The notes under the pieces were generated by a model, which saw only the letters and a program-made list of their open reading frames with translations, made no database searches and was not told the origin of the DNA. This document shows positions 1 through 64,000 of a stretch of DNA of 64,000 nucleotides, in pieces; position 1 is the first letter of the stretch; each line of letters begins with the position of its first letter. The position numbers and the translations under genes are program-made. This stretch comes from Chaetoceros tenuissimus (Eukaryota; Bacillariophyta; Thalassiosirophyceae; Chaetocerotales; Chaetocerotaceae): NCBI GenBank assembly GCA_021927905.1, contig BLLK01000022.1, positions 1,550,001 to 1,614,000 of the forward strand, read 5' to 3'.

Positions 1-231
1 AAGAACATCAACAATGACGATAAGTACTCGTTACACAGAACATGTGCTTCACATCAACCACTCAAGGAAGTAATTTTCAGTGTCATTGACAAAAAAGGTC
101 TAGGAGCTTTCAAAGAGAAAAATGGTATTGGTATCTCTCCATCTCGATACTTGAAAGAAAATCCATATTGCGATCTGAGAGAGTTAGAGATTATTCAGGA
201 CTATGTGATGAAGATGATGGGGGAGATATGA
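1..231 (+). CDS. BspA-like leucine-rich repeat protein, 3' end only
   Basis: The first 76 codons of the window are open in frame 1 and end at a TGA at 229-231; the 5' part lies outside. The residues match the C-terminus of the complete LRR protein at 7222-8079: both have Y-x-LHR-x-C, then a short helix, then SxxYLKENP followed by an acidic segment ending in the E(L/I)EII motif. That paralogy is the only basis for the call. In the full-length relative this part is the region after the LRR_5 repeats. Function is unknown; such proteins are a large expanded family in some diatoms (recalled). Confidence 0.7.
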   Translation, partial: KNINNDDKYSLHRTCASHQPLKEVIFSVIDKKGLGAFKEKNGIGISPSRYLKENPYCDLRELEIIQDYVMKMMGEI

Positions 232-438
232 GTATTGGAGCAGATTTCTAGTGATTGATTTGTCAGAAGTAAATGGAATTGTCTTTAGATGCGTTATGAT
301 AATCCAACAAAGATAAAGCGCTGTAAATAAAGTAATGTGGGACTTCAGTATGTATGAGACTACAGATCTTTATTGTGCAAACTTTCACATTATTCTACTA
401 CATCCTTAGTTTCGGTTCTGCCTGTAGTCTTTGTACAT

Positions 439-2028
439 TTATTCGGAACCTTTATCCTTCAATTTCCTCAGCTCTTCAATTTCTTTCCTCAACTCAGCAT
501 TGTCCTTTTTCAATCTTTCATTTTCTCTTTGTAATTTATTCACAGTTAACCTTGGAGCAAAGGAAACATCAATACCAAAGTTAATACCAACGTTTTTCTT
601 TTCCGTTTCATCTTTTATGGCTGTGTTGATATCCTTCCATACTTGACTCTTTTGAATGAAAGGCGTCCCCTTGAGAAATAGCTTCCTTGGTCGTATCCAT
701 CTGAGCATAGCGTTGAGACATTCATTGTCCAATTGTGTGCAGTCTTCAAGGTCCAATGTCATTGTTTCTATTCCACCTAGACTCATCACATTTCGTAAAA
801 GGTCGAATTTGCTATAGTTACCATTGAAGCGAATACTTTTCAAAATGTGTTTCTTGTCACGTAAATCGGAAATACTTGGTAAACCGTTGAACTCAGGGGG
901 GAGCCCATACTCTTGATATACATCCGTCACATCAACACAGTCTTGAACAAGTTTGTTTTGCAAGTCTGGTTGTAGAACCATAAACGGATGTATGTTAGGA
1001 AGATCGTCGGTTGATTGCAACGAAAATTTCAGCATGGTTGGGTACAATGATTCCATATCTTTGTGTCTAATTTCCTCGGCATTCATCATCCAATCGAGTA
1101 AAATTTCTTCTATTGCATCTTTTCTATGATATTCCTCTGAATTTATAGAAAGTGAGTACGCTGTAGATATTATTGGAGCAAAAGCGATGGAACATGCAAA
1201 TGGATGCTGAATTACTAACGAACCCGGCTCGTTTCCAATCATCTCATTTAGTATGATATGTATCGGCCAGCTATTACCATGAGTTATCCTTTGAAAATAT
1301 AAAGAATAACTCAAAATGCCTGCTTTAGCCAATGCTCCTCTACCTTCATCCTTCACAATTTCAAGGATATCATATAAATCAGTTCTCCACTTATAAAAAT
1401 AACGATCAGTGTCCATATCGTTGTACACAGGAATAGAAAGATTTGGTCTGCCATCTATAGGATCCTCGCTGACTGTCCGTATATCCACGTACAGAATATA
1501 TACTATAATAAATATATAAATCTCCTCCATGATTTTCTCCTTCAAGAACTCAGGGGCGCCTTGCTTCTCCAACGCCGATCCCAAATCATTATGTAATTGA
1601 TTGGTAAAGTAGGATAATTTCTTTGCATTGAAGCCTTTCTCGATATCAGCAAGAAATTTAGGAAATAATTCCATAGCTATTCGCTGCGCGCTCAATCTAA
1701 ATAAACTTGGAATGGAAGAATGGCCAGGTTCAGCCTCGGAAGCTAACCATTCTGTAACGAAGTTCAACATTGGAATTTTATCAGAAGACACGTCTGGTCT
1801 CCTCAAAATGAAACCATAGCAAGAACACCAACTGAATAAATACTCGAGTGTGAACCTTAGTACACCTTTTGCATCAGCATACGGTGATTGCAGTAATGTA
1901 TCTTTGACATCGGATGTGAATCCAAATGTTTCGTGATAGATGTCCATCCATGAGCCTTCTAGAAGAGATGATATTTTGGTGCTATCATCAAGTGGTGCAA
2001 GCTCTGCTTCACTGTAAGATCTCTTCAT
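439..2028 (-). CDS. Hypothetical protein with C-terminal coiled coil
   Basis: One uninterrupted frame of 529 codons begins at an ATG (2026-2028). I do not recognise the family. The N-terminus is polar (MKRSYSEAE). The middle is mixed helical, with a hydrophobic stretch near residues 165-180 (EEIYIFIIVYILYV) that could be buried or a single membrane helix. Residues about 390-460 look like irregular leucine-rich units. The last 35 residues (KLQRENERLKKDNAELRK) are a classic heptad coiled coil, so self-association or partner binding is likely. The upstream 5' flank leads into the foldback element at 2.5 kb. No intron was needed to explain the frame. Confidence 0.75.
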   Translation of the reverse strand: MKRSYSEAELAPLDDSTKISSLLEGSWMDIYHETFGFTSDVKDTLLQSPYADAKGVLRFTLEYLFSWCSCYGFILRRPDVSSDKIPMLNFVTEWLASEAEPGHSSIPSLFRLSAQRIAMELFPKFLADIEKGFNAKKLSYFTNQLHNDLGSALEKQGAPEFLKEKIMEEIYIFIIVYILYVDIRTVSEDPIDGRPNLSIPVYNDMDTDRYFYKWRTDLYDILEIVKDEGRGALAKAGILSYSLYFQRITHGNSWPIHIILNEMIGNEPGSLVIQHPFACSIAFAPIISTAYSLSINSEEYHRKDAIEEILLDWMMNAEEIRHKDMESLYPTMLKFSLQSTDDLPNIHPFMVLQPDLQNKLVQDCVDVTDVYQEYGLPPEFNGLPSISDLRDKKHILKSIRFNGNYSKFDLLRNVMSLGGIETMTLDLEDCTQLDNECLNAMLRWIRPRKLFLKGTPFIQKSQVWKDINTAIKDETEKKNVGINFGIDVSFAPRLTVNKLQRENERLKKDNAELRKEIEELRKLKDKGSE

Positions 2029-2477
2029 TTTGTGCTTGTTGAAAAAATATCTTTTGTATCTTAAAGGCTTAGTTCGTATCTAATAGACATTAAAGAAAAG
2101 CTAACGCTAGAAATAGTGAGAAAAAGAGGTCTCGTACATGTACATGAAGTTTTATACAATGACGTGTGTAGATTGACATTAATGACGTCTCAACTCAATC
2201 TACAAGTACGTACCAGACAGGTATTGTTTCCAAAATGTCATCACTGCAACAAAGCAACACAATGAAACAGCAAACTGAGAAGTACTGTGGTACACTGGTA
2301 CTGTAGATGTAATTTCTTCTCATCACCTCCTCTGTGCCTTATCATATTTTCATTGCTGTCGTATCTTGCCAAGATCACGACCATGTCTATTATAGATCAG
2401 CTGAAGAATACACTCAGTATCAAAGGCGCTTGACATGAAGAATTTAGGCGAGCAAGGAGCAGGAAAAAGAAGGATTC
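2029..2477. other. Intergenic stretch
   Basis: This lies between the coiled-coil gene and the foldback element. I see no convincing gene, only short chance ORFs. It should include the promoter of the minus-strand gene that starts at 2028. Confidence 0.5.
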
Positions 2478-3051
2478 GATTCTTAAAGGAAATACTCGAG
2501 GTATGTGTGGCGGACCCCGGGAATCGACAAGAAATCCCCCGAGTGAAACGAGGGGGATTTCTTGGATTCCCGAAGGAATTTCTCGAGTGCAACGAGAGAA
2601 ATTCCTGGCCACACATACCGAGAGGTTTTCCGCGGGAATACACCAATGGCCTAGGAATTCGGGTTTGTAGAAGAGCTGGTATGATTTGTGTAGAAATTGA
2701 ACGTAAAGGTCATTTTAGGCCATTTTTGAAAATTTTGTCCTTCATGTATTTATTTAGCTCGTATACCGTCTAGTATGTGCCTACGCTCAAAAAGAGATTA
2801 TCCGGTAAATGCCTAGGAATCAAAAATTTCACCGACAGGGGTGATTCCCAGGGCGATTCCTAAAATTTAGGAATCGCCTCTATAGCCAATCGAAATATAC
2901 GGCTATAGAGGGTGATTCCTAGGAATCACCCTATAGCCGTATATTTCGAACAGATAGCCGTATATTTTTTCACAAAATCATATATTTTGAGTTAATTAGA
3001 GTAAAATTTGTATTTTTGATATATGACCTCGTTTACATTTATATTTTTCTA

Positions 3052-3252
3052 GGGTCTGTTTCCATTGGTGTATTCCCGCGGAAAACCTCTCGGTATGTGT
3101 GGCCAGGAATTTCTCTCGTTGCACTCGAGAAATTCCTTCGGGAATCCAAGAAATCCCCCTCGTTTCACTCGGGGGATTTCTTGTCGATTCCCGGGGTCCG
3201 CCACACATACCTCGAGTATTTCCTTTAAGAATACACCAATGGAAACAGACCC
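3052..3252. mobile_element. Central 201-bp TIR element (MITE-like)
   Basis: The ends are GGGTCTGTTTCC and its reverse complement; the inverted similarity continues inward, imperfectly, for about 60 bp. Two internal hairpins are visible: one around GAATTTCTC/GAGAAATTC and one around AAGAAATCCCCC/GGGGGATTTCTT. It is flanked by CTA and TAG, compatible with a TA target duplication, but the flanks are themselves palindromic so this cannot be decided. A second copy of the body, lacking the outermost bases, is at 2478-2649. Confidence 0.65.
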
Positions 3253-3312
3253 TAGAAAAATATAAATGTAAACGAGGTCATATATCAAAAATACAAATTT
3301 TACTCTAATTAA

Positions 3313-3957
3313 GACCCGTTCTGTCAGTGCCCAGTTTTTGCGCCAGTTTTTTCTGGCCAGTTTTTTCTGGAGGCCCATTATTGACAGAAAGGTCGCCAGT
3401 TTTGTAAGCCAGTTTTTACACCAGTTTTTTGTTCTCGGTCATCCACCAGTCGTGTATCTGCTTAATTAGCTCTGTTATGTTTTCGTGTTCATGCATCTAT
3501 CATCAAACACCACAACGAGTTCTTGAGTTCATTAGGCTTTTGAGCGAATACTACCTTCAAATCGGGTGTAGACTTCATGCACTATTGTACTGATAGAAAT
3601 GAAGTGTTTTATTGCATCCTATGTTTTGTATTGCTATAGAGTTATGACTACGGAAGGTTTGTGTGGTGGTATTTTGTTGATTATCGTTGTTGCAGTGCAT
3701 ACACATGTATTTGAAGAAAGGCATCACGGAGAATTATCAGGCCAATTTAGAAAAACTGGAAGTCAATAATTGTCCGCGAAAAAACTGGGCCAGTTTTAAA
3801 TACAGTCGGCCGAGGGGTATTTAAAACTGGCCCAGTTTTTCTGCCTGTAATATAACGTCCCAGTTTTTTTTGAATGGCTACGAAACGGGTTATGTGTACA
3901 AAAAAAAACTGGCACGACTAAAAACTGGCCAAAAACTGGGCATTGACAGAACGGGTC
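3313..3957. mobile_element. Nested TIR element, PIF/Harbinger-like MITE
   Basis: The termini are GACCCGTTCTGTCA then G or A, then TGCCCAGTTTTT, in inverted orientation, about 27 bp with one mismatch. It interrupts only the right arm of the foldback. Comparing with the uninterrupted left arm gives the empty site, and TAA is duplicated on both sides. A 3-bp TWA target duplication is characteristic of PIF/Harbinger. The interior is rich in CTGGCCAGTTTT motifs and holds a perfect 24-bp-stem hairpin at 3780-3803/3817-3840. There is no transposase ORF, so it is non-autonomous and younger than the foldback. Confidence 0.75.
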
Positions 3958-4452
3958 TAACTCAAAATATATGATTTTGTGAAAAAATATACGGCTATCT
4001 GTTCGAAATATACGGCTATAGGGTGATTCCTAGGAATCACCCTCTATAGCCGTATATTTCGATTGGCTATAGAGGCGATTCCTAAATTTTAGGAATCGCC
4101 CTGGGAATCACCCCTGTCGGTGAAATTTTTGATTCCTAGGCATTTACCGGATAATCTCTTTTTGAGCGTAGGCACATACTAGACGGTATACGAGCTAAAT
4201 AAATACATGAAGGACAAAATTTTCAAAAATGGCCTAAAATGACCTTTACGTTCAATTTCTACACAAATCATACCAGCTCTTCTACAAACCCGAATTCCTA
4301 GGCCATTGGTGTATTCCCGCTTCAACACCACAGGAAGAAGGCATTCCTGACCACTACTGTTCGTCTAGCCAGCCAGGGGAACCTCGCCTCTCTGAAGGAA
4401 CATGATTTTTTATAATAAAGATATCGAATAGGTAACACTTCAAATCTCTAAC

Positions 4453-5817
4453 ATGTTTTTCAGTGCAAGCATGCAAGCAGCTATGATTATTAGATGCATC
4501 ATGGGCGGGATATCCACAGTATCTTCATCCCTTCTCCTGTTCTTTATATATTGTGCACCAAAAGGCCTTCAAAGTCCGTACAGTAGAATTATCTTCGGAC
4601 TATCTCTCGCAGATGTGCTCCAAAGCCTTGGAGTGCTTCTTGGACCATTCGCTGCTCCAAAAGACCCACTTAACATCTTTGGAATAGGAAATATACATAG
4701 CTGTGAGGCAATTGGCTTCCTGACTATAATAGGTTTCCTTGCTGTTCCCTGGTATACATTGCATCTTACCTATTACTTTCTGAAAAGAGTCAAATATAAA
4801 GTGAAGCCTACTGACTTTGCAAACGGCGAAGAGAAGTGGATACATATCCTTATTTGGACATACTCTATATCAGCAGTTACCTATGCATTAGTAAAAGGAC
4901 AGATAAACGCTACGAAAGGTGGGAACATGTGTGTGATATCTGATAGCCCAGTTGGATGCGAAAAAACTCCGAATCAAGAATGTGAAAGAGGAGAAGGAGC
5001 TAATACAACGAATATAGCTACTGCTGTTGCTTCTTTAGTGACCGTCTTCATCGCCTTGTTTCTTGTGCTAGGGGCATTTACTCTCCATGTGTATTTCTCG
5101 GAAAAGCAGCTCCAACCAAGTAAAGAGAAACAGGGAAAATTGACCTCCCTTCGCAAAAGGCCAAACAAAGAATTTTCCAAAAATGAAAGTGAAGAGAAAA
5201 AGAATGAAGAGATAACAGAGTTCCTTTCTTCACCTGATCCAAAGATGGAATCTATGCAAATTTCTTTAGCTATAGAAGAAAGTAAGAATGATGTAGAAGA
5301 GGCTAAGCAACAAGACCAAGAAAGAGAAGTAAAGCCACTCTCAAAGCATGAGCAAGAAGCTCTGGATCTTGTCCTTACCAAGTCCGCTGTCGCCCAATCA
5401 AGTCTTTACATATTCGCTTTTATGATTGTTTATCTTGGCCCTATCATAGCGCTTGTATCTGGGTACAACCAAAACACGCTTCAAGTCGTATTTTGGTGGA
5501 CAAGCATCTTCTATCCTTGTGGTGGGGTTTTTAATATATTGATTTATACTCGTCCAAAGGTACAAGCAGTGAAAAAGTCTATACCACTAATGCCAAGGAT
5601 AATTTGTTTCCTTATAGTTTTGTTATCAGGTGGCGAGACTCCAAATCTCATGGATATCATGGCTTCTCCTGAACAGAACTTTCGAGAACAGCAGTTGTCG
5701 GAAAGATCTGCAACAAACTATGGCGCTAGATTGGCCGTTTCGTATGGATTTCCCGAAAATGCCAATCTCGAAGCTGAGATTGAGAGAGCAATGCGAGAAA
5801 TGGCAGTTGAGTTATAG
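4453..5817 (+). CDS. Seven-transmembrane GPCR-like receptor (subfamily 1)
   Basis: A single-exon 454-codon gene with an ATG start at 4453. Seven hydrophobic segments lie at about residues 14-33, 44-65, 84-110, 130-148, 188-214, 314-336 and 344-365. Conserved features are SPYSRIIFGLS-x-AD-x-LQS at TM2, a Cys at 84 before TM3, a Cys-rich second extracellular loop (C160, C169, C177), N-glycosylation sequons (NAT, NTT), and a TM7 ending in NxLIYTRPKV. The third intracellular loop (215-312) is long, Lys/Glu-rich and hydrophilic. The plan fits a G-protein-coupled receptor at a cell membrane; the ligand is unknown. The closest relative in the window is at 10186. An alternative is a non-G-protein 7TM sensor. 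Confidence 0.75.
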   Translation: MFFSASMQAAMIIRCIMGGISTVSSSLLLFFIYCAPKGLQSPYSRIIFGLSLADVLQSLGVLLGPFAAPKDPLNIFGIGNIHSCEAIGFLTIIGFLAVPWYTLHLTYYFLKRVKYKVKPTDFANGEEKWIHILIWTYSISAVTYALVKGQINATKGGNMCVISDSPVGCEKTPNQECERGEGANTTNIATAVASLVTVFIALFLVLGAFTLHVYFSEKQLQPSKEKQGKLTSLRKRPNKEFSKNESEEKKNEEITEFLSSPDPKMESMQISLAIEESKNDVEEAKQQDQEREVKPLSKHEQEALDLVLTKSAVAQSSLYIFAFMIVYLGPIIALVSGYNQNTLQVVFWWTSIFYPCGGVFNILIYTRPKVQAVKKSIPLMPRIICFLIVLLSGGETPNLMDIMASPEQNFREQQLSERSATNYGARLAVSYGFPENANLEAEIERAMREMAVEL

Positions 5818-6010
5818 TTATATATTTATATAATGAGAAACCACTTTGCAATGACATCATGTATATCCATTTTTTTTCTCCTACCTAGATCTTCTCCAAT
5901 ATATAATGAATTTAGTCTATTGTGTAGTAGTATAAACTTTGATACGAAATCATAAAAATCTAGGTCTCTTGTAGTAGGTATGCATTTATGAATATGATAT
6001 GATCAAGCAT

Positions 6011-6859
6011 TCATTTCATAACTACTGGGAGTAGCAATACGATTGTGATGATGAACCAAACTGCCATGTCGACATATATAAAGTTCCAATTTAGTTTCAA
6101 AAGCTTTCCATGTTCATTTTCGTGATAGGTTCTCCTCACAAACATCTTGATGAAGTAGAGAGCTGACACAGTAGCATAGCAAACACCCAATGCCGTGACG
6201 CTGTCGTCAAATGAAATAGTATAATTTGTGTCTTTGTCGTTGGGTAGAAGGAAAGCTAAAGCAACAGCATATGATCCCAGTGCTGTGAATCCCAATCCAA
6301 ACGTATTTCCAAAAAGAGGCGAGAGATTATCTTCTTTCTTAACTTCGTACCATTTCATAGCCTGCTTTGGAAAAAAGAATGTAGGCATTCCAAAACTCAT
6401 CAAATAGAATCCATCAATCATGATCATTGTTTGGAAGAAGGCTGGCACGTAGAGCGTAATGATCAAGAAAAGAATAGAAGGAACCAAGCAAAGACCTACT
6501 TCTGTGAAACGAGAAGGGCCAATCGTGCTAGGCTCGTTGTTGAAAAGGGAGTGTGTGCACTCAGCGATCCAGATGGCAAAGTTAATTGCAACTGGTGCTT
6601 TGAGTCCATAGTCATTGACAACGGTACAAAAGGCTAGAATTCCTGCATTTAGCATTGTGATGTAGGTTTCGCGAACAATCTTTTCGTTAGTTGGCGATAG
6701 CTTCTCCTTGACACCAAGTTTGTTTGCAACGTAGTTTGGGGACATTGTTGCAACAAGTCCTCTGACGAGAAGCATCATTGCTGCCAATCGAGCAGAGAAC
6801 ACTTTTGACTCAGGTAGGCCTAGTAGGAGGTTAGAGATATATGTTTGCGTATTTTCCAT
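6011..6859 (-). CDS. Multipass membrane protein, unknown family
   Basis: A 282-codon single-exon frame with ATG at 6857-6859. About seven hydrophobic helices are spread over the length, starting near residue 20 and ending in a C-terminal helix (WFIITIVLLLPVV). There is no signal peptide of the cleaved type and no recognisable catalytic motif. Short polar loops carry Asp/Lys clusters. I do not recognise the family. It is convergent with the GPCR-like gene at 4453 (stops 193 bp apart) and divergent from the LRR gene at 7222. Confidence 0.7.
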   Translation of the reverse strand: MENTQTYISNLLLGLPESKVFSARLAAMMLLVRGLVATMSPNYVANKLGVKEKLSPTNEKIVRETYITMLNAGILAFCTVVNDYGLKAPVAINFAIWIAECTHSLFNNEPSTIGPSRFTEVGLCLVPSILFLIITLYVPAFFQTMIMIDGFYLMSFGMPTFFFPKQAMKWYEVKKEDNLSPLFGNTFGLGFTALGSYAVALAFLLPNDKDTNYTISFDDSVTALGVCYATVSALYFIKMFVRRTYHENEHGKLLKLNWNFIYVDMAVWFIITIVLLLPVVMK

Positions 6860-7221
6860 ATTGAATACTTATTCCTTTCGTAGAATGTTTTGAGAATACG
6901 ATTGAATAGATTTGAACCTCAGTATATTTCTCTTTTTTTCCATATCAAAAAATGAGAACACTGCTTTCTTGTTTAAATGGTCTAAAATTACTCAAGTACG
7001 AATAGCTATTTTTGGAGATTGGTCTCCTTAGATGACAAGGTTGAAACATCATCATTGGACCCCAGGCTTCTCAAACAAAGAATCAATCATTGCTCGTGAA
7101 TAGTAATCGAAATCACTCAACAGTTCTTTTCATATCATATCTATTCGTAAAACTTATGGATCTTCATGGAAAAAAATCAGTTCATTTCTCTCAATCATTC
7201 TTGAGCTCTAAATCGTAGAGA
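6860..7221. promoter_or_regulatory. Divergent intergenic region
   Basis: 362 bp between the start of the minus-strand membrane protein and the start of the plus-strand LRR protein. It must hold both promoters. It is AT-rich; no specific element can be assigned. Confidence 0.4.
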
Positions 7222-8079
7222 ATGCGCATTGCCAATATTGATGGTCTCGTGACTCTGTTTTACGACGGATCGAAGAAACTCTTCAATGAAGAGCTAAATG
7301 ACGAGTGGTGGGAGGAATATAGAAATAATGAGCGGACTGATACAGCCTGGGAGGAAACATGGAACCTATCACTTCCTTGTAAAAAATATCAAAAAGATCG
7401 ATTGAGTTGGCAGCAGGTAATAGTTGTAGAAGGCGTTAAAGTGATTCCTCCTAAGACTTTCTGGGGGTGTAAGAATATCAAAAGAGTGATTTTCGCAAAC
7501 ACAGTAATTCGAGTTGAATGTATGGCTTTCTGGCAATGCACAAGTCTTGTCTATGTCAAGCTTTCCATTAACTTGCAGTACATTGGATGTAGTGCATTTG
7601 AAGAATGCGATCTGTCAAGTGTTTTCATCCCTGAAACTTGCATTGAAATTGTTAGCAGCGTTTTTTCTAAGAACAAGAATCTAACTATCTTTTATGCTCC
7701 AAAGAACGCCACTCTTGGTAGTTCCGTGCTTCATGCGACTCCATTGGATAGAGATTATCTCTTTATTACTAGCCCATGGGGTTATGACCACGAGGAGGTA
7801 AATAACAAGGTTAATGAGTGGATAAAGAATATGAACGAAGGCTCACGTTATGAGCTCCATAGAGAATGTTGCTCCTTACAACCATCACAGGAGGTTATTC
7901 ATAAAATTATCGATGAAAATGGTTTGGCCGCCTTCAAAGTAGGCAATAAAGCTGATAGCACACCTTCCCAATATTTAAAAGAAAACCCATTCACAGATCT
8001 AACGGAGATTGAAATCATTCGAAAGTACTTAACCAAGATGATAATTGGTGAACAGGATAATTTCTCTTTCTCTGAATAG
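7222..8079 (+). CDS. BspA-like leucine-rich repeat protein (LRR_5)
   Basis: A complete 285-residue protein starting MRIANIDGLVTLFYDGS, an N-terminal signature I associate with a large diatom LRR family. Residues about 70-165 form irregular BspA/LRR_5 units: VxVIPxxTFxGCxxIxRVIFAN, then a second and third unit with the same IxxxAFxxCxxL spacing. These would stack as a solenoid and usually bind protein partners. The C-terminal third (LHREC...YLKENPFTDLTEIEII) is shared with the partial gene at 1-231. There is no signal peptide, so it is probably intracellular. The N-terminal signature recurs in a truncated form at 57184-57420. Confidence 0.8.
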   Translation: MRIANIDGLVTLFYDGSKKLFNEELNDEWWEEYRNNERTDTAWEETWNLSLPCKKYQKDRLSWQQVIVVEGVKVIPPKTFWGCKNIKRVIFANTVIRVECMAFWQCTSLVYVKLSINLQYIGCSAFEECDLSSVFIPETCIEIVSSVFSKNKNLTIFYAPKNATLGSSVLHATPLDRDYLFITSPWGYDHEEVNNKVNEWIKNMNEGSRYELHRECCSLQPSQEVIHKIIDENGLAAFKVGNKADSTPSQYLKENPFTDLTEIEIIRKYLTKMIIGEQDNFSFSE

Positions 8080-10185
8080 GAAAGCACTAAAGTTCATCCT
8101 TGCTGTACTTCATACGAGGTTCAAATTTCCACGTAGTAGATCAAAGAGGCAGTTTGAAAATGAATCATTACTTTATTGATAAAAAGCATCAAATTTGTTC
8201 ATAATATTATCTTTTATCTACACTAGCATGTTCTGATTCCTAAAGTTTGAAGTCTTTCATCCCATGTCCGATATCATCTTTAATGGATATGAAGGGAAAC
8301 ATAATATTTTAAAAAGGACCAATGTCCCCTTTCTTCCCTCGATATATTCCCAACGTCGTTGCTTTAGACACATCCTAGCGAGCGTTTGTAAACCATGGGG
8401 GTGATATGGAAATATTAGCTGATGATGTACATAATCAACATGAGAGTAAATAGTCTCAACCGGATCTCACGCAAAGGCATCCTCTCAAGTCGGCGGAGAA
8501 AGCCAATCATTCAGCTTCTACCATTCTAGAATCCTTTTATCTTAGACGAGTGACGATAAATTTCCCATTTCTTGTCACTCCATCTTCGAATCTCTCTCTG
8601 TAGTTGGAGATGGTCCTGAACAACAGTTACCTTCAAAAGTTCCCTCCTAGATACAACTCTTTCCACAATGAGTCCAAAGGTGGTTTCGTCCATGCCCAAC
8701 TCGCAGATCTAGGTATATTTGCCTTTCGAATCGATTCAGAAGATCCAGCATGATGGTCCATCGTTGGATATATCCATTCAATCAATTGGATTACCTTGCA
8801 TAGCATGGAAAGATGTAGAAATTCAACTGTAGGCACTGGTTCAGTAGGAAGCCTGATCAATACTAATAAGCACATGACTCGTTTCTACCACACGCGCTTT
8901 ACATCCCTTTTTTGTTTCTTTGTATTTCTACCTCGGCTATTGACGGTATATTCTATGAAAATTATATCCACAAGAGTATGGTGTCAAATAAAAGTCTTTT
9001 GAGCTTTGCCTAGCCAACATCATCATCATAACTACCTAAAGCAGCATTGACATGACCACAACACTGTTTTCATCCCACTTTTCGCCTCGTCCATTAATTG
9101 TTCATGTTCATGCATGATCTTCTTGTATATCTCGTTCTCTTTCCACGATGGAGAGACAGCCAATCCACCGAACCTCTTGTCATTGGCCTTCCAATGACAG
9201 ACACGAAGTTTCTCTCTATTTCCAACTTTTGCATTTTCCCTGCCATGCACTTATTGGACTAATTATCATTTTGTCTTTCTCGTAGCTCGCTCCAGTTATT
9301 CAAAGATGTTGCTTCCTGCCAAAGTGCCCATTGAACAAAGTGTGAGTACTATTCTTTTCCATTTCAAAGTAGGTACAATAGATTCATTGGAAATATGACG
9401 TGAGATTCCGATGAGGTAGCTAGAAGGTCAGATCGAATTGTTGGCTGCTTTCATCGGAAAGACTTCGCAGAAAAATTGTTGCGCCCTTCGGTACTCCATA
9501 ATACCTTGTTGCTTCTTCCTCTTGCTTTTCGAAAACCAAGCAAGCATTTGCGGCACACCAGCAGGAAGAGATTCGATTCGAGCGAACAGATCAAGAAGAA
9601 TAGAAAAATGAACAGGACAAAAGTCGATACTGGAACATAATCATTTGTTTCAAATATAAAACAGACGAATAATGCTTTATTGTTTGCGCTCTCTTTTTCT
9701 AAAACAGTAACAGTAACAAGTATCATAGATGGAGAATGTACAATGAACAGGTTTCGTACGTAGAGTAGATATGGAAACACCAATAGAGTTAAATGGCCTT
9801 GACAAGAACCATCTTTTCTGAAAATGACAAAATTCAGTCGTGTGTATATAAAATGAAAGAATCCAAACAAAAAACGATGCAGTTATTTTTATTTTGTAAC
9901 AATAATTGGTTTCAACATATTATTAAGCTATGTTATCTTCTAAGTAGCTTATCATATATCTTGAATGATCCAGTAATCTCTGTATTGTCTTATTGAAGAC
10001 TATCTTTCCAGTCCTTGAGAACTGAGAACCATCGGGGCTGTCCCGTCAAACTGTGCATTACGGAAAATTTCGATTTGATAGGGGGACATCCTCTTTCCAC
10101 TGCTGATTTGTCAGCCTTTGAAGCAGACTATCAACTTCTTCACTTCAGCAGAACGTTCCTAAGATCATAAACACTCCAATTCAAC
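8080..10185. other. 2.1-kb gene-poor stretch
   Basis: I find no supported gene. Open frames at 8633-8875(-), 9032-9250(-) and 9451-9870(-) lack family resemblance, and the 9032-9250 frame has no ATG start. The last part before 10186 should carry the promoter of the GPCR-like gene. Confidence 0.5.
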
Positions 10186-11841
10186 ATGGTCTCAAAAAGC
10201 ATCTTTGCAGCACAGATAGTGCGATGCATCACAGCTTCTATATCACTATTTGCATCTTCTATCTTAAGTCTCATGATCATCACTTCTGAAAAGGGTTTCA
10301 AATCTCCCTACAGCCGAATCATCTATGGGCTGAGTCAAGCTGATATACTACAGTCTTCAATGATTCTTCTAAGCCCATTCTTGTCGCCAGCAGATAATCC
10401 TGATTCGATCTTCAGGATGGGGACGGTAAAGTCGTGTGAGGTTTTAGGCTTCTTCGGTAGTATCGGAGGAACTGCCATTCCATTTTACACACTCTTTTTA
10501 ACATATTATTTCCTCCGACGAATCAAATATAAGGTTAAACCAGAGCAATTTGCAAGATGTGAAGAGAAAATATTTTGCACTTCGATTTGGATATTCTCTA
10601 TTGGTACAAATATGGTAGCTCTCGCGACAGGCCAAATCAACGCAACTAAACATGGTAGCATGTGTATGATTGCTTCTAGACCGTACGACTGTGCTACGAA
10701 TGAAAGCAAAGAATGTACACGAGGTGAACATGCGAAGTTACATGCCCTGGTCGCTCTCGTTATTCCAATTGTCATTTCATTCCTATGCTTATTTGCTGTG
10801 TTAGGTATGTTTACCTGTCATGTTTACAGTATTGAGAAACTTCTCGTGTCACGGCAAACTGAAGCTAGTAACGAGCAAAAACCTTTAAGATTCAAGAAAG
10901 TGGGTCAAAACCAGCTAGACACTGATAGAGAGGAAATATTGGCCAAATACAAACTGAACAACACTAGGGAAACTCCTATTTTGGCAGATGCTTCTCTAGG
11001 CAAGAGTAGTGAAGGTTGTGAAGAAATGGATCAAAAGTTTAATTTCATACGGCCTCCTACTTCTTTGGATGATGACAAAGTTGCTTCTCTGGGGGATGAT
11101 ACACAATACAATGAAGCGGAAGATAACGAGAGTAGTGAATCTCAGAAAGACAGTCATTTCATATTGTCTGCTTCTTTGGATGACGATAATGCTGCTTCTA
11201 TGAATGATGATATACTACAACACAATGACTCGGAAGATAACAAGAGTGTCAAGTCTCAGAGAGATAGCCCTCAGCAAGAAACTCAACCACAAGGATTGAA
11301 AATGACAAAAGAAGCCGGTCTTCAGTCTATACTATACATTCTGGCATTTATGCTTGTCTATAGTGCACCATTGATTGGACTCTTTTCAAGATTCTCCAAA
11401 AAAGAAAATTCCGATGCTAGCTATTGGGTCACATCTTTGTTTCTACCAATCGGAGGTCTTTTGAATATGTTAATCTACACCCGGCCAAAAGTCAAAGCTC
11501 TAAAGAAGATAATACCAGAACTCTCCATCCCATACTGCTTTGCTATCGTCATTTTTTTCGGAGGAGAATGTCCTTCCCTTGTTGATTTACAATTCTCGAG
11601 CTCAGATGAAGATTATAGAAACAATGTGCCAGATGATAATGCACATGATAATGAAGGCAATAACAGTATGACGGAATGGATGAAACGACTTGGCTGGTAT
11701 GTCAGTGCAAATGATAGAAATATTGATGAGGAAATGTTGAGAGTCTTGAAAGGAGGACCCATTAGGAGAGAAGATGATGATGAAGGAATCGAAAGTCAAG
11801 AAATAGAGAGAGTTCAAAGTGAAGAAAAGAGCGACCAATAA
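10186..11841 (+). CDS. Seven-transmembrane GPCR-like receptor (subfamily 1)
   Basis: A single-exon, 551-residue paralog of the gene at 4453. It shares SPYSRII(F/Y)GLS at TM2, the TM3 Cys (84), the second extracellular loop with C160, C169 and C177, the INATKxG sequon, and LIYTRPKVKALKK after TM7. TM1-5 occupy about residues 10-215, TM6 about 378-400 and TM7 about 408-430. The third intracellular loop is longer (about 160 residues), very acidic, and contains an internal duplication: SLDDDKVASLGDD and SLDDDNAASMNDD begin matching ~39-codon blocks at 11041 and 11155. The C-tail is Asp/Glu/Asn-rich. Likely a membrane receptor of unknown ligand; the loop probably controls G-protein or regulator coupling (inference). 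Confidence 0.75.
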   Translation: MVSKSIFAAQIVRCITASISLFASSILSLMIITSEKGFKSPYSRIIYGLSQADILQSSMILLSPFLSPADNPDSIFRMGTVKSCEVLGFFGSIGGTAIPFYTLFLTYYFLRRIKYKVKPEQFARCEEKIFCTSIWIFSIGTNMVALATGQINATKHGSMCMIASRPYDCATNESKECTRGEHAKLHALVALVIPIVISFLCLFAVLGMFTCHVYSIEKLLVSRQTEASNEQKPLRFKKVGQNQLDTDREEILAKYKLNNTRETPILADASLGKSSEGCEEMDQKFNFIRPPTSLDDDKVASLGDDTQYNEAEDNESSESQKDSHFILSASLDDDNAASMNDDILQHNDSEDNKSVKSQRDSPQQETQPQGLKMTKEAGLQSILYILAFMLVYSAPLIGLFSRFSKKENSDASYWVTSLFLPIGGLLNMLIYTRPKVKALKKIIPELSIPYCFAIVIFFGGECPSLVDLQFSSSDEDYRNNVPDDNAHDNEGNNSMTEWMKRLGWYVSANDRNIDEEMLRVLKGGPIRREDDDEGIESQEIERVQSEEKSDQ

Positions 11842-12062
11842 TACCAAAGTACTAAACTGTCGAAGGGGTTAAAAATGATTCTCTAATATCAAGGTTTCAT
11901 TTTTAAGATCTGTAGAGACGAGGGAAGAAGAATAAGGATAAAGCAAAGTCTTCATTTAGTTCTGTTTCTGTATCCTATTGTAACTCTTTATTCATCCTTC
12001 ATTCTGTAAATCATCACAAACACCAGAACTTATAATTTAGACTATGGATGTTTTACGAACAA

Positions 12063-14427
12063 TTAGCTGATGATGCAACATTCAGCACTCTTTGTGACAT
12101 TATCAGGGGTATTTGGTCGACTAACATCTAATTGCTTTGCAGGCACAGACTTGACATCAACTGCTAGAGATTTTGTAAGTGCTGGTGACTCAGCCGGTAA
12201 AGATGTAATTGGAGCTTTTCGTGGGGTAGCTTCGACTGGAGCTTCTTTAAGTGCTGGAGTATCCTCGACCGGTTCTTCCTTCTTTTCTTCTACTGGTGCT
12301 GGTTCAACTGGAGTTGGTTCGACTGGAGCTGGTTCTTCGACCTCAGCTACTTTAGGTTCATATCCTTCAATGGTGCCATCCTTCTTGAAAATGACCTTCT
12401 TCGTCTCGATCTTGTTGAGCTTGTATCCACGGATACGAATGTACTCTGGACTATCATCTGCAACATCGGTGACCTTCTCCCATCCCTTGTTCTCAACCAC
12501 CAAATCAGTAATTGTTCCACTTGCTCCTTCTTCACATTCAATCACTAATGCGCCATCGAGAGTAAGACTTTCAATTACTACATCTCCACTCACTACCAAC
12601 GTACTATTCTTGGAGATTTTTATCTTGGAAGGATTAGGGAATCTTTGCTTATATTCGGCTGGTACAACTGTAAAGCTTGGCTTTGTCACAATCTGTGGTC
12701 CTGGAATAATCTTGATACCGCTAAAAGTTGCTTCATCTGCATCTTCCACCTGACAACCAATAGAAGACATGATGATTCTCACAGCTGCATATTGATCTGC
12801 TTCTCCGGTAGCTGCAACCCCTGCAGCTGTTCCCTTCGCTTGAAGTCCTACACCGTCTGAAGTAGCATTTTTGACAGGAGAGAAACACAAATCAGCATTG
12901 ATACTAGTGAAACCAACCTGTTTTGCTGCATCACCAGTTAGAACGGTAGGGAAATCTTGCATCATACATTCCAAACGAGTAGGCTTTTTGAAGATAGTCT
13001 TTGCCTCGTCTGCATATTTTGGATTCACAAATTCTGGCATAGCTCCATTAGTTCTCAACAATGCCTCTGCATATGGTTTCAACTTAAACAGCAACTGATT
13101 AATGTTTCCTGGGAATGGAGAAAAGCCAGTTGTTGGATCATTCACATCCCCATCAGGATATCCCGATGCTCTCAACAACGGATCCAATTGATTGTATTCA
13201 ACATTAATGGTACGTTCCTCTCCAGAAGCATTGACAAGCTTTGCAATTCCACCCACTGCCTGTTTCCCCTTTCTTGGCACTGCAATAGAATTCATCACCA
13301 AATCTCTGGATTTACTAACTCCAAGTGCAACCGCCAAAGTATGGAATGCAAGTCCATTCGTATCTTGGAAAAAAATGACCCATTCAAGTCCCTTCTTGAG
13401 CCATTTCAACGCAACATGATTAGAATGCAACAAAGCATGAATATCACCATGTCCATGAGGCTTTGCTTGAATCTTACATGGATCCTTGGAATCCATAGCA
13501 ATTGTCGCATCATTATCACTCAAAGCTGGAACACCATCTCCCTGTTGTACAATGGTAATTTGTTCCTTTTCCATTCCGAAATAATCATTTGCTTCGAGTA
13601 ATTCAATAGTTCCCTTATTGGTATCATTCGAAACCATGATACATAATGGAAGTTTGACTCCCGGTGCTGCATAACGTGACTGAATGGCCAAAATGGTTTC
13701 AATGTAATATTGAAGATAGGTAGTCTCCGTAGTCAATTCCGTAGGAAGTCCAAGCTACAAATGATATGATCAGAAAACTGTACATATATAAAACACACAA
13801 AGCATAAACATTGTCTAAGAGACGTACCTTGATTCCACCATATCCGAGACGTTCCCCAAGTCCACCAGCTACCAAGACAAAACCACATTTCCCAATTTCA
13901 GAAATACCCTTTTGTTCCAAAGCGTCAAACTCAGATGTACCAATCGCAACATTTTCACCTTGTGGCACGGATGGCTTCCATCCTTCCAAAGGATTGACAC
14001 CCTTTCTAGAATTTTCTAGTAATTCTTTCGCATTGGAAATGTATCCCGCTAGTCCACCGGATGGGTATGCCTTATCCATTCGTTCCAGTTGAGAAATGGA
14101 GGCTAGTTTTGCTTCATCGGATGCTGTGTTCCATGCTGCAAAGATGTGTGCTTGACCATTTGTACAGAGAGACTTTGCGAGTTTGACTTGTGACTCGGTG
14201 AGGAGGGATAGATTGTCCACTAGAGATTCAGGAAGAGGGCTTTCTTCTCTTGTTTCTTCGGTAGTTTGAGTGACTGCTACTGGCTCTGGAGCTGCTGCAG
14301 GTGCTGGCTCTGGTTCTTGTACTGGTGCTACTGGTGCAGGAGTAGGTGCAGCAGCTACAGGTGCTGGTGCTGCAGGCTTTGCTGCGGTGGTCTTCTTGTT
14401 GTTCCTTCTTTTACTTTTCTTTCCCAT
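12063..14427 (-). CDS. USP: UDP-sugar pyrophosphorylase (UTP-monosaccharide-1-phosphate uridylyltransferase)
   Basis: Makes UDP-sugars from UTP and sugar-1-phosphates for polysaccharide and glycan synthesis. Two exons, 13828-14427 and 12063-13754, are joined across a 73-nt GT-AG intron (13755-13827), giving about 763 residues. Splicing restores the nucleotide-binding motif AGGLGERLGYGGIKLGLPTE. Downstream are other family segments: VSNDTNK, QQGDGVPAL, PHGHGDIHALLH, QDTNGLAFH and the NSIAVPRKGKQAVGGI block. An ATG at 14427 is the natural start; the frame upstream has only a TTG. The N-terminus carries an Ala/Pro-rich 60-residue extension and the C-terminus a PVEPTPVEPAPVEE low-complexity tail, both longer than usual for plant USP (about 600 residues). 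Confidence 0.9.
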
Positions 14428-14922
14428 TTTCAAAGATATGATCCGATAGATGAAGAATGATGTGTAGTTTTACTCGTCTAGTAGTTATAGTTAGTAGCCA
14501 ATCCCGTTCTTAGCTTTTATGTATAAACTTGTATCACTGTAATAGGTACACTGATGTGATTCTATTTAGAGTCGCGAATGTACTGCAATGGAATACAAAT
14601 GAGTAATGAAGAAGATACCCACATCCAATGCAATTGGCGATGTGTTTTTCTTCTTCAACGAACACCACACATACGAATGAAAAATTGCGGGAAAAAGAAA
14701 GCCACTCCTTTCTCAGTAGTGTCAATAGATGTCTATGAGGCCTTTCATGCCTCATTCTTTTGAATGTCCTTGAATCTAAACGGATATGAAAACTGGCTAA
14801 AATGATATAATCGGCGAAAGAAATTATTTGCAAAGAATGATTCTTTGCATCATTTTTGGGTTCATTTTTATCATTTGAAATACAACTAGAACAAACGAAA
14901 TAGCATCGAACTCCAAACAAAG
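14428..14922. promoter_or_regulatory. Divergent intergenic region
   Basis: 495 bp between the USP start (minus) and the secreted-protein start (plus). Both promoters must lie here. No gene is supported. Confidence 0.4.
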
Positions 14923-15924
14923 ATGAATATACATTCATACATCTTATTCTCTACTCTCATCACCTCTCCCATCGCTTCCATGGAAAATGTCTCTAGAAAA
15001 CTACAGGCGAGTAGAAATCTTTTGGCTGGAATCTACAATCACAGGTTCAACAACACCGATGATTACTACTACGATGGATTCATACAGGATGGAATTGTTT
15101 CAAGACAATGTGAAGCCACCACTTCCATCATTCTATACAGTCCAAATATCTACAGTGACCAAAACATTGCTGAAATCCAAAATGGAGTGACTTTGCAAAA
15201 CAATAGTGAGGATGACACCCTCGTATATTCTTATTGTGAGAATGGATCCTGTGATCACTTTCAAAATACATGTGAAGCGCACGGTGGTCAGTTTGTAACT
15301 GCAACCTTTCCTTCCTACAATACAGACGATTGTTCTCTATCCTACATTGATCAGAACTTTCCATTTTGTATGGGTTGGGATTGCGATGATAACGAAGTAC
15401 AATCGTTTATGGATTATCTACATCAGAATAATGATTGTAACAGTCATGAAGCGGTGACTCTCACAAGTCACGACAAACTCATGAGAGCTTATCCTGGTGA
15501 TTTGAACGCGGGTTGCTTTGCAGATATGGTAGATTTATTTTTCTACAGTGATGCCTATAATGTATTTCAATTGTATGATATGGATGGAGTAGCCACAAAA
15601 CTTGAATTTGTTATGAAGAGGCAATTTTGCGAAAGAAGTCAAGGAAGAGTGGTAAAGAGACGAGGTCTATTTCAATTTGGAAAATGTGCAAAAAGCTTTG
15701 CGAACAAGAAACCCATCTGTATCTCAAAATCGTGTAGTAATCGCGATGTTGAAATGACGCTCGAGTATTTAACGCATGTTTCAAAGGTCTTTGATATAAA
15801 CCAATGCCCAAATTCTTCTGTTTTTGGTATACCACCTGCGATTGCGTCTGATGGATCACTCACTTCGTTTTCTGTAGTCTCTTGGATGTTCGGGTTTGCA
15901 ATTTCAATTTGGTTGTTCATTTGA
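14923..15924 (+). CDS. Secreted or GPI-anchored Cys-rich protein, unknown family
   Basis: A 333-residue single-exon gene. The N-terminus (MNIHSYILFSTLITSPIAS) is a plausible cleaved signal peptide. The mature part holds about 16 cysteines in spaced pairs (for example CENGSCDHFQNTCEAHGG and FCMGWDCDDNEV), several Asn sequons and many acidic residues. The last ~22 residues (FSVVSWMFGFAISIWLFI) are hydrophobic and end at the stop, as in a GPI-attachment signal or a C-terminal anchor. Likely extracellular, disulfide-bonded and at the cell surface. I do not recognise the domain. Confidence 0.7.
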   Translation: MNIHSYILFSTLITSPIASMENVSRKLQASRNLLAGIYNHRFNNTDDYYYDGFIQDGIVSRQCEATTSIILYSPNIYSDQNIAEIQNGVTLQNNSEDDTLVYSYCENGSCDHFQNTCEAHGGQFVTATFPSYNTDDCSLSYIDQNFPFCMGWDCDDNEVQSFMDYLHQNNDCNSHEAVTLTSHDKLMRAYPGDLNAGCFADMVDLFFYSDAYNVFQLYDMDGVATKLEFVMKRQFCERSQGRVVKRRGLFQFGKCAKSFANKKPICISKSCSNRDVEMTLEYLTHVSKVFDINQCPNSSVFGIPPAIASDGSLTSFSVVSWMFGFAISIWLFI

Positions 15925-16751
15925 TCAAATCACAAAAGGTTTCAGATCTAGTACTCAGAGATGGGTAGTATTAAAAGGAGAGTATCTACTCCTGATAAGA
16001 TGATGTAGATACTTAATCATGTAGGCAAACTGTTGTAGTCGTTGCAGAGCTGTAAAAAATAAATTATTGGTAAATTCATACTTTGTACATTCTCGAACAT
16101 TAATTTTACTGTACTTTCAGATTTCTATTCTCAATCCAACAAGCTTCGACAAATTCTGAATGTTTTGTAAATCTTGCTTTCAAAATTGAGAGAACGAGAG
16201 TCTATCTAGCTTGTAGATCCTTCGAACATGCTTTTTCTTTTGACTCTTTTGAAAAGAGGAAGAAAACAAATCTAGCCTTATTTGTTTCTCTATTAGAAGA
16301 CAGTTTTGGACATCCGACAAGACAGAAATACAAAATAGGTCAAAATCTGATTTTCAAGCTAAAATAATCGCGACCATGGTAAAAATGACGTGGAGCTATG
16401 TTTCTACATTACCCTACCTCTCATCACAATACAACGCTTTTGTGTAAAAAATTTGGATCGGAAGGAAGAACAAATAGTACACGACTTCTATTTATTCACT
16501 ATAGCCCATCACAAACCAACGCATACGTTTTGAGTCTAAATAGCCGAGAATGATTTTTTTAGCATAGCATGTACATTGCCATTTTTCAAAAAAGTTTGCA
16601 TACATGAAATATGATTCGCATCAAGATTTATTCAAATGAGAATTAGTAAACATACAAATCTTCATACAAGAATGGAAATTCTTGTCACTCCTCTCATACT
16701 TTTCTTTTGAGACACTTTCAAGAAGAGAGCAAGTAAAACTAGCTAAACAAG
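15925..16751. other. Intergenic stretch
   Basis: 827 bp without a supported gene. It includes the 3' flank of the secreted protein gene and the promoter of the LamG-type gene. It is AT-rich with no clear repeat. Confidence 0.4.
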
Positions 16752-19026
16752 ATGAAAGTAAATAAAGTGCATTTTGCATTCTATCTTCTAAGCACTTTTC
16801 TTGTTCTTTTACTTCCTTGCAAAACAAAAGCAGTGGTAATTGAAGGCATGGTTCGTCTTTTCCGTGGTGAAGGTGACTTTGTTGATTCAGTCAATGGTTA
16901 TGATTTAGACCAGACTTACTCGACAAGTTCAACTCCAAATGCTGGTATCACCTTTCCACCTGCCACCCCTTATGGTACACAATCACGTCAAGTAATGCAT
17001 TTTTCAAGACAAGGCAAAAATATGGTGATGGAACTGGCCTACCTGTTGGGAATGAATCAAGATCTATGGCAGCATGGGTCCGTTGGGAAAGTGTGAATCC
17101 CCATGGCGGTTTCATGGGGCTGTTTGGATATGGAAGAGCTGTTGATGGAAAGGCTTGGTACTTATTTCATTATTGGACCGGTGGGCTCAACTTGGACTAT
17201 TGGGAATATGACGAGGGGATTAATTCTATTTATACTATCTATCCTGGTTTCTGGTATCATGTGGTCATTACTTGGGATGGCACAAATAATAGAGCATATA
17301 TCAATGGAAGTCTGGTAAAAACTGGTGCACCAAATGGAAATCCTAAAACAGAAATTGAAGGTAAGCATTTTTGTAAAGAATATCGTATCAATGTTATTAC
17401 AACAGACTAACGCGGTTTTTGTTTGTGCCGTGCTAATAGAGTTGTACTTGGTGGTAGTCCAAACATCCAAGATGGGGAAGAAAATCAGTATTGGCATCAT
17501 GATGACACAAGTAGCTGGGATGGAGACTTAGCAGATGTAGCTTTCTTCAATCGAGCTCTAACAGACGCAGAGGTTTCTAGTATATTCACTGCATCATAAG
17601 GTCTAGAAGCACCATATGCCCTAGGAGAAACTTGTACAAACGCAAACGATTGTGATTCCGGGTACTGTGCAGGTAATGTATGTCGTGACGGTGCTATTGG
17701 ATCCATTTGCGACGTTGGCGAGAACGGAGACTGTGTATCAAACTTCTGTGGAGGAGATGGCTATTGCACTGATGGTTCGATTGGATCTTCTTGTAATGTT
17801 GGTGCTTCTTGCTCTTCGGGATCATGTGCAGGGAATCATCAATGTACTGATGGTGCTTTGAGTTCTCCTTGTGGGAGTGGATCTGATTGTACTTCAGGAT
17901 ACTGTGTATCAAATCAATGTAATGATGGTGCAATCGGCTCTACATGCGTTTCTGCTAGTGATTGTGCAACAGAATTCTGTGCATTAGGTCAATGTGCTTT
18001 GATTCCGTCGAGTGAGCCATCTTCAGTGCCCTCTGGTGAGTAATGATGTTATAATTTTTGAAGTAAAAATACACGTACTCACACTCTTCATACCATATTT
18101 CTTCTCCAATGAAGATTTACCTTCGGATATCCCGTCGGATTTACCTTCTTCGGCACCTTCAAGCTTGCCGACTTCAGTGCCCTCAGGTATGTATTTTGTA
18201 TTTTGATAGATGAGGGAGGTACTTTCCATTTCATTTTATATCCGAGAGTCCAAACTAACCATATGTTTATGATTTTCTTTCTAATCTAGATTTGCCTTCG
18301 GATATCCCATCGGATGTACCTTCAAACTTGCCGAGTTTAATGCCATCATCATTACCAAGTCTACTTTCATCTTCGGAACCTTCATCGATGCCATCTCACT
18401 TGTCATTTGACCCTCCAATTTTAGATCCTTGCCATGGCATTACATGCTCGAATCATGGAAAGTGCAAAGGAAATGGAATTTGCCAATGCGAAGACACTTT
18501 TATCCAGGTCAAAGATGGAAAAGATTGTGCTTGCCCAGATGAAACATTTCTCCACGCTTCCACTAATCGCTGTTATGTACCAACTTCTTCCCCAACTTTA
18601 TCCCCTGTGTCTTCACCTGTAACTCTCTCGCCAACTTCTGCTCCAGTTACAACTGTACCAACACCTGATTCACCTCTTGAGGATTCCTGTGAAGACATTA
18701 CTTGTACGTTCATCGTGAATGATAAAGAGATCAATTGCGATTGGTTGTCACGTAATAAAAAGAGAGAACAGAAAAGAAAGGATGCCTACTGCGCTTTGAA
18801 TGAAGTCAAGATGGCTTGTCCTCTCACATGTAACTTTTGTAATTGTATTGATGATGCATCATACACATTTCAACTCAAGAGTGGCATGGATGGAGTCAAC
18901 TGTAGTTGGATTTCCAAAAACAAAAGCAAGCTTGATAAACGCAGAGCCAAGTATTGTACAGATGATTACGATGATGGTGCTATCGTCAATGCATGCACCA
19001 AGAGTTGTGGATTGTGTGCAAATTAA
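16752..19026 (+). pseudogene. LamG/Cys-rich/EGF/ShKT-like extracellular protein, apparently broken
   Basis: A secreted mosaic protein. The order is: signal peptide (FAFYLLSTFLVLLLPCKTKA), LamG/concanavalin-like domain (SMAAWVRWE, WYHVVITWDGT, ADVAFFNRAL), four or five Cys repeats of the type C-x5-DC-x2-GYC, Pro-Ser PSDIPSDLPS spacers, an EGF-like module (HGITCSNHGKC), and two six-Cys W...YC...CxxTCxxC modules. Introns are 17361-17441, 18036-18114 and 18187-18289; the last two are phase 1, each before a repeated DLPSDIPSD exon. Two defects stand out: a one-base frame change at the A-run 17016-17020 inside LamG, and an in-frame TAA at 17597-17599 after LamG. It is a pseudogene, or a gene with sequence errors. 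It is probably an adhesion or wall protein by ancestry. Confidence 0.65.
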
Positions 19027-21983
19027 ATCATGTTTTGCATGAACTTAGGAGGCATGACTTAGATTCTGCCAAATTTATTTGTTCTTAGAAAGGGTGAAAT
19101 TTCCGAATAGATTTTCCAAGAGAATCTACAGTGTCAAAAAGTATCAAGTATAGTGAATAATGGAAATAGTTATATGTTTCTTACTTACGAGTACATCATC
19201 AAACCTCAAACCTTGACCACATGTAGCTGAAGAAATGTATCCATGTAGTTCCTAAATGTTCGTCCTTCTATTCTAATTCTTTCTAAGCAATACTTGTGTC
19301 TGAACTAGATCTCAGAGCACATTGTATTCGATGTTCAACGACCTATTCAATTTCGATTTCGTATCATATGAATTCCATAACGAGAGACCTCTTCTAAATA
19401 ATGACTCATGACCTCAGTTATTTTCTTCTTTGAATCTCTTTACATAGCGCCTTTGTCCTAGAATACTTTGAGCTTGGAAAGATTGGAATACTTGTACAAA
19501 TGAAGGATGAATAACTCAAAGAAAGAAACATAGATGTCTTTCTCAAAGTATGAGTTATCGACTGCTTGACAAAAGTAAAGAGTGGAATGGTTGCTTTTTG
19601 GAAAAAGTACTACTCGTACTTGAGCTGAGGTAGATGTGTTTTATTGATTCAATAGTATTTTATGAATGATGCTGTGAATGTTTCTGTCGATGGAGTTCGG
19701 ATGTTGATGTGTGTGTGACAGGAAAAGATTCAAAGATCTTTTCTTCTTCTTGATTGATTGCAGATGAAGATGTCAGAATTGGATTTGTGGCTGGGAAATC
19801 TTCAAGTCGTGCTTTTTACTGTCATTTGTCTAATATAGATTTATGATATACGTCCTGGAAATTTGTGAAAAGATCTTCTCCTCCTTCTTCCTCTCCTCCT
19901 TCTTCCTCTCCTCTCTTTTGACGATGCTGCTGATTTGATGATAATAATATGATATCATGATGTGAAATACTGTTGTGTTCACAAGAGTCTCTGACACAAT
20001 AGTAGTTATGCAATCAGTGTAGTATTCGATAAGGCAGCGATGACAGAAAGGACTTTGATCTGCATTGCTTTTAGCACTTGCGGCCAGAAAATAGAACAAG
20101 GAATTGTTTGGCGAACGAGGGAGCGAGCACCACATTTGCATTTTCAGAGAAAGATGTGGATTGCTTCGTGATGATTAATGATATGCTTAAATGAAAAGAC
20201 AAGGCTTCAAAAAGATAGGTTGTCGTTAGAACGCTGAATAAAAAATGAAAGTATGTTTTCCAATTGATTAAAGCTGTTCTGAGAACAAGCTAGAGTGTAA
20301 CAACCACTAGATTTTAGGGGATTTGAGCCGGACGAACAAAGTGAAAGATGTCTTCTTCCAGCTCGCTAATGTATCCCTAGTAGGGAATATCTCCTCTCTC
20401 TGCCTCTATTAAAGCATTCGTAATGTCTTTCAATTCAAATTCAGTTCGTGAGAGAAAGAATCTCTTATACACTTTTTGGAAAATTATTCATGATACTTAT
20501 GTAAAGGACAAGCGTTGAAAAGGGTAGTGACGACAGGAAGGGCTGATTGTGGCGGATGACTCGACTCTTATAATTTGTAAATTGTATTATAGCGAAGCAA
20601 TCGGCATTGATGGATAAGCAAGCCTCTTTTTTTGCCATCTCAAATCGAACTGTAAAAGGAGAGCAAGGAGCAAGACATATCGATACGAAGGAGTTCATTC
20701 GATACTACTTTGCTTGTATACTACTTTGCTTGTATGGATTCATTATAACCCCTTTAGTTTGTATGGATAAATTGAAGCTTTGGTACCTACATAGCAATCT
20801 ATAACGAATATTTTGCCTGAGACTCCTATGTCTAGAGAATCTGGCCGGACTTAAAGGTTTTAGAGTCCAAACACTCGAGAGGAAGCAAGAGAAAGTCCTT
20901 GGTATAGGAATAGTTTCAATTTTGCACTTCATGCATCATTTTTAAAATTTCTTAGACACTTTTTGGTGAAGCATTCTCTTGAACTGTACTAGGACTTGCG
21001 GCCTCGTCAATGCATTTTCATTGGTATTACTATAGCTAGCCTTCATGATGATCATGGCGAGTTAGTTCTTGTAATTTTATAAATTGAAAAAGAATTTATC
21101 TGTATCATCTATTGAAACCTCAACCTCAATGCTACTACATATCAACAAGCTTGTGGAAGAACGCAAAAGAATGGTTGTAGCAATCGATACAACTTGCTTC
21201 AAATGATTTTGATCTTTCCAGCATTATTATTATCTATCACTTGTACTATACTACAAATGAATCCTTTCCATACCGCTCAACAGGAAACCACGTGACACGT
21301 AGCAAATAGATAGTACTATCCTCCTTTTCATAAGCACATTTCTTCCTTTGTTACACGTCATTTTCCACAATTCCAAACGAAGTCGGAAATCTTATAGGTT
21401 ATTTTACGCACGACTGACGAAGACTTAACTCTTCATGCATTTTTCCATTTCTTCCACGTACGCTGGCTGTTACGAAGCAGTGAACAAACAAGAACTCTAA
21501 GAAGGTAGAACAAATAAAATTAACGTGACATGCCCACCAACCAGCCTTGAAAAGCATTTCCTATCTCAAACAAACTCTAGGAGTATGGTGAGCAAACGAT
21601 AGATTAGCTAGCCTACTCTGAGATGACTTCAAGTGGGACCCTTTATAAGTTATAATTTCTACATTTTCTTGTGTATGACATTTTCCGAGACTCTTCATAC
21701 TTTTTCCATTGATTAAAGGAAAATAATTTTCTGAAAATGACATTTTTCCACAACGTCACTTTCCTTTAACCCTAGAATAACTCTTCATACATTTTTCCAA
21801 TGAAGACGATTCATTCGATTCTTCGATTCTTTTTCACGAAGACGTAAACTGAAAACTACCTTTGTGAAGAGAGATCACACAAAAAAATAACGACAAGCCT
21901 CGAAAAGCATTTCACCGCTCAAATCACGAGGACAATTGTTAACAAACGATAGATTCAGCCTATTTTGCTATTGAAAATTAAAG
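19027..21983. other. 3-kb gene-poor stretch
   Basis: No supported gene. It contains a CTCCTTCTTCCTCT low-complexity tract at about 19878-19918. At 21420-21640 lies a diverged second copy of the sequence just upstream of the GPCR-like gene (21775-21990); the shared words include CTCTTCAT-CATTTTTCCA, GAAAAGCATTTC and CAAACGATAGATT. Confidence 0.5.
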
Positions 21984-23531
21984 ATGGTAGCTTCACAAGT
22001 ATGGATTAAAAGTGTTGCCCTCCAAGTTTCTTCGGGTGCAGTGTCTTTTATATGTTCCTCTACCCTAGCATATATGATTAAATTCAAAAGGAATGGATTG
22101 CAAACTCCATATAGACGCTTGATATTTGCCATTAGTGTTGCAGATATGATGCAGTCGATAAGTCTAGCGCTTGGTCCGTATTTAAACAATTCGATGGAAG
22201 CTCAAGCTTTTTGGGCAATTGGGAACAAACATACATGTCGACTGGATGGTCTACTACTTGCTCTTGGTAGCACTGCAAGTCCGATGTATTCCTCTTTCCT
22301 AACCATCTATTATTACTGTAAGCTCTACAAGAAAATGCACAATCAGAGTTTTGCCCAAAAAGTTGAAATATGGATAAATGTGTTCATACTCATCTTTTTG
22401 GTTACTACAAATACCTATGCTCTAGGAACAAACTCGTTCAATACCAGCAGAGGAGGTCAATTTTGTGTATATGCTGTTACACCTTCTGGATGCCGTCAAC
22501 AACCTGACTTATATGGAGAGTGTAAGAGTAGTCCTGATCCAAATGCTATCGCGATCTTGAATTTATTGACCTCGGTATTCATTCCTGTCGCATGTCTTAT
22601 GGTCTCTGTGGTGCTATTGTCCTTTTTACTCTGGAAAATTGTGTTGAATGAAAAGATCTTTACAACAAGGTCAACTTCTGCTAGAAATGAGATTGCGAAC
22701 GATGTGCAAAATGAAGAACAGTCAGAACAAGAGAAGGACTTACCAAAAGAAAGCATTACTACAAATATTAAATCAGAAGAAACTGCTTCTCCACGAGGCG
22801 AGTCTACTGCCAAGCGTCTATCAAACGTGAAAATTCGTGGCATCGCACGCTTTATCAAGAATCAACGTCTACGAATAAGAGGAAGCATCATTGATAATTC
22901 AAATGAAACAGCACCAAACGCGTATAGACAAGAGATGACAGTGCAGCTTATTCTGTACTGTTGTTCTTTCCTGCTTTCATTCCTACCATTTGCAATTATC
23001 CAAGTTATGATGCTCATGAAGACTTTTCCTACGCTTCCTCTATACTATGCAATGAAAACATTGTTTCCCCTCCAGGGTCTCTTCAATATTATAATTTTCA
23101 TTCGACCAGCAGTCAGAGTCACAAGAATGAGAAGACCTGGAATTTCTTGGATCAAGGCTTACTATCTCGTCATCAAAAACGGAGGTGAATCTTTGCAAGA
23201 AAGATCACCTGTACTACCAGTATTACCACCAATACCAATAGATTATCCAAGTGTCCAGTTTGGGGTTGAGAACTATGTTAGTCCATGGATAAATAGTGAA
23301 GATGTAGAAGATATTTCCAAAAAGTGCAGGTATGTCGGTAGTTCTATGGAACTATCCATGGATAATGCAGCATTCAATCATTGTTCTCAAGACTGGTATT
23401 ATGTAAAAGGCAGTGAAGGTGAAAACGCTGATAATGTCGAGGATGCTATAGCGGGCATTCACCACAATGATTTGGATGCTATTGACGAGCAGCAAGAAGG
23501 AAATGAAGAAGCAGAAGACGAGGGATGGTGA
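21984..23531 (+). CDS. Seven-transmembrane GPCR-like receptor (divergent member)
   Basis: A single-exon 515-residue protein. It has the family plan: TM1 about 13-33, TPYRRLIFAISVADMMQS at TM2, Cys85 before TM3, TM4 about 129-148, a second extracellular loop with C161, C170 and C180, TM5 about 190-218, a basic third loop of about 100 residues, TM6 about 322-345, TM7 about 350-375 with PLQGLFNIIIFIRPAV, and an acidic tail ending in EAEDEGW. It bridges the two subfamilies in the window: loop 2 is like the 4453/10186 pair, while the QGxxN motif of TM7 is like the 50-56 kb trio. The ligand is unknown. Confidence 0.7.
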   Translation: MVASQVWIKSVALQVSSGAVSFICSSTLAYMIKFKRNGLQTPYRRLIFAISVADMMQSISLALGPYLNNSMEAQAFWAIGNKHTCRLDGLLLALGSTASPMYSSFLTIYYYCKLYKKMHNQSFAQKVEIWINVFILIFLVTTNTYALGTNSFNTSRGGQFCVYAVTPSGCRQQPDLYGECKSSPDPNAIAILNLLTSVFIPVACLMVSVVLLSFLLWKIVLNEKIFTTRSTSARNEIANDVQNEEQSEQEKDLPKESITTNIKSEETASPRGESTAKRLSNVKIRGIARFIKNQRLRIRGSIIDNSNETAPNAYRQEMTVQLILYCCSFLLSFLPFAIIQVMMLMKTFPTLPLYYAMKTLFPLQGLFNIIIFIRPAVRVTRMRRPGISWIKAYYLVIKNGGESLQERSPVLPVLPPIPIDYPSVQFGVENYVSPWINSEDVEDISKKCRYVGSSMELSMDNAAFNHCSQDWYYVKGSEGENADNVEDAIAGIHHNDLDAIDEQQEGNEEAEDEGW

Positions 23532-24214
23532 ATAAGCTAACAGAAATCCTAGTCATTAAGTCAAATAAATATTAGATTTTATCCTTGACAGTCTATTACT
23601 TGGCCCACTGTTTTTTCTAATGTTTCTGAATTGATGTAGACGCAAGAACTCGAAAAGCATGAGATATTATTTGGCTGTGGTTTCAGTTTCTTCTTACTCT
23701 ATTTCGCTTCACCGCCTTCATCAAGAGCATCAATGAGATAGTATATAAAAAAAACTCTGGAAGATTAGATTCTTCTATTCTCACTGCACTTATTTTATTC
23801 CTGAATCGAATCTCTCTATTAGATATGAAAATAGGGACAAGAATGCTTTATTTGTGACCGTTATCAGAAGCGTTACAAGTCTTTTTTCAATAAGTAGTAA
23901 GTATATGTGCGTACGAAAGCCGAAAGACTGCTCCACTGCTCCTCTCCTTTTGATGATTCTTCAATTCACAGGTTTTAGTAGACTAGTCCAAGATGCAGAA
24001 GTATAATTCCAAAAGAATCCCTTGCACTCTTCTATTTGACAAACTATTATAGAGAGAGAGAGAAGTGTTGGATAGGGGAGCGATGATAGGAGGACGTTCG
24101 TGACTCTCACCATACATTTGGTTTAGTAGTGCAACGACAGCAACACCTACGAGAAGGAATTTGCGAGCCAGGAGCTTTCATCTCGAACTGTCTTACTAAA
24201 CGAAGTGAAAAAGT
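23532..24214. other. Intergenic stretch
   Basis: 683 bp, no gene supported. A short GA-rich run (GAGAGAGAGAG) is at about 24051-24063. The promoter of the sulfotransferase-like gene should be in its 3' part. Confidence 0.4.
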
Positions 24215-25597
24215 ATGAGAAGAGCAAATGAACTGTCAGTACGGAGGGGTCCGTTTCTAGTCACCTCAATGCTGATAATAGTTTCGTGTGTATCCATCGC
24301 TAACATGTATCTGCAGATGGCCGTGCAACATACGTCACTGCTTTCCTCTTCTTTCATTCCATTCCATAGTCTATCAGCTTCTATTGATGTTTCAAAAGAC
24401 GACGAAACGATTCAGACTGATATCGAAATTTCTTCTACAGCTCTCCGATCTTCTCCTGATCCTTCCAGACCCAACAAAGAAGAAGAGCCTTACTTTAATT
24501 TCTCAGACATTGTCAAAAGAAATAACTTGGCGAGAATATTTGGAGCAAATTACCCACCTTCATCACATGCTTGGTGCTCCGCTAAAGATCAGGAAAGTGA
24601 TGGAGTACACGCCTTTGGACTACTCTACAATAAAGTACCCAAAACAGCCTCATCGACCATTACAGGCATAATCTATCGACTCGCACATCGACTTTCTAAA
24701 AAAAGACATCTGCAAAAAACCATGTTCCTGAATCAAACTTGTCACTGTGAAGCGGATCATAAACCTGGTTACATTGTAGGAAGAGTCTACGGTCAACGAG
24801 ATCGAAATGCATCATTTCTAGTAGCATCTATACGAGATCCGACACAACGAGCAGTGAGTCGATACTTTCATCGACCTAACCGTGGAACTATGCTTTCCTT
24901 CTTTGCAAACTATACAAAGTTTAGTATCAATAGTCAATTTGGTTCTGTATCGCATGGTATGGGTGGTTTTCAACTAGCATACATGTCCATGACTCCTTTA
25001 GAACCATTGAGTGCATTCGATCCCATGTATCCAAATCAAGTCAAGGATTTTGAGAAAGTACATCGAATTGTACATCAGATTTTACAGGATTATGATTTCA
25101 TCATTGCTATAGATCGATTTGAAGAGAGCATTGTTGTATTACAATTTGTGTTAGGTATGGAACCGGAAGATGTTGTATATATATCCAGTAAGCAAACGGG
25201 AGACTATATAATGTACGGATCATATCCTCGCAAAGTCAAATGTAAAAAGATTGACAAGAAGATAATACCTCAAGATGTGGACTTGTACTTGCATAGTAAA
25301 GAATGGTATGTCAAAAACTATGGCGACCATGTCTTGTTGTAAGCTGTTAGACAAAGTCTTGACCTTACCATTGATATGATTGGGAGGGATACGTTTGACC
25401 TAGCTTTGAAGAAATTCTTGAGACTCAAGGAATTGGCCAATCGTCAGTGTGCATCTGAGGCCATGTTTCCATGTAGTCGCGATGGTATTGCTCAAGCTGA
25501 TAGGTCTAGGACTAATTGCTACTTTCAAGATTCAGGTTGTGGATATCCTTGCTTTGATAGGCTATTTGCAAACAACTCCTCCAAATTACGGGTGTAG
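24215..25597 (+). CDS. Sulfotransferase-like type II membrane protein with an internal stop
   Basis: The frame opens at ATG 24215 and stops at TAA 25340-25342 (375 residues), then stays open in the same frame for 84 more codons to TAG 25597. The N-terminus has one membrane anchor (LVTSMLIIVSCVSIANMY). VPKTASSTITGI resembles the 5'-phosphosulfate loop and IRDPTQRAVSRYF the 3'-phosphate motif of PAPS-dependent sulfotransferases; the Golgi lumen is the expected site. The post-stop segment (TNCYFQDSGCGYPCFD) looks like the true C-terminus of the protein family, Cys-rich and protein-like, so the TAA is probably a nonsense change removing it. A 375-residue truncated protein is the literal reading. 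Confidence 0.65.
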
Positions 25598-25939
25598 ACT
25601 GACATGAAATGACAATTAACTTTTGGGATGCACGATGTTCATATCAAGCGAGAGCGTTTATATTCACTTGTTTAGAGTGCAAAGATATAGCTGTTAGAAA
25701 TAACTCTAACAAAAGACGACCGAAAGATATTCTAGGTGTGAGAGTCTGGAAAAATTATGTTTTATTCTAGTGCTTCCACGCTTCCTTTACAAAGACAAGG
25801 ATTCTAGAACGAGTACTCTTTTCAAGAAGACTTTTGTTCACACCTTGAATTCTTTCTTTAACTTGTCTGATGCTGCTTGGCAGATACCTTCTTCTCCTAC
25901 AAAAAAGAACTGAAACTAAATCTAAAAAAATTATCGCTA
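25598..25939. other. Convergent intergenic region
   Basis: 342 bp between two convergent genes. No gene is supported; it should contain both 3' UTRs. Confidence 0.4.
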
Positions 25940-27289
25940 CTATTTCACAGGCTTCAGGAAATTCGACCACTCCTTTATTTTTTTAGCATAAGCGCCGTTT
26001 CTCAGAGCTACATTTTGCATTTGCATAAACGGATTGATATCGCCATGTTTCATTTGTCTTGATAACATCCATGCCCATAGTCTTTCAAGAAAATGTTCAA
26101 TGACCGTGATATCTTCTCCTTCCAAAAGTAATTTCTCAATTTGAGTAACAGCTTGTTCTATTTCACTCTTCTTAGAAAATAGCTTCGCTCCTGAAAGTGC
26201 AAAAGTTCCTCCATAGCAAACTTCAACAGGTTTTCCTAGTGGAAATTTCATGTTCAAGTCACCTTCTAAAAAGTCTTTTAGGTTCTCGTATCCTCTCGTA
26301 AAATTTGGACCACTTGAAACATGTTTAGGATCATTGAATCTACTATATTCTTTGATCATGAAGTGATTCAAAGTTATTGGCTGATGATAAACAGATGGGG
26401 TTTCAAATCTTTGTGTATGTTTTTTTCGTAGCTGGCCATCTACAAATTCTCGAGATATAAATCCATGATGGTGCTTTTCGCTAATCTCAATTCCACATAT
26501 AAATCGACCCTTTGAACCAAAGCCCCACATATTTTCTAGCGACCTCCATTTCCCAGTGAAAACATGAAAGTTTTCTTTTGTGCGTGGTCCATCTTTTAAA
26601 AAGAAAATAACTTTCTCCTTGGCAGTAGATTCAACTTCCGTTTTGAAAAAGTTGTTGATATAATGTGCAATGCCAAGATCGCAGCCACCTTTATTTATAA
26701 GATGATGTATAGTGTAACCAATATCATGCCTAAATTTGAACTTCAATTTCTCCTTCATGATATTCTCAATCAAATTCTCATTTCCACATTTAGACATGAT
26801 GACAAAGTTCAATTTCTCGACTTCTGCTGGTAACACTGCATCCAGTTCATCTATATATGATGTGAAATCACTATGACAATACGTTACAACAACATCTACT
26901 ATGCTAGGAAGCTGTGTAATAATATCTTCTTCTAGAATCTGTTCGCCCTTCCAAAGACTCTGCATGTAGGATTCTTCATTTTGACTATTTCGAGCAATAC
27001 GAGGAGCAGAGTAGGATTCTTCACTGTAACTCTTTCTTTCTTCTTTTAAAAAAGTTCTACGCATTTGAGTAAATTCAGATATGTGCTTCTTTCTCGACTC
27101 ACTAGAATCAATGTAAAGTGTATTTAGTTGTGATTGTTGATGAAACATCACTTGTATCATGAAGAAGTTGAGAAGAGCGAGAAGTATCAGGAGGGAATTT
27201 TGTACTCTTATAGAGGAAATGAATGACTTCCTTGACCCTTGCATGCGTAATGTCGAGTTTTCTCGAGATATTGCTATTTCAGAATACAT
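25940..27289 (-). CDS. Type II membrane protein, glycosyltransferase-like (DUF3431-like)
   Basis: 449 residues from an ATG at 27289. A single anchor near residues 30-48 (SLLILLALLNFFMIQVMF) follows a basic cytosolic start. A polar stem of about 80 residues precedes a globular part starting VDVVVTYCHSD. That part contains FVIMSKCGN, an NKGG-x-DLGIAHYI segment, VIFFLKDGPR, and a late block CYGGTFALSGAKLFSK followed by VIEHFLERLWAWML. The layout and the late block resemble DUF3431-type putative glycosyltransferases (from memory, low certainty). Golgi lumen location is expected. It is convergent with the sulfotransferase-like gene, which may fit a shared glycan-modifying role (inference). Confidence 0.6.
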   Translation of the reverse strand: MYSEIAISRENSTLRMQGSRKSFISSIRVQNSLLILLALLNFFMIQVMFHQQSQLNTLYIDSSESRKKHISEFTQMRRTFLKEERKSYSEESYSAPRIARNSQNEESYMQSLWKGEQILEEDIITQLPSIVDVVVTYCHSDFTSYIDELDAVLPAEVEKLNFVIMSKCGNENLIENIMKEKLKFKFRHDIGYTIHHLINKGGCDLGIAHYINNFFKTEVESTAKEKVIFFLKDGPRTKENFHVFTGKWRSLENMWGFGSKGRFICGIEISEKHHHGFISREFVDGQLRKKHTQRFETPSVYHQPITLNHFMIKEYSRFNDPKHVSSGPNFTRGYENLKDFLEGDLNMKFPLGKPVEVCYGGTFALSGAKLFSKKSEIEQAVTQIEKLLLEGEDITVIEHFLERLWAWMLSRQMKHGDINPFMQMQNVALRNGAYAKKIKEWSNFLKPVK

Positions 27290-27606
27290 GGTTGGTTATA
27301 TGTAATACTATGAAACTCTACTTCCATTTTATTTGAACAGCGGAAGAAAACACAAGCAGTCTGCAGTCTATCAGAGTTCATAGTCCCGGACGGAGCTTCG
27401 CTTCGCCAAAAGAAACAACAAATTTGATTTCACTGACAAATTTATTTTTATCTTAGCTATAAATGGGTTTTTTAGCACATTATCCGACATCGTCGACACA
27501 TTTTTGTTTCAGTACAGTCAGTCGTATTTTCAATTCATTTAAAAATGATTCATTCCTGGAAGGTATTGGCACAGAGTCTCTCACATGATCCATTGTATCG
27601 CCGAAA
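27290..27606. promoter_or_regulatory. Divergent intergenic region
   Basis: 317 bp between the starts of the glycosyltransferase-like gene (minus) and the Kelch gene (plus). Both promoters are expected here. Confidence 0.4.
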
Positions 27607-29235
27607 ATGAAAGAGGTGTTTCTCATACCCACCCTGGAGGAAGAAAAGAACTACATACTTTCACTTGGTAGCACACTCTCATTCAAACTTATTTTATTGG
27701 CAATGATAAAAGTCAAACAAAATAGAAAAGAACCTTTATTCCGCATTCATTCTCGGAGATTTTTCTTTCATGTTTTAGAAATATGTTCTGTTTTTCTCGT
27801 AGCCTTTCAACTTGGCATCTTGTACTCGTCTATTTTTTCCTCGGCTAAATTGAAACCATTAGTTGAGAAGAAGAAGGTATTTCTGCAACTCCAATTCAAA
27901 GATGGCAGGCAACTAGAAAAAAACACAAAGGCTAAGATGCTTTCAAAAGACAAAGTGCAAGGTGCTCATAAGGAAGAGCAAGAACCAACCAATATGAAGG
28001 GAATAACTACCGAAGCAGACTTGAGAAAGAGATATCTTGCAAAATATCAAGATCCAAACAAACCTGATTTCATTAAAGTCTTTGAAGATCATCTTCCTGA
28101 ACAGTCACTACAATCTGAATGTGCAAGTGCTAAAATCGGAACTAAGATATATTGCGTAGGAGGACTTTCTGCAACAATGCACGAATATGAAGCTACTCAC
28201 AATTGGAATGCAATGAAAAAGAAGCTTTACGGAAATCAAGTGGTTACTATTTATGATATGGAAACGATGGAGGTTACTTATGGTCCAGAATTTCCGTATC
28301 CTTTGAACCATGGTGCTTGTGCTGTACAAGGGAACCTAATCCATTGCACTGGAGGTTTTTTGCCAACAAAAAAGAAAGATGCATGGAAAGCCTCTTCAGA
28401 TGCTCATTACATACTTGACACTTCAGATCAAAACGCAAGATGGCAAAAAGCTGCAGATATGCCGTTGAAGCGTGGAGCTCATGGCTGTACATTCTTAAAC
28501 GATGAAAATATGTATTGTGTTGGAGGAGCAGTGAACCAGTGGGGACCTTTTGCAAATGAGTTGATGATATATAATCCTTCAACAAACTCTTGGGAGTTAG
28601 GGACACCTATGCAGTTTCCTCGAGATCACTTGTTTGATTCTGTAGTGCCCATTGATGGTGGATCAAAGATGTACGTTGCTGGTGGTAAAACTCATTTAAA
28701 AAAACTTCCTCCAGGTGTTTCAAATCCTCGGATAATGTTAAACTCGAACAAAGTTGAAGTCTATGACGTGAAGAAAAAGACATGGGAACGAAAGAATGAT
28801 CTTCTCTCTGCAAGAGCTGCAATATCTGTGGTACCATTTCATCGAAATGGACCAGACAAACCAGCAAACTTAATATTGCTTGGAGGAGAATTCTTCCAGG
28901 GTCTTTCGGGACAAGTGTACAGAGTCGTTGAGGAATATGATCTTCAGTCAGATTTATATTACTGCCTACCATCTCTGGCATGGCCATATTTTGGTGGAGG
29001 AGTGGGGATTCATGATGGTAAATTACATGTGGTAGGAGGAGGAGATTGGTTTGGAGCTGCTGCTGTGCGTCGAGTGCAAATATACGATCTTGACGAGGCA
29101 CCTAAGCCTAGACAGTGCTTTTACGATCAGGTTCCAATCTTTGATCAATATGATCGTAACTGGGACAAGAGAATGCCATACCCTGATATCAATGACTATG
29201 ATTCTGAGCAAGTCAAAAGGTGGAGACATCTGTAA
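27607..29235 (+). CDS. Kelch-repeat protein with N-terminal membrane anchor
   Basis: 542 residues, single exon. An anchor lies at about residues 57-77 (VLEICSVFLVAFQLGILY); a second ATG at codon 33 is an alternative start nearer to it. Residues about 175-510 hold six Kelch-like blades, each with a YCVGG, HCTGG, MYVAGG, ILLGGE or LHVVGG strand followed by an aromatic pair later in the blade (for example VEVYDVKKKTWER). Together they should form a six-bladed beta-propeller on the lumenal or extracellular side, of the galactose-oxidase/Kelch type. The catalytic residues of galactose oxidase cannot be assigned. Likely role: carbohydrate or protein binding in the secretory pathway (inference). Confidence 0.75.
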   Translation: MKEVFLIPTLEEEKNYILSLGSTLSFKLILLAMIKVKQNRKEPLFRIHSRRFFFHVLEICSVFLVAFQLGILYSSIFSSAKLKPLVEKKKVFLQLQFKDGRQLEKNTKAKMLSKDKVQGAHKEEQEPTNMKGITTEADLRKRYLAKYQDPNKPDFIKVFEDHLPEQSLQSECASAKIGTKIYCVGGLSATMHEYEATHNWNAMKKKLYGNQVVTIYDMETMEVTYGPEFPYPLNHGACAVQGNLIHCTGGFLPTKKKDAWKASSDAHYILDTSDQNARWQKAADMPLKRGAHGCTFLNDENMYCVGGAVNQWGPFANELMIYNPSTNSWELGTPMQFPRDHLFDSVVPIDGGSKMYVAGGKTHLKKLPPGVSNPRIMLNSNKVEVYDVKKKTWERKNDLLSARAAISVVPFHRNGPDKPANLILLGGEFFQGLSGQVYRVVEEYDLQSDLYYCLPSLAWPYFGGGVGIHDGKLHVVGGGDWFGAAAVRRVQIYDLDEAPKPRQCFYDQVPIFDQYDRNWDKRMPYPDINDYDSEQVKRWRHL

Positions 29236-29800
29236 TCATATACATTCGAAAAAGTGAAAAGAAGATTCTTGAATGTATTGGATTCTATAGGATTATGAAT
29301 GACATGGCTTCATTTGGAGATACCATTTGCATGTAATGTTAGAATGAGTGAATGTAAAGAAATTGTATAACGTATAACTATGCACAACAAAAAATGAACT
29401 GCAAAAATATTGCAAGATAAGTATTCTTTGTACATGAAATTTTATTTGTTTCTGCAATGACAACTTGAACTTCCAGTGGAGAATAAAAACTGACGCAAAC
29501 CACTGGCGAATCGAGAAATTTTAGGATGCTACGAAGAATTGACATCTACTTTCATCAAGAAATGTCATATCCAATACTGCCTTTTGAATTTTCAAATGCT
29601 ACACTGATAGACTACACTTTTCTCTTAATTAAAAAGTACTTATATTACAAGTACATACATAAATCAAGGATCATGATGTAGGCCATTGAGACAATAGTTA
29701 TCTATTCTGTTCCTTTCAAGGAAATTCGTCTTCAATTGTTTGGTATCTGAAAGTAGGAAATCTTATTGATTGTTTAGGCTGCCTTCTATTCTTCAGGCGC
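29236..29800. other. Convergent intergenic region
   Basis: 565 bp between the Kelch gene and the first Lys-rich gene. No gene is supported; the minus-strand frame at 29716-29967 is a shadow of the Lys-rich gene. Confidence 0.4.
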
Positions 29801-30149
29801 TTAAGGAAGTTCATCCTTCTTTGTCTTCTTTGTAGTCTTCTTCTTTGGAGCGGTCTTCTTCTTAGTTGCAGCCTTCTTTGCTGGTGTGGCAGCTTTTTTC
29901 TTTGGTGCAGTCTTCTTCGGAGCAGCTTTCTTCTTTGGTTCAGCTGCCTTTGCCTTTGACTTTCCACCCTTCAAAGCTCTTGTCCCACGCAAATTAGACT
30001 GTTGAAAAGAATGTAGTTTTTGTTTAGAATTCAATTGTAATATGATGAATAACAAAATCAATCAACGAAAATCTACACACCTGAGTAGCAATACTGGTAT
30101 GCACAAAGAGTGCAAAAAAGATTGCAATGATGGAAAGTACTTGCTTCAT
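29801..30149 (-). CDS. Secreted Lys-rich protein, silaffin-like (gene A)
   Basis: Two exons: 30081-30149 (23 codons) and 29801-29998, with an 82-nt GT-AG intron (29999-30080); 88 residues. Exon 1 encodes a clean signal peptide (MKQVLSIIAIFFALFVHTSIA). Exon 2 starts SNLRGTRAL, then KSKAKAAEPKKKAAPKK and further Ala/Pro/Lys units to the end, about 40% lysine overall. The R-x-L after NLRG and the many windows with five lysines in 12-14 residues recall silaffin precursors and their pentalysine clusters (known from Thalassiosira). Alone, the tail could be read as histone-H1-like, but a signal peptide argues against a nuclear role. The C-terminus is KKDELP, not a free KDEL. Confidence 0.65.
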
Positions 30150-30492
30150 TGTTTTGTTTAATTAAAATTCTAGTTGTGTTCCTCTTGTGGAATGAAATAT
30201 TATGAAAAGAAGGTTGATGTGAAAGATAATAGTTTTCGTTATTCATTGCCAAAAAGATGAGAAGCAACTCTGTGCCCAAACAAGAAATGAGAAGCACCAG
30301 AGCTAAATTTCATTCATTTCAGTTCTGGCACATCATCTTCAGGTGGGACTAACTCTCTCATGGAAAACGAAACAGCAACGTTCAAAATCAAAGCAACAAC
30401 AGAACAACGAAACAACATCAATTGAATCAACGAACCTCTGCTAGACCCTCAATAGGCTAATACTACTACTACTACTAATAGCAACAAACAAG
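30150..30492. promoter_or_regulatory. Divergent intergenic region
   Basis: 343 bp between Lys-rich gene A (minus) and the borealin-like gene (plus). It ends in an ACT trinucleotide run (30462-30476) just before the borealin-like ATG. Confidence 0.4.
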
Positions 30493-31248
30493 ATGCCAAG
30501 CACAAGAAGTACAAGACGAGCGGCAACACGCACCAACACGAAACGAACCATTCTTTCGGCACTCGACGAGAATGCTCCACTCACATCGACAGACCTCAAA
30601 CTAACCAACAACGACAGCTTACCAAACCTCGACATTCTACAATCATCATCTATACAGTCCATCCTATCCGATATCAAATCAAACATTACAGCGAATCAAG
30701 AAGCACTCGAAATTCAAGCGGCGGAAATTTCCAAAAAGACTCAAGCTGAATTCTTTATCGGGATGATGAAACTTGATAAGAAAATCAAACACATGACCAT
30801 CAAGGAATTCAATCAGCAGTTTGAAACGGATATTATTCAAGACTTTTCAAGTATTCAAATATCCACGCAGCCAGTGAGAAGTATGCCACTCAACAAGAGA
30901 GATTTCAAAGCTTTGGAAACGCCTGTTCGACAAATGGCCAGAGGTAAATTTGCTCCTACGCCAGGTACCATTTTACGTACCGTGAAAAAGGGTGAAGCGG
31001 TCTTTTCCATCAATGGATCTCCAGTAGATCAAAAGGAGGAGGGTGATTTGATTGCGACTGTGAGTAAAAAGCGCAGAGGGAATAATGAAGAGGCTGTTGG
31101 GTTTGATATTATGATTGATGGACAGTCTATTAATTTGAGTGATGAGACTACCATGCAGTATTTGACTCCTGCCATGAAGAATGAAGCTAAAGATCAGTTG
31201 AATGTTTTGAAGGATCAATTGAGTAAGCTTCTTAGTCACTTGGATTAG
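30493..31248 (+). CDS. Borealin-like chromosomal passenger complex subunit
   Basis: 251 residues, single exon. The start is basic and Ser/Thr/Arg-rich (MPSTRSTRRAATRTNTKR), followed by a helical region. The segment QAEFFIGMMKLDKKIKHMTIKEF resembles the borealin helix that binds survivin and INCENP. APTPGTILRTVKKGE and VFSINGSPV match the C-terminal borealin pattern TPxxxRxxxxGE...SxxGSP. The C-terminus (about 205-251) could be the dimerisation region. Borealin targets the Aurora B complex to centromeres in mitosis. The call rests on these motifs, not on a search. It sits between Lys-rich genes A and B on the opposite strand. Confidence 0.55.
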   Translation: MPSTRSTRRAATRTNTKRTILSALDENAPLTSTDLKLTNNDSLPNLDILQSSSIQSILSDIKSNITANQEALEIQAAEISKKTQAEFFIGMMKLDKKIKHMTIKEFNQQFETDIIQDFSSIQISTQPVRSMPLNKRDFKALETPVRQMARGKFAPTPGTILRTVKKGEAVFSINGSPVDQKEEGDLIATVSKKRRGNNEEAVGFDIMIDGQSINLSDETTMQYLTPAMKNEAKDQLNVLKDQLSKLLSHLD

Positions 31249-31623
31249 AGGAATAAGAAGGAGGAATTAGGAGGACAAGGAAGATGACGATGGACAGAGA
31301 AGAGCGAGGCGAAAAATGAAAGGGGAACAAAGAAAAGAATGCAAAAGAACAATACTGTTAGGAAGTCAAAGGAATTCACGATGTATTTGGAATCATCGTG
31401 ATTATTACAAAACAAACTCAAGAATAATTATTATTACGATCAAACCTTCTTTTACTTTCTAAAATGTGATTCAAGCGTACCAAACCTTTGCTTCTCATGC
31501 CAGCTTTTAGTTTCCGTCAGAACATCCCATGCCTGCTCTTCTTTGAACAGAGGTTTTTGTAATTTTAGTTTCCATCAGAACATCCCATGCCTGCTCTTCT
31601 TTGAACAGAGGTTTTTGTTCTTC
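31249..31623. repeat. Intergenic region with a 58-bp tandem duplication
   Basis: Two copies of TTTTAGTTTCC(G/A)TCAGAACATC and what follows lie head to tail, about 31505-31560 and 31563-31618, with period 58 and one clear mismatch. They sit just past the stop of Lys-rich gene B, probably in its 3' UTR. The rest holds no gene. Confidence 0.75.
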
Positions 31624-32128
31624 TTAGTGTTTGCTCTTTTTCTTCTTCTTATCCTTCTTCTTCGCAGTACTCTTCTTCGCAGCAGGTTTCTTGCTTTTCT
31701 TCTTTTTCTCTTTCTTCTCCTTCTTCTTAGACTTTTTGCTAGACTTTGGCTCACCAGTGACACTCTCCCATGCTCCTGTCAGAGCTCTAGAAACTGTACA
31801 CATGACACCACAGTCGTCCTCATTACCTTCACTTAACTGAAATTTACCCGAGGAGGTTTCGTCTACAGGAGGTAGCTTTGCTGCCACAGAAGCTGCATTG
31901 TTATCATCTGGCAAAGTGTGCTCTACTTCACGAGATAGAGCCTCAGAAGCTTCATCTGTCCCACGCAAATTACCTGAAGCAGATGCAGCCTGAGAAGCAA
32001 AAGATACGATTTGGTCAGATCATCTTATGAATAAAGCTACTTCGTACAATTTGGACGACACAGTCCTTCCTTATCTTCACAGCCATGCTAGATAGCATCA
32101 AGGTAGAGAGACCCTTTTTCTTCACCAT
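31624..32128 (-). CDS. Secreted Lys-rich protein, silaffin-like (gene B)
   Basis: Proposed exons are 32081-32128 (16 codons, MVKKKGLSTLMLSSMA) and 31624-31989, with a 91-nt GT-AG intron (31990-32080); 137 residues. After splicing the leader reads into AASASGNLRGTDEAS, so a short signal peptide ends just before the shared NLRG. The middle is acidic (EVEHTLPDDN) and includes KFQLSEGNEDDCGVMCTVSR, a two-Cys motif shared with gene C. The last 40 residues are almost all Lys and Ser (KSSKKSKKKEKKEKKKKS). An acidic propeptide followed by a polycationic, phosphorylatable tail is silaffin-like. The GTGAAG donor is weaker than usual, so the exon 1 boundary needs transcript support. Confidence 0.6.
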
Positions 32129-32686
32129 CGTGTGTCGTTGCAAGTAAATCAAAATATTTACATTTGTATTTATTATGAAAGAAAGAACCCCAATAGTAGA
32201 CAACACTTGAATTAGAATTTTTTTGCTTGACAATAGGGTTCGGCTCATCTTTTGGTGTTCTCTTTTTCATTCAAAGGAGAAACCCAACAAACTGAAAAAT
32301 AACCATTAGTCTTGAAAGAATGAATAGTAGAAAATATTGTACGTATAATCACAACGAAAGAGAGAATATTATGATCAAATGTATTATTAGTTATAAGAAA
32401 GATGATAAGGTAAAATCAATCAAGCGAGAATCATTCAACCACCTTTTCTATATTAATTAATTTTCATTCAAACATGTAAATTTATGCAGATTGAAGACTG
32501 TATGAAAGTGTTCGTTCAGCTAGTGTATTAGATACATATCAATGTATTTTCATCACGAGAATCACCCTTCAATTTCATCTTACAATGCAAGAATCAAGGA
32601 AAAAGTGAGTTTTGTAATCGTCATATCGAAACCTCTAGCTATATAACATTGCCATACATACCTTCTTTTGAAGCTGCTGCTTACAT
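32129..32686. other. Intergenic stretch
   Basis: 558 bp between Lys-rich genes B and C, very AT-rich, no gene supported. It should hold the promoter of gene B and the 3' UTR of gene C. Confidence 0.4.
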
Positions 32687-33103
32687 TTACTCACGAGTCT
32701 TCTTCTTTGGCGCAGTCTTCTTCTTTGGAGCGGCTTTCTTCTTTGGAGCGGCTTTCTTCTTTGGAGCAGCGGCTTTTTTCTTTGGAGCAGCGGCTTTTTT
32801 CTTTGGATCAGCAGCTTTCTTTGCAGCCATTTCCCATTCTTTCAGAGATATTGATACGCTACAAATGATACCACAGGCATCTTTGTCATCTCGGCTAACT
32901 TGAAAGACTTCAGAGGGAGTATTACCTGTTTCTTGTCTCACCCCACGCAAATTTCCTGCATATACAGTCGAAGATGCAATGCAGTTAGAGCATAAACATC
33001 ATGAATTGACTTTTACGATTACAATTCATCTTACCTCAAGTATCATGCTACGAAGCAACAACAGAGCAAAGAGCGCAGAACCAGTCGAAAATCCTGTCTT
33101 CAT
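32687..33103 (-). CDS. Secreted Lys-rich protein, silaffin-like (gene C)
   Basis: Exon 2 (32687-32955) reads NLRGVRQETG, then EVFQVSRDDKDACGIICSVS (the motif of gene B), then KKAADPKKKAAAPKKKAA repeats to KTRE. Exon 1 begins at 33103 and encodes MKTGFSTGSALFALLLLR, a signal peptide. The canonical donor (after 33035) would give a 23-codon exon as in gene A, but then the phase does not fit the NLRG frame. A weaker GTAGCA donor after 33052 does fit and gives 106 residues. So either that donor is used or one base has been lost. A strong GTGAGT donor overlaps the stop, so a further 3' exon is possible. The tail DNA is an 18-21-bp repeat. Confidence 0.55.
32697..32830. repeat. 18-21-bp coding repeat in Lys-rich gene C
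   Basis: Units of TTCTTTGGAGC(G/A)GC with a variable T-rich end repeat about six times. On the minus strand each encodes A(A)PKKKA. Unit length varies by whole codons, as expected for slippage under frame constraint. Confidence 0.8.
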
Positions 33104-33644
33104 CCTTCTTTTAAGTAAATATTTATTGTAAGAAGAGCTTACTCTAAGGAATTCCCTTCAAATAATGCTGTGAAGAATATATGAAGTCCTCATACATTCT
33201 AAGTAATTCAGGCAAATTTATCAGGGCTTCTCTTTTCTATTTGGTATGTTTTGTAGCTAGGCCATTTACTGACACCATGAGAATTCTTTCCCTTGACGAG
33301 TTCTCAAAAATCTACCAACCTAAAAACAGCCAACAGTGGATTTTCTCAAACGCCGCATGATTCGTTGCATCTATTGCTTTTTTGAAAATAATTGTTTCTA
33401 ATTTTGGTGTTCTCAATTCAAACGAGAAACCCAAACTGCATAATATAACCGTTGGAGTCAATCTTCAAATCTTTGACAAATTTAGTTTTGGCGCGTCTTC
33501 AGTTTCATTTTTCTTGACGGATCGTGAAGAATCGTGATCAACTCTATCACACTGTGCAAAATCATACACCATCACTTTCATCAGAGATCATAGTTGAACT
33601 CTAGCACGCTCTAACCGAACTACTAGATACTGAAAGAGAATACA
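33104..33644. promoter_or_regulatory. Divergent intergenic region
   Basis: 541 bp between the start of Lys-rich gene C (minus) and the F-box/ankyrin gene (plus). No gene is supported; both promoters are expected. Confidence 0.4.
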
Positions 33645-35837
33645 ATGCGCCAAGTAAGCGATGAACCTATTGAGTCTGGAAGGAAAAGAGCAAGAACAGA
33701 AAATGCCCCTTGCCTGCTTGCTACCAGTAGCTCGACCTCCTCTAGTTCTAGTGATGACATTCGTACCATTGAAATGCAAATCGAAAAAGATGATGCAACT
33801 TCTACCTTTACTCCCATCATTGATGTCAAGAAAAGAGCAATCGAATTATCAACACAGCTAGCTGCTCTATCCAAAGATTTCCCAGAGATGAGGCTCATGT
33901 TTGATTTTGAAAATTTGCAAAAAGTAGAGACCACAGTCGAGAACTACAATGCTAAAGTACTTTTGAATCGTAGAGATGAATCGGTATCACTTTATTCCTT
34001 ACCTGATGAGATACTTCTCAAGTGCTTGTCATTTGTAGGTAAAGGGCACTATGGACTTGTAGCTTTAGCATCAAAGAAGCTATGCAAAGCTTACAAGGAA
34101 GAGTTCGGAAAGGATGGAATCAAGACGAGCTATCTTGAGGCTGCAATGACGATGAATACAGTCCAATACTGTATCGAAGAGGGAAAGTTATCAAGGTGGA
34201 CATCAGGACAAGATGAATTGTTCAAGGCTGCTGCTGTGAATGGGAATGTTGATATTCTACGATACGCTGTTTCGAGCGGTCATGATCTTTTTCCATTGAT
34301 TGAAATGAAGAAAGAAAAGATGTACGAAGGTTGCAACAGCGATTGCAGCTATGAAGATGAAGATAGCGATGATAGTTATTGTCACCTGTATGGACATGAA
34401 AACCTTGCCAAGATTGTAGAAAGAGGACATTTGCACGTACTCAAGTTTCTGAAAGAAGAACTCAATCATCATTGGGGCTTACAAAAGTATTGTATACCTG
34501 CTATTGAATTTGGACAACTTGAGATTTTGAAATGGCTCAAGAGTGTTGGTTGTATAGACCAGGATGACTTTTTGTACAAAAACCGTATTGACTTCTGTCA
34601 AATCGCTGTTCGAAGTGGAAAGATTGAAGTTCTCAAGTGGTTACTTAGTGAAGGCTATCATTTCAAACACGGCTTGGCTAATGATAGTGTGATCACGAAT
34701 GCGATTGCTACAAAGTCAATAGAGATGATCCAATATTGTCTAGATCTAGGATACGATTTCAATGTCTATTATATTGAAGATGCAATTAAGAGCACAAAAA
34801 GTATTGAAGTATATAGCGCTTTGTACGATCTAGGCTACGAATTCCAAGAAATAAAAGAATTGGCCGATTACTACGACCTAGAATTTTCCTTTAAAGTCGT
34901 CAAATTTCTTCGAAGCAAATCGATCCCATGGGGTGAAAACATGATGAAAGATATTGTACGACATGATAATCTGGAATTGATTCAATATGCTCATGAAAAT
35001 GGTTGCCCTTGGACGACCACTGGAGATGAGTTCTATGCTCTCATCGATAGAAGAAATTTTAGATTGGAGAGCTTCAAGTACCTTGCTGATAACGGTTGCT
35101 CATTTGACTACACTTCATCAAGTCGCTGCGACCAAATCACCACCAAACTCAGCTACGAAACAGAATTTGCAGTACTTGATCACTTTGTTGGAAAAGACTC
35201 TACTTTTGATAATCAGCTCTTTGAAAAAATGTTAAGAAATGGATACTGGACCGAAGGCATCAAATATATGATTAACAATGGCGTTGGGATTCACCTCAAA
35301 TACAATTCTATTCAGGAGATATTTGCACTAGAGTGTCATGATATAGACGTCATCAAATACTTTCGCTCAAGTCTAAGCTTACCATGGACACTTGATGAAA
35401 CAGAAAAGACCATGTTTCTATCCCAAATTGCTTGTTGGAATAATCTAGAAGGTGTGAAATGGGCCCTAGAGAATGGTTGCGAAGGTGGCCATCAAGTTAG
35501 TTATGTGAGAGACGAATGGCATGATCTAATCAATGGAATCAGAGGAAGTTTTACTAGTTGGAGAGAAAACCACAAGTTCTTTGAAGAGAATGGGATGCTA
35601 TCCTTTACTATTGAAGATATCGGAGACGATCAGATTGCTCCTGGAATGATTCAAAAATTTGGTTATGAATATTTGAATTTCTTGGAATTTCTCATCAATC
35701 ATGGGTATGCGTTTCCGTCTCATACCAAGAAACAAATCATGATCAAGGATGCTTTCAAGAGATCTTGTCATAGTGCATCATATGAAAACAGAAAAATTTT
35801 GTCTTTATTCCAGCAGATGGAGGTTCGAGAACTATAA
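33645..35837 (+). CDS. F-box-like / ankyrin-repeat protein (A1)
   Basis: 730 residues, single exon, ATG at 33645. The N-terminal 110 residues are low-complexity and charged (GRKRARTENAP, a Ser-rich run) with a short coiled coil. SLYSLPDEILLKCLSFVG at about 118-135 is an F-box-like motif, followed by LVALASKKLCKAYKEEFG. From about 170 to 720 there are degenerate ankyrin repeats typical of this family, for example VDILRYAVSSGH, IEVLKWLLSEGYHF, LELIQYAHENGCPW and IEMIQYCLDLGYDF. Such proteins would bring targets to an SCF ubiquitin ligase, with the ankyrin part choosing the target. An acidic Asp/Ser insert lies at about 235-250. A broken paralog is at 41.6-43.8 kb. Confidence 0.8.
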   Translation: MRQVSDEPIESGRKRARTENAPCLLATSSSTSSSSSDDIRTIEMQIEKDDATSTFTPIIDVKKRAIELSTQLAALSKDFPEMRLMFDFENLQKVETTVENYNAKVLLNRRDESVSLYSLPDEILLKCLSFVGKGHYGLVALASKKLCKAYKEEFGKDGIKTSYLEAAMTMNTVQYCIEEGKLSRWTSGQDELFKAAAVNGNVDILRYAVSSGHDLFPLIEMKKEKMYEGCNSDCSYEDEDSDDSYCHLYGHENLAKIVERGHLHVLKFLKEELNHHWGLQKYCIPAIEFGQLEILKWLKSVGCIDQDDFLYKNRIDFCQIAVRSGKIEVLKWLLSEGYHFKHGLANDSVITNAIATKSIEMIQYCLDLGYDFNVYYIEDAIKSTKSIEVYSALYDLGYEFQEIKELADYYDLEFSFKVVKFLRSKSIPWGENMMKDIVRHDNLELIQYAHENGCPWTTTGDEFYALIDRRNFRLESFKYLADNGCSFDYTSSSRCDQITTKLSYETEFAVLDHFVGKDSTFDNQLFEKMLRNGYWTEGIKYMINNGVGIHLKYNSIQEIFALECHDIDVIKYFRSSLSLPWTLDETEKTMFLSQIACWNNLEGVKWALENGCEGGHQVSYVRDEWHDLINGIRGSFTSWRENHKFFEENGMLSFTIEDIGDDQIAPGMIQKFGYEYLNFLEFLINHGYAFPSHTKKQIMIKDAFKRSCHSASYENRKILSLFQQMEVREL

Positions 35838-36266
35838 GTTTCAGTCGCAACTTATACTTTGCTACTTTTATCTTTACACCAAGATATTGACTACTTCTCC
35901 TACTATCTCGATAGAAATAATTTGGATCTTGTCTTGAAAGTCTCTGTACTTTACCTTCTTGTCATTTCGTCATCGTGCTGTCCTTGCTGGTGAAATCAAG
36001 GCTGGCCAAACTATCAGCTCTAAGACCGTCAAGGTTACAGTAATGAGCGCGATTGATTTTATGCATTACATATGTACAGTATAAAAACTAAAATTCACAA
36101 AGTTAGACTCACAAATCATTTATAGATTATTTCATCCACGCATAAGCACGGTTGTTTTATTGTTTGACGAATATGGAAAACTGCGACAATTGAAAATTTT
36201 TGTTGAATATGGCAAAGGTATGTACATTGCTTCTCATATGAAGCATTCAAATTGAGAATATCAAAA
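35838..36266. other. Convergent intergenic region, start of duplicated unit 1
   Basis: 429 bp with no gene. From about 35990 the sequence is similar to the segment beginning at about 38937, marking the left edge of the tandem duplication that carries the HSF genes. Confidence 0.5.
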
Positions 36267-38345
36267 TCAACATTCGAATACAGTTCTTTCTCTCAAACTA
36301 GAGAAAGCACTTTCAAGTAAGCGTTCCGAATTCAGCGCCCTCACAGTGGGTACATCGAATTCAACTGAATTAGTGAAATGACGAACGCCATTACTACTAC
36401 TTCGACTGTAATATTTCATAGGACCATACAATTCTTCTTGAGTTTCTTGAATTCGAGGAAGTGCTAGGAAGTTCGGATTTCCTTGAATAGAAAAAGGATA
36501 AGTAGAGGTCAAACTTGGCATTGGTTCAAGTACACTTCTTGAAACATTGGAAGCTTGGTTATAGTACATCTGATTGTGAGTGTGTTCTTCATCTAGACGT
36601 CTGCTGAAATCGCAACGCTCTTTATTTGCGTGCTTCAAGATAGAAGAAACTCGCATCGAGGTCATGTGTCCATCTTCGGGAGAATATACAGACAGAGTTA
36701 AGCGATCTTCGAGTTCATCTTTATGATCATCTCTTGCAGTATTGTTGCTAGCAACTTCATTATGATGATCAAGAGAGATTTTTCTTGATGCACGTTTACA
36801 TTCAGATGAAGACTGAATCTGTTGCCTTTGAACTTTCTTTTGCTGCTTTGAGGCAGTCTTTTGCGTTGCTACTTCCGATCCACTATATTATGATACGGTT
36901 GATGATGGTATCAAACGAGGTGAGACCCAGCAATCAATTAAATTAACACTATTCCCTTTCATTGAATTTAAAATAACTTACCTGCATGCCATCTGACCTG
37001 CTAAGAAAAAGTTACCCTTCTTGAAGAGAGGATGTGAATACGAAACGATCCCATTCTTTTTATCACTTCGTGATCTATGAGATTTTAGAATCCCCCAACG
37101 ATACATCTTACGTTGGAAGCTTATAAACTTTGCCACTTTGAAGAGAGAAGGTAGGACTTCCTTTGTGAATGCATCGATGTCGTTAATTACAAATACATCA
37201 GATCCATCAATTGGATTTACTTTCCAGTGTACAATATGATCATAGTCACCGCATGTCCACACATACATTAGCTATCATGCAAACAGAACAAGTCGTGAGA
37301 ATAAGATGTAAGAACAACAAGTACGAATAACAAGTAAGGCAAATAGGAAGCAGTCTGTACACTTCTTGGCCCAGCCAACCCCAAGAAAAGATTCATATCT
37401 AGATTTTGTTTGCTTGTAAAACTTACCTTCAGAGGGAATTTGACTGCTTTATCTTTTGTAGATCTCTGGCATTTGGTTTTCGCCGTGAGAGTCGTCAACA
37501 TTTTCTCAAGTGGGCTTTCATTCTCCATTACTTCGGGTAGTGTATAGATGTTGTTTTTATCACTATTTTCATTTTTGGTAGATGCAAAATTGAGCTTTTC
37601 ATTTGAACCTTCACTTTCTTCATATTCCTGACGGTTCCGGATAGGTTGAATGTCAGAGTAATCATCAAAAGGCGTATCGAAAATCATTTTATTTGTTATA
37701 GATAAGATAAATGAGTGAAAGACCTTCTTCTTGGAAATTCACCTTGGAGAGTTAAGCGAATATGAGATGAAACCAGAATTTCCCAACGCATTCCAGCCTG
37801 TGTCAGTACACGAAGAAATAGAAATGTTTGCAGCGCGAAGTAGAAAACGGGGAACCTTCTGTAACCTGCATACAGGGTCAAAGGAGTAAAAAACTTTATG
37901 CAAATAACACACGGGATCAGTAATGTCTTTGTAAAGAACAAAATTAATCATGTTTGTATGAAATTATGATTGATTCATCTTTCTTTCTATTGTACGCAAT
38001 TCACATGGAAGTTCCCTTACTATTTTCTGGAAGTTTATAAAACATTTATTGGCCAGACAGCCCTAGACAGTTTATTGCTAATCGTTTCGGGTTTAGAAAT
38101 ATCCTGAAACGAAGCTCTCACCTTCCCTTCTCTAAACTCTAAAATGCATGCAGTATGATAGTTTTGAAGAAGAAGAAAACTTCCTCACAATTGAATTATT
38201 ATTTTGATTGGGAAAAGAATAGACAAAATCATACCATTTCAATTCGAGAATGTGACCTGTACAAAATACAAAGGCGACATAGAATTTCCATCAAAAAGAG
38301 AGAGCAGGTACAAAAAAAGGAAATAGTAGATATTTACGAGTAGAA
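35990..38345. repeat. Tandem duplication, unit 1 (HSF P1)
   Basis: It matches 38937-41346 in the same orientation, including coding exons, introns, the 5' flank (AGCCCTAGACAGTTTATTGC at about 38060 and 41080) and the 3' flank (TTTATTGTTTGA with its context). Edges are approximate because similarity fades. Confidence 0.7.
36267..37687 (-). CDS. Heat shock factor-type transcription factor (P1)
   Basis: Three exons, 37427-37687, 36982-37271 and 36267-36882, with introns of 155 and 99 nt; 388 residues. Exon 1 ends in KAVKFPLK and exon 2 continues the HSF DNA-binding domain: HIVHWKVNPIDGSDVFVIND (turn and strand), FTKEVLPSLFKVAKFISFQR (recognition-helix region) and GIVSYSHPLFKKG at its end. In HSFs the recognition helix binds nGAAn elements. 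The 205-residue C-terminal part has a basic Gln-rich segment (SKQQKKVQRQQ) and a serine-rich, probably disordered tail. A coiled-coil trimerisation domain is not obvious. HSF genes are greatly expanded in diatoms. Paralog P2 lies about 3 kb downstream in the same orientation. Confidence 0.8.
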
Positions 38346-39325
38346 GATCAATTAGAACAAAATGTCAGTACTGTCGAGGTTACTCCTTGACGACTACAAT
38401 TGCATGTTTAATTAGTGTAAATCATATCTACAACAACTTTGAGTTCTTATCTCCTATTTTGATTTTAATTTCTTTTGTTCATGCTCAAAATGAGTCGAGA
38501 ATTTCAGCGATGAAAGATCAATATTTTCATAATCAATTAGCCTTTTGACGTATCACAACTTGCATAGTCATTGTTTAATAAAAAGCGAGACAACACACGG
38601 TCGACACAACAGAGTCAGAGATCGGTATATCTTTGATCTTTGATTGATTCACTTCAACACCACCACTTCAGTTCTGAAGTTACATATATCGTAGCATATA
38701 TGTTACAAACTCGAGGCTTACAGTCAGATATAGAAATAGTAGCTGAGAAGAAGAAGTACAAAGCTGAAGTTCAAAAGACTGCTTAGTTGTAACGAAGGCA
38801 ATCGTGTCACGGAAATTTGATCTCATACAAAAATGCAAATCGTGACCAATTATATTCAAGAGATGTGCCAAAACATTAAAGCTTATGGAGTAAACAAAGG
38901 AAGCTTCACCATTTCGTAACCTTCGCAGAGAAATAGGCTGGCGACATTAATAGCTTCAAAGACCATTAACCAGCTTCTTGTTCTTATCAAGAACAGATAT
39001 TACAAGGCCGCGATAACTTCTAAGTTCAACGCACTTCAAACAGAGTGAGGGACGTTTGACACTTTAATTTTGTTTACAGTACAAAAATGAAATTCAAAAG
39101 TTAGATTCACAAAAACATGTATTATGATTATTTCTTGCACTCCACAAATACGCATGGTTGCTTTATTGTTTGATGAACATGGAAAACCGAGATTTTCTAT
39201 TGGAAATTTCGGCCAATAAAAATTAGAAAAATGGTGTATGTATAAGAAACATACAGTACTATGTACATTGCTTCTCACATGAAACATTAGAATTGAGAAT
39301 GTCCTCGACGTGAAAATACTGGAAA
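37688..39325. other. 1.6-kb intergenic region between HSF copies
   Basis: It holds the 5' flank of P1 (duplicated upstream of P2), the edges of both duplication units, and a relic of an ankyrin gene at 38695-38796 (listed separately). The upstream minus-strand frames beginning MINFVLYKDITDP exist in both units but are frame-broken in P1, so I treat them as 5' UTR or remnant. Confidence 0.5.
38695..38796 (+). pseudogene. Relic of F-box/ankyrin gene N-terminal region
   Basis: About 34 codons translate to YMLQTRGLQSDIEIVAEKKK and then YKAEVQKTA before a stop. This aligns with YMLRTKEDLRSDIEAAVEKY-RVEVQ of the copy at 41.8 kb. Only this fragment of the gene is recognisable; the F-box and ankyrin parts are gone. 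Its position before P2 matches the position of A1 before P1. Confidence 0.65.
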
Positions 39326-41346
39326 TTACCATTCGAATACATTATCAGAGAAAGGACTTTCAAATAACTGATCCGAATTCAACCTATTTAAGGAAGGCAC
39401 ATGCAATTCAACTGAATCGGTGAAATGGCGAACATCATTTCTACTAGTTGGACTATAACATTTCATACGACCATAGAGTTCATCTTGAGGTTCTTGAATA
39501 TGATCAAGTGGTAGCAAGTTGGAATTTCCTTGAATAGAAAAAGGATATGTAGAGGTCGTTTTTGGCTCCATATTATTAGTTTCGATATAGTACACCTTGT
39601 TGCTGAGTATAGGAAATCTACTAGCATGATCTCGATCTTGATGGGCGTGGTTCAAGATAGAAGAAACTCGCATCGAGGTCATGTGTCCATCTTCGGGAGA
39701 ATATACAGACAGAGTTAAGCGATCTTCGAGGTCATCTTTATGAGGATCATCTCTTGCAGTATTGTTACTAGCAACTTCATTATGATGATCAAAAGAGATT
39801 TTTCTTTCTAATTTAAAGTCAGATGAAGACTGAATCTGTTGTCTTTGAACTTTCTTCTGCTGCTTTGAGGCAGTCTTTTGCGTTGCTACTTCCAATCCAC
39901 TATATTATGATGAGTTTGAAGATTAGAACGTCCATGCGGGGTAAGATCCTTTCAAAAGGTACACAATCCCTCTCTCAATAAGTTTAAGATCACTCACCTG
40001 CATTTCATCTGACCTGCTAAGAAAAAGTCACCCTTCTTGAAGAGAGGATGTGAATACGAAACGATCCCATTCTTTTTATCACTTCGTGATCTATGAGATT
40101 TTAGAATCCCCCAACGATACATCTTACGTTGGAAGCTTATAAACTTTGCCACCTTGAAGAGAGAAGGTAGGACTTCCTTTGTGAATGCATCGATGTCGTT
40201 AATTACAAATACATCAGATCCATCAATTGGATTTACTTTCCAGTGTACAATATGATCATAGTCACCGCACGTCCACACATACATTAGCTATCATGCAAAC
40301 AGAACAAGACGTGAGAATAAGATGTAAGAACAACAAGTAAGAATAACATGTAAGGCAAATAGGAAGTAGCCTCTACACTTGGCCCAGCCAACCCCAAGAA
40401 GCAAAGAGATTCATATCTAGATTTTGCTTCCTTGTAAAACGTACCTTCAAAGGGAATTTGACTGCTTTATCTTTTGTAGATCTCTGGCATTTGGTCTTCC
40501 CAGTGAGAGTTGTCAACATTTTCTCAAGTGGGCTTACATTCGCAATAACTTCAGATGGCAGAAAGTAACTATTTTCATGTCCGATAGAAGAATCAAAATT
40601 GAGCTTTTCATTTGAACTTCCAACCTCGCTTGTGGTATCTTCTTTTTCTAAGCGACAAGGGTACTCGATAGGTTGGATATCAGAGTAATCATCAAAAGGT
40701 GTATAGAAAATCATTTTATTTGTTGTATAGAAAGATAAATGAAAAAAGACTTCCCCTTCAAAAGTTGTGTGACAATGAGGACGCCAGGATGTAAGTATCA
40801 CTTTTGAAGCAAGTCTCATTTGAAAAATAGAAATGTTGCAGAACAAGTAGAAAACGGGGAACCTTCTGTAACCTGCATACAGGGTTGAGGAGTAAATTAC
40901 TTCATGCAAATAACATACGGGATCAGTAATGTCTTTGTAAAGAACAAAATCAATCATGTTTTCATGAAATTATGATTGATTCATCTTTCTTTCTTAAAAA
41001 TGTACGCATTCACAGACTATCTCTGGAAGTTCCCTCACTATTTCTAGAAGTTTGTAAACTATTAATATTCGGCTAGACAGCCCTAGACAGTTTATTGCTA
41101 ATCGTTTCGGGTTTAGAAATATCTTTGAAGTGAATATCGAATATGGAATACCTTCCCCCCTTCCCTTTTCTAATATGGTATGCACTTTTGGAGAAGAAGA
41201 TTCCTTGTAACTGCATGATTAATCAGTGGAAAAAGAATCATAGACAAAATGATTTTCATGCGATTATACCACCTGGAACTTCAACATACAAAAGTAACAT
41301 TTCCATCAAAAAGAAAGGTACGAGAGAAGATAACAATTTCAATTAA
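38937..41346. repeat. Tandem duplication, unit 2 (HSF P2)
   Basis: Second copy of the unit at 35990-38345, offset about 3.0 kb, same orientation. Exon 2 of the HSF gene is nearly identical between copies, while exon 3 and the flanks are clearly diverged. Confidence 0.7.
39326..40714 (-). CDS. Heat shock factor-type transcription factor (P2)
   Basis: Three exons, 40445-40714, 39998-40287 and 39326-39899, introns of 157 and 98 nt at the same positions and phases as in P1; 377 residues. The DNA-binding domain exon differs from P1 by about two residues (GD for GN, MKC for MAC). The exon 1 leader and the C-terminal tail differ by many substitutions and indels. The upstream frame remains open to an ATG at 40957 (MIDFVLYKDITDP), but P1 is broken there, so I chose the conserved start MIFYTPFDDYSD. 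Likely function as for P1. Confidence 0.8.
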
Positions 41347-41633
41347 GGATCAACCAGAATGTCATTTGCTCTCACGGAACTCTATGGTACTCAGGTTTAG
41401 GCTCTATCCCTAGGCCTAAAACAAGAAACGGGGAGCGAATAGAGAAATTGGGCATTTTTAGACGATGGCACATACGAGTACCATCACAGTACTTACATCA
41501 CTATCAGTATGTACCTTTTCCTCATTCATAGTTCTGCATTCTGTAGTTTCATCGCGTTACTTTCTTTGAGGTTTGAGTCATATCACATATCTACGTAAGC
41601 AATAATCGTTCGCAAAGCCCAGCTTGAGCAGCC
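40715..41633. other. Intergenic region, 5' flank of P2
   Basis: 919 bp with no supported gene. It contains the duplicated 5' flank to about 41346 and then the unique region before the broken ankyrin gene. Confidence 0.4.
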
Positions 41634-43805
41634 TTGAAGAGGAAAGAAAATAGAAGCAGTAGATCTGAGATTGGACGGAAAAGAGCAAGAACAGATGACG
41701 CTTCTGGTAGTTTTAAGGAGGAGGATAGGAGTGGTACGAGTACTTCTGCTGTTGACCATGATACTCCATCCAGTAGCGATGCCAAAGACAGAGTAAAGGA
41801 AATATCAAAGAAACTAAATGATCTTCTCAAGGATTATCCAGAAATGAAATATATGTTACGTACGAAAGAAGACTTGCGTTCAGATATTGAAGCAGCAGTT
41901 GAGAAGTACAGAGTTGAAGTTCAAAATATGCAAAATTCACTACTTTATTCCTACCGAATGAGATACTTCTCAAATGCTTGTCATTTGTAGGTAAAGGTCA
42001 TTATGGATTAGTAGCTCTATCTTCCAAGAAGCTCTGCAAAGCTTACAAGGAAGAATTTGGAGAGGATGGAACAAAGACAAGCTACCTCGAAGCTGCAATG
42101 ACGATGAATACAGCTTGATACTGTATTGAAGAGGGAAAGTTATGTAAAATGGGAGCAGAAAATGATGAATTGTTCAAGGCCGCCGCTGTGAATGGGAATG
42201 TTGATATTCTACGATATGATGTTTCAAGCGGTCATGATCTTTTCCCAATGGGTTTGGATAAGAAGGAGAAAGAAGCGTCATGAAGATTACGACTATGATG
42301 ATGATAGCGATGATGACGATAGCAATTATGATAGCGAGGATAGTGATAGTGCGAAGAATGAGAGTGTTGATACTTCCAAGATCGTAGAGAGAGGTCATAT
42401 ACATGTCCTTAAATACCTGAAAGAAGAACTCAATCATCATTGGGGAATCCAAAAGTACTGCGTACCTGCAATACAACATGGACAAATTGAAATCTTGAAA
42501 TGGCTCAAGAGTATAGGTTGCTTGGAAGAAGTTGATATTTTCAACAAAAGTATGAACTTTTGCGAGCATGCAGTAAGAAGCGGAAGAGTTGGAGTTCTTG
42601 AATGGTTGAATAATGAAGGCTTTGAACTGAAACCAGATGAAGATGAAGATGACATTCCAACTTCTCTGCTCATTGATGCATTCAAGTCTACAGAAATGAC
42701 CCAATATTTACTAGATAAAGGATATTATTCTATAGATTCTCAAGAATTTCGAATGGCATGGAAGAAAAGTCTTGAAATGTATCGTTCACTATACAACTTT
42801 GGCTTTGTCTTCAAAACAGTTTCCTGGTTTGCTTGGTGTGATGACTCGGACATTGACTATTCTTTCGAAGTCATCAAGTTTCTTCGAAGTAAAGCGATTC
42901 CATGGGGTAAGTATGTACTTGCAGATATTGTAAAATATGGAACTCTCGAAATGATACGATATGCCCGCGAAGATGGCTGTGCTTGGAGCTGTTCTTGTGG
43001 TGATGAATACCTTAATCTTTTAGAGAGGAAGGATTATAGCTCAGAGATATTCAAGTACCTTGTTGAACACGGGTGCCCTTTTAGTTTTGACGAGTCAAAC
43101 GAAAGAAAAACGTATTCCGTGTTAAAAGGCATAGGCAATAGAACAGATCTAGGACTGTTAGATTTTTTCATTGGAAGAAGTTCAAGCTTTGATAACTCTC
43201 TTTTTGGAAAGATGCTGGAAAATAGCCGGCACTTCACACCTTGGCTTGAATGTATAGAATACATGATCGACCATGGTAATGATATCCAAATGTTCCGTTC
43301 CATAAAAGAAGTCTTTGAAATTAGCCGGTCTATGCAGGTAATCAAATATTTTCATTCAAAGTTTGGCTTGCCATGGACCGTTGACAATAAAGGGAAAACT
43401 TTGCTTCTATCAAAACTTGCTTGCTACAATGGAATAGATGACGTGAAATGGGCATACGATAATGGTTGCCAAGGAGAAGATGTAGTACCATATGTGAAAG
43501 AAGAATGGGGCCGATACGGGATCAGACGAAGTCCGCAGTGGAAAGAAAACTATGACTTCTTCGAGAAGAATGCAATGCTAGATTTTGATATTCAAGTGGT
43601 TGGAGATGACCATATTAAAACGGATGTTAGAAATGTTACTGAATACTTCGTGGAATTCTTGGTTGATCAAGGTTATGGATTTGCTTCCGAGATGGACAAA
43701 CTAAAGATAACCAAGGCTGCTCACAAATACTGCTGTGTCTGTAATGGTTCTACAGAACGAAAGCTTTTAGCTCTTCTTCAGAAAATTGGAATTCGGCAGC
43801 TCTAA
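41634..43805 (+). pseudogene. F-box/ankyrin gene copy A2 with broken N-terminal half
   Basis: Paralog of A1 (33645). The N-terminal frame (41634-41990, GRKRARTDDASGSF) lacks an ATG where A1 starts. Within the F-box (at about 41957, TTCCTACC against TTCCTTACC in A1) one T is missing, a TGA sits at 42116-42118 where A1 has a Gln codon, and the frame changes again between 42240 and 42290. From 42192 a frame of 537 codons is intact to TAA 43805 and contains an acidic Asp/Ser run, then ankyrin repeats (IHVLKYLKEELNHHWG, IEILKWLKSIGCL, LEMIRYAREDGCAW). So either this is a decaying gene whose lesions cluster at the front, or the ankyrin half is still expressed from 42192 without an F-box. Confidence 0.7.
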
Positions 43806-44030
43806 GTTGAAAGTGATGGACAACGAACTAACTACGAGACTTCAAGCAATAGATCCACATTTTCCTCATTTGGAAACAACGGACTAGAAAAAGCAGCGAA
43901 ACTTCATGCGAAAGATCAACATATATTCTAAACATAAATGTAGATATTTTATCTAATTTTCTTCTACTTTTTCCATTTCTTTCAAAATAAGTGCAGCACC
44001 CGCGCATATTCGAACATATTCCCACACTTT

Positions 44031-44974
44031 TTAACTCAAGAGAACATATGCCGTAATTGCTATACTTCCATAGCAAAGTAGATTCACCATAACCACAAAG
44101 ACTTTGAAAGCAGTCATATTCTTTTTTCCAATTCCTGTCCCAGTCCATGGACACAAATGATCATAATCTTCAATAATCACTTGACATTCTCGGCAATAAA
44201 GTGCATCCGGCGGACGATACGACCCAACTTGTTCATTCCACAGAAACGCATTTGTCTCCGGATCCTGTTCTAATTTACGTTCAATCAAACCTGGATCTCG
44301 ACAAGAGACCATGAACAATGCTACAAGAGTTACAGCCATCAATGGTGCATAAATGTAAACTACCCAAAAAGGCTTCAATATCGAAACAGTATGAGTTGAA
44401 ACACTCTACGACTAGCTACAAGAAAATAAAGGAACCAAAGAAATTCCACTTACCAACGGTGCATTCTCTTGAACAATACAAAAGTAAAGCACTAGAGCGC
44501 TTAGCCCAGCTACAAGCGGTACAGTTACAAACATACAGAATGGCCACATGGGACCGGCGACAATAATAGGACTTCCATCGCTTCGTTCCCATAAAAAGTG
44601 CATACTGCCCACTGGTCGTGCACATCCGCAAAAGAAATATGAGCAACAGGCTTTGAGTGAAAATTTATCTTTCTCTCCATTTTCTTGAGCTCTTTCCCAT
44701 CGTTTAGAGATTGCATATTGTATTTTACCATTGCTGTTGTTCGGGTTGATGGAATATAGAAATTAGAAGATTGGAAAAATAGTGAAGACCGGAGAAGATG
44801 ATCCGATGCAGAATCAATTGTAGAGACATTTTCATTTGAAAAGATAGAACAGTATTTCAGTTTTTAAGACTATATGGCTTACCTGTTTCTACTCCTAGAC
44901 GTCATTTCAACAGCACGTTCGTCTTCATCTCTTTGAAGAGCCTCTTCTTCCGAAACGCCTCTCATGTTGCTCAT
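44031..44974 (-). CDS. DHHC-type protein S-acyltransferase, active-site motif DHLC
   Basis: Three exons, 44883-44974, 44454-44733 and 44031-44372, introns of 149 and 81 nt; 237 residues. Order: cytosolic N-terminus, two membrane helices (PFCMFVTVPLVAGLSALVL and VVYIYAPLMAVTLVALFMV), a DPG motif (SCRDPGL), then the Cys-rich domain CRECQVIIEDYDHLCPWTGTGIGKKN and one more helix before the stop. Palmitoyltransferases use DHHC; here the second His is Leu, which may lower or abolish activity, although the Cys is kept. The family normally has at least two helices after the Cys-rich domain and a TTxE motif; only one helix is visible, so a missing 3' exon or a truncation is possible. Confidence 0.75.
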
Positions 44975-46081
44975 TTTGTATATGTGTTTAGACACGTCAA
45001 ATTGTGTTTTCCTTCGATCTCTCCCAACAAAAACTCTTTACGCTTTCAAATTAAATGCTGCAATATTGTATATTGGATTACAGCGTAGCTTTACACGAGA
45101 AAGAATACGTAATTCACCTCAACGAAATAGTTTTGTTTCTTGCTTTTTTGCTTGTTGCATTGAGATGCATGAAGAAGTTGCAATTACTTACAAACGGTCC
45201 GATAACTGTAATAAGGATCTTCATATTTTAGAAAATCTTCTTTTTATCTTTCATCTTTTACGATTGAAGTATCTCTCCTAAGGAAACAATTGCTTTATTC
45301 ATCGATACCCAAAAGTAAATATTGCCGAATTTCAATTAGTGTAGAAGTAAAGTATTGCTATACTAGATCAAGTATGAGATCAAATATTGGCTCTTTGCCT
45401 ATGCATTTTGGTCATCAGTTTTTTTACTATCTTCGTAGCCAGGCGCAACGTTTTTTTTTGCATTAATATAAAAAGTACTACTTTACTTTTCGCTGCAACA
45501 CAATGGATCATAAGTTATTGAAGTGCTTTCTTATATGTTATTTATTTTACGACCTATTTCTAATCGACTCAGATGGCGAGTCTTGTAGAGCAAATAGAGA
45601 TGAGAAGCAGTGTAATTTATCATATTTCCCTTCCGCTTGCATTTGTTCGGATATCTAGGCTACTCGACGCTCTCACAACAATCGTATCAAGAGGGAATAA
45701 GGAATAATTGCTGCACAATGCGCGGAACAAAATCGAAGAATAAGTACCACAAATCATTCTCTGTCAGAATCTATTTTGGTGCTTTTTACGCTATATTGGT
45801 GCTTTCTACGACATATAAATCTCGCTCATTATAAGTAATTAGTCTGTGTAGCACAGACAAGTCGTGCGTTGATTCCGAACCCTTCATGAAGTTAGTGGCC
45901 TTCCCAACGTGCAAGGCTTCCCCTCTTGCTAACAAAGAAAACGGTTTGCTTGGGAACAACAAGTGAATGAGAGGCTTCCCCATTCTCATAATCATATTGT
46001 ACAATACTATAGCATACAATACAACACTAAACCCAGCTAGAACACATGTATAGATCATTTTAGAGACACAAAGCAAGCAAA
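44975..46081. other. 1.1-kb intergenic region
   Basis: No firm gene. A minus-strand frame of 90 codons (46058 down to 45786, MIYTCVLAGFSVVLYAIVLY then LLFPSKPFSLLARGE) starts with an ATG and a membrane-like helix only 24 bp from the divergent ATG at 46082. It could be a small membrane protein but has no recognisable relative. Confidence 0.35.
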
Positions 46082-46657
46082 ATGAGTTCGCCAAAGCTAT
46101 TTCTTCTTTCGTTAGTCAGTACTGTCTTCTTTCATTCAGCGATCGCCAAACCGTATGAGAAATTCAATCCTGAAGATCCAAGAATTCTCATGGCAGAGAT
46201 GATTGGAGTCAACGCAGATCCTATGGGAATCATTGATATCCACTTTGATGGGATCAATGATTTAGATATGACAGTCAACTACAACATTCATGGAGCTCCA
46301 AAAGCTTGCAAGAACTGTATCATTGCCGTTCATAGAAGTTTTGAATGTCACGACTTGGGAAGGCACCTATTCAAAGGGAACAATATAAACAATCCATGGA
46401 AAAGAACGAAACTTGTGACTGACGAGAATGGAGATGGAAATACAAGGTCGAATGAGGGAGATATCAATCCAATAAGAATTCCTCAAGGGAATAGATTATC
46501 CATTGATGAAAATGCTGGACATGCTGTTGTTATCTATGATAATGCTACCAATACTAAATTGAGAGGCTACCCTACTGCAGTTGCCTGTGGAAAGTTACGA
46601 CGAGTCAGAGGGACTCCAAAGGGAGCACGCCTTCATTTAGAAGAATCGATGATGTAA
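46082..46657 (+). CDS. Secreted Cu/Zn superoxide dismutase-like protein, ligands not conserved
   Basis: 191 residues. The signal peptide is MSSPKLFLLSLVSTVFFHSAIA. The rest follows the Cu/Zn-SOD-like layout known in algal secreted proteins: a strand with NYNIHGAPKACKNC, the IIAVHRSFECHD segment where HIHxGxxC is expected, NPWKRTKLVTDENGDGNTRS, then AGHAVVIYDN and AVACGKLRR near the end. The first His-x-His is reduced to VHR and VVHE is VIYD, so at least two copper ligands appear missing. It is probably a non-enzymatic SOD-fold protein. Basic C-terminal residues (RRVRGTPKGAR) are present. Confidence 0.6.
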   Translation: MSSPKLFLLSLVSTVFFHSAIAKPYEKFNPEDPRILMAEMIGVNADPMGIIDIHFDGINDLDMTVNYNIHGAPKACKNCIIAVHRSFECHDLGRHLFKGNNINNPWKRTKLVTDENGDGNTRSNEGDINPIRIPQGNRLSIDENAGHAVVIYDNATNTKLRGYPTAVACGKLRRVRGTPKGARLHLEESMM

Positions 46658-47280
46658 ACTGGCTGCCAAAGTTCAAAATTCTGTATAATAATACACGCTG
46701 CTCAAATACTTCGCTACATATCATTTTTGTATATTTACAATAAATACATAAAACAAAATCGAGACCATAGACTAGTTCTATCAAATGTACGTTACAAGTA
46801 TACGCATTTTGGAATGGAATTAGCTAATAATAGATAAACATTCATCATTCCAACAAATAACATTCCTTCCATTAATGCATCACTTGAATGAAACCTACTA
46901 ACTACAGAACCAGAAGCCGAAAATCAACGTTCCAAGACTAGGCCGGTAGATGTAAATTATCTTGAATCAGAAGCAAATCACTGAGAAGTCAAAGTGTCCA
47001 GGGGAAGGTTTTTAATCAATTTCATTTGTCACATCGTGTTCTCAAAACGTAAAATAAATGGAATAACGATATGCCAACCGTAAATAACGGAATAGAATCC
47101 TTTTTTGCAAAAAAGTCTGTACTGACAGTCAGTTAGGGGTATTTAGCCAAGACTGACTATTCCAAGAGAAAAGATCGTTGCAACTAACGAAAACTGAAAA
47201 CAATTTCAATTCTTTCCAAACGTTTGGAAGTGTATCCACACATCCGTACATTTAATTGAAAGATATACTTAGATCTCCAA
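46658..47280. other. Intergenic stretch
   Basis: 623 bp between two plus-strand genes; no gene is supported. The promoter of the SET-domain gene is expected in its 3' part. Confidence 0.4.
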
Positions 47281-48465
47281 ATGAAATTTCAAAGTGTGAT
47301 ATTGTCAATAGTTCTAAGCCACTGGGGAAAAGTAGCAGCAGAGGCTTCAGTTGAGGAGTTGGCGTATCCTCAAATCATTGATTCGACAAATATAGAATGT
47401 AACAACAACAATGTGGAAGGAAGCTGTGATGCTGCACCTATAGACGAAATCGAGTTCGTCAACAGTAACCAGAACGATACAGAAAATGAAGAAGATTATG
47501 AATCTGATGAATATTCACAATATGATTCCGATGCAGATGATGAGTACTCGGAATATGAATCTGACGACGAGCATTCCAATTACAATTCTGACGAAGACTC
47601 GTATCACAGCAGAGATTTGCATGAGATCAATAGCGAAGAAATGAAAGAAAATGAAATCAACGGATTTGATGAGACATCCCAGCATGATTCAGATGAAGAT
47701 TCACAACACTCTAGAAATAGCTCTGACGAAGATGATACTTCTCAAATTTCAAGACGTAACTCGGATGAAGAAGATTCAGTTTACAGCTCAGCAAAGTCTT
47801 CTGTGTATAGTGGAAGTGAAAGTGAATGGGAAGATAGTGACTTTGAAGGTGAGCCATCAACACCCAAACAATTCTGGCAACGTTACAAATGCCATGAGAG
47901 ATTTAAGCACGAAAGACCAATTTATACAAAAGAAGATTGGGAAAAAGCCATGAATGTATATAATGATATAATGGGTGAAGATATTTTGAACAAAGAGATA
48001 GAACCCTTCAAAGTAAAGGTTGAAACAAGACAAGCTGGAAAGAAAGGTAGAGGGATCTTTGCAATGGAACCTATTGAAAAGGGTACGCTAATGTGGAGTA
48101 CGAAAAGAACTGCTCGCTTCCAATCAGGTGATGCCTACAACAAGTTTTTGCAAAACCTTGACGAAGATTTTGCATGTGATGTTCTTCAATGGGCGTATAT
48201 TCAAAATATCAACTCAAGTGAAGAACAAGATGACAATGTTCATGATTTACGCATTTCAGTTGATCTGGACGAATGTAGTTTTTGCAATGATGGAAGGAAC
48301 AAATATAGAAGTAATATGGCTTGTGATGAAGATCAAGCACAACACCATGAAGGAGGATGTCAATTCAATTATTTCGCAACACGAGACATAGAAGTGAATG
48401 AAGAGATATTATGTTATTACGAACAATTTGCTGTAACAGATGGATGGTGGGAATTCTATGATTGA
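47281..48465 (+). CDS. SET-domain protein with signal peptide and acidic spacer
   Basis: 394 residues. The N-terminus (MKFQSVILSIVLSHWGKVAAE) is a probable signal peptide. Residues about 60-195 are an acidic Asp/Glu/Ser/Tyr low-complexity spacer with repeats such as EYSEYESDDEHSNYNSDED. The SET-type fold covers about 240-394: RQAGKKGRGIFAMEPIEKGTLMW (SET-N), a middle with ISVDLDECSFCN, and a C-terminal RDIEVNEEILCYYEQF that gives the catalytic-Tyr region. The NH motif is less clear (SNMACDED). SET enzymes methylate lysines; a secretory location would be unusual, and the substrate is unknown. An acidic spacer could bind Ca2+ or basic proteins. Confidence 0.7.
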   Translation: MKFQSVILSIVLSHWGKVAAEASVEELAYPQIIDSTNIECNNNNVEGSCDAAPIDEIEFVNSNQNDTENEEDYESDEYSQYDSDADDEYSEYESDDEHSNYNSDEDSYHSRDLHEINSEEMKENEINGFDETSQHDSDEDSQHSRNSSDEDDTSQISRRNSDEEDSVYSSAKSSVYSGSESEWEDSDFEGEPSTPKQFWQRYKCHERFKHERPIYTKEDWEKAMNVYNDIMGEDILNKEIEPFKVKVETRQAGKKGRGIFAMEPIEKGTLMWSTKRTARFQSGDAYNKFLQNLDEDFACDVLQWAYIQNINSSEEQDDNVHDLRISVDLDECSFCNDGRNKYRSNMACDEDQAQHHEGGCQFNYFATRDIEVNEEILCYYEQFAVTDGWWEFYD

Positions 48466-48525
48466 AATTTCAGTTCTTATGTTTAAACACCATTATAATT
48501 TACTATATATCATTACACTCAAATA

Positions 48526-49176
48526 TCAATTTTTATTCAGAGGCTCAGCCTCTCCATTACTACACTTCTTCTTACCATGATTAGACGCATTCTTTACTTT
48601 CTCAACAGCAAAATTAAAAATATTTCCAATTTCTTTCAAGCTATTGGAAAAGAATTCACCAATATTCTCAAAAATCTTTTGTCTACCATTCACATTTTGA
48701 ACTTGAGAAATAACATCTTGAGCTCCACTCTTGGTCTTTTCCACAATATGATGCTTCTCATTCACTTGAAAAGCCTTTTCTTTCGCAATGAGAGCTACAT
48801 CGCCCGCTGCTCTACAAGCATCACCAGCTGGTCCATCCTGAGTAGTGCCATAGGCAGCAGCAACTCCCGCTGCCGTAGCGAAGACTGGTCCCAATAGAGG
48901 CATCGCAATCACAGCTGCCACTACTCCCGCACCAATTTGATTGGAGTTTTGATATTTTGTAGAATCTTCTTTGGTTGAATCATGCTGAGTATATTGGTTG
49001 TAGTCTACACCTGTTTCAGAAGGTGTAAATGAATAATTATCACGAGTGATTCCAGATGCTTCGCTCGTATTTGGGTTGGGAACTGGTATTGCAGATGCAA
49101 TGTTTACATAATCACAAGTATCGTATTCATCATCGAGTCCTTCTTTGCTTGTACTGTCGTTCTTTGTAATCGCCAT
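48526..49176 (-). CDS. Hypothetical protein with Gly/Ala-rich hydrophobic hairpin
   Basis: 216 residues from ATG 49176. The first 80 residues are polar (MAITKNDSTSKEGLDDEYD). A central small-residue hydrophobic segment, GAGVVAAVIAMPLLGPVFATAAGVAAAYG, could insert in a membrane as a hairpin. It is followed by helical amphipathic sequence (ACRAAGDVALIAKEKAF and onward) and a basic, Asn/Lys-rich end. I do not recognise the family. It is convergent with the SET gene, stops about 60 bp apart. Confidence 0.6.
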   Translation of the reverse strand: MAITKNDSTSKEGLDDEYDTCDYVNIASAIPVPNPNTSEASGITRDNYSFTPSETGVDYNQYTQHDSTKEDSTKYQNSNQIGAGVVAAVIAMPLLGPVFATAAGVAAAYGTTQDGPAGDACRAAGDVALIAKEKAFQVNEKHHIVEKTKSGAQDVISQVQNVNGRQKIFENIGEFFSNSLKEIGNIFNFAVEKVKNASNHGKKKCSNGEAEPLNKN

Positions 49177-50105
49177 GATTTTCTTATTTCTTGAGAACTA
49201 GTATGTTGTCTTTACAATATATTTAATTTATGAAGCAAAAAGAATACTTCTTTGTGTTTGATATGTTGTTCGCAAGAGACTTTTTCTTCGCGAATTCTTT
49301 GGAACCACTTGGAACAAACGAGTTTGTTGAGTTCGTGATGTTGTGACATCCTGAAATGGCCTTTACCTTACTCGTATCTAATACATGTATGACGCTCGCG
49401 AATCAAAGCGATTTCATTTATTTTGAACTTTATCATCTTTTTAAAATCAATATAAAAGTTTTCTACCTATTGAGATAATACTTTGAGTAGCTTGAATCAA
49501 CTTGAATAGAACAAACAAATGATTAGCAACTTCAAAATGTAAAATATGATACGATCAATTACCAGTATCAACCGTTACATACAATGTCGTTCTTGCTGTT
49601 TGGTCACAAAATGATTACTCAAAAGCTTACAAGCTTACGGCTTACGTACTGTACGTAGAGCACGGTAATCTTAGGACTACTACTCAATCATTCTCAGGCA
49701 GAACAACACTTTCAACTTAGAGCTTGTGGTCCCAAAAATTGATAACTATCAATCTATGTGGTCCAAGTTTGTTTATTTGCAAGCATTCTTCGTTGTTAGA
49801 GCACCATGTAGTGCAGCCGTCTAATTGCACAAAGCAAGCCAGTCGCTTCAGTCGTCGAGAGAGATAGCCAATCAGCCATAAGTAATTTCTTCGATTGCGA
49901 TAGTGTGCTGTCTGCCAGCTGTCTCCAGCTGCTGTTATCACATCAGGCTAGACCAGCAGCACTAGAAACGTCAGAACATAGATGGAACCAACGGGTGGTT
50001 CTCGTGGAACCGTGTGCGAATGCCTAGAGGTACTTTGACTTGAATTCAATTTTTATTCCAAGCAAGATAGCTCTTTTCACGTCCGTACTAAAAACAAGGA
50101 ACAAG
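49177..50105. promoter_or_regulatory. Intergenic region with duplicated receptor promoter (copy 1)
   Basis: From about 49811 to 50130 the sequence is nearly identical to 54246-54580, upstream of another GPCR-like gene. The difference is a ~35-bp stretch (TGTATCGTGTTCGTCC start) present only in the second copy. Both end in the same leader (AAGCAAGATAGCTC and on) directly before ATG. This is a candidate shared promoter and 5' UTR. Confidence 0.6.
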
Positions 50106-51518
50106 ATGGACTCCAATACCAACTTTAACTTCACAAAGCCGGCAATTATTATCCCTACAGTATCTGGCTCCATATCATTCATTTCGTCGATGCTGATTAT
50201 ATATGTCATCCTCAAGTCTCCAAAGCTAGTTTTTTCCACACCATATCATCGGATCATGTTCGGTATGAGCATAGGTGACTGCTTCATGTCACTTGCAATA
50301 GCTTTGACAACGATTCCGATGCCGAAAGATGTGATATATCCGTTCGCACAGAGTTCCTATGGAAACATTCGTACATGCAATGCACAAGCATATGCATTTA
50401 TAGGCGGATGCGGGATTGCACTGGGGATGAGCGTGGTTTTGTATATATATTACGGCTGCTCGTTAGTGTTTCATATGAAAGACGTTACATTCCGTAAATG
50501 GATTGAAACACCAACACTTTTTTTAATCGTGCTTCTTTCAATTTCTCCTATGTTCTATTATAATAGAGAGAACATGAATCCTAGTCCAACAAGTGTTTGG
50601 TGTACAAGAAGAGATTATCCAGATAAATGTACAAAGGACACAGATCCTGATTGTAGAGGGGGAAAAGGTGGACTGCATAAAAGCTTTGCCGTCGTTTGGA
50701 TTTCATTAACGCTAGCAACCTTTGCAGTTCTGATTGTTGACATGTGCCTCATTGTCTTCTGCTTCTATCGTGCGGAGCGGAAATTGAAAGAACTAAAGGA
50801 AGAACATCCTAACAATCCTACGGCTGACAGAGATGAATTTACTGACAATGAATTGAGCGAGACCAGAAGAGACAAGAGAAGAATCACAAAAGAAGCCTTG
50901 ATGTATATTGCTTCTTTCTTTGCTATTTGGTTTTTTCCTGTTGTTTATGGTATGCTATCTGATAGACAAGATGGCTTCAAGGATATTCCAGTACTCGCTG
51001 CCTTACGTCTCTTCTTTCAGCCACTTCAAGGTTTCTTGAATATGTTGATATTCTTTTATCACAAAATGGAGATCTTGAAAGGAAAAGATGAGAATCAGAG
51101 TCTATCTATGAGAGCGAGATTCAAGTTAGTAGTTTTGCATCCAGGGGAAGCGTTTGAAGAGAAGAGAATGGTGATCTCAAATCTTCCAATGCTGGAGGTA
51201 TCTAGTATATCCAATTCTGATTCCACAAGGAAAAAGCAAGCAAGTTTGAAATCTGTAGAAGATCCACCCTCTCAAAATTTGAACTTATATTTAGATGTTG
51301 AAAGTTCTCAGGAAGCAAGCAAGGGTGGGTTTCATTTATCACAAGGGGAGAGTCTAGCAAGTTCACTTCCGCAAAACGAGGTTCGATTCTACGATGAAAT
51401 CAGAAGACAAATCTCTAATGGTGATTTCTCTTCTTCTAGCGAAAGTGGAGAGCAACAAGATTTGAGCTTTAGATTACATAGTGTTGCAGAAGAGTCTTTC
51501 ACCGATGACCTTAGTTAG
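50106..51518 (+). CDS. Seven-transmembrane GPCR-like receptor (subfamily 2, member 1)
   Basis: 470 residues. I choose ATG 50106 (MDSNTNFNFTKPAI), because the frame upstream opens only with TTG and the same start is conserved in the neighbours. Helices are at about 17-37, 50-70, 98-122, 134-152, 196-220, 263-285 and 293-318. Features: FSTPYHRIMFGMS at TM2, Cys91 at TM3, a second extracellular loop with C166, C175 and C183, YRAERKLKEL after TM5, TM7 PLQGFLNMLIFFYHKME, and a long Ser-rich C-tail (about 150 residues) with candidate phosphorylation clusters (SNGDFSSSSESGE). A cell-surface receptor of unknown ligand; the second loop is the most variable part among the paralogs. Confidence 0.8.
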   Translation: MDSNTNFNFTKPAIIIPTVSGSISFISSMLIIYVILKSPKLVFSTPYHRIMFGMSIGDCFMSLAIALTTIPMPKDVIYPFAQSSYGNIRTCNAQAYAFIGGCGIALGMSVVLYIYYGCSLVFHMKDVTFRKWIETPTLFLIVLLSISPMFYYNRENMNPSPTSVWCTRRDYPDKCTKDTDPDCRGGKGGLHKSFAVVWISLTLATFAVLIVDMCLIVFCFYRAERKLKELKEEHPNNPTADRDEFTDNELSETRRDKRRITKEALMYIASFFAIWFFPVVYGMLSDRQDGFKDIPVLAALRLFFQPLQGFLNMLIFFYHKMEILKGKDENQSLSMRARFKLVVLHPGEAFEEKRMVISNLPMLEVSSISNSDSTRKKQASLKSVEDPPSQNLNLYLDVESSQEASKGGFHLSQGESLASSLPQNEVRFYDEIRRQISNGDFSSSSESGEQQDLSFRLHSVAEESFTDDLS

Positions 51519-51933
51519 ACAGGGGAAGAGATAAATTTCATTTATCACAAGGGGAGAGTCTTCTAGCAAGTTCACTTCAGCAAAACGAGGTTCGATTCTA
51601 CGATGAAATCAGAAGACAAATCTCTAATGGTGATTTCTCTTCTTCTAGCGAAAGTGGAGAGCAACAAGATTTGAGCTTTAGATTACATAGTGTTGCAGAA
51701 GAGACTTTCACCGATGACCTTAGTTAGACAGGGGTAGAGATAAATTTCATTTATCATAAGGGGAGAGTCTAGCAAGTTCACTTCAGCAAAGCGAGGTTCG
51801 ATTCTACGATGAAATCAGAAGACAAATCTCTAATGGTGATTACTCTTCATCTAACGAAAGTGGAGAGCAACAAGATTTGAGCTTTAGATTACATAGTGTT
51901 GCAGAAGAGACTTTCACAGATGGCCTTAGCTAG
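51330..51933 (+). repeat. Three tandem copies of the receptor C-terminal tail
   Basis: Copy 1 (51330-51518) is the end of the coding region. Copies 2 (51536-51727) and 3 (51745-51933) follow the stop, about 206-209 bp apart, separated by a 17-bp ACAGGGG(A/T)AGAGATAAA linker. Each copy keeps an open frame ending in TAG; copy 2 carries a 3-bp insertion that keeps that frame. The offset is not a multiple of three, so simple read-through would not work. Confidence 0.85.
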
Positions 51934-52310
51934 ATAGATGATAATATGGAAACAGAAACATTATATTTTCACTATGTATCGTCATCATTCGTAGTTCGGA
52001 AAAGTATGTTTGTATCACGTATACTTACCTACAGTTAGATTTGGGACAGGATTTTTCTTTTAAAAAATATTAGATAAATACCAATTCAAATACTAACACT
52101 CTCAAATACATTTATCGTCAGGAATTTTGGCCTTTCAAAGACAAGTCTCATATTCGATATTCTGTTTGTCTTCTTGTAAACTTGTTGGTTGGTTGAGGCC
52201 AGACCTCTTAATTAACGGATGAACCACATACTTTAGTGTACAAAAGTAGACTGCTCATTCCAAGATAGCTCTTCCTTTCAATCATTAAAGATTATTAAGA
52301 TACCGGCATC
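51519..52310. other. 3' flank of receptor 1 and upstream region of receptor 2
   Basis: Up to 51933 it is tail repeat (listed separately). From 51934 a shared 3' flank (ATAGATGATAATATGG start) recurs at 53930. The rest, up to 52310, holds no gene and should contain the promoter of receptor 2, which differs from the promoter of the other two. Confidence 0.5.
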
Positions 52311-53723
52311 ATGGAAGACTTCAATACCAACTTTAACTTCACAAAACCAGCAATTATGATTCCTACAGTCTCCGGCTCGATATCATTCCTTTCGTCGATG
52401 CTGATTATATATGTCATCCTCAAGAGTCCAAAGCTAGTTTTTTCCACACCATATCATCGGATCATGTTCGGTATGAGCATAGGAGATTGTATTGTCTCGC
52501 TTGCGATAGCTTTGACAACGATTCCGATGCCGAGAGATGTGATATATCCGTTCGCACAGAGTTCCTATGGAAACATTCATACATGCAATGCACAAGCATA
52601 TGCGTCCATTGGTGGTCAAGGGGCTACATTTTGGATGAGCGTGGTTTTGTATATATATTACGGCTGTTCATTAGTCTTTCATGTGAAAGATGTTACATTC
52701 CGTAAATGGATTGAAACGCCAATGGTTACTTTTTTTATACTTCTGTTATTTTCTCCCCTTCTCTATTTGCATAATGTAGAGAGCCTCAATCCTAGTCCAT
52801 CTATTGTTTGGTGCACCAGAAAAGCTTATCCATATCAATGCACGAAAGACATAGATCCTGATTGTAGAGAGGGAGGTCGAGGAGATTTCACTGCCGTGTG
52901 GATTACGGTTACACTTGCAACCTTTGCATTCCTGATTATTGATATGTGCCTCATTGTCTTCTCCTTCTATCGTGCAGAGCGAAAGTTGAAAGAACTAAAG
53001 GAAGAACATGACAACAGTGTAGTTGTCGCTGACGGAGACGCATTTACGGACCACGAGTTACTAGAAACCAGAACAGACAAAAGAAGAATCACAAAAGAAG
53101 CCTTGATGTATATTGCCTCATTCTTTGCTACTTGGATATTCCCTGTTATCTATGCTGATTTAGTAGAGGACCAAGATGGCTTCAAGGATATTCCAGTACT
53201 CGCTGCCTTACGTCTCTTCTTTCAGCCACTTCAAGGTTTCTTGAATATGTTGATATTCTTTTATCACAAAATGGAGATCTTGAAAGGAAAAGATGAGAAT
53301 CAGAGTCTATCTATGAGAGCGAGATTCAAGTTGGTAGTTTTGCATCCAGGGGAAGCGTTTGAAGAGAAGAGAATGGTGATCTCAAATCTTCCAATGCTGG
53401 AGGTATCTAGTATATCCAATTCTGATTCCACAAGGAAAAAGCAAGCAAGTTTGAAATCTGTAGAAGATCCACCCTCTCAAAATTTGAACTTATATTTAGA
53501 TGTTGAAAGTTCTCAGGAAGCAAGCAAGGGTGGGTTTCATTTATCACAAGGGGAGAGTCTAGCAAGTTCATTTCAGCAAAGCGAGGTTCGATTTTACGAT
53601 GAAATCAGAAGACAAATCTCTAATGGTGATTACTCTTCTTCTAGCAAAAGTGGAGAGCAACATGATTTGAGCTTTAGATTACATAGTGTTGCAGAAGAGA
53701 CTTGCCTCGATGACCTTAGTTAG
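52311..53723 (+). CDS. Seven-transmembrane GPCR-like receptor (subfamily 2, member 2)
   Basis: 470 residues, ATG 52311 (MEDFNTNFNFTKPAI). Same plan and length as member 1. TM1-3 differ at only a few positions. TM4 and the second extracellular loop are strongly diverged (HNVESLNPSPSIVWCTRKAY against NRENMNPSPTSVWCTRRDY). From DGFKDIPVLAALRLFF at TM7 through GESLASS in the tail the two proteins are identical, with near-identical DNA. This sharp switch indicates recent gene conversion or unequal exchange. The function is inferred as a receptor of a different specificity with the same cytosolic tail. Confidence 0.8.
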   Translation: MEDFNTNFNFTKPAIMIPTVSGSISFLSSMLIIYVILKSPKLVFSTPYHRIMFGMSIGDCIVSLAIALTTIPMPRDVIYPFAQSSYGNIHTCNAQAYASIGGQGATFWMSVVLYIYYGCSLVFHVKDVTFRKWIETPMVTFFILLLFSPLLYLHNVESLNPSPSIVWCTRKAYPYQCTKDIDPDCREGGRGDFTAVWITVTLATFAFLIIDMCLIVFSFYRAERKLKELKEEHDNSVVVADGDAFTDHELLETRTDKRRITKEALMYIASFFATWIFPVIYADLVEDQDGFKDIPVLAALRLFFQPLQGFLNMLIFFYHKMEILKGKDENQSLSMRARFKLVVLHPGEAFEEKRMVISNLPMLEVSSISNSDSTRKKQASLKSVEDPPSQNLNLYLDVESSQEASKGGFHLSQGESLASSFQQSEVRFYDEIRRQISNGDYSSSSKSGEQHDLSFRLHSVAEETCLDDLS

Positions 53724-53929
53724 ACAGGGGAAGAGATAAATTTCATTTATCACAAGGGGAGAGTCTAGCAATTTCATTTCAGCAGAGCGAGGTTCGATTC
53801 TACGATGAAATCAGAAGACAAATCTCTAATGGTGATTACTCTTCATCTAGCAAAAGTGAGGAGCGACAAGATCTGAGGTTTAGATTGCACAGTGTCGAAG
53901 AAGAGTCTTTCACTGATGATCTAAGCTAG
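53535..53929 (+). repeat. Two tandem copies of the receptor C-terminal tail
   Basis: Copy 1 (53535-53723) ends the coding region; copy 2 (53741-53929) follows the same 17-bp linker and ends in TAG. The layout is as at 51330-51933, but with one fewer copy. Confidence 0.85.
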
Positions 53930-54556
53930 ATAGATGATAATATGGAAACAGAAACATTATATTTTCACTAGGTACCGTCATCATTCGAGGTTTGGAAAAT
54001 TATGTATCACGTATACTTACCTACAGTTAGATTTGGGACAGGGATTTTCTTTTAAAATATTAGATAAATACCAAGTCAAAAACTAACACTCTCAAATACA
54101 TTTATCTTTTACATTTGAAACGTTGAAGTAAAGTCATTAGGAGTTTTGGCCTTTCAAAGACAAGTCTCGTCTTCTTGTAAACTTGTTTGTTCGATGAGGC
54201 CAGACCACTCAATTAACGGATGAATCACACACTACACACACTTTAGTGCAGCCGTCTAATTGCACCAAGCAAGCCAGTCGCTTCAGTCGTCGAGAGAGAT
54301 AGCCAATCAGCCATAAGTAATTTCTTCGATTGCGATAGTGTGCTGTCTGCCAGCTGTCTCCAGCTGCTGTTATCACATCATGTATCGTGTTCGTCCTTCA
54401 TAAAAGCATACTTAGGCTAGACCAGCAGCACTAGAAACGTCAGAACATAGATGGAACCAACGGGTGGTTCTCGTGGAACCGATGCCTAGAGGTACTTTGA
54501 CTGTTATTCCAAGCAAGATAGCTCTTTTCACGTTTGTACTAAAAACAAGGAACAAG
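53724..54556. promoter_or_regulatory. 3' flank of receptor 2 and duplicated promoter (copy 2)
   Basis: After the extra tail copy and the shared 3' flank (from 53930), the segment 54246-54556 repeats 49811-50105 upstream of receptor 1. No gene is supported. Confidence 0.55.
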
Positions 54557-56005
54557 ATGGACTCCAATACCAACTTTAACTTCACAAAACCAGCAATCAT
54601 TATTCCTACGGTTTCCGGCTCGATATCATTCATTTCGTCGATGCTGATTATATATGTGATCCTCAAGTCTCCCAAGCTAGTTTTTTCCACACCATATCAT
54701 CGGATCATGTTCGGTTTGAGCATAGGCGATTGCATTATCTCGCTTGCAATAGCTTTGACAACGATTCCGATGCCTAGAGATGTGATATATCCTTTTGCGC
54801 AGAGTTCCTATGGAAATATTGCTACATGTAATGCACAAGCGTATGCACAAATTGGTGGATCTGGGGCTACATTTGGGATGAGCGTAGTTTTGTACATATA
54901 TTACGGCTGTTCATTAGTGTTTCATATGAAAAACGTTACATTCCGTAAATGGATTGAAACGCCAATGGTTATTTTCTTGTTACTCCTTTTTCTGGCTCCT
55001 TTATTCTATTCAGATAACGAAGAGGGCCACAATCCAAGTCCAACAAGTGTTTATTGCACCAGGAGAGAATATCCGGATAAATGCACAAAGGATACAGATT
55101 CTGATTGTAGAGAGGAAGGTCGGGGAAATTTCAGTGCCTTCTGGGTTAATATTGCACTTGTAACTTTTGTAGTTCTGATTATTGATATGTGCCTCATTGT
55201 CTTCTCCTTCTATCGTGCGGAGCGGAAGTTGAAAGCTCAACAGGAAGATAACAATTCTACTGCAAGTGACATAGAAATTTTTGTTGATGACGAGTTAAAG
55301 GAGATTAAAGGACACAAAAGAAGAATCACGAAAGAAGCCTTAATGTATATTGCTTCATTCTTTGCTATTTGGATTTTTGCTGTTCTATATGCTGATTTAG
55401 TCGAGAGCAAAGATAGCTTCAAGGATATTCCAGTACTCGCTGCCTTACGTTACGTCTTTCAGCCATTGCAAGGATTCTTGAATATGTTGATATTCTTTTA
55501 CCATAAAATGGAGATCCTGAAAGGAAAAGACGAGCATCATAGCCTCTCCTTCAGAGAAAGATTCAAAATGGTACTTTTACATCCAGAGAAAGCATTGGAA
55601 GAAAAGAAAATGGTTATTTCAAATCTTCCAATGCTTGGCATTTCTTCTGCATCCAATGAACAAACCGAACTACCCGAAGATGCCATCACGCCAAGTGAAG
55701 AAAAACCTGATGAATCTTTATCACCTAGTAAAATGAACTTATATTCAGATCTTGGAATGACAAGTCTAGCTAGTTCTTCTCGTGGTATCAATCGTAATGA
55801 TACAGACAAGTTTCATTTATCACTATCACAAGGGGAAAGTTTGGCAAGTTCATTCGAATATGACAGTGGATATTACTATTACAATGAAGTAAGAAAACAA
55901 GACGCTAACGGTGATTTCGTAGAGAGTCAACTTCAAAGTAGATGCTTGCATAGTGTGGAAGAAGAAGAATCTGATGAAGAAGATCTAAGCAATAAAAGTA
56001 GATAA
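54557..56005 (+). CDS. Seven-transmembrane GPCR-like receptor (subfamily 2, member 3)
   Basis: 482 residues from ATG 54557 (MDSNTNFNFTKPAI), matching the neighbours; upstream in-frame codons include only a GTG opening and an unconserved ATG at 54482. It shares helices, the Cys pattern, FSTPYHRIMFGLS and PLQGFLNMLIFFYHKME. Its third loop (KAQQEDNNSTASD) and C-tail have diverged (EQTELPEDAITPSEEKP insert), and it keeps the DTDKFHLSLSQGES word that relates to the tail repeats of members 1 and 2. It has a single tail copy. Its promoter is nearly identical to that of member 1. Confidence 0.8.
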   Translation: MDSNTNFNFTKPAIIIPTVSGSISFISSMLIIYVILKSPKLVFSTPYHRIMFGLSIGDCIISLAIALTTIPMPRDVIYPFAQSSYGNIATCNAQAYAQIGGSGATFGMSVVLYIYYGCSLVFHMKNVTFRKWIETPMVIFLLLLFLAPLFYSDNEEGHNPSPTSVYCTRREYPDKCTKDTDSDCREEGRGNFSAFWVNIALVTFVVLIIDMCLIVFSFYRAERKLKAQQEDNNSTASDIEIFVDDELKEIKGHKRRITKEALMYIASFFAIWIFAVLYADLVESKDSFKDIPVLAALRYVFQPLQGFLNMLIFFYHKMEILKGKDEHHSLSFRERFKMVLLHPEKALEEKKMVISNLPMLGISSASNEQTELPEDAITPSEEKPDESLSPSKMNLYSDLGMTSLASSSRGINRNDTDKFHLSLSQGESLASSFEYDSGYYYYNEVRKQDANGDFVESQLQSRCLHSVEEEESDEEDLSNKSR

Positions 56006-56295
56006 TTTGTAAAATAAAAATGAAGTGGGACTGTAAACGTATTCATCTTGATCATAAAAGTTCGTAAAAAGAATAAAATATGGATATGAAACCTCCCGAT
56101 GCCGTTATATTACGGGTTGGAGCAAACAACAGCCATTCGTTTTCACAAAAAGAGAGGAAGGAGAAAGAACTGCTACGTACATCACGTACCATACAACGTC
56201 GACGATCAGTAACTTTATACATGTGAAACAATTCTTATTTAACTTTGCAAAGCATTGTAATCTACAATAACAATTTATTTATATAAAAAAGCAAA

Positions 56296-57180
56296 ATGTC
56301 AGATAACTGGGACGATAGCGATGATGACTGGGACGCATCTGACGATGAACTAGATGCAAAGCTTGGACTCAACACCGGGTCTTCTGCACCAGAATTCGAC
56401 GACGATGAGGAAGATCTCGCACTCATTGAAAAGCAAAAGAGAGAAGCAGCACAGCAAGAATCTCTCCGATCCAAGGGAAAAGCTCTTGCTGCGAAGAAGA
56501 AGGCGGAAGCAGATAGATTGGAAGAAGAAGAACTTGCTCGTAAAGCAATGGAATTAGAAGCGGAAATGGAGGCAAATATGACAATTGACGAGCGAAAGGA
56601 ATTAGAGAGAAAGAGAGTCGAGGATGCGGATAATGCCTTGACTGATGACTTATTTGGCGCAGTTGAAGGAGTTAGATCGGGTCCTGGTACTGGAGGCGGA
56701 TCTGCAATGGGTGCAGGAGATACCGTCAAGATGACTGACTTGAAGGATCACTTGAAGCACGCGAGAAAAGTTGCTCAATGTCTCAAGGTAAGAATAGAAA
56801 TGGTTCCAAGTCAATGCCTACGTTGAAGTGATGTTCATCTTTTAATTTTGTTTCGTTCATCTCATGACTAATTCATCGCTCGATAGAAAAACGGAAAGGT
56901 ACATCTGGCAACAGCATTTTTCAAAGAAGTACTATCGGAATCTAAGGATGCACTTGATGATGATGCAATCACTGATATTATCAAAGTATGTAATGTAATC
57001 AAGAATGAAAAACTTCAGGAACAAAAGCGTAAAGTCAAGGGACAGGCACAGAAATCCAAGAAGAAGGATAAGGTTGCAGAGAAGAAGGCGAAGCAAATGG
57101 CTGTTGAATTGTATGGAGATAATGATCAATTTGATGACTATGATGAATATGGTGCTCAGTATGAAGATGCTTTCTTCTAA
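56296..57180 (+). CDS. EIF3J: Translation initiation factor eIF3 subunit J
   Basis: Two exons, 56296-56787 and 56887-57180, around a 99-nt GT-AG intron (56788-56886); 261 residues, close to the human length (258). Starts MSDNWDDSDDDWDASDDEL, the typical acidic Trp/Asp-rich eIF3j N-terminus, then a charged helical region (EKQKREAAQQESLRSKGKAL), a conserved middle (TVKMTDLKDHLKHARKVAQC, and after the intron LKKNGKVHLATAFFKEVLSE), and a Lys-rich C-terminus ending in acidic, aromatic residues (YDEYGAQYEDAFF). eIF3j binds the 40S decoding centre and aids eIF3 loading. Splicing restores a continuous conserved block across the junction. Confidence 0.9.
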
Positions 57181-57183
57181 ATA

Positions 57184-57420
57184 TTACGTTAGATTGAAAT
57201 TATGAAGGAATATGGTTTTTTCATAGAGATAGAGCGTAAATTTAGATAGCTGGAGTTCAGTCATATACTGCTTGCAATCAGTTGAGATATCTTCATTAGA
57301 TTGTAGAGCCTCTCCACTAGGGCATCCAGATTCACTCCACTCAGAAAGTAGCTCTTCATTGTAGATATCCGAACCGTCATAAAATAGCGTGACGAGACCA
57401 TCGACATTCGCAACCCTCAT
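57184..57420 (-). pseudogene. Truncated BspA-like LRR gene (N-terminus only)
   Basis: 78 codons beginning MRVANVDGLVTLFYDGS, the family start seen at 7222. It then keeps NEEL-x(3)-W and a CKQYMTELQLS segment corresponding to CKKYQKDRLSW, and stops where the repeats should begin. No LRR repeat follows. Its stop lies 3 bp from the stop of eIF3j on the other strand, so the rest has probably been deleted or replaced. It may still be transcribed, but no function can be claimed. Confidence 0.7.
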
Positions 57421-58014
57421 CTTCGGAACTTAAGTATATTCAGATACAATTGCGCAAATGACAAATTATGAAAGTTCTTGAGCGATCCGGAAAGTTTCTA
57501 AATTTCGAAAACTGTGGGAGGATGATGTAAAGAGACAGATCTTTCTCGTGCAAGTATTTCCTCACGTTTTGACATTATTCGATTCAGTCCATAGAAATCA
57601 TCCTGCAAATAATTCGCTGTTTAAACATAACCTTGACTGACCGATTGCTGAGTGGCAATGAACTTCTCTACATACGTAAGAGATAAACTATGCACTGATC
57701 CAGCAATAAATATGTACTGCCTTTGTTACTGATGGATCTATTACTTTTTTGAGCATGAAAGAGCTCACATTCTTGCCACTCAAAAAGACATGTAGGTGTA
57801 CTATGTACGTCAACTGTGGTTTGAACATCTTCAACATATTTTTAGTCAGGCTGTGAGTGTCGAAGATGACTATGATGGTCGAAGGCGGAACAATATGAAT
57901 ATAGAATACAATCAAAGTCGTCGATCGCGACATTATGAAAATAATGTTTAATGCTATGATAACATGCATTTTAACTAGGACTTTGTATATAAATATAATT
58001 ACTATCTCTCTGGG
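57421..58014. other. Intergenic stretch
   Basis: 594 bp. A 93-codon minus frame at 57688-57969 starts with an ATG and a hydrophobic stretch but has no recognisable relative. I do not call it. Confidence 0.4.
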
Positions 58015-58599
58015 TTAAATCTTAAAGAGACTCCTTAAGAACCCTGGGAGCTGTTTGAGCCAAAGGGTGATTCCAAATAACGTACATGATGAGGTAAATA
58101 CAGACACAGCCGTCAATCCTGTTAGATTGAATAAAAATTGCCACATCCATAGCACAACAAACGTAATGGAAGTATTTGTAAGCGATGTATAGGATGTAAT
58201 CGAGCCTAAATATGCCACTATAAGCCATAGGGCTGGGTAGGCAAATCCCCAAGCACCACAATCAAAGCTTTTCTCGAGGCCTGTAAGACCAAATGACAGC
58301 ATTCCAAACACAGCCATACCCACTTCAAAGATGTCAGTAGCTTCTTTATTCAAAGAAACCATACCCGATTTCGAGGCAAGTCCCAAGGAGAGTATAATTA
58401 GCGATGCATTCGAAAATCGAGTCACAAGGTCATCTGGCCAATAAGGGAATGGAAAGTCGTAAAAGCCCAAAACCCAAAACACTGTACCTACAGAAAAGAA
58501 TCCGAGAACTTTACTCTTTGTGCACAACGCCATTGGCGTAGGTTGAAATCCAAGCGCAAGACTCAAGTGAACGATCATGTCTGTACATCGGATCAACAT
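58015..58599 (-). CDS. Small multipass membrane protein, unknown family
   Basis: 194 residues, ATG at 58597-58599. Five or six hydrophobic helices, for example VLGFFSVGTVFWVLGFY, FEVGMAVFGMLSFGLTGL, ALWLIVAYLGSITSY and FVVLWMWQFLFNLTGL; short polar loops (PDDLVTRFSN). There is no signal peptide and no motif I recognise. The composition suggests an internal or surface membrane carrier or scaffold, but no function can be stated. Confidence 0.6.
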   Translation of the reverse strand: MLIRCTDMIVHLSLALGFQPTPMALCTKSKVLGFFSVGTVFWVLGFYDFPFPYWPDDLVTRFSNASLIILSLGLASKSGMVSLNKEATDIFEVGMAVFGMLSFGLTGLEKSFDCGAWGFAYPALWLIVAYLGSITSYTSLTNTSITFVVLWMWQFLFNLTGLTAVSVFTSSCTLFGITLWLKQLPGFLRSLFKI

Positions 58600-58913
58600 C
58601 TTCTTCTCTTATAACTCAACATATTTTTCGTCAAACTGTCTTCATAAATAAATAAAAGTTATGCAACAAAAAAAAGGGGTTCTTGAAGTCTAATGAGATT
58701 TACTTCACCTCGTGGGATTTTCTTTTTTTCTTCCTAAACAACAAGAGACGGAAAGGAAGTGATTGATGAAATCGCTCAAACTTGCCACCATATACATTAG
58801 GATGTCTTTACCAGTGTTTGACGCTTGATGTCAACCACTCATTTTCACTTCCATGATACACAACACAGAACAAATTTTTCAGTATCTATTGCATACAATA
58901 GTAATCAAAAGGA
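58600..58913. promoter_or_regulatory. Divergent intergenic region
   Basis: 314 bp between the membrane-protein start (minus) and the methyltransferase start (plus). No gene is supported. Confidence 0.4.
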
Positions 58914-59921
58914 ATGACTAGTCAAGCAAGCAAAAATCATGAACCTACACCACTCTATGAATTAAGAGAGAGGATATCACCCTCCACTTATCAATGGATC
59001 CAAGCAGAAGAGGAAAAAGAAAAAAGAGCCCTCGAAGAAGACAAAGATGAGGCGTTGCAATCCTGTCAATTGTTTCATACAATAGAAGACGACGATGAAG
59101 AAGAAGAGCCGATAGAAAGGGTCAGAGAATGGATATCAAGTTCAAAAAATGTAGATGGCTTTGGAGGCTATAGCACTAGAAAGGAGCAATTCATAGAGAA
59201 AGAAGATGGTGCGATTCAAGTCAAATATATTCTTTCGGATAAAGCTGGAGGACATGGAGATGATTTATGGGCTGCATCACGTTACATTGCAAATGTCTTT
59301 GCAGATTCAAAAAAGTGTTGTGAGTTAATAAATGCTAATGAATGCGAGCCTCCACTTTTAGGCAAATCATTTTTGGAATTAGGTGCTGGGGGAGGAGTAC
59401 CTAGTTGGACAGCCATGAAATGCGGTGCTAGAGTTGTATGCACAGATCAATCTATACCTGATCGTATTAGGTGTTTAGCAGAATGTGCTCAACGTAATTT
59501 ACAGGATTTAGAGATGGAAGTAACAGAAGAGAATGCGATATTAGAGAATGCCATGCAAGTCAGTGTTTGTCCTTTTGACTGGGGTACATCTCCAGATGAA
59601 ATCATTTCTCTCTTGGGAAAACATGGAGAAGCAAGTGATGTGTTTGATGTCATATTAGCAGCAGATTGTGTATATATACCTCAATGTCACGATGTTCTGT
59701 TGATGTCGATTGAAAGGCTATTGTCCAAAGATGGAGTTGCTTTGCTTCCATTCGCTTTACATGGAAACACCAAAGATGAAAACGTATGGAATATTTTTGA
59801 GAAAGCAAAAGAGAGAGGATTTGAAGTGGAAGTCATGGAGAAAATACAGTTGACTCCACAAGCAATAGGGATGGACGAACGACGTGGACTTGTGAATATG
59901 GTACGTATGCGAAAAATATAA
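58914..59921 (+). CDS. Class I SAM-dependent methyltransferase, lysine-type (METTL21/EFM7-like)
   Basis: 335 residues. An N-terminal charged helix (EEEKEKRALEEDKDEA) precedes the domain. GKSFLELGAGGGVPSW is motif I (SAM-binding Gly loop), RVVCTDQS motif II, FDWG the substrate-site word, and FDVILAADCVYIPQCHDVLL carries the D-x-x-Y-like lysine-methyltransferase signature (family 16, DxxY). Similar enzymes methylate lysines in elongation factor 1A or related proteins. LLPFALHG and a C-terminal ERRGLVNMVRM strand close the fold. Substrate is not determinable here. It lies convergent to the LNR gene. Confidence 0.8.
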   Translation: MTSQASKNHEPTPLYELRERISPSTYQWIQAEEEKEKRALEEDKDEALQSCQLFHTIEDDDEEEEPIERVREWISSSKNVDGFGGYSTRKEQFIEKEDGAIQVKYILSDKAGGHGDDLWAASRYIANVFADSKKCCELINANECEPPLLGKSFLELGAGGGVPSWTAMKCGARVVCTDQSIPDRIRCLAECAQRNLQDLEMEVTEENAILENAMQVSVCPFDWGTSPDEIISLLGKHGEASDVFDVILAADCVYIPQCHDVLLMSIERLLSKDGVALLPFALHGNTKDENVWNIFEKAKERGFEVEVMEKIQLTPQAIGMDERRGLVNMVRMRKI

Positions 59922-60170
59922 ATTAGAATCTATTTTATCAAAGTGTAACATCCCTTCAATAAATTAAAATGGATACACATCTTGTTTATAGAAAAGATCA
60001 ACTTGAAAGGCTTTCATCACTTGTACACCAAAATCAATTCGAAGGAGGCAATCAAGTTCATTTCTTTGTTGCAGATATAAGAAATTAATTGTTATTGTGA
60101 AGGGATCGAGGCAAATCGAGTCATGATTTTCTTCATCTGAAAAAGAGACAAGTTATTTTTTATTGCGCCG

Positions 60171-61484
60171 CTAAACAATACAATCCCCACCGTCCCAGTC
60201 GCAGGCTTCTGTATTGTATGGTGGAAAGTCATCGCACTGATCATAAAAGTAAAATGGACTCAGTCTATGAGAAATTATAGAATGTGCAATGTCAGTCAAG
60301 CCATTACTTACTATTCCATCTCCAAGCCAAGTTGGTACATTTACAACACATCCTATATTTGCACCGTTGCCCAATCTTTCATTTAGGATTTGACAATCTC
60401 CTGCGTCCCATCCACATTCTTTAGTGTTGTAGTTCCCCCATTTGTTGTCGCAAATTCCGTCGCCAATGTATGAAGGGTGATCAACGATACAGTCAGGATA
60501 AACTTGGCGAAGAAAGAAACCATCATTTTGCAATTTCGAAAATCTTTGAAGGATAGTAAGCATAGCAGCAGTTATAATGACAAGAACTAACGATCTAAGC
60601 GTGGAAGACGAATAAATTGAGCACTGATTCTTTTTCTTCTCATCCTTGAGAACAATAGTTTCAACATCAGCTGCTGATTTAGTGAGTCCGAAGCAAAAGA
60701 ATCCTCGTCTCACTACTTTGAAGAGTAAATCATCGATTTCCGACACAATATAGATTGCTGTGAAATTCAAGACTAGGTCAAGGTAATCATCATTTTGAAT
60801 GATCAAAATCATGAGAATAGCCAAAACCAGTAAACCTTGAACAAAGCGAAGCAAATTCGGGAAGTAAACAGCTCTAAGCATGAAAGGCGAAGAAGCGCCA
60901 CTATTGCCATCTTTTTCAGCCGTAGTTTGGTGATTTTGAATTTGTTGGATATTGCTATTTCCGCGTTGAAGAATGAATATGTACTGAATTGCAATCTGTA
61001 CATCGCTTTGTAGCACGATAGATAAAATTACAACAAGGAACTGTCCTACTCGAACAATAGGTGACACTCCAAATGGGACTTTAAATTGTCTATCTTGATC
61101 TCCTCCTCCCAAATCTCTGTTGAACTGAGCCAGAAGGACAAGAATGAGCAAAGCAATCTGTACGCAAAATGTAAGTATGCCTAGAAAATATGCTATTGAC
61201 CAAAAAGGTTTAAGCATCATCAAAGAATACATGTCCTCAGAAAGTGAGACGTCGACTGAGTCTGAGTAATTATGCTCGTCTTCTTCTTTGGAGTCAGTAG
61301 TATGCTTGCCAAGTAATGCTAGGGTTTGCTCAAGATCTCTAATCTTCATTTCGTTTTCTTCTCTGTATCTTTCGAACTGTTCTTTTGCCGATTGTAGACT
61401 TGGCTGAGGGCTTGATTGCTCTTCTTCGTCACATAGAATAACATTATCTAAGAATACGGCATCCGGATTGTGAAGAAGAGTCAT
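60171..61484 (-). CDS. Multipass membrane protein with two LNR (Notch-type) repeats
   Basis: Two exons, 60312-61484 and 60171-60236, with a 75-nt intron (60237-60311); 412 residues. The intron is a multiple of three and has no stop, so the frame reads through it; removing it joins GDGI to CDDFPPYNTEACDWDGGDC, a perfect LNR repeat after CVVNVPTWL. The first repeat is CIVDHPSYIGDGICDNKWGNYN then KECGWDAGDC. N-terminal to these are a coiled coil (REENEMKIRDLEQTLALL) and several helices, among them SIAYFLGILTFCVQIALLILV, VGQFLVVILSIVLQ and LRFVQGLLVLAILMILI. LNR repeats bind Ca2+ and usually face the lumen or outside. Confidence 0.8.
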   Translation of the reverse strand: MTLLHNPDAVFLDNVILCDEEEQSSPQPSLQSAKEQFERYREENEMKIRDLEQTLALLGKHTTDSKEEDEHNYSDSVDVSLSEDMYSLMMLKPFWSIAYFLGILTFCVQIALLILVLLAQFNRDLGGGDQDRQFKVPFGVSPIVRVGQFLVVILSIVLQSDVQIAIQYIFILQRGNSNIQQIQNHQTTAEKDGNSGASSPFMLRAVYFPNLLRFVQGLLVLAILMILIIQNDDYLDLVLNFTAIYIVSEIDDLLFKVVRRGFFCFGLTKSAADVETIVLKDEKKKNQCSIYSSSTLRSLVLVIITAAMLTILQRFSKLQNDGFFLRQVYPDCIVDHPSYIGDGICDNKWGNYNTKECGWDAGDCQILNERLGNGANIGCVVNVPTWLGDGIVSNGLTDIAHSIISHRLSPFYFYDQCDDFPPYNTEACDWDGGDCIV

Positions 61485-62164
61485 TTGTTGATATTCTATT
61501 AGGTGTAGGAAAAAAGTGTGCAGTTGTATATTGCTTTTGACTCCTCAAAATTCAGACTAGAATCAGCAGTATGGCGTTGTCACACATTCACACATTACAT
61601 AGACTACTTTGAAACTTGTAGACAGAGCCAGCACGCGTAACCACGTACGGGTAAATCGACTTTTTTGTCACAAATCCGCCAAAAATGAACTTTTTATTCT
61701 GGACGAATGCCAATACTCAATACATGTAATAATATCTAAATTAAATTGCTTATAAAAAGTTCATTTTTAGATTTGTGACAAGAAATCGTACGTTGTTACG
61801 CGGACTGGCTCTTAACCTTATGCCAAACTTGTACAGATGAAAACACTCTTGTATACTCTATGCATTGCTTAAAAAATATTGCAGCTTTTGAGAATCGTAT
61901 TTTACTTTGACAAACAATGAAATGGCTTTTCACCTTAGTTGTCAAAGCCAACGATATATAAAATAACGCACATGAGTAGCCCCATGCTATTACATTCCTT
62001 TGATCCAACCGAAATATGATAACTTTAGCATGAGTATGATGAGATCGTGAGATTGTACGATATCTTTTGTAGCACCCGCATGCAATATACAAGATGTGCA
62101 TTACTCTACATGACATTCTCCAACTTTTGACCTTGATGTTTGCGTGTATTCTTTCATCATGTTG
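61485..62164. other. Intergenic region with MITE
   Basis: Apart from the small element at 61624-61813 I find no gene. The minus frame 61796-62116 runs out inside the right end of that element and is not called. Confidence 0.5.
61624..61813. mobile_element. Small TIR element (MITE)
   Basis: About 190 bp. The ends are AGAGCCAG plus CGCGTAAC(C/A)ACGTACG, inverted at the right, and the similarity runs inward some 70 bp with a few indels (TTGTCACAAATC and AAAAATGAACTTTTTAT in both). There is no coding sequence. Target duplication is not evident; the superfamily cannot be assigned. Confidence 0.65.
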
Positions 62165-62950
62165 TCACTTTCGTCGTTTTGCCATAGAGTTTGTATCTTC
62201 CATAACATTTTCACTTTCTATATTTATTTGAGCAGATGATTCCTTTATCCAATTTTCTAGATTTCTCTTTAGTGAAGAAGTTGCACACTTTGCAATGAGA
62301 TCCTTTGCCAATAATATATCCTCCTCAATCTTCTCGTCACAATCGGAATCCATCTTATCATTCTTCCTCTTCTTTCCGTTGCTCTTTTCTTCTTTAGCTA
62401 CGAGACAAGTGGGGCATCTTTCAATGAAAAACTTTGTTTGATCATGAGTGACATTACAGAATGTTTGACTTATCATATTGTGAGTAGATAAAACCTTTTT
62501 ATGCCCGACACGAATATGATTTTCATGAATGATGTCAAATATCTCTGGAGCGGCAACAAGTCTTTTGTTATTATCTTTACGCACAATCACTTTTGTAGTT
62601 TTATACTTGACTCCAGATTCATTATTATTCTCGCCGTCTTTATTCCCCTCCACATGCGTGGAAATATTTTCAACACGGTACATGTTACTAGCTTTGTACC
62701 AAAACGTTCTATTAACTTCTGAATCAGGACTGATCTTCTTCTTGTTGTCTTTTACAGAATATTTCTCAATGTTTTCAGCTAGCCTTTGATAATCAAAAAA
62801 ACTGTAGTTAGATTTCCTTCTATCTTCTTTCGTTGTTCGAAGCGAAAGATTTGCATCGTTGTCAGTGAAATCAGTTCCAAAGAATTTGTTATTAAACTCT
62901 TGTCGCAATTTCTGAAGCGCTTCTAGATGCAGATGCTGACTGGTTGTCAT
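62165..62950 (-). CDS. Protein with a stand-alone H2C2 (integrase-type) zinc-binding domain
   Basis: 261 residues, ATG at 62950. Residues about 130-195 have the H-x(n)-H-x(~27)-C-x2-C layout of the integrase zinc-binding domain: HENHIRVGHKK, later FFIERCPTCLVAKEEK. No catalytic DDE core follows; the C-terminus is Lys-rich and helical (NGKKRKNDKMDSDCDEK) with a basic end (AKRRK) that could be a nuclear signal. Similar stand-alone domains occur in host proteins derived from transposon integrases. A DNA- or chromatin-associated role is a guess. Confidence 0.6.
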   Translation of the reverse strand: MTTSQHLHLEALQKLRQEFNNKFFGTDFTDNDANLSLRTTKEDRRKSNYSFFDYQRLAENIEKYSVKDNKKKISPDSEVNRTFWYKASNMYRVENISTHVEGNKDGENNNESGVKYKTTKVIVRKDNNKRLVAAPEIFDIIHENHIRVGHKKVLSTHNMISQTFCNVTHDQTKFFIERCPTCLVAKEEKSNGKKRKNDKMDSDCDEKIEEDILLAKDLIAKCATSSLKRNLENWIKESSAQINIESENVMEDTNSMAKRRK

Positions 62951-63286
62951 GATAACTGCATGGAAATAATATAATTCTTTTCTATATCTTTTTATCTATG
63001 CGATGATTGTGTGCTAAAACATTATTAGCTACCGCTTTTCCATGTTTGTGAGATAACGGAATTCACCTGCCATGAATGATGACGTAATTTGATACCAGTA
63101 CTAGATATACGTACACGCTTGTCAAATGAGGCGAGGCCAGTCAGCAGTCAGCAGCACAAGAACAACGACAGCACGATACAGAGCATCAGCAACGAATTAG
63201 AATTAGATGCATTTGAACTGTTGCCCAATAGAGATTTGCAAATACTTTCACGCTCCACACTACTACTATATCAGAATAATATCAAA
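62951..63286. promoter_or_regulatory. Divergent intergenic region
   Basis: 336 bp between the H2C2 gene start (minus) and the small protein start (plus). The frame continues upstream of the ATG to a TTG, but no conserved N-terminus is apparent. Confidence 0.4.
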
Positions 63287-63775
63287 ATGTTTAGAGCTTC
63301 ATTAAGATGTTTGGCAAGGTCAAGTTCTCAAATGACTGCAGCAGAAAGAGAAGCAGCACTTCGCGATGCAAACGAGAAAATGAGACAATACGCAATGAAT
63401 AGACCAAGTCTGGATAAAGTAAAGCCAAAAAGAGGTTTATTTGAAGGTGAACAGGGTAATCAGCACTTTATCCAATTTGCAGCAGTCACTTCATTCCTAT
63501 GTGCGTTCCTCGTCACTCCTTTTCTCGGAAAGAAAATTGCATTGGATGAAGACTTTCGTAAGAAATTTGTTCCTTCTTGGTACGATTATAGTTTGGAGAA
63601 ACCTGATTATGCTTGGACCAGACAAGAGTTACATGAGCAAATGATTGAAGTTCAGAATCAATTGGCGGAAAGAGCCATTAGAGGGGAATTTACTCCGGAA
63701 AAATTGGAGCAAATGAGAGCTGAGAGAATGGCTTATCATCCTGGATTGGAAGATGATGATGACATTGAAGATTAG
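63287..63775 (+). CDS. Small mitochondrial-type single-span membrane protein
   Basis: 162 residues from ATG 63287. The start MFRASLRCLARSSSQM is arginine-rich and acid-free, a plausible mitochondrial presequence. One membrane segment follows (FIQFAAVTSFLCAFLVTPFLG), then a polar helix-rich part with the pattern KKFVPSWYDYSLEKPDYAWT and a coiled helix (ELHEQMIEVQNQLAERAI); it ends in an acidic tail (GLEDDDDIED). Size and plan resemble accessory subunits of respiratory complexes, but I do not recognise the family. Codons upstream of this ATG are in frame but begin with TTG. Confidence 0.65.
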   Translation: MFRASLRCLARSSSQMTAAEREAALRDANEKMRQYAMNRPSLDKVKPKRGLFEGEQGNQHFIQFAAVTSFLCAFLVTPFLGKKIALDEDFRKKFVPSWYDYSLEKPDYAWTRQELHEQMIEVQNQLAERAIRGEFTPEKLEQMRAERMAYHPGLEDDDDIED

Positions 63776-64000
63776 TTATCAAATACATAATACTTAATCT
63801 TCTCTGATATCTTTTTAGGAAGAGATCTTTTTCGTGTAGAATATGTATGCGTGGTAGCCAATCTTCCTTCCAGATTGTTTTTAATCGCATCTTCGGCTTA
63901 TTACTCCCTCTACTATGGCTATTGAAATTTGTCAGGACCTCAAATGCATTATTATTGCTTCACTAGCTAGACGGAGTAAGGTGTACAATAAAAACATGTA
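63776..64000. other. Window end, no gene seen
   Basis: 225 bp after the last gene. No supported feature. Confidence 0.4.

Follow-up and report, generated by a model that had tools for sequence, protein, structure and literature searches.

Three neighbouring lysine-tailed genes in the diatom Chaetoceros tenuissimus: a putative local family of secreted polycations, one with a histone H1-related tail

The silica-associated proteins of diatoms have little sequence in common and their origins are an open question; silaffins are serine-rich and phosphorylated, and screening for them has used a threshold of about 18% serine. In published work, silaffin-like proteins have been screened for by a signal peptide combined with repeated KXXK motifs (X = S or G) spaced 1-6 residues apart (PMC5501833), a pentalysine cluster corresponds to 5 interspaced lysines within 12-14 amino acids, the lysines of cingulins are placed in K(X)nK motifs in which X is S or G (PMC9650480), and poly-L-lysine and lysine oligomers precipitate silica in vitro (PMC4557024, PMC3820600). 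Here we analyse three neighbouring short lysine-tailed genes, A, B and C, all encoded on the minus strand of a 64,000-nucleotide stretch of C. tenuissimus DNA (the window). Our preferred reading, held tentatively and at slightly under an even chance, is that they form a local family of secreted polycations, in which A is a chimera of a signal peptide and a histone H1 tail, B and C are tandem paralogues, and C is probably broken.

Re-reading of the sequence bore out the coordinates, the strand, the NLRG motifs and the lysine tails given for all three genes in a first-pass annotation, which had also proposed that each consists of a signal-peptide exon, a short intron and an exon opening near NLRG. 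The latter architecture is workable for A and B, in both of which a phase-0 GT-AG intron can join exon 1 to exon 2 in frame, but not for C, in which the strong donor shifts the frame. Gene A (30149-29801) comprises exon 1 (30081..30149), encoding the signal-like peptide MKQVLSIIAIFFALFVHTSIATQ, an 82-nt intron (29999..30080; CAG/GTGTGT...CAACAG) and a methionine-free exon 2 (29801..29998), which reads SNLRGTRAL, KGGKSKAKAAEP, a lysine tail, DELP and a stop codon, with the NLRG codons (AATTTGCGTGGG) at 29984..29995. Gene B (32128-31624) comprises exon 1 (32081..32128; MVKKKGLSTLMLSSMA from the nearer ATG), a 91-nt intron (31990..32080; GCT/GTGAAG...TCTCAG) and exon 2 (31624..31989), in which NLRG (31960..31971) is followed by an acidic linker, the core FQLS...CGVMCTVS..L..AWE and a K/S/E-rich tail. 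The exon-1 frame of B is open to 32266 and includes an in-frame ATG at 32248, use of which may add 40 residues to the N-terminus, leaving the start ambiguous. Both splice models were hand-picked by site quality among the in-frame GT/GC..AG options (6 for A from ATG 30149 and 10 for B from ATG 32128). In length the two introns come close to the introns of four H1 genes, which measure about 93-114 nt. Gene C has a putative exon 1 (33035..33103; MKTGFSTGSALFALLLLRSMILE) ending at the strong donor GAG/GTAAGA and an exon 2 (32687..32955), preceded by GCAG, which carries NLRG (32942..32953), the core FQVS...CGIICSVS..L..WE and PKKKAA repeats. For B exon 2, AlphaFold run on the single sequence gave a model with a mean pLDDT of 56.8 and one helix (65-81) over the core, a quality too low for structure searching; a scan of IMG/VR with the same exon, from TDEAS to the tail start, yielded no relative, and a PDB search with the mature parts of A and of B returned nothing notable (best E 0.94).

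Signal peptides were called by a heuristic combining a von Heijne matrix with Kyte-Doolittle hydropathy, and ranked against 449 ATG ORFs of the window. Among these are the ORFs that read through exon 1 in A and in C, while B is entered from 32248. The strongly hydrophobic exon 1 of A scores 7.06, a value reached by 9 of the 449 ORFs and by a single one when at least as much hydrophobicity is also demanded. From 32128, B scores 7.27 with a modest hydrophobic core (7/449, and 6/449 with hydrophobicity). The values for C depend on the splice: 9.11 through the weak donor TTC/GTAGCA (1/449; 0/449 with hydrophobicity) and 2.66 for the frameshifted product (93/449; 29/449). The proposal that the cluster encodes secreted polycations thus finds support in A and, with less assurance, in B, and would apply to C only through weak donors. 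Plastid targeting, for which the ASAFAP rule expects a phenylalanine after the cleavage site, was set aside, as no phenylalanine follows the predicted sites. Under our preferred reading, exon 1 would direct the chain into the endoplasmic reticulum, the signal peptide would be cleaved near NLRG, and the mature lysine-rich protein would travel to the silica deposition vesicle or to the surface of the cell. There the tail, judging by its charge, could bind polyanions, be it silica, acidic polysaccharide of the wall or proteins carrying phosphate.

Judged from their sequences, B and C are paralogues: they have in common an upstream block and a CGxxC...S..L..WE core, the latter absent from A. The block, located at 32250..32311 in B, where it ends just before ATG 32248, and aligned to 33402..33459 in C, scores 49 (shuffle maximum 36), the core DNA scores 33 (maximum 25) and the acceptor/NLRG junction scores 32 (maximum 30), none of these being reached in 200 shuffles. 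Around TAGCATG the first exons of B and C are identical at 21 of 38 positions, and their best window, at a different offset, contains 23 identities, reached by 1 of 1,000 shuffles; the exon-1 alignment is suggestive but not secure. A 16-base block at NLRG is the same in A and B and has no further copy in the genome, and the putative homology of the two genes rests on these 16 bases. For A versus C, 5 of 200 shuffles attain the junction score, and upstream A resembles neither B nor C. The 'one design' attributed to the cluster is correct only in part: the core is confined to B and C and the tails differ in kind. With up to 1 mismatch allowed, TAATTTGCGTGGGACA occurs across the 41.03-Mb genome only in A and B (the reversed-pattern control gave 1 match), which is more than chance would give. 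The shorter pattern AATTTGCGTGGNRY has 4 genomic matches, namely A, B, C and one antisense within an unrelated ORF; this fourth AATTTGCGTGG match (C38), lying inside a 556-aa ORF, was rejected as a family member. Lysine-rich matches on C32 and C48 were likewise rejected as members of the family or as H1, their lysine frames running antisense to longer ones, of 551, 359 and 487 codons; a close likeness exists between two of the latter. That the lysine frame is antisense to a longer frame at these three other lysine-rich sites of the genome counts against the cluster reading. A 58-bp tandem repeat behind B was considered as a decayed B/C core and discarded (scores reached by 175 and 200 of 200 shuffles); it has no second copy in the genome.

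The alternative that fares best, unlikely as we consider it, is that the loci are decaying or non-functional, with low-complexity ORFs, signal-like exons arising by chance and C as a pseudogene. The condition of C speaks for it. Three AGs lie between the strong donor, at which exon 1 stops (33035), and NLRG, their end positions being 33030, 33010 and 32956; the first two would give introns shorter than 35 nt, the third gives, by hand derivation, a frameshifted product of 28 residues ending in EEICVG, and C fails to splice in frame from that donor with these acceptors. In-frame splicing from ATG 33103 is available in three ways, through donors CTG/GTTCTG, TTC/GTAGCA and GTA/GCATGA, and from other ATGs in three more, all of these donors being weak. 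Moreover, the acceptor AG of B is aligned to CG in C, the B donor is suboptimal, and the low-complexity tails also lack stops in further frames and on the opposite strand, the plus strand across the C tail being open for 123 codons. Our preferred reading, too, takes the assembled C to have a probable fault at its splice acceptor, whether a true break, a sequencing error or heterozygosity. However, decay of the whole cluster sits poorly with the preservation of the frame across the intron in 2 of the 3 genes, with the B-C upstream and core likeness in excess of shuffles, and with the strongly hydrophobic signal exon of A.

An unlikely, next-ranked possibility is that A, B and C are silaffin- or cingulin-type biosilica proteins that would enter the endoplasmic reticulum, undergo RXL processing and lysine modification and be incorporated into the frustule. 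Compared by criteria rather than by sequence, they resemble the silaffins and SFLPs of Thalassiosira pseudonana and Cylindrotheca fusiformis in being predicted secretory and lysine-rich, and A presents, in order, the signal-like exon, RAL, KGGK and a strict pentalysine 13-mer, KGGKSKAKAAEPK, the only one in the three proteins. Among residue shuffles of A, an RXL site occurs in 8% (8-14% of shuffles overall) and a KXXK in 4%. B also has RAL and one KSSK, but its RAL sits within the core rather than following the signal peptide, and C has neither RXL nor KXXK. A and B thus hold a single KXXK motif each, and in no gene is KXXK (X = S or G) repeated. Half of the A shuffles contain a strict pentalysine, and under the loose rule the nuclear H1 control leads with 34 windows, against 14 in A, 21 in B and 10 in C, so that screens counting lysines alone cannot tell silaffins from histone tails. 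Serine amounts to 3.0% in A, 12.8% in B and 5.6% in C, A and C being serine-poor unlike silaffins, and the tail of A is related to H1. Cingulins such as CinW2 and CinY2 share a signal peptide and lysine-enriched regions with these proteins, whereas the lysines of A, B and C lie mostly in KK and KKK runs split by A/P/T or S/E. The precipitation of silica by polylysine in vitro counts in favour of our preferred reading; silica binding by the tails is chemically plausible, and the proteins may help to build the silica shell.

A narrower form of our preferred reading, doubtful in our estimation, takes the products as polycations secreted for antimicrobial defence or adhesion, with no link to silica. 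The net charges of the mature chains (+23 for A, +12 for B and +17 for C), their small size and the signal-like exon would suit such a function, but no match to any of the three in Pfam or NCBIfam reaches the curated cut-off. Within this genome the description of the family as new is supported, since searches with the non-tail parts, the B tail and, for A and C, the signal exon uncovered no additional copy, and exon 1 of A has no genomic match but itself at E ≤ 10. In the open-access literature searched, nothing was found on NLRG in diatoms, and a search for silaffin-like, Chaetoceros and genome retrieved PMC5501833 alone.

The tails had been described as merely H1-like in appearance, and for A the relation goes further. 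By DNA and protein comparison, 29816..29947 of its exon 2 shows kinship with the tail at the H1 C-terminus: 123 nt match the final exon of a same-contig H1 gene at 85% identity (E 1.9e-31), and 21 residues are identical to H1_C16 (reached by 3 of 2,000 block shuffles) and 18 to H1_C14 (17 of 2,000). Codons of the A tail equal those of H1_C16a at 19 of 22 positions, compared with 16 of 22 between H1_C16a and H1_C14, an A-H1 codon identity only moderately above the codon-usage null (P 0.01). On this comparison, the lysine tail of A appears to have been copied from the C-terminus of the same-contig H1 gene, and A alone has a lysine/alanine/proline tail of common descent with that of H1. Derivation of all three tails from H1 was rejected: the longest run common to B and H1 is 4 residues, and for C, whose runs measure 23 and 18, as many as 226 and 1,292 of 2,000 block shuffles do equally well, with 10 or 9 of 16 codons matching. 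A differs from the linker histone in its hydrophobic exon 1, its added C-terminal DELP and its lack of the winged helix, PF00538, by which the H1 genes were identified (55.2 bits for the genome's own H1) and which none of the three proteins matched at E ≤ 1. That the tails act on chromatin, as H1-like nuclear proteins with an unused signal exon, is improbable despite the kinship of the A tail with H1, given the missing winged helix and the in-frame splicing of a hydrophobic exon 1 in A, whose methionine-free exon 2 excludes an AUG-started nuclear product of that exon by itself. The internal methionines of B and C lie only within or after the core.

In our preferred reading of a local family of secreted polycations, B and C would be tandem paralogues whose short core contains two cysteines, the C tail having been enlarged by repeat expansion, and A would combine a B-like NLRG start with a tail taken from the last exon of the same-contig H1 gene, without its DNA-binding winged helix. 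A more specific and doubtful proposal is that the H1 tail exon was recruited behind a signal-peptide exon and is used outside the nucleus as a polycation organising wall or silica. If true, lysine-tailed biosilica proteins could arise by capture of a chromatin tail rather than by descent from silaffins, and a secreted gene with a polycationic part traceable to an exon of a same-contig H1 would represent one concrete route by which silica-associated proteins originate.

Candidate introns at the three minus-strand loci A (30149-29801), B (32128-31624) and C (33103-32687) were listed as GT/GC..AG intervals of at least 35 nt whose removal puts the NLRG frame in line with an ATG further upstream and whose acceptor precedes NLRG. 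This gave 6 in-frame options from the A ATG at 30149 and 10 from the B ATG at 32128, among which models were picked by site quality. The chosen introns of A (donor CAG/GTGTGT, acceptor TTTTCAACAG/TCT, 82 nt) and B (donor GCT/GTGAAG, acceptor TTTGCTTCTCAG/GCT, 91 nt) are both in phase 0 and look ordinary, because those of the four histone H1 genes of the same genome, placed by peptides, are similar (about 93-114 nt, donors AAG/GTGAGT or AAG/GTAAGT). At C, three AGs separate NLRG from the strong donor GAG/GTAAGA (exon end 33035), with ends at 33030, 33010 and 32956; the first two are too near this donor, and the third (GCAG) sets exon 2 in the wrong frame when joined to it. From the ATG at 33103, three in-frame donors are left, CTG/GTTCTG, TTC/GTAGCA and GTA/GCATGA, all weak. 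In the B-C junction alignment, the B acceptor TCTCAG lies opposite TCTTCG of C. Together with the frame failure, this suggests that the C acceptor is broken, mis-assembled or heterozygous, or that a weak donor is used. The two-exon structure drawn in the first-pass annotation thus holds for A and B, which have the gene layout and in-frame splicing potential, but is not safe for C, where the strong donor is off frame. The other allele of the cluster may differ, since PMC8613185 gives a heterozygosity of 1.56% for C. tenuissimus NIES-3715.

Signal peptides were scored with a heuristic (von Heijne matrix plus Kyte-Doolittle hydrophobicity; B from start 32128). A scored 7.06 (cut after TSIA, hydrophobic core VLSIIAIFFAL), B 7.27 (cut after AASA, weaker core) and C, via the weak donor TTC/GTAGCA, 9.11 (cut after NLRG); the frameshifted form of C scored 2.66, and two negative examples, the starts of a Borealin-like protein and of H1, scored -2.3 and -5.44. 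Among 449 ATG ORFs of the window, these scores were reached by 9 (A), 7 (B), 1 (C, weak donor) and 93 (C, frameshifted). The B exon-1 frame is open further upstream, with an in-frame ATG at 32248 that would add 40 residues and whose hydrophobic stretch, LSTIGVLSFII, reaches 2.31 versus 1.47 from the nearer start.

Whole-genome searches covered 41,027,912 bases in 68 contigs, including the window's own contig, C16. The non-tail part of B matched B alone, and that of C matched C plus B (E 0.03), with the cores aligning as FQLS...DDCGVMCTVSRALTGAWE in B and FQVS...DACGIICSVSISLKEWE in C; searches with the tail of B and with the A and C signal exons gave only self-matches among the matches listed (E<=10). 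At the DNA level, 13 pairs were compared against 200 dinucleotide shuffles each. No shuffle reached the B-C scores for the core (33 versus a shuffle maximum of 25), upstream blocks (49 versus 36) or acceptor/NLRG junction (32 versus 30), nor that of the A-B block TAATTTGCGTGGGACA, identical at 16/16 bases and found, with up to 1 mismatch, in A and B only across the 41 Mb genome (reversed-pattern control, 1 match). The A-C junction score was reached by 5/200 shuffles and those of the downstream pairs by 10, 3 (A-C, borderline) and 15; the A upstream region matched that of neither B nor C (128/200 and 149/200), and the scores of the three core-versus-downstream pairs were reached by 175, 200 and 194 of 200 shuffles. 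On these shuffle-tested alignments, B and C are paralogues, and the 16-base block indicates that A is probably related to them through the exon start.

The tail of A has a different connection. Of the 15 matches from a DNA search with it, one is the query itself, and the other 14 were sorted by place and translation: 8 fall in H1 genes, of which C16 and contig C14 carry two each (one match in each of two exons per gene), 3 at a single H1-type locus on C34, and 3 (one on C32, two on C48) in lysine-rich frames antisense to longer frames. The long frames opposite C32:2812649, C48:397925 and C48:303847 all encode members of a single family of related proteins that carry FFFGA-type repeats. One C16 H1 was confirmed by Pfam (PF00538, 55.2 bits); this domain is over the cut-off at eight places in the genome, and among 14 control genomes gave a signal only in E. 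coli, under the cut-off. At the protein level, a search with the A tail (E<=10) recovered A itself, the tails of all four H1 genes (E 2.8e-5 to 6.3e-5) and, at E 0.875, C. The C16 H1 closes with ...KKAATKKKTAPKKKTTKKTKK, and A with ...KKAATKKKTAPKKKTTKKTKK-DELP; the identical run spans 21 residues with H1_C16 (reached by 3/2000 shuffles keeping the K-run block structure) and 18 with H1_C14 (17/2000). Over the last 22 codons, A has 19 in common with H1_C16a, 17 with H1_C16b and 13 with C14, while the C16 pair has 20 in common and C16a and C14 have 16; given equal residues, 19/21 identical codons have P 0.01 under pooled codon usage. The match ends at the H1 stop codon, past which the sequence is unrelated. 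As judged from sequence, the A tail is related to the H1 tail, and the residue runs, codon sharing and match end support a transfer of the H1 tail exon to A, by copying or gene conversion, that postdates the separation of the C16 and C14 H1 lines; we infer this direction because, of the two partners, H1 is the one that exists in several copies and has a known domain. The H1 genes form two opposite-orientation pairs (C16 at 259 kb and 324 kb, C14 at 525 kb and 552 kb), with 20/22 and 22/22 final codons in common, respectively. The B tail is unrelated to H1, and the PKKKAA repeats of C (18/21-bp units) were not distinguishable from chance resemblance to H1 in block shuffles. Gene A closes with KKDELP (29801-29815, minus strand), containing the letters of the ER-retention signal KDEL; these are probably not active, because one more residue follows them before the C-terminus.

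A and B are separated by the plus-strand Borealin-like gene (30493-31248; PF10512, 26.1 bits, cut-off 19.5; PF10444 under cut-off), arranged divergently with A, and the outer flanking genes encode Kelch-repeat and ankyrin-repeat proteins (Pfam); none of the genes around the cluster points to silica. Two tandem copies of a 58-bp unit, 98% alike, lie just 3' of the B stop (31505-31618), and no further copies were found genome-wide. Window G+C per 2 kb is 35-42%, mostly 37-39%; the NIES-3715 genome has 38.9% according to PMC8613185.

The genes had been proposed as silaffin-like, and they were compared with silaffin criteria taken from PMC5501833, PMC4557024 and PMC9650480. The best case is A, in which RAL, KGGK and a strict pentalysine 13-mer follow the signal-like peptide in that order; however, Ser is only 3%, the single KXXK is not repeated, and a strict pentalysine cluster arises in half of residue shuffles of A. 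B has one KSSK, an RAL within the core (the CGxxC...S..L..WE motif) and 12.8% Ser, whereas C lacks KXXK, RXL and a strict pentalysine cluster. The loose pentalysine rule is passed by 34 windows of the nuclear H1 control, against 14, 21 and 10 in A, B and C. Because these features are missing and H1 passes the loose rule, we do not assign the genes to the silaffins. Their products may still act in a silaffin-similar way, given that silica is precipitated in vitro by poly-L-lysine and by oligomers of lysine, as described in PMC4557024 and PMC3820600. The cluster products would enter the ER, be cleaved and then be secreted, and the secreted lysine-rich chains would bind polyanions. We give slightly less than even weight to A, B and C encoding secreted polycations, and perhaps a third of that weight to such polycations having silica as their main ligand.
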